From a virus, in the IMG/VR virus record IMGVR_UViG_3300030102_002069, positions 1 through 20,394 of that record: a stretch of DNA of 20,394 bases. One strand, 5' to 3'. The position numbers and the translations under genes were made by a program. The first letter of the stretch is position 1. Every line of letters begins with the position of its first letter. Of this stretch, positions 1-20,394 are shown in pieces. Under the pieces are notes generated by a model. The model was not told the origin of the DNA. It worked only from the letters and a program-made list of their open reading frames with translations, and did not search any database.

Positions 1-222
1 ATTACCGTTTTTTCCGTTTGATGTAGACAAACCAAAACTAGCAATACCGCCCGCAAAAATCGAAGCTACGAAAGTTATATCCGCAGCACTTGACGACTTC
101 TTAAGCATTGGTACATCTACATAGTTTAATGTTATTATAAATCCGCTCCACACTACAACGCCTAGTCTTACTATTGTAGACACAATTTCCATGCGTTCTT
201 CGTGTGTATCACATCCATCCAT
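1..222 (-). CDS. Holin-like small membrane protein (C-terminus cut by window edge)
   Basis: The frame is open for all 74 codons from an ATG at 222 to the window edge, so the C-terminus is missing. Two hydrophobic segments are visible: about residues 13-35 (IVSTIVRLGVVVWSGF and following) and about 48-66 (ITFVASIFAGGIASFG). They are separated by a short polar loop, with a charged N-terminus (DTHEERM). This is the architecture of small two-span phage holins, and T7 places its holin (17.5) just after the tail-fibre genes, so a holin is the best inference. The ATG overlaps the stop of the preceding gene as TAATG, and AAGG lies about five bases upstream as a Shine-Dalgarno. An in-frame ATG at 249 would extend it by nine Lys-rich codons but has no good ribosome site. 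It could be another membrane protein; no holin-specific motif is seen. Confidence 0.6.
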   Translation of the reverse strand, partial: MDGCDTHEERMEIVSTIVRLGVVVWSGFIITLNYVDVPMLKKSSSAADITFVASIFAGGIASFGLSTSNGKNGN

Positions 223-593
223 TAAACCTTTTTTCTTTTTTTCTTCCATTTGTCAATCTTACCTTGTAAGAATTTTTGAACACGTTTTTTTATAAGATCA
301 AAAAAAGGTTGAGCCAGTGTTGTGGTAGCCACAGCTGCCACCGCTGTAGTTACAGCCGTAACCATAACTTCAGGCGATGGGACTGGCATCTGGACATCTA
401 TAATAGGTATGTCTAGTTTTCTTTGCTCTGGTTGTTCCTTTTTGGTTTCCGCTGATTGAGTCCCCTCTGGTCTGCGAAGATCGCTCGGAGGTACAATAAG
501 CGGCTTGTAAGATGGTACATCAGCTGTTGGTAAAGGTATGGATATAGTTTCAATTGTTTGTAGATTCGGAAGAATTATTGTTGGTGTCTCCAT
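222..593 (-). CDS. Proline-rich, basic-tailed small protein of the phage tail/lysis region (unknown function)
   Basis: The protein has 123 residues. The N-terminal half (1-72) is rich in Pro, Ile, Val and Thr with short repeats of the type IPLPTADVP and VPPSDLRRPE, and is probably extended. Residues about 75-100 form one hydrophobic/Ala-Thr segment (VMVTAVTTAVAAVATTTLAQ), long enough for a membrane span. The tail (about 103-123) is very basic (KIDKWKKKRKK). I recall similar proteins beside the tail-fibre/holin genes of marine cyanophages, always as hypothetical proteins. Its place just before a holin-like gene could mean a lysis or membrane accessory role, but that is inference. The start ATG lies inside the 3' end of the 59-aa ORF upstream (44-base overlap), with AGAGAAG directly in front. 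The stop is shared with the next gene as TAATG. Confidence 0.75.
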   Translation of the reverse strand: METPTIILPNLQTIETISIPLPTADVPSYKPLIVPPSDLRRPEGTQSAETKKEQPEQRKLDIPIIDVQMPVPSPEVMVTAVTTAVAAVATTTLAQPFFDLIKKRVQKFLQGKIDKWKKKRKKV

Positions 594-729
594 CTTCTCT
601 ATCTTGTATAACAGCTTGAATTGCTATTATTTGCTCTTTACATTGGTTTTGAACTTTAATAGCTTCGTTATGTTTAGTAACTAACTCTTGTAATGTTTCT
701 TTTAGTTGTTCAGTGGTTGGTCTAGTCAT
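550..729 (-). CDS. Small coiled-coil protein, 59 aa (unknown function)
   Basis: Reading the minus strand from an ATG at 729 gives an open frame of 59 residues ending in TGA at 550-552. It starts MTRPTTEQLKETLQELV and ends in a polar Asn/Ser-rich tail (NNNSSESTNN). Residues about 6-43 are charged and leucine/isoleucine-spaced and look like a single amphipathic helix or coiled coil. The ORF begins six bases after the stop of the preceding gene (736-738) and overlaps the next gene by 44 bases in another frame, which is typical of compact phage operons. Without it, 594-735 would be the only sizeable gap in this end of the operon, so it is probably real. Small coiled-coil ORFs of this kind are frequent beside cyanophage tail and lysis genes. 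The ribosome binding site is weak, and the function is unknown. Confidence 0.65.
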   Translation of the reverse strand: MTRPTTEQLKETLQELVTKHNEAIKVQNQCKEQIIAIQAVIQDREDGDTNNNSSESTNN

Positions 730-735
730 AAATAA

Positions 736-1041
736 TTACCAAGGTTTTCCTGTAGCTGTCACTGGTGTGTTAAGAAGTGCTATTTCATCTTCTAAAGATT
801 TTTCAATAGCTGTAACTTGATCAGTTCCAAGTTTTTCTTTAACCCAACCAAGTACTATTGACTCAGTTAAATCTTTGTAAGGTACAAGTGTTTCTGGTTT
901 TTCAAGATTTACTTCGCCAGTTGCTCTTGCTTTTTCTTCACTACCGTCTATACCTTTTACACGATAGATAACTTTTTTAACGTAACCGTCAGCTAGTTCT
1001 CTTTCTAGGGTGTTTACTTCCCAAGTTTTTGTAATTGCCAT
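736..1041 (-). CDS. Conserved marine-phage protein next to tail genes (DUF7936-like), 101 aa
   Basis: The likely protein starts at MAITKTWEVNTLERELADG (ATG at 1041), one base after the stop of the upstream gene. An upstream ATG at 1080 would add 13 residues overlapping that gene and is less likely, because MAITKTW is the conserved N-terminus I recall for this family. The order is an N-terminal beta region (WEVNTLERELADGYVKKVIYRV), a glycine/acidic turn, then a helical part with YKDLTESIVLGWVKEKLG and a C-terminal helix ending in GKPW. Proteins of this pattern are common in cyanophages and other marine phages near tail-fibre genes. They are annotated as hypothetical, and I recall the label DUF7936 without being able to check it. 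A structural or tail-accessory role is plausible from position only. Confidence 0.75.
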   Translation of the reverse strand: MAITKTWEVNTLERELADGYVKKVIYRVKGIDGSEEKARATGEVNLEKPETLVPYKDLTESIVLGWVKEKLGTDQVTAIEKSLEDEIALLNTPVTATGKPW

Positions 1042-1042
1042 T

Positions 1043-1435
1043 TTATTCTGGTTTTGGATATTTGTTTTTAACAGGATCAACTATCTCTGTTTTCCATTTG
1101 TCTATCCCGTTGTGATAAATGTAATCAAGTTGAGTACCCCAATCTGGATATTCTGATACTCTATTACGAGCGTATTCTTCAGCGTCCCAAGTTGTAATTA
1201 GTGAGTTATACTTTGCTTTTGCATCTGCATACTTAACGGTAAAGTCAGAAACATTATTAGATAAAACAGCACCGCCATCACTATCTACACTTGTTATTTC
1301 TTGATATCCAGCATTATACTGCTCTTCAGTTACAGGAGAAGCCCCTCCAGTTGGGTCGCAAAATACAAACCCACCAAATCCTTTAGGGTGTAATTCAAAG
1401 ATTGCGTCACTAAAAAAAGGTTTTGTATAAAGCAT
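1043..1435 (-). CDS. Phage tail assembly chaperone-like protein, 130 aa
   Basis: The C-terminal half carries the motif set I associate with phage tail-fibre/tail assembly chaperones in marine phages: EYARNRVSEYPDWGTQLDYIY, then WKTEIVDPVKNKYPKP. The N-terminal part (FELHPKGFGGFVFCDPTGG) is beta-rich and may bind the fibre. Such genes normally lie directly downstream of the fibre or adhesin they help to fold, as here after the C1q-like gene. I place the start at MLYTKPFF (ATG at 1435), where stop and start overlap as TAATG, with a strong AGGAGG Shine-Dalgarno about six bases upstream. A start at 1459 would add eight residues made from that ribosome site (MLVEEVKL) and is not preferred. The assignment is from motif recall; a minor tail protein is the alternative. 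Confidence 0.65.
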   Translation of the reverse strand: MLYTKPFFSDAIFELHPKGFGGFVFCDPTGGASPVTEEQYNAGYQEITSVDSDGGAVLSNNVSDFTVKYADAKAKYNSLITTWDAEEYARNRVSEYPDWGTQLDYIYHNGIDKWKTEIVDPVKNKYPKPE

Positions 1436-1872
1436 TAGTTTAACCTCCTCCACCAACATTGATTATAACCGTTTCCGTCAGACTGTATAGAATGACCGCT
1501 ACTGTTACTATTAGCATTGCCTTGTAAGTACCATGTATCACCATTAGCTGTTGTGTCTACAATCCATACAAAGTGTTGTTGAACATTTATTGCAGAAGCG
1601 TTTTGAGCCTGCTCGAACGCCATTCTTACGTGATCACCATTTCGAGAACCGTCACTGGTTCTATATACTACATATCTTTGAAATGAAGCCGCACCCCAGT
1701 TTCTAGTTCTTAAGCTAGCATGTAACTCATAAACTCCAGCAGAAGGGACAGTCCATTTATAATAACTGGTATTATAACTACTCCAGCTATTATAAGATGT
1801 TGTAATATTACTTACAAAACCGCCAATAAGTGGAGCTAACCATGTGGAGTTACTGTTACCTAAATATGCCAT
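1435..1872 (-). CDS. C1q/TNF-like jelly-roll adhesin, probable tail-fibre tip protein
   Basis: The protein has 145 residues with the signature of a C1q-like jelly-roll. WTVPSAGVYELHASLR (about 40-55) matches the family pattern in which a Pro-x-x-Gly-x-Tyr turn leads into the next strand. GDTWYLQGNANSNSSG (about 110-125) and a C-terminal strand NQCWWRRLN fit the closing strands. It is rich in Asn, Ser, Trp and Tyr, typical of a surface or carbohydrate-binding head, and has no signal peptide. C1q-like domains usually trimerise, matching a trimeric tail fibre. Its ATG overlaps the fibre stop as TAATG, so the two are probably made together, and a chaperone-like gene follows. I infer that it forms the fibre tip or a detachable receptor-binding head. 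The residue-level call is from fold pattern, not a search. Confidence 0.65.
   Translation of the reverse strand: MAYLGNSNSTWLAPLIGGFVSNITTSYNSWSSYNTSYYKWTVPSAGVYELHASLRTRNWGAASFQRYVVYRTSDGSRNGDHVRMAFEQAQNASAINVQQHFVWIVDTTANGDTWYLQGNANSNSSGHSIQSDGNGYNQCWWRRLN
1443..1451 (-). promoter_or_regulatory. Strong Shine-Dalgarno for the chaperone-like gene
   Basis: On the minus strand the sequence is GGAGGAGGT, ending seven bases before the ATG at 1435 and lying inside the last codons of the C1q-like gene. It is the clearest ribosome binding site in the window, and it decides the start at 1435 rather than 1459. Confidence 0.8.
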
Positions 1873-4800
1873 TAAGATACCTCCGTTAAATTAAATTTGT
1901 ATTTTTTACCAGAACGATTATTCTTTAAGAACAAGTCTGATTCTCCTTCTTGTATTGTCCAGTCACCCCATGTACCATCTACATCGTTAGCACCACCTTC
2001 GTTAGATAAGTTAAGGTCATTGGTATAAACGTTTCTCCAACGACGTGAAGAAGCACCTAAGTCATAACTATTATTAGCAGTTGGTCTAAGATGACCACTA
2101 GTATCTATTTCTGTGCTAACAACTCCATTAGCTCCAAAACGTAATGGTCTGTTTTCTCTTCCAATTAAATAATGATAGTTATTATCAAGACCCATTAACA
2201 TTCCGTTAGTACTTGTGTTAGTACCATCTTCGCTACGAAAAGCAACAAATAAACATTGACCAGAAGCTACACCTTGGACTACATATGTTGAGTTATTAGT
2301 TGATTGAGGGTTAAGTCCAACTCCTAAAACTCCATTTACCCTTGATCCATTACTGTGTGTTTCAAACTTTTTAGATCCATCGTAATACAACTCAACATCT
2401 ATATCTGCATTAAACTCAGCAATTTTTTCTGAACCTCCAGATTTTTGAATATGAACTGCACTATCTTGTCTGATATATAAAGTGCCAGTACTGTTTTCTA
2501 GGTAGCTATCCGAGCCGTTGTGATAAAGTTGTAGGTCTTGACTAGCACCGATTTTTAATCTTTGACCATCAGTATTTATATGAATACTACCAGAGTTAGC
2601 GTGTATATCACCTGTAACTGTAACTCCACCACTTGTAGTCTCAAACTTTTTACTGTTGTTATAGGATAACTCTACTGCTCCACCAGCTTTCATTATTGCA
2701 CTATGTCCGCCAGACGCAGTTATAAATTCTAGGTCGTGACCATCTGCAAAAATTAATAAATCACCTTGAGCACCACTTACTTGTTTGATATAACTATTGC
2801 TACCATCGTGATAAATTTGTAGATCTGAGCTATTACCAAGCTGAATACCATTGCTCGGGCCGTCAGGAAATACAGCAGCACCAGTTATGTAAATTCCACC
2901 ACTTGTAGTCTCAAACTTTTTACTGTTGTCGTAGTATAATTCTACGGCTCCATTATCTATAAATCTACCCATATGTTCAGCAACGTCATTTCCACCTTTA
3001 AGTCTTATTTCGTTGTTACTGCCTATGTTTAGATTTCCAGTACTGTTAATTATGTAACTACTATTACTTTGATGATAAATTCTTAGATCATCGCCAGTTC
3101 CAAATCTTACTTGATTAGTAGATCCATTAGAATCAGGAAAACTTATATACTGACCATTAGAATCTAAAGTACCACCCAATTGAGGTGAACTGTCAGAAAC
3201 TAAATCTGTATTAACAACTTGGAATGTTCCATCACCACGATAAAATGTTGTAGAGTTTTTAGTTCCAGTTCCAATACGTGCTACAGGAACTGTTCCTGAT
3301 GCAATATTAGATCCATTTAAAGCTGTTATGTTTGATCCATTACCATATAAAGTGTCTGCATAAACGTTTCTCCATCTTGTTCCAGTTAATCCTAAATCAC
3401 TAGCACTATCATTTGAGGGAATAAGATGGTCATCAGTATTAAGAGTTATACCTTTAGTTGCTGTACTATCACTAAACATTCTGAGACCATTAGTTGAGTC
3501 GCCTCGCAAATGACCCGAAGCTATTTCTATTTCACCTGAAGTTTTCACTCCATAACTTGTGGTCTCAAATTTTAAAGTACCATTATGGTTAAGCTCTATG
3601 CCTCCATTACGAAACAGTCTCATCATATTTTTATGCTGAGTGTTCGTACCATCAGTGCCTCTTATAGTTAAAGCATGACTAGTTCCTAAATCGGCATCTA
3701 TATACTTAGCAGCTTGAGTACCCATTAAATCTAGTTCACCAGCTACAACTAATCCACCTGTTGCAGTAATATTTCCAGAAACTGTTACTCCTGTACTTGA
3801 AGTTTCAAACTTTTTACTGCCATCATTATATAGCTCTATTGACCCTCCACCATTAGCAACAAGCATATCATTATTATTACTAATCCTACGAAGCAAAAAT
3901 GTACTTGTTCTAGTTATTAATGAACCTGTGCCAACATCTTCTATATATGCATTTGAGCCATCGTGGTAAATTTGAAAATCTGACCCCGTACCGTATATAG
4001 ACTTTACGTTGTTGTTATGGTTGTTACTACCAGTAAACGTGTTACCAGTAACAACAGCAAAGTTACCTGTAGCTGTAACACCATCTACCCAGGCACTACC
4101 AGTATAAACCTTAAGTGAGTTAGATGTAGTGTTAAAGAATAAGTCTCCAACATCTAAGCTAGTTGTAGGGTTGTTTGCACCTATACGATATGTATTAAAG
4201 AAACTGTTAATATTAGATATGTTACTTGCTACTGTGTTTACGTTTGATATAGAACCAGCAGTTGTATTTACGTTTGCTATAGATCCAGCAGTAGTATTAA
4301 CATTTGCAATAGAGCCTGCAACGATTCCTATATTGTCATCAGTAACTGTTATAGTGTTACCCATACCGTTACCATGCACAGTACAATAATAACGTAAAGA
4401 GTTAGGTGCGTTAGCTGCTACAGCAATGACTACAGTAGCTCCTGACTGACCCTCAGTACCACTAACAGTTACTCCTGTTGTATATGAGTTACCACTACCA
4501 TCTTTAAATCTTAAAGGATGACCATTATTACTACTATCTGATACGTCAAATGTATATGTAAATCCTCTAGCAAGAGTTAACGCTGGTGATTGTTGTCCGT
4601 CTACAAAGAAATAGTTAGAACCACTTACATTTTGTACGGTAATAGTAAAAGTTTGTGTACCGCCTACTACAGCTGCTACAGTATTTACTTTTGCTATATT
4701 TGTACCAACATTGTTTACATTAGCGATACTGCCAGCTGTTGTATTTATATTAGACGCATTAGCTACAGCTGCATTAATGTTAGATGCGTTGCCAGCTACT

Positions 4801-6356
4801 GACGTAATATTAGAGTTATTACCAGCTACAGCTGTGATATTGGATGCGTTTGATACCGCAGCATTTATATTAGATGCGTTAGCTACAGCAGCATTAATAT
4901 TACTTGCATTGTTCGCAGCAGCATTTATGTTAGTTATATTACCAGCTACAGTTGTAACCTCTGTTGCTTTTGGGACTAATCTATGAAAACTATACGTATG
5001 TGTTGTGCTTGTCGATTCTACTAAAAATCCAAAACCAGTAGGTATGGTAGAGGTCACACCAGTTATGATAATGTTAGCGTTGTTAGCTAAGTTACCATTA
5101 CTTATAGTTACAGTTGTACCGCTAGGAACTAAATTAGTCGAGGCCGCCTTGATACTTAGTACAGCTGCTTGGCCTGTAGTACCTTGTGGGTTGGTATTAG
5201 GAAAGTGTTGCTCACTCTGTATAATATCAAAACCACCGACATCGTCTATAAGATCAATAATTCTGTCGTTGATAGCTGCGGTTGTAGCAATCGTAGTATC
5301 GTTGTCAGGAAATGTATCACCGTCTTTAATTGTTTCACCAGAACTTATGTTAAAGTATCTAGCATCTGACTCTGTTTCAGTAAAGTATCTACCGTCGAGA
5401 GCACCGTTAGTAAGCTCTGTTTCAGTAAAGTATCTACCGTCAAGAGCACCGTTAGTAAGTTCTGTTTCTGTAAAGTATCTACCGTCTAAAGTACCTGTTG
5501 CTATTTCAGAGTTAGTTATCTTATCTGATTGCAATAATGTTTTTATCTCACTTGCTGTTTGGTCGTCTTTAGCTCCAGACTCTATACCGTCTAATTTTGC
5601 TTTATCAGACGCTGACATAGTACCAGCTGCTGAACCTGTAGATGCTGCTATTTTTGATCCATCTATTGCTGCACTTGCACTTATATCAGCATTGACAATA
5701 GTTCCGTTTAAAATTTTATCTGAGTTCACAGAACCATTAATTAGTTCTGTAGTTCCCACGGAATTGTTAGCTAATTTATTTTGAGTTACGGCTGAGTTAG
5801 CTATGTCACCTTCCACAATAGTACCATTAACTATATGGTCTGTTGTGACAAAATTTTTAGTTATAGAATCACCTTCAAACAAGGCTCCTTCTATTTCAAA
5901 CGCTTTATTTCTAGCCTCTTGACCTGTAAAATTAGACTCATCAAACGCATTGTTTATATCAGTCGATCTTATTGTACTACCACCCGCAAAGTTAGTATAA
6001 GAACTTGATGCGTCCCTAGTTCTACGCTCAACTGATACCACAGCTCCTGTAGGAAGCGTAGTACTGAACGTAATTGTATTGTTATCTGTGGATAGTGTGT
6101 AGTTATATAAAGTTGTACCAGCTGAAACTGCTGGGAAGTATAATCCGTCAGTATTGTTGACCTGTGGGTGGCTAGATTGTGCTGTACTACCGCTTGTTTG
6201 GCGTAGTTGTAGCACCCTTGTACCACCTGACAGAGTTACATATACATCCAGATCATCATGGTTATTCAATTCGATCCCAACGGGGGTAAAGACAGTCGCA
6301 GACTGCCCATTTGTACCCACTGCGTTAGGAAATGTTTTTTTAGTTGTTACTGCCAT
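1872..6356 (-). CDS. Tail fibre protein with T7 gp17-like N-terminal attachment domain, 1494 aa
   Basis: The N-terminal ~165 residues match the T7-type fibre attachment domain (FPVGIELNNHDDLDVYV-like sequence, LYNYTLSTDNNTITF, then the helix FDESNFTGQEARNKAFEIEG) that docks on the tail. Next come an acidic/Asn stalk with NGTIVxxDI repeats, three copies of FTETELTNGALDGRY-type repeats (about 285-329), and an Asn-rich coiled-coil stalk (about 464-561). A cupredoxin-like domain follows (about 568-672; His613, Cys658, His661, Met665), then more stalk (about 678-719). Residues about 770-1400 are modules alternating DLQIYHDGSNSYI and ELYYDNSKKFETTSGGV motifs. The end has the marine-fibre sequence SYDLGASSRRWRNVYT and FLKNNRSGKKYKFNL. 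No chaperone protease domain is seen. It is much longer than T7 gp17 (553 aa). It begins 25 bases after the gp16-like stop, without a Shine-Dalgarno. Role: host receptor binding. Confidence 0.9.
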   Translation of the reverse strand: MAVTTKKTFPNAVGTNGQSATVFTPVGIELNNHDDLDVYVTLSGGTRVLQLRQTSGSTAQSSHPQVNNTDGLYFPAVSAGTTLYNYTLSTDNNTITFSTTLPTGAVVSVERRTRDASSSYTNFAGGSTIRSTDINNAFDESNFTGQEARNKAFEIEGALFEGDSITKNFVTTDHIVNGTIVEGDIANSAVTQNKLANNSVGTTELINGSVNSDKILNGTIVNADISASAAIDGSKIAASTGSAAGTMSASDKAKLDGIESGAKDDQTASEIKTLLQSDKITNSEIATGTLDGRYFTETELTNGALDGRYFTETELTNGALDGRYFTETESDARYFNISSGETIKDGDTFPDNDTTIATTAAINDRIIDLIDDVGGFDIIQSEQHFPNTNPQGTTGQAAVLSIKAASTNLVPSGTTVTISNGNLANNANIIITGVTSTIPTGFGFLVESTSTTHTYSFHRLVPKATEVTTVAGNITNINAAANNASNINAAVANASNINAAVSNASNITAVAGNNSNITSVAGNASNINAAVANASNINTTAGSIANVNNVGTNIAKVNTVAAVVGGTQTFTITVQNVSGSNYFFVDGQQSPALTLARGFTYTFDVSDSSNNGHPLRFKDGSGNSYTTGVTVSGTEGQSGATVVIAVAANAPNSLRYYCTVHGNGMGNTITVTDDNIGIVAGSIANVNTTAGSIANVNTTAGSISNVNTVASNISNINSFFNTYRIGANNPTTSLDVGDLFFNTTSNSLKVYTGSAWVDGVTATGNFAVVTGNTFTGSNNHNNNVKSIYGTGSDFQIYHDGSNAYIEDVGTGSLITRTSTFLLRRISNNNDMLVANGGGSIELYNDGSKKFETSSTGVTVSGNITATGGLVVAGELDLMGTQAAKYIDADLGTSHALTIRGTDGTNTQHKNMMRLFRNGGIELNHNGTLKFETTSYGVKTSGEIEIASGHLRGDSTNGLRMFSDSTATKGITLNTDDHLIPSNDSASDLGLTGTRWRNVYADTLYGNGSNITALNGSNIASGTVPVARIGTGTKNSTTFYRGDGTFQVVNTDLVSDSSPQLGGTLDSNGQYISFPDSNGSTNQVRFGTGDDLRIYHQSNSSYIINSTGNLNIGSNNEIRLKGGNDVAEHMGRFIDNGAVELYYDNSKKFETTSGGIYITGAAVFPDGPSNGIQLGNSSDLQIYHDGSNSYIKQVSGAQGDLLIFADGHDLEFITASGGHSAIMKAGGAVELSYNNSKKFETTSGGVTVTGDIHANSGSIHINTDGQRLKIGASQDLQLYHNGSDSYLENSTGTLYIRQDSAVHIQKSGGSEKIAEFNADIDVELYYDGSKKFETHSNGSRVNGVLGVGLNPQSTNNSTYVVQGVASGQCLFVAFRSEDGTNTSTNGMLMGLDNNYHYLIGRENRPLRFGANGVVSTEIDTSGHLRPTANNSYDLGASSRRWRNVYTNDLNLSNEGGANDVDGTWGDWTIQEGESDLFLKNNRSGKKYKFNLTEVS
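2625..2659 (-). repeat. 35-bp direct repeat in fibre gene, copy 1
   Basis: This copy is identical to 2895-2929 over 35 bases, at a spacing of 270 bases (90 codons). It encodes the NSKKFETTSGG part of the repeated fibre module. Conservation at DNA level, not only protein level, suggests recent duplication or gene conversion between modules. Confidence 0.85.
2895..2929 (-). repeat. 35-bp direct repeat in fibre gene, copy 2
   Basis: This is the second copy of the repeat at 2625-2659. Further diverged copies of the same KKFET motif lie near 2360, 3570 and 3810, so the fibre shaft is a series of related modules. Confidence 0.85.
4200..4325 (-). repeat. Asn-rich stalk repeats, left of the cupredoxin domain
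   Basis: These bases encode repeats of AGSIANVNT (residues about 678-719), each about 14 residues long and partly conserved at DNA level. They match the stalk on the other side of the cupredoxin-like domain, so the domain appears to be inserted within one stalk. Confidence 0.7.
4341..4655 (-). other. Cupredoxin-like (blue copper) domain encoded within the tail fibre
   Basis: Fibre residues about 568-672 start with a beta strand FTITVQNVSGSNYFFVDG. They contain FTYTFDVSDSSNNGHPLRF and end with LRYYCTVHGNGMGNTITV. The residues His613, Cys658, His661 and Met665 reproduce the ligand order of type-1 copper proteins. In plastocyanin the spacing is His37, Cys84, His87, Met92, so the first interval is 45 here against 47, and C-x2-H is identical. 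The last interval is x3 instead of x4. The hydrophobic strand pattern also fits a small Greek-key beta sandwich. Copper binding itself is inference; the domain could be structural only. Confidence 0.75.
4675..4965 (-). repeat. Asn-rich coiled-coil stalk repeats
   Basis: These bases encode about 97 residues of near-heptad repeats of the type NASNINAAVA and AGNxSNIxxV. They are typical of thin trimeric phage or adhesin stalks, with Ile/Val at core positions and Asn in the core. The repetitive codons also create long, meaningless open frames on the plus strand here. Confidence 0.8.
5371..5505 (-). repeat. Tandem 45-bp repeats (three units) in the fibre gene
   Basis: Three consecutive 45-base units start at 5371, 5416 and 5461 and encode the 15-residue unit FTETELTNGALDGRY (residues about 285-329). 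The first two units differ at very few bases, so copy number may change by slippage or recombination and alter fibre length. Confidence 0.85.
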
Positions 6357-6381
6357 TGATAATCAATGTATAGGATTGGTG

Positions 6382-9300
6382 CTAGGGTGTGGAACCACCT
6401 AGTTCTATTATTCTTTCTACTTCTTTATTTGTTTCAGAGGCTGAGAAACCTTGTTTATTAAGTCTATCTCTTAATTTTGGTACAAAGATACGTGATCTTA
6501 ATGATTTAGGATCTTTTAAATCAGAAAAAGGAGTTCCTGGAAGCAACATTTGAGCTTTTGCTCTGTTTTTGGCTGCTTTAAACACGTTATCTATCTCATA
6601 ATAGAACGGTTCTTTCCTAACATCAAAACCTCCTACCTCATTTCCAAAAACTCCTGCTAAACCATCCTTAGACATTACACCTTGGTTGGTTTTTTTACGT
6701 TGTTCTTTGTAATCTTTAAGAGATCTTTGCACAGGTTTACTGTTTATTACCCTTAATAAGTCTTTTCTAAGAAATTTATCTGTAGCTAAAAGCCTGTTAA
6801 ACTCAGATAATTCAGTAGCAGTTAATTCAACACCATCAATAGATGTTAAATTAGCATTGAGATCATATTCTATTTCCATTAAAAAGTCAGTTACAGTATC
6901 GGACTTTTCAAAATCTATACCTACTGGAGATATAAGGTTAAATCCTCTAAGAAGTATATTTTCAGGCAACATATATAACTTCTTTTCAGTACGTTCTTCA
7001 TTAAATATATCATATTTTTGTGGTAAAAATAATTCTGCCGCACCAGAACGTCTCATAAATTTTTCATTCATAGACTGAGCTTCTTTCACAGTACCATCTG
7101 CTAAATCGGCAAAATCATTCATAGCTCCTGTCATTGGTATAAAGCTAGCACCTTGAGCAGCTATTGTACTTTCAATTCTACTAGCAGGATTTTCAGAAGT
7201 AAATAAACCAACAAGCTCTTCTAAACCACCCATAGGGCCGTTGTTAACTAATAATTCACCAAAAATAATTGATAGTTTTGCTAAACCCTCATCCATTAAA
7301 CTTTGACCTAAAACATGAGCGTTCTCTGCCATATTACCTACTAAATTAAATAATACGTTAAATATTTCTAATTTTTGAAAACTGATATACACTTTATCGC
7401 CAGTTATAGGATTCTTATACATAAGACTATTAGGTTTTATGCCAGCTTGTATCCACATAGCACGTTTTCCTGGATCTCTTGGGTAATCACCTGTTAACTG
7501 TCCTCTTGATGCTGCAAATATAGCCAAGGCAGTAGCAATGGTGCCTGTTGCCATACGTCCTTCCATAAATGCAATTTCTTGAGGAATATCTGCTTTAGCT
7601 ATACCTAATTTTTCTAATTCTTCTAAATTACCTGTGACTAAAGCTCTATATTTTTTATTCGCTAAACCAAAAGGTGTGTGTAAAAATGCTAATTCTAAAC
7701 CATTAACTGCTGGGGTTAAGAATTTAAAAAACAATCTACTTCCTGGAATGGTAGATGCAAGTACCTCAAAGGCTTTTGCTGTACCTGTTAAAGATTTTGT
7801 AAGTGTAGCTTCATCTCCAGCTAATTTAGCCATCTTATCTTTTGTTACCCAAATTCCAATACCATCTTCACTATCGTCAATTTTCTTAAAAATTTTATTT
7901 CTATATTGTTCCTTAAATAAAGGTAAGTATTTTTTTAAATCTCTTGGGTCTACACCATCTTCAATAAGATCTCTTGCAGCTCTAGCATACATCATTTGAT
8001 GACCAATAGAGGTACGTGCTGCGGCATCTCCCGCTGCCATTGAGATAGTACTATGCCTAGCAAACGCATTTGTGTTTAATTCTTGTAAACCTCTAGTAAG
8101 TCTGTACGCTATTTGTGTGCCAAGATTACCATATCTTTTTACAAAATCACCATGAGCAATAAAATTGTCTTTATTACGTTTTATAGCATATCTACCTGTA
8201 TAATCAGTATCCATGCCTTTTCGTCCTAAATTATAATTTCTTTTGAACATAGCCATTGATTCACCTAAAGATGCAAACAAACCATCTATTTCAGCAAAAG
8301 CTATTGCAACCTCTTTTTCAGTATATCTGGGAGCATTTACATCAATAAGTTCTCTAAATCCTTGCGGGGCTGTAAACTTATTTCTATACAATCTATAAGG
8401 GTTAACAATACCAACAGCCTTCATAAATCCTCTATATCCACCTAAAAAACCAGTTCCAAAGATTGCTTTAACAGGAGTTCCTATACGTGATAATAAACCA
8501 TTGTACATAACACCATACAACTCTTGTACAGTTTGACTAGGTAAGGCTTTAAATCTTGCACCTTTCTTTCCATGAAAACCAAAGAATGTGCCACCAAAAA
8601 CTTTAGAGTTTAAATAAACTGCAAGATCTTCAAGAGACAAAACATCTCCATCACTTAATTCAAACATACGTATTAAATCCTGAAGCCCAGAGTCATCTCC
8701 AGTTTTTTGTGCTTCTTTCAATAATTTTATCATGTTGTCGTGAAGTTTATCTGCATCTCGACTTACGTTCAATAATTTTTTAGAAATATTCTTATTTGCT
8801 CGTAATGTATCAATACGTTTCAAATCACCAGCTTGTTGTAGCTGACCATCTAAACCCCAAGCATATTGGTACTCTTTTGTCTTTTCAAAAACTACTTTCA
8901 TTAAATCAGCAAGTTTTTCAAAATTAGTAAACACCGACATTCCATTAGATATTTCTAAGGTACCCGCTGACAGGTTAGCCATTGTTTTACCTAAAGAGCG
9001 TAATATAATTAGGTTAGCGTCTTTTTGTACAGGGCCTATTGTGTCGATAATTAAGCTGTTACCATCTTTATCCTTACCATAAGAGAAAGTTCTAAATTCA
9101 TCACCTTTCTTTTTACCAATACGTAAACGTGTTTCATAAGATCTTTTTAAATCTTTAATCTTACCTTGTGTAAAACCAGCGATGGATTCTAATATAGGTT
9201 CAGCACGTCTAACGGCTTGTATTGCAAGAGCTTCATAATCTTCACCTGAATAGGTTTTAGCCATACGTTTTGATATGTCATCAACTACTTCTTGAAAAAT

Positions 9301-10926
9301 TTGTCTTAAATTTTTGTCGCCTCCAGCTGCTCTATCAATCAACTCTTTACCAATAGCTGTGTTAGAAGCTCTTGTTGGGGATGTGTTAGATGGGCCTTTT
9401 GCATGATTAAGAATATCAGCTTCATCGACTAAATTTGTTTCTATTTCAGGACTTGTTTTAGCTTCAGTAACTACATCTTCAATAGCATCTACATTTTTAG
9501 AATATGTTACTTTTTCAATGTCGTCAAATAATTCTGGATTAACATGTGCATCTGGTTGACGACCTACATTTTCTAAATCTAAATCTGTACTAGAATACTT
9601 AATGTCATCCCAGACATCACCTTTACTAGCACCTATACGTTTAGCTAGATCAGTATATCTAATAATTTCATCTTGATTTTTGGCAAACTGTACTCGATCT
9701 ACACCTTCAAGACTGTTAAATTCAATTAATTCAGAGTATGCTTTTAGATCATCTTCATCTAGATGATTTCTAATATATTTATCTAAAGGATCAGTAGGGT
9801 CTACACCAATACCAAGATTATTCTTAACTTTAGCTAATTTTTGTGCCGCTCTTTCTTGGTTAAGCATTTCTCTAAGAACTTGTCTTTTTAGTTCATTAGT
9901 ACCAGCTTCGTTACCAATCTGGACTGCTTCATCTAGCGACTTACCTGATTTTTTAGCTTTATCAAAAGCGGCTTTAGCTGCTTTAGGAGCATGCCTAAAA
10001 AATGCACTAACATACCAACCAATGTGATTAAGACCACCTCCAGCTGCTACAGTCTTTAATTTTGCCTCCCATACACTATCATTATCATCAACAGCTAATC
10101 TATTAACAATAGGTGGTACTAACCAAGGTGTGTACTGGTTTGCTAAGTTAATAATATTACCACCTTCTGAGGATTGAGAAATTAATTCTGCTGCTCCCCC
10201 TTCTCCAAAAACACGTCCAGCTTTACTTATAAATTGTAAAGGTTTATTACTTGCTATAAATTTTGAACCTGATCTTAATACACCAAGATTTGTCAAGCCA
10301 GCTTTAGTAAGAGTTGCTTTACCAATACCGCCTACTCCACCTGTAAGTCTAACTAAAAGTCCAAACTCAATTAGACCTCTAGCCATTTTTCCTATATTAG
10401 TTTTATTCTCAGGTTCATAAACATCTGGCATTTCAAAGTAGCTACCACCCTTATAATTTTCATGGAAAGGGTTTTCAGTATCTTTGACTGGTTGACCGAG
10501 AACATGTTTCATTCCCGTTTCCAAAGTGTCCTTACTAAGATAAGCAAAGTTACCTAAACTTTCAGCAGTGTCAATTATACCTCCTGATACAGACCTAATT
10601 GTTTCAGGAACTACACCTTTCTGCTCGTTTATCACTTCTTGGGCTTCAGCCATATCTTCAGATTTTTGTGCAAATATAGCTTCTTGGTCAGCTCTAATTT
10701 CTTCTTTACTGCGTTGATCTCCTTGAAATCTGTTGTCAACAAAATCTCTTGCATTGACCCTTAGATCATCTGTAAATTGTTGAAAAGCATTTTTAGAATC
10801 ATTTTGTTTTGCAAATTCTTCTGCCATACTACTAACATCTGACATGTCAGGTAGTTGGTTTTCTGTATTTTCCTCTTGGGGTAAATACTCCTCGTTATTA
10901 TTTTCCTGAGTTTCAAATTCTTCCAT
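6382..10926 (-). CDS. Internal virion protein D, T7 gp16-like, 1514 aa
   Basis: This is the largest gene here, in the T7 gp16 position (between the gp15-position gene and the tail fibre), and the length is in the range of gp16 (1318 aa in T7). The N-terminus is acidic and probably flexible (MEEFETQENNNEEYL). A Gly-rich hydrophobic patch follows around 180-215 (GLLVRLTGGVGGIGKA), then long helical, charged stretches. The C-terminal half includes FGTGFLGGYRGFMKAVG, a hydrophobic segment near 1125-1140 (TGTIATALAIFAASRG) and GDYPRDPGKRAMWIQAG, which I associate with gp16-type core proteins of marine podoviruses. Such proteins are ejected and help to build the conduit across the inner membrane. 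I see no lytic transglycosylase signature at the N-terminus, unlike T7 gp16. The start overlaps the previous stop as TGATG. Confidence 0.85.
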   Translation of the reverse strand: MEEFETQENNNEEYLPQEENTENQLPDMSDVSSMAEEFAKQNDSKNAFQQFTDDLRVNARDFVDNRFQGDQRSKEEIRADQEAIFAQKSEDMAEAQEVINEQKGVVPETIRSVSGGIIDTAESLGNFAYLSKDTLETGMKHVLGQPVKDTENPFHENYKGGSYFEMPDVYEPENKTNIGKMARGLIEFGLLVRLTGGVGGIGKATLTKAGLTNLGVLRSGSKFIASNKPLQFISKAGRVFGEGGAAELISQSSEGGNIINLANQYTPWLVPPIVNRLAVDDNDSVWEAKLKTVAAGGGLNHIGWYVSAFFRHAPKAAKAAFDKAKKSGKSLDEAVQIGNEAGTNELKRQVLREMLNQERAAQKLAKVKNNLGIGVDPTDPLDKYIRNHLDEDDLKAYSELIEFNSLEGVDRVQFAKNQDEIIRYTDLAKRIGASKGDVWDDIKYSSTDLDLENVGRQPDAHVNPELFDDIEKVTYSKNVDAIEDVVTEAKTSPEIETNLVDEADILNHAKGPSNTSPTRASNTAIGKELIDRAAGGDKNLRQIFQEVVDDISKRMAKTYSGEDYEALAIQAVRRAEPILESIAGFTQGKIKDLKRSYETRLRIGKKKGDEFRTFSYGKDKDGNSLIIDTIGPVQKDANLIILRSLGKTMANLSAGTLEISNGMSVFTNFEKLADLMKVVFEKTKEYQYAWGLDGQLQQAGDLKRIDTLRANKNISKKLLNVSRDADKLHDNMIKLLKEAQKTGDDSGLQDLIRMFELSDGDVLSLEDLAVYLNSKVFGGTFFGFHGKKGARFKALPSQTVQELYGVMYNGLLSRIGTPVKAIFGTGFLGGYRGFMKAVGIVNPYRLYRNKFTAPQGFRELIDVNAPRYTEKEVAIAFAEIDGLFASLGESMAMFKRNYNLGRKGMDTDYTGRYAIKRNKDNFIAHGDFVKRYGNLGTQIAYRLTRGLQELNTNAFARHSTISMAAGDAAARTSIGHQMMYARAARDLIEDGVDPRDLKKYLPLFKEQYRNKIFKKIDDSEDGIGIWVTKDKMAKLAGDEATLTKSLTGTAKAFEVLASTIPGSRLFFKFLTPAVNGLELAFLHTPFGLANKKYRALVTGNLEELEKLGIAKADIPQEIAFMEGRMATGTIATALAIFAASRGQLTGDYPRDPGKRAMWIQAGIKPNSLMYKNPITGDKVYISFQKLEIFNVLFNLVGNMAENAHVLGQSLMDEGLAKLSIIFGELLVNNGPMGGLEELVGLFTSENPASRIESTIAAQGASFIPMTGAMNDFADLADGTVKEAQSMNEKFMRRSGAAELFLPQKYDIFNEERTEKKLYMLPENILLRGFNLISPVGIDFEKSDTVTDFLMEIEYDLNANLTSIDGVELTATELSEFNRLLATDKFLRKDLLRVINSKPVQRSLKDYKEQRKKTNQGVMSKDGLAGVFGNEVGGFDVRKEPFYYEIDNVFKAAKNRAKAQMLLPGTPFSDLKDPKSLRSRIFVPKLRDRLNKQGFSASETNKEVERIIELGGSTP

Positions 10927-13900
10927 CAGGGTAAAACTCCTTGTGTTCTAAGTTTTTGGATATATTGGTTTGCAAAAGCATTGATAGTAGGTAGGTTGAA
11001 CTTGTCCATATCGCCCCGTAAGACGTTAGCTACATGGTATCTAGCAGCTAGGTGTAAGTCACCATTAGCTTTAGTTAAAGCTGCACTAAATGATTTTGCA
11101 TTGAAATATTCCCACAACTCTTTTTGTAATACTTCATCTTGTCTATAGCGGTTAAGTGCCTTAGCATAATTTAAACCACTTAAAGGGTTATCTTCATCTC
11201 TATCTTTAGTTAATTTTAAGATCATACTACGAGTAAAAGGATATTTACCTATAGTTTGTTCTAATCTTTTTCCTATTGACAATTTATCCATATCAGGTAA
11301 AGGGTCAACTAACTCACCATTAACTCGTTTTTGTATATCTAAATGTATATCTGTGGATGCACCTGTATTACCTATCTCACCTATAATCTCACCATTATAA
11401 GCTGCACCTATTTTAAGTTTAGGGTTGTAATTTTTTAAATGGTTAAATCTATATGCAGTACCATCTGGGGCAGTAATTTCTATAGTAACTCCTAAAACTT
11501 TATCAGATCTATTGTCAGTAACAACACCATCCTGTATTTTAAAAGCTGTGAAGAAACCCTCTTTACCAGTTGTACCTACATCAAGTCCATTGTGAGGGTT
11601 GCTTGCACCTTCAGGTAATTTTTCTGGATCTCTTTTAACTCCAAACTTACCATTAGCAGATATACCTATGTATCTATTACCAAAATGTTTTTCACCATTA
11701 ATAGTCTGTACCTGACCAGCATCTAACTCTAAACCTTGTGCTGTAATTTCGTTTTTCACAACATCCTCAAAGTTCATACCAATAAATGCCTGTGTAATAG
11801 TCTTAGCATTAAATGGGTCAAGATCAGTAATAAGTCTTTTAACAACCTTAGTGCTTGTATTACCTTTAGATTGCAATGCCATTAACTTACTACCAGCTTC
11901 ACTATTAAGTATAGAATTTTTAAATAAATCGTAATTTTCTGGTTTTGTTATTATTGGTAAACCAAATGCTTCATTTTGTAATACAGAAAAATCATACTGA
12001 GGTATAGACATACTTTGAGCTATGTACATGGATGATAAATCTTTTAAACCACCATTATCATCTATGTCTACATTTTTAGTTATTTTTTTATCTGCACTTG
12101 TATCATTAATTTTTATATCGTTAATTTTTTCTGGTAAAGAATATTGATGTTTGTAAGGATTGCCCCCATACTTTTCTTTATAAAGGTTTTGAAAACCACC
12201 GTCAAGTCTATCATCAGTAGTAACATAATAACGACTGGTTTGACCAGCTGCTCCGCTTGTATTAGCTTCAAGTACTTGTGTCTTAAATTGTTTTAATGCT
12301 TCTTGAAAAGAGTCAGTAAAGGTTAAAACTTGTCCCTGATCTTTTGCAGCTTTTTGTATAGCATAAGCATTGAATTTTATTTCTGATAAAAACTCATTGT
12401 AAGCTACTGTAAAGGTACCACTGGGATCTTTAACACCGCCTATAGTATCAATTACAAAAGAATCATTTAATCCTGCAAGAAAAGTTTTAAAATCTTTTTC
12501 TATACGTTCTACATCATCTTTTTCTATTGAAGGGTATAATTGTGGTACTACTCGAATGTTAGGATTAGCTTCTAAAAACTCTTTTTTAGTTTCAATATCT
12601 AACGTAGGGTCTGCAAACTGGGCAGCTGTTATGACACCTCCTTGTTCCTTTGCTGTTGCTTTTAAAGATCTGACTGTAGCATCAGGGCTAGATGGATCTA
12701 AAAATATTCTAGAAGAAGAATCAATAATTGTTTGTGTAGCAAATGGATACTTGTCATGTAAACTTTCAACAAAATCTGATTTTTGTTGTTCAGTATCTCT
12801 TTCTTCAGATGATAATTTTTCTTGAGCATCAATATAATTCTCAACACTCATTTTTACAACTGCTTCTTGAAATGCTTTTTGACTATTATATTCAGCAACT
12901 ACCGCTTTTTGTTTTAATTGTTTTATAACAAAAGGACTAAACTTAGCTTGATGTAATTCAGCTAAAGATTTAAAACCAGCTGGTGTGTTAGTTTTTACAT
13001 TTAAGGCAGCGTTAATTCTATCTTCTAATAAATCTGGGTTAGATGATCTTTTAAATGCCTCTTCAACTCTAGTTTGCAACCGTTCTAAAGCTATAGCTCC
13101 CTTGGATTTATTTTTTGAAGTGCTCACAAATGGTTTAGCAGAATTAATATAATTTGGCAACATTTGGTCTAAAGAAGGAAATCCTACAGAACCATCTAAC
13201 GAACCGTCTAAAAGATTATCTAAACCAGCTAACTGACTAGCATTAAACTCAGCATCTATATCTGCATACCTTTTTTTAAGGTTTTCTTTCATCACCTTTC
13301 TAGCAGGAGTTACTAACAACTCTGCTGTAGTTTGGTCATTTAAGTCACCTCTATTTTCTTGCGTCCATTTATCTAAGACATAATTAGAAGCAATAGCTAA
13401 TTGTTTTTTAGTTAAATTAGGATCATTAACACTAAATGGGACATTACCATCAAGTAGTTGTGTATCATCAATTTTTAAAGCATTATCTAAATGAGCACTA
13501 AACCCTTCTACTTTTAACGCTTTGTCTTTAGCTTGATAACCATATGTATAAGCTCCAGAAAAAATACCTCTGATTCTTCTAGCTTTTTCATCTTTAAAAG
13601 GGTCAGTGCTGTTTTCTATATCTTCAGCAAGTTTATTACCCTTTTGAGTTATGTCAAGTTGTTTATTAGCAACAATATCTATCGCCTTTTCTGGGCTGTC
13701 AAAACCTCTTCCTGGAAGGGTTCCAAAGTTACCAAAGGCTTCATCATCAGGATCTAACGCTTGAGTATCATCGTAAAGATCAGGAGCTGCTAATTCTTCC
13801 ATAACTCTATCAGCAGAACCTTGAGCTCTAGCTGCAGTCATTCCTGTTTTAGCAATACTAGGTATTGTTTCACTTAAAAGATTTTGTAATGTTTTACTAA

Positions 13901-14129
13901 ATTGAGCAGCTTGTTGAGCTTCATAGTTACTAACCCTTAGATAGTTGTTTGTGATTCTTTGCTCTTCAGCTCTTTGTTCTGCAGCTGACTGTACTCTTTT
14001 TGCAATCTCTTCTTTAGCTCTTTTTTCTATTTGAGCAGCGTACTGCTTTTGTCTATTGACATCAGAAGATGGTGTGCGTTGAGAAAAACCCGTTTGCCAC
14101 TCACCACTTCTACGAAATCCTTTTGCCAT
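10926..14129 (-). CDS. Internal virion protein C (T7 gp15 position) with M23 endopeptidase-like domain, 1067 aa
   Basis: The gene lies in the gp15 position, after the gp14-like gene. The N-terminus (1-~110) is Gln/Ala/Arg-rich and coiled. A long helical region follows to about residue 780. Residues about 820-945 form an M23 (lysostaphin-type) domain: HNGLDVG (His846, Asp850), YRFNHLKNY (His897), GEIIGEIGNTGASTDIHLDI (His929, Asp931). The usual HxH second zinc histidine is Asp931 here, so activity is not assured. M23 enzymes cut peptide cross-bridges of peptidoglycan, which would suit an ejected core protein opening the cell wall. The C-terminal ~110 residues are helical (AARYHVANVLRGDMDKF) and may contact the gp16-like protein. 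Length exceeds T7 gp15 (747 aa). No clear Shine-Dalgarno; AT-rich nine-base gap upstream. Confidence 0.85.
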   Translation of the reverse strand: MAKGFRRSGEWQTGFSQRTPSSDVNRQKQYAAQIEKRAKEEIAKRVQSAAEQRAEEQRITNNYLRVSNYEAQQAAQFSKTLQNLLSETIPSIAKTGMTAARAQGSADRVMEELAAPDLYDDTQALDPDDEAFGNFGTLPGRGFDSPEKAIDIVANKQLDITQKGNKLAEDIENSTDPFKDEKARRIRGIFSGAYTYGYQAKDKALKVEGFSAHLDNALKIDDTQLLDGNVPFSVNDPNLTKKQLAIASNYVLDKWTQENRGDLNDQTTAELLVTPARKVMKENLKKRYADIDAEFNASQLAGLDNLLDGSLDGSVGFPSLDQMLPNYINSAKPFVSTSKNKSKGAIALERLQTRVEEAFKRSSNPDLLEDRINAALNVKTNTPAGFKSLAELHQAKFSPFVIKQLKQKAVVAEYNSQKAFQEAVVKMSVENYIDAQEKLSSEERDTEQQKSDFVESLHDKYPFATQTIIDSSSRIFLDPSSPDATVRSLKATAKEQGGVITAAQFADPTLDIETKKEFLEANPNIRVVPQLYPSIEKDDVERIEKDFKTFLAGLNDSFVIDTIGGVKDPSGTFTVAYNEFLSEIKFNAYAIQKAAKDQGQVLTFTDSFQEALKQFKTQVLEANTSGAAGQTSRYYVTTDDRLDGGFQNLYKEKYGGNPYKHQYSLPEKINDIKINDTSADKKITKNVDIDDNGGLKDLSSMYIAQSMSIPQYDFSVLQNEAFGLPIITKPENYDLFKNSILNSEAGSKLMALQSKGNTSTKVVKRLITDLDPFNAKTITQAFIGMNFEDVVKNEITAQGLELDAGQVQTINGEKHFGNRYIGISANGKFGVKRDPEKLPEGASNPHNGLDVGTTGKEGFFTAFKIQDGVVTDNRSDKVLGVTIEITAPDGTAYRFNHLKNYNPKLKIGAAYNGEIIGEIGNTGASTDIHLDIQKRVNGELVDPLPDMDKLSIGKRLEQTIGKYPFTRSMILKLTKDRDEDNPLSGLNYAKALNRYRQDEVLQKELWEYFNAKSFSAALTKANGDLHLAARYHVANVLRGDMDKFNLPTINAFANQYIQKLRTQGVLP

Positions 14130-14138
14130 AATTAATTT

Positions 14139-14882
14139 TTATGAAGTTGACCACCACGCTCTATTAGCATTTCCTGAAGCATGTCCTATACCAGAACCAG
14201 TTTTGACTCCTGCACTAAAGCCAGTCATAATAGATCCAAGCATACTTGGTTTTTCTGGGCCTGCCATTTCAACTGGTTTAACAGTTTTAAACTCAGCTGC
14301 CTGTGCAACTGGAGCTGCCATAACATTGTTAAATGCTTGATTGTCAGCTGAATACTGACTGAGTAATAAGTTATATTCTTGTAGACCAAATCCTTTTCTA
14401 GCATTATATACACTTGCATCAACAGCAGCTTGTTCCATTCCTAACTGTCTTTCCTGATCGTTTAGTGTTAGTAGCATAGACTGTCCTGCAGCCATACCAC
14501 TTGCAAGTACTGTACCTTGGGCCCTGATAGATTCCGCTAATCTTGTCTGACCTTCAAATAATGCCTCTGATATTTTTTCTCTTAATTTTAGTTGGTTTGC
14601 TGTGGATGCTCTTGATTGCTCTAATTGGTTTAGATCTTTCTGCCTTTCCATTGCGGTAACTGAGGCAGCTTGAGCTTCTAATTGTGCTTTAAATACGTTT
14701 TGTTTTTGCTGGTCTTTGAAAGCAGATATTTGTATTTTATTTAGATAATCCTGCTTCGCTTGATAGTTTGACCTATCTACCGCTGCTTTCTGAGCTCGGT
14801 ATTGTGCCATCTTCGCTTGTCGATCTGCGATTGCAGTCCCAACTCCCGAAATACCTGCCAAAGCTAGTGTTACTGTACACAT
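14139..14882 (-). CDS. Internal virion protein B, T7 gp14-like, 247 aa
   Basis: This has the length and position of T7 gp14 (196 aa), between the gp13-like and gp15-position genes. The N-terminus has a short hydrophobic stretch (TLALAGISGVGTAIA), followed by about 110 residues of Gln/Ala/Lys-rich helix (AKMAQYRAQKAAVDRSNYQAK, KAQLEAQAASVTAMERQ) that looks like coiled coil. The C-terminus is Gly/Ser-rich with a hydrophobic patch (MLGSIMTGFSAGVKTGSGIG). gp14 proteins form part of the ejected core and insert in the outer membrane, which fits the amphipathic character. The start MCTVTLA overlaps the end of the preceding gene by 13 bases. No Shine-Dalgarno is evident, so it is probably translated by coupling. 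Identification is by synteny and composition. Confidence 0.8.
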   Translation of the reverse strand: MCTVTLALAGISGVGTAIADRQAKMAQYRAQKAAVDRSNYQAKQDYLNKIQISAFKDQQKQNVFKAQLEAQAASVTAMERQKDLNQLEQSRASTANQLKLREKISEALFEGQTRLAESIRAQGTVLASGMAAGQSMLLTLNDQERQLGMEQAAVDASVYNARKGFGLQEYNLLLSQYSADNQAFNNVMAAPVAQAAEFKTVKPVEMAGPEKPSMLGSIMTGFSAGVKTGSGIGHASGNANRAWWSTS

Positions 14883-15337
14883 AGTTTGTAAAATTCTATA
14901 AGGGGTATGCCATTTAAAACAGTATAAGATAAGAAGTTAAACTTTAATAATTTAAGTAATTTTATATGAGCTTCATTCCGCATGTCTGCGTAGTTACATA
15001 AATAAGGATTAGGTAGACTATCTACCCAGCGTCGTGCTTCCCTTACGAATGTATGAGGATACTCTGTACTAGCATCAGTGCATAGCATCCAGATAGCGTT
15101 CTGGGAAGTTACTCCCGCCACTCCAGCAGCCTTGCCGTTGGGAACCTTAAAGTACACACAATATTTGGAATTATAAAATGACTCTAATATAGCTGGGACA
15201 GCGTGTAAGCCAGAAACTTGCTCGGCTTCACGTTTATCTTCCCAGCGTAAGTTCAGCCCTACACTTAGAGCAAGCTCAGGAGTGCAAGGCTGTATATACT
15301 TACCTACGTACATGTCGTTTTGGATTATAGTTGCCAT
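14870..15337 (-). CDS. Internal virion protein A, T7 gp13-like with GNAT-type fold, 155 aa
   Basis: It lies directly after tail tubular protein B, the T7 gp13 position. The layout is that of T7 gp13-type proteins, which resemble the GNAT N-acetyltransferase fold: an N-terminal helix (CTPELALSVGLNLRWEDKREAEQ), a strand with VYFKVPNGKAAGVAGVTSQ, WMLCTDASTEYPHTFVREARRWVDSL, then NEAHIKLLKLLKFNF and a final strand. The IWMLCTD segment parallels the WFVTSDQVWRL-type segment of gp13, and HIKLLKLLKF its C-terminal helix. A complete acetyl-CoA loop (Q/RxxGxG/A) is not visible, so it is probably a structural derivative rather than an enzyme. The start at 15337 overlaps the previous gene by 38 bases; an alternative ATG at 15313 is possible. 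It has more Cys than its neighbours. Confidence 0.75.
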   Translation of the reverse strand: MATIIQNDMYVGKYIQPCTPELALSVGLNLRWEDKREAEQVSGLHAVPAILESFYNSKYCVYFKVPNGKAAGVAGVTSQNAIWMLCTDASTEYPHTFVREARRWVDSLPNPYLCNYADMRNEAHIKLLKLLKFNFLSYTVLNGIPLIEFYKLCVQ

Positions 15338-18284
15338 CCCAGCTAGCTGAGAGTAGGGCAGTGGAAAAGGGGTCTGGTATTTGTATTTGTAACCTATATT
15401 TATCTGTTTTCTTATATAATGGCACTCTTACTTGTTTTGTTAATTCCGAGGGTGGTGTGTCGAAACTTGTAGCGTTAGCTATCATTCCCGACTCAAACTG
15501 TACAAAGTCAGCCATGTCATTAAATGTAGATGATATATGAAACTCCATAGGGCCACTTACACCTAGTTCAAAGTTTATACCAGATATTCTTAGCTCACCA
15601 TCCATGTCATAGACGTTAGCACTAGGAGTAAAGTAGTATGTAGGTAGCTCAATCAGTGTTGTGTATTTATACCCAACTGCAACCTTAGCACCCGCGGCAA
15701 GATGTAAATTATTAAATGTAGCACTGTTGGTTCCTACAGCATCAGCTTTACGTACCATACCAGCTATAGAGTTACCTGACCCATCATTACCAGACAAACC
15801 AACTAAGAAGAAGTTGTCAGCACTTGTAGGTGTGTAACCTATAGTAACTACAGTTTTCTCTGTAAGATTAGATCCACCTTGAGCAGTATAGGTAAAACTA
15901 CTTGGTATAACCATACTATCTAAGCATGGTTCAAACCACCTTGCAGTCTTGGTTGCCTCTCCTACATCAGATGCCACACCACCTAGTACATAAGTTCTAT
16001 TGGCGTTAGCATCAGCAACATACTCATGTCTAGACAATATATAGTCAGATCCTTGTTTTGTTACTGTAAAAAAACTACCAGCTGTGTACAACATGTGTTG
16101 CATTGTACCCGTGAGAGTCCAGCTATACCATGCTGATTGCTCACGTTTATTTCCTGCATTGTAGTACTTATAATGATAAACTTGGTCATCACCCTTTTTA
16201 CCATAGGAAGTTATACCTATAGCAGCTGAGTTAGTTGATTTAGTTATATCTTTAGGTAAGAACTCTGGTACTACCCTTGTCTGTTCTATTATATTAGGAG
16301 GTACATCGTCATCTACCACAGTAGCCTCGAACGCCCTAGCATATGCTGAGACATTAGAAGTAAACAATACGCTGGTTCCTAGATCTACAGGATCAATAGA
16401 AGCATCACATTCATAACTAGCTATCTTTTTTAATCTAGCTGTTTTAGGGCTAAATATGTCAGATTCTGTAAATAATATAAACTGAGCATTATCACTAAAC
16501 AACATAAGACCCTTTTGTATGGGTAGTGTGTGGTTTACAAACGCTGGTTTGATGTCAGATACAGTAATATCTATAGGATTATCGTCACTAGCAGCTATAG
16601 CAGACACAATAAAGAAGTTGAAGTACCCCCCTGGCTGGCTTAAAACTACCTGTTCGTTAGATATAATCCCAAATCTGTTTCTGTGAAAGAACAATTCTTG
16701 TATAGTTTGACCCTTAAAACTAGGAAATGGGTTAGATACATCGTCTCCTACCTGTCTATCTTTCCAATAGTTTTCATTACCCTGTGAGTTTGCTGTTGAT
16801 AAGTCTAGCTTAACAAAAGTAAACGTACCATTACGGTTGTTTATAAGTGCATGTGGCATAGTTGCGGGGTCTAAACCCTTTACCATTGGGTCGTTTCCAG
16901 AACCATCAAAGTTATGTGGCCTTACAGTTTCCTCCCAGCTACCTACACCAGAACTACCATTATCTGCAAAAAATTTTACATAATAATCATCAGTGTCTAA
17001 ATCAGCAGTATTTGAAATTTGAGCTACATAACCTTGTTTACACATAGCTGGTAGCCTACTAATATCCTGTGCTTTCTGACCTATAACACTCATGTTTTCG
17101 TTTACGGCACCTCCAAGAAAGTTTACACCGTCAGCACCTGTACCATTTAGAAATAAACCACTACCAATAACCTCAGCAGAGACGTTAGGAAGTGAGCTAT
17201 TTACAGAAGATGCTAGATTTTGAAGAATAGTAGCCATACTGAGATAACCCTCAGATGGATTACGTGGAGTTTTATGGTATGCTATATTAGATACCCCATC
17301 ATATGTGGTGACTTCCTCAACAGCTTCAACGGATATACGATATGTTTGTCCTTCTAGAGACACATCAATAAATAAACCTTGAGCTGTGTTAGTATTGCTG
17401 GTTCTAATTATACCACCGTTTTTTAAGGTAACTGTTGCAGTATATCTAGTATCATAATCCTGAACATAACCTAGAAATTTACTTTCATCAGAACTATCAT
17501 TATCTTGATAAGTGGCGTTATTGTTAGCAATATAACTTTGAGCGTTAACCTGTAAGTTACCTTCAATACCCTCAGTGATATTAGTACCGCCAACCTTAGC
17601 TCCATTTGTATTTACGTTTTGACCGCCTGTAAAAGACCATGTAATACTACCAGCAAATCTTCCGTCTTCATTGGTATCATCAAATGTAGCACCGTTAAGA
17701 CTACCACTTTGTACGACGTCAACTTTGATTGAGGTTACACGATAGTATGTATTTGGTGTTGGGGCTGTTCCTGTGTATAACACATATTCTGTATTGTATG
17801 CAATAGTGTCTAACCTTGCAAACGAATAGTTTCCATTTAATATTGGTGCATCGGTTGTACCCGTAGTTCCTACAGTCTTGTTAGGGTTAGCTATCAAGGT
17901 GTAGTCTTGGATTGTCTGTACAGAATACGGAGATGTTGCTCCTGATAAATAACTAAATATAGAATCTCCAGAAGAATTTGTCAGAGATTTTTCAGTCCCA
18001 TCTGCTATGTCCCATACTCTTATAGGCATAGATCCTGTCAGGGACGGTGTAATCTGTACAATATATTTCTCGTCACCGTCTCTCAATATGTCATACCAAT
18101 GACCTGTGGTATTGGCGTTTGTTAGTTTACCTATAAACTCTGCAGGAGGACGTTTCTTTAGGCCAAAAGTTATGTCAGGCACAGCATTGTCACATACTCG
18201 TAACTGCCCAGGAAATTTTATTTTATCTGGCTGTTGTGAAACTCCTCCGAGAAAGTTAGGAATACGTTGGTTAATACTTGCCAT
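15300..18284 (-). CDS. Tail tubular protein B (T7 gp12-like tail nozzle), 994 aa
   Basis: The N-terminus has the family hallmark IPNFLGGVSQQPDKIKFPGQ, then CDNAVPDITFGLKKRPPAEF, found in T7-type nozzle proteins. It is beta-rich throughout (Thr/Ser/Asn, strands with Tyr and Val), with a central FPSFKGQTIQELFFHRNRFG and QVVLSQPGGYFNFF. The C-terminus has DPFSTALLSASWDGNYNPKRH. The family forms the hexameric nozzle at the end of the short tail, bound to gp11 and the fibres. Length is somewhat above T7 gp12 (794 aa), suggesting a large insertion in the early-middle part (about residues 190-420). The ATG overlaps the stop of tail tubular protein A as TAATG, with AGAAG shortly upstream, so the two tail proteins are translationally coupled. 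Confidence 0.93.
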   Translation of the reverse strand: MASINQRIPNFLGGVSQQPDKIKFPGQLRVCDNAVPDITFGLKKRPPAEFIGKLTNANTTGHWYDILRDGDEKYIVQITPSLTGSMPIRVWDIADGTEKSLTNSSGDSIFSYLSGATSPYSVQTIQDYTLIANPNKTVGTTGTTDAPILNGNYSFARLDTIAYNTEYVLYTGTAPTPNTYYRVTSIKVDVVQSGSLNGATFDDTNEDGRFAGSITWSFTGGQNVNTNGAKVGGTNITEGIEGNLQVNAQSYIANNNATYQDNDSSDESKFLGYVQDYDTRYTATVTLKNGGIIRTSNTNTAQGLFIDVSLEGQTYRISVEAVEEVTTYDGVSNIAYHKTPRNPSEGYLSMATILQNLASSVNSSLPNVSAEVIGSGLFLNGTGADGVNFLGGAVNENMSVIGQKAQDISRLPAMCKQGYVAQISNTADLDTDDYYVKFFADNGSSGVGSWEETVRPHNFDGSGNDPMVKGLDPATMPHALINNRNGTFTFVKLDLSTANSQGNENYWKDRQVGDDVSNPFPSFKGQTIQELFFHRNRFGIISNEQVVLSQPGGYFNFFIVSAIAASDDNPIDITVSDIKPAFVNHTLPIQKGLMLFSDNAQFILFTESDIFSPKTARLKKIASYECDASIDPVDLGTSVLFTSNVSAYARAFEATVVDDDVPPNIIEQTRVVPEFLPKDITKSTNSAAIGITSYGKKGDDQVYHYKYYNAGNKREQSAWYSWTLTGTMQHMLYTAGSFFTVTKQGSDYILSRHEYVADANANRTYVLGGVASDVGEATKTARWFEPCLDSMVIPSSFTYTAQGGSNLTEKTVVTIGYTPTSADNFFLVGLSGNDGSGNSIAGMVRKADAVGTNSATFNNLHLAAGAKVAVGYKYTTLIELPTYYFTPSANVYDMDGELRISGINFELGVSGPMEFHISSTFNDMADFVQFESGMIANATSFDTPPSELTKQVRVPLYKKTDKYRLQIQIPDPFSTALLSASWDGNYNPKRHVRR

Positions 18285-18928
18285 TACATTCTTCTAATAA
18301 CTTGCGATGGACGATAGGTGCTGTTGGGGTTGTGCTGATACTTAGTATCTGTAAAGATATTGTAGTCAGCTTGTGAAGTGTCATACTCCAACGCTGCTGC
18401 CCTTGCAAGAGCCTCGTCTGACTCAAGTAACTTAGCAGCCTGTGGGTTGTTTACCATGCGGTTAGAGGCGATCCTCGACGCTCTGGTAGTAATGTAGTCC
18501 TTAAATGCCTGTGGTAGATCTTCAAAATCTAGCATCCAGATTACATCAAAATATAATTTACCACCTGTGACATTTTTAAATTCAAATGAATGTCCTATCT
18601 TATCATAGACTTTCATTATACCGTTGTCACTTCTTCTAACAACATCGAAATCATTACCATGCCTAAAATGGTTTAGGTCTAGTTGAAGGATGTTGTTTGG
18701 GATAACACAGTGGTTGTTAGCATCTAAATCAATAGGGTAATCATTTTCTGTATTATACACCCAGCCCTGTGTTTGTATCTCACGGCAGACTTGTCGAAGA
18801 GTTGCCTGAGCAATAGCCACATCTGGGCTCTGCACTGTGAGGGTGTTGACGGGTGACTCTCCAACACTCATAAGAATTGCGTTTACTGCATCCAGTTCGG
18901 TGGACACACCATATGTTATTGCTGCCAT
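18284..18928 (-). CDS. Tail tubular protein A (T7 gp11-like adaptor), 214 aa
   Basis: Clear family features are ELDAVNAILMSVGESPVNTL near the N-terminus, then VAIAQATLRQVCREIQTQGW, YPIDLDANNHCVIPNNILQ and QAFKDYITTRASRIASNRM. Length is typical for the family (T7 gp11 is 196 aa). The protein forms a dodecameric ring under the portal and links it to the gp12 nozzle. It follows the capsid gene after a strong terminator hairpin, as in T7. The ATG at 18928 is directly preceded by the terminator T-tract (CCCCCCTTTTCTT), so it has no Shine-Dalgarno. Either the start depends on host factors such as ribosomal protein S1, or expression is deliberately low. The stop overlaps the next gene as TAATG. Confidence 0.95.
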   Translation of the reverse strand: MAAITYGVSTELDAVNAILMSVGESPVNTLTVQSPDVAIAQATLRQVCREIQTQGWVYNTENDYPIDLDANNHCVIPNNILQLDLNHFRHGNDFDVVRRSDNGIMKVYDKIGHSFEFKNVTGGKLYFDVIWMLDFEDLPQAFKDYITTRASRIASNRMVNNPQAAKLLESDEALARAAALEYDTSQADYNIFTDTKYQHNPNSTYRPSQVIRRM

Positions 18929-18929
18929 A

Positions 18930-18952
18930 AGAAAAGGGGGGCGTGTGCCCCC
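18930..18952 (-). terminator. Rho-independent terminator after the capsid gene (T-phi position)
   Basis: On the minus strand GGGGGC-ACAC-GCCCCC forms a perfect six-base-pair GC stem with a four-base loop (18937-18952), followed by C and the T-rich tract TTTTCTT. It starts about 12 bases after the capsid stop and ends at the tail tubular A start codon. This is the position of T-phi in T7, where it lets capsid mRNA exceed downstream mRNA. Readthrough must occur because no promoter is visible in the 36-base gap. Confidence 0.85.
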
Positions 18953-18964
18953 GTATAAAATGTA

Positions 18965-20134
18965 TTAGTTGAAAGCTGCAGGCTTTGTAGTTGTTCCTGC
19001 GAACAATTCTACTGAGGCAGCAGGATTTAAGAAATCTGCTCCCATAGCCATACGTCCCAATATCACGTCACCTTGGTAGACAACAGACACATCTCCACTT
19101 GTTACTTGAACCTGTGGGCCGATTGTCTCGACTACACCAGCGGCCTCACGTTGGAAGATTAATCCACATGAGTTTGCAAAGTTACTTGCAGCACCGTAGT
19201 TCTGACGTGCACCGTAGTTGTTACCTGTTGCGGTGTTTGCTGTTTCAATACCCTCTGAAACCCATGAACCAGTATTTCCTGGATCTACTGTAGCAAGGTC
19301 AGTACCAGCAGAAGCACCTGAAGCAGGAGCATACTTAGTACCATACTTACTAAAGAATGGGATATTCATAGACTTGAAGATCTGGATACCAGCTATCTCG
19401 ATGATGCCGTTACCAGACTGCAATGCGTCGCCTCTTTCGTTACGGTTGATTAGACCATTTGATTCAATGTTCTGTATCAAAGCGTAGTATTGGCGAGGTG
19501 TCAATACAGCCACTCTACCGTCCTCACTGACTCCTTTTTCGTCAAGAGCTGCAGCTGCGTCGTAGAACGCATTGATTAGGTGAGTTGAGTTGTAAGCGTC
19601 GTCTGCGTCAGATCCGCCACCAACTTGAATTTGAGTACCACCTGGCTCTACAAAGTTAGTCATACTAACTGGAGAAGCCTGTCTAGCACCTTTAGCGATA
19701 GCTCTAAAAATTAGTCTATCATACTTTTGAGCAAGAGCATATCCAATCTTTCTGGAAATCTCTCCCCTCAATTCGTAATGTGAGAGTGTCTCATCTAGCT
19801 CATATACGAACGCACTGGAAATAAGGAGATCATCGACTGTAATTGTTTTCTCAGCTACTGGAGGTGCCTTCTGGTCATTACCTAGGATGGAATTTCCTGG
19901 AGTATGATACTCGGCTGTTGTGCGTCCAGTATAGATGAACTGTAAACTCTTACCGTTTGTGAGTGTTCTTTTTTGAACTAAATCTCTAGCGATTGTCTCT
20001 CTTTGGAAGCCAGTAAACATTTCTCCACTGAACAATTTTAGGTATAAATCCCTATTGTTAGTAGCGTTACCAGCACCGTTAATGCGACCCAGATTTAATT
20101 GTGAAGCTGGATCATTTGTTGACTGTTGTGCCAT
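18965..20134 (-). CDS. Major capsid protein (T7 gp10A-like, HK97 fold), 389 aa
   Basis: The N-terminal part has the marine T7-like capsid pattern NNRDLYLKLFSGEMFTGFQ, then RTLTNGKSLQFIYTGRTTAEY and TPGNSILG of the extended loop. IGYALAQKYDRLIFRAIAKGAR is the spine helix, and RVAVLTPRQYYALIQNIES lies in the A-domain. GLIFQREAAGVVETIGPQ and the GDVILGRMAMGADFLNP ending are also standard. Length is near T7 gp10A (345 aa) and typical for cyanopodoviruses. It builds the icosahedral shell on the (unseen) scaffold. The gene is preceded by a structured leader and followed by a terminator, suggesting it is the most expressed gene of the operon. The start has an A/T-only leader without a Shine-Dalgarno, as is common in marine cyanobacteria. 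No convincing gp10B frameshift site is seen. Confidence 0.96.
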   Translation of the reverse strand: MAQQSTNDPASQLNLGRINGAGNATNNRDLYLKLFSGEMFTGFQRETIARDLVQKRTLTNGKSLQFIYTGRTTAEYHTPGNSILGNDQKAPPVAEKTITVDDLLISSAFVYELDETLSHYELRGEISRKIGYALAQKYDRLIFRAIAKGARQASPVSMTNFVEPGGTQIQVGGGSDADDAYNSTHLINAFYDAAAALDEKGVSEDGRVAVLTPRQYYALIQNIESNGLINRNERGDALQSGNGIIEIAGIQIFKSMNIPFFSKYGTKYAPASGASAGTDLATVDPGNTGSWVSEGIETANTATGNNYGARQNYGAASNFANSCGLIFQREAAGVVETIGPQVQVTSGDVSVVYQGDVILGRMAMGADFLNPAASVELFAGTTTKPAAFN

Positions 20135-20308
20135 TTTTCTAAAAAAATTTTAGGTATAAATTATCGTCTTATCACGTGAAAAGTTGCAAGTCTTATGCGA
20201 CTCACTATGTTTTTGTGGTCTATCCCACCGTCTAGACGGCTTATGGGTATCCCCGTAGGGGCCAGAAGCCAATAGGTAGGGGAGGACTCGAACCTCCCTG
20301 TATGCCAT
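20135..20308 (-). other. Structured leader upstream of the capsid gene (no convincing gene)
   Basis: Read on the minus strand, this stretch holds a hairpin GGGAGG-TTCGAGT-CCTCCC (20280-20298) enclosed by AGGTA/TACCT (20310-20314 with 20274-20278). It then holds CCCC-TAC-GGGG (20251-20261) inside GGCTT/AAGCC (20266-20270 with 20238-20242), and the perfect 12-base palindrome CCGTCTAGACGG (20228-20239), which competes with the previous outer stem. The last 60 bases are A/T-rich up to the capsid ATG. None of the stems is followed by a T-tract, so they do not look like terminators; mRNA processing or stabilisation is the likeliest role. GC content is visibly higher than in neighbouring genes. Confidence 0.55.
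20193..20209 (+). promoter_or_regulatory. T7-RNA-polymerase-promoter-like site, antisense to the operon (tentative)
   Basis: The plus strand has TTATGCGACTCACTATG, which matches 14 of 17 bases of the coliphage T7 promoter from -17 to -1, including an uninterrupted CGACTCACTAT (20198-20208). The usual GGG start is replaced by TTTTT, and the site points away from the capsid gene, toward the right edge. It could be chance, a relic, or a promoter for antisense RNA over the structured leader. Confidence 0.3.
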
Positions 20309-20394
20309 TTACCTTTTTGATGTGTATTCTATGCCACGATACTTAAGTAACATTAGCCTTTTGAAATTTTTTTGCTCTTTAACTCGAGCTTGTA
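20309..20394 (-). CDS. C-terminal end of a small upstream gene with a KYRGIEY motif (partial)
   Basis: The frame is open from the right edge to a TAA at 20309-20311, giving 27 residues: a basic helix (QARVKEQKNFKRLM) followed by LLKYRGIEYTSKR. The final YRG-x-x-Y motif is like the short repeat seen in small cyanobacterial and cyanophage proteins of the DUF4278 type (for example LTYRGVxY). That similarity is from memory and is too short to be sure. The in-frame ATG at 20353 could also start a 14-residue peptide, and another frame gives a different C-terminus ending exactly there (KSKKISKG, stop overlapping as TAATG), so two readings of this edge are possible. In T7 the gene before the capsid encodes the scaffold; nothing here proves that. 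Confidence 0.4.
   Translation of the reverse strand, partial: QARVKEQKNFKRLMLLKYRGIEYTSKR

Follow-up and report, generated by a model that had tools for sequence, protein, structure and literature searches.

In the Anabaena cyanopodophage A-4L, placed in Saffermanviridae, ORF28 (YP_009042798.1, annotated 'peptidase') encodes a 1058-aa protein with an M23 domain in its C-terminal half. ORF28 sits between the putative gp14-position ORF29 and the long gp16-position ORF27, whose product matches no Pfam family. It agrees in length and M23 content with the 1058-residue 'Internal protein' chain of PDB 9k2v, 'Cyanophage A4 pre-ejectosome', which matches the M23 profile. The paper on this structure is reportedly that of Hou et al. 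in PNAS in 2025. T7 gp16 and K1E gp35 also carry a peptidoglycan hydrolase on an ejected internal protein, in K1E on a gp15-like protein, and the gp16 hydrolase domain can sit on gp15 homologues such as K1E gp35 (PMC8954989). These activities are glycan-cleaving or lysozyme activities, however, and not peptidase. In M23 enzymes, the His and Asp of the H(x)nD motif and the second His of the HxH motif are zinc ligands, and the counterpart of LytM His260 and the first His of HxH act on water (PMC9662197).

We investigated a viral DNA stretch of 20,394 nucleotides (IMG/VR record IMGVR_UViG_3300030102_002069; hereafter the window), in which a 1067-aa protein in the same slot as A-4L ORF28 carries an M23 domain. 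An M23 domain in the gp15-position slot is not new, since A-4L ORF28 and the 9k2v chain precede it. Sequence homology between ORF28 and the window protein can be recognised in the M23 domain only, and ORF28 has the canonical HLH motif, whereas the window protein has HLD. T7 gp16 and K1E gp35 resemble the arrangement proposed here, but their hydrolase domains are not homologous to the window domain. In P-SSP7, 9515-10a and P-SSP10, gp16 and the nozzle protein are homologous to those of the window, as is gp14 in 9515-10a and P-SSP10, but gp15 lacks an M23 domain and shows no sequence homology to the window protein.

The gp15-position protein and its M23 domain

The genes and the domain concerned are the following.

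14139..14882, minus strand: gp14-family internal virion protein, 247 aa (Pfam T7_gp14, 2.1e-6; phrog_15746)
10926..14129, minus strand: gp15-position internal/ejection protein, 1067 aa (open reading frame with ATG start; M23 domain in the C-terminal third)
11301..11597, minus strand: M23/LytM domain, residues ~845-943 (Pfam PF01551, 8e-9; genome search, 2.7e-12; structure model; Foldseek)
6382..10926, minus strand: gp16-like internal virion protein, 1514 aa (phrog_6651 'internal virion protein', 2.5e-185; no transglycosylase (SLT) domain in Pfam scans)

The reading frame at 10926-14129 on the minus strand is flanked by the gp14-family gene and the gp16-like gene, the latter lying downstream in transcription. 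Ten distinct relatives of its product, drawn from uncultured marine podoviruses (L002-L008 and L026-L032, among which L006/L007, L028/L029, L026/L027 and L030/L031 are near-copies), are ~50% identical to it end to end, with the M23 domain in the same place and the same neighbours. A tblastn search with the whole protein against 50,697 phage records gave no match, and the M23 domain alone as query gave one cyanophage match, to Synechococcus phage RB11-B (E=2e-4). In the 210-kb RB11-B genome (L127), the similar M23 domain (41% identity) lies in a separate protein adjoining baseplate/spike genes. Comparison by hhalign with gp15 of T7, P-SSP7 and 9515-10a returned probabilities of at most 1%, and P-SSP10 gp15 likewise showed no sequence homology. 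The gp14-, gp16- and nozzle-type proteins of the window are clearly homologous to the cyanopodovirus ones, and the protein between them is not detectably so against 9515-10a. A model of the whole protein was mostly helical and poor (pLDDT 60); its top Foldseek match was 9k2v over 867 columns, but with a TM of 0.10 and from that low-scoring model.

A T7-type RNA polymerase is encoded by an independent virus contig close to the window (L001, described below). One of the relatives (L031) carries psbA, suggestive of cyanobacterial hosts for at least part of the M23-bearing clade. From homology and synteny, we infer that the window phage is a marine cyanopodovirus-type (T7-like) phage and that the 1067-aa protein is its gp15-position ejection protein, located in the virion and ejected. 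Elsewhere in the window, positions 1872-6356 encode a tail-fibre-like protein of 1494 aa, which has a match to the N-terminal part of the T7 tail fibre and contains repeated stretches. Its L001 homologue matches mainly at both ends, suggesting that the centre of this protein turns over fast between near-identical viruses.

Profile searches placed Pfam PF01551 (Peptidase_M23) on residues 845-943 (E=8e-9; 36 bits, above the curated cut-off of 28.7; profile positions 2-96 of 96), and the domain also matched a PHROG metallo-endopeptidase family (E=1.3e-10) and, by sequence, M23 chains in the PDB. An AlphaFold model of a 171-aa domain construct had a mean pLDDT of 82, rising above 90 over most of the core. 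A fold search with this model gave 56 PDB matches at E<=0.001, the best 50 of the 56 being mainly M23/LytM-domain entries, and Foldseek assigned a probability of 1.00 to many M23 structures, including ShyA, MepM-type enzymes, lysostaphin and LytM, indicating the LytM beta-sheet fold. These matches bear out an earlier note, made from the DNA letters, that had placed an M23 domain in this protein.

The HLD active site and its origin

The domain contains HNGLD at residues 846-850 (11594-11580, minus strand), NHL at residues 896-898 (11444-11436, minus strand) and IHLDI at residues 928-932 (11348-11334, minus strand). The earlier note had listed these motifs and five of their residues (H846, D850, H897, H929 and D931) in the M23 order, with an Asp in place of the zinc-ligand His of HxH, and every one is found exactly at the listed position, D931 having the same GAT codon in L001. 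The active-site residues are as follows; invariance refers to three alignments of relatives (A1, A2 and A4).

11592..11594, minus strand: H846, zinc-ligand His of HxxxD, codon CAC (invariant)
11580..11582, minus strand: D850, zinc-ligand Asp of HxxxD, codon GAT (invariant)
11439..11441, minus strand: H897, counterpart of LytM His260, catalytic His, codon CAT (invariant; role per PMC9662197)
11343..11345, minus strand: H929, first His of HxH, water-activating, codon CAT (invariant)
11337..11339, minus strand: D931, Asp replacing the second (zinc-ligand) His of HxH, codon GAT (His in 10/10 distinct close relatives)
11331..11333, minus strand: Q933, at a position where K/R/Q is typical of HLD domains (Glu in 10/10 relatives)

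The H(x)nD zinc-ligand motif is thus present (H846-x3-D850), as is the additional catalytic His ~30 residues before HxH (H897). The HxH motif itself reads H929-L-D931, with the first His kept and the second replaced by Asp. Canonical M23 endopeptidases (LytM, lysostaphin, ShyA and MepM) have the fold, HxxxD, the central HL and the first His of HxH in common with the window domain, but they have the second His where the window has Asp. Because of this replacement, the domain is an M23-fold HxD variant and not a canonical M23 enzyme.

Since CAY and GAY codons are one base apart, a sequencing or assembly error could in principle have produced the Asp codon. L001, a distinct genome of 43.9 kb that is 98.07% identical to the window over 14.6 kb (266 mismatches), has the GAT codon for D931 too, together with the linked residues I932 and Q933 (HLDIQ), which refutes an error and leaves that explanation a negligible probability. 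The marine M23-bearing relatives have HLHFE where the window has HLDIQ, and are ~50% identical with the same neighbours. All ten of the closest distinct relatives have HLHFE, indicating that the change to HLDIQ is local. In the tree, the HLD pair formed by the window and L001 nests within an otherwise HLH clade with 99% SH-aLRT support.

The chief rival to an active enzyme is an M23 fold with little or no catalytic activity, serving solely to bind peptidoglycan or to help assemble the ejection tube; the missing third zinc ligand would then be a sign of lost function, as in proteins of the EnvC/NlpD type. One of the canonical zinc ligands is gone, and 11 clade-invariant domain residues have been replaced in this lineage, including A896N, H931D, F932I, E933Q and D937N; these five (residues 896, 931, 932, 933 and 937) lie in or beside the motifs. 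M23 proteins that lack catalytic residues can serve as non-enzymatic scaffolds, and there are known cases of degenerate M23 folds in non-enzymatic roles (PMC9662197). The rate of change argues against this explanation, however: clade-invariant sites were replaced at 11/55 positions in the M23 domain and at 91/370 in the rest of the protein (p=0.50). The domain is therefore not decaying faster than its surroundings, and decay under relaxed constraint was not supported. The comparison with L001 also indicates purifying selection, with dS 0.058 and dN 0.004 over the whole gene (dN/dS ~0.07) and four synonymous and no non-synonymous differences in the M23 region. EnvC-type dead folds lose several catalytic residues, whereas here one of five has changed, and specifically to Asp. 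By these comparisons, the lineage has retained the domain and changed its active site. We consider a dead or nearly dead domain unlikely, also in view of the recurrence of the same substitution described below.

HxD sites in other M23 domains and the predicted function

That the changed zinc site is special to this phage was not supported when the pattern GNTG-x5-HL-D was searched across 2.9 million viral contigs. The scan found at least 36 viral loci with HLD, all in open frames and one of them on L001's own contig, and the complete upstream HxxxD...H set was present in 22 of the 36. In 85,000 bacterial and archaeal genomes, GNTG-x5-HLD gave at least 117 matches, of which at least 52 are full M23 domains by motif; those among the matches listed come from Spirochaetes, Bacteroidales, Clostridia, Deltaproteobacteria and DPANN archaea. 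The same viral scan with His gave at least 120 loci. Control scans with Asn (HLN) and Glu (HLE) found three viral loci and one, respectively, none of them M23, which makes Asp the specific substitute at the second HxH position. Together, the viral loci and the full bacterial and archaeal domains show that the M23 site occurs naturally and repeatedly in an HxD form. Literature searches found no description of HxD in M23, and none of the ten PDB alignments listed was to a solved HLD M23 structure.

The substitution was accompanied by a difference two residues further on (position +2). Among the matches listed, with related sequences counted, Glu occupies this position in 58/85 HLH domains and in 2/71 HLD domains, whereas K/R/Q is found there in 53/71 HLD and 10/85 HLH domains. 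The window shows both changes, D931 and Gln at +2. M23 domains of the HLD type in tape-measure-like proteins of viruses and in bacterial proteins (e.g., L104, L115, L290, L336 and L344) share HxxxD, HL and HLD with the window, and the window Gln agrees with their K/R/Q-rich +2 position, but the proteins that carry them differ from the window's. A tree of 148 domains gave 14 H/D changes by parsimony, only two of which are forced by well-supported branches, and a tree-based paired test of the coupling between Asp and +2, with only two well-supported independent pairs, was underpowered and not significant. The window HLD apparently arose inside the HLH clade, separately from the other HLD domains.

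The order of the motifs varies among HLD loci. In 14 of the 36 viral loci (L082, L086, L088, L089, L091, L093, L098, L099, L100, L103, L107, L109, L114 and L117), and in L254 from Leptolyngbya, the GNTG-HLD segment precedes the HxxxD segment. These domains, most of them within long tape-measure-like reading frames and all HLD by the search pattern, have GNTGxSTGPHLDIR followed by ITSxYGxR...HxGIDYGxP...H(L/Q/G). None of the 117 HLH matches examined has this order. The loci with GNTG-HLD first look like circularly permuted M23 domains.

That the same substitution and the same +2 change recur in many domains keeping everything else argues further against a dead fold. We favour an active enzyme: the gp15-position ejection protein probably carries a zinc-dependent His-Asp-Asp variant of the M23 endopeptidase. 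The 1067-aa protein would be packaged and then ejected at infection with the gp14- and gp16-like proteins, and its M23 domain would make way for the trans-envelope tube by cleaving stem-peptide cross-links. H846, D850 and D931 would bind the zinc (His-Asp-Asp in place of His-Asp-His), H897 and H929 would activate water, and E933Q, in line with the K/R/Q usual at this position of HLD domains, would compensate for the added negative charge. Asp is a good metal ligand, and other enzymes, histone deacetylases among them, are catalytically competent with zinc sites of two Asp and one His; zinc binding by D931 and catalytic activity of the window domain are predicted. More broadly, and tentatively, HxD could be a second, working version of the M23 zinc site (His-Asp-Asp, with the +2 Glu lost in step) that has arisen repeatedly and independently across many lineages. 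One recent case would be the ejected core protein of this podophage, whose close HLH relatives permit direct comparison. On this reading, HxD would also mark the circularly permuted M23 domains found in tape-measure-like proteins of phages.

The gp16-like protein and wall opening

The earlier note had seen no transglycosylase in the gp16-like protein and had suggested that, in this lineage, wall opening may have passed from a gp16 transglycosylase to the gp15 M23 domain. Its first point stands: Pfam profile scans of 11 members of the gp16-like family, including the 1514-aa protein, found no SLT, whereas the T7 gp16 positive control was detected (E=5.8e-33). No SLT was found in the contigs of seven relatives either. 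The transglycosylase match in the 1514-aa protein that the note had said would count against its reading thus did not turn up.

A move of the activity would fit gp16-like proteins without SLT in the M23-bearing clade, and hydrolase swaps between gp16 and gp15 have been described (K1E gp35, PMC8954989). The 1514-aa protein is, however, homologous to cyanopodovirus gp16 over ~90% of its length (over 1245 columns in 9515-10a gp16, and also to P-SSP7 gp16), and SLT is absent from this gp16 family even where gp15 carries no M23: neither SLT nor M23 was found anywhere in the records of P-SSP7, 9515-10a, P-SSP10 and P-SCSP-R27W (L118, L119, L125 and L126). Because these four cyanopodoviruses without M23 are also without SLT, lack of SLT characterises the family and does not depend on whether M23 is present. 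The 1514-aa protein shows no detectable homology to T7 gp16, and with the family lacking SLT nothing indicates that an SLT-bearing gp16 was ever present in this lineage to be lost. Nor are the gp15-position proteins detectably homologous to P-SSP7 or 9515-10a gp15, which suggests replacement of a whole gene and not movement of a domain. We therefore regard the proposed move as very improbable; replacement of the whole gp15 gene is possible, judging from the protein comparisons. Since their records contain neither SLT nor M23, the wall-opening enzyme used at entry by these four cyanopodoviruses, if any, is an unrecognised one.

With the predicted domain, a marine T7-like clade joins the podophages known to have a peptide-cutting domain in an ejection-position protein, and it becomes visible that the ejection proteins of the cyanopodoviruses checked are without a recognised wall-opening enzyme. 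The HLHFE and HLDIQ domains, ~58% identical, form a natural pair for the effect of the third ligand on metal choice and specificity. If HxD sites are active, the HxH rule for telling active from degenerate M23 domains would misclassify a considerable number of lysins associated with virions and of bacterial wall hydrolases.
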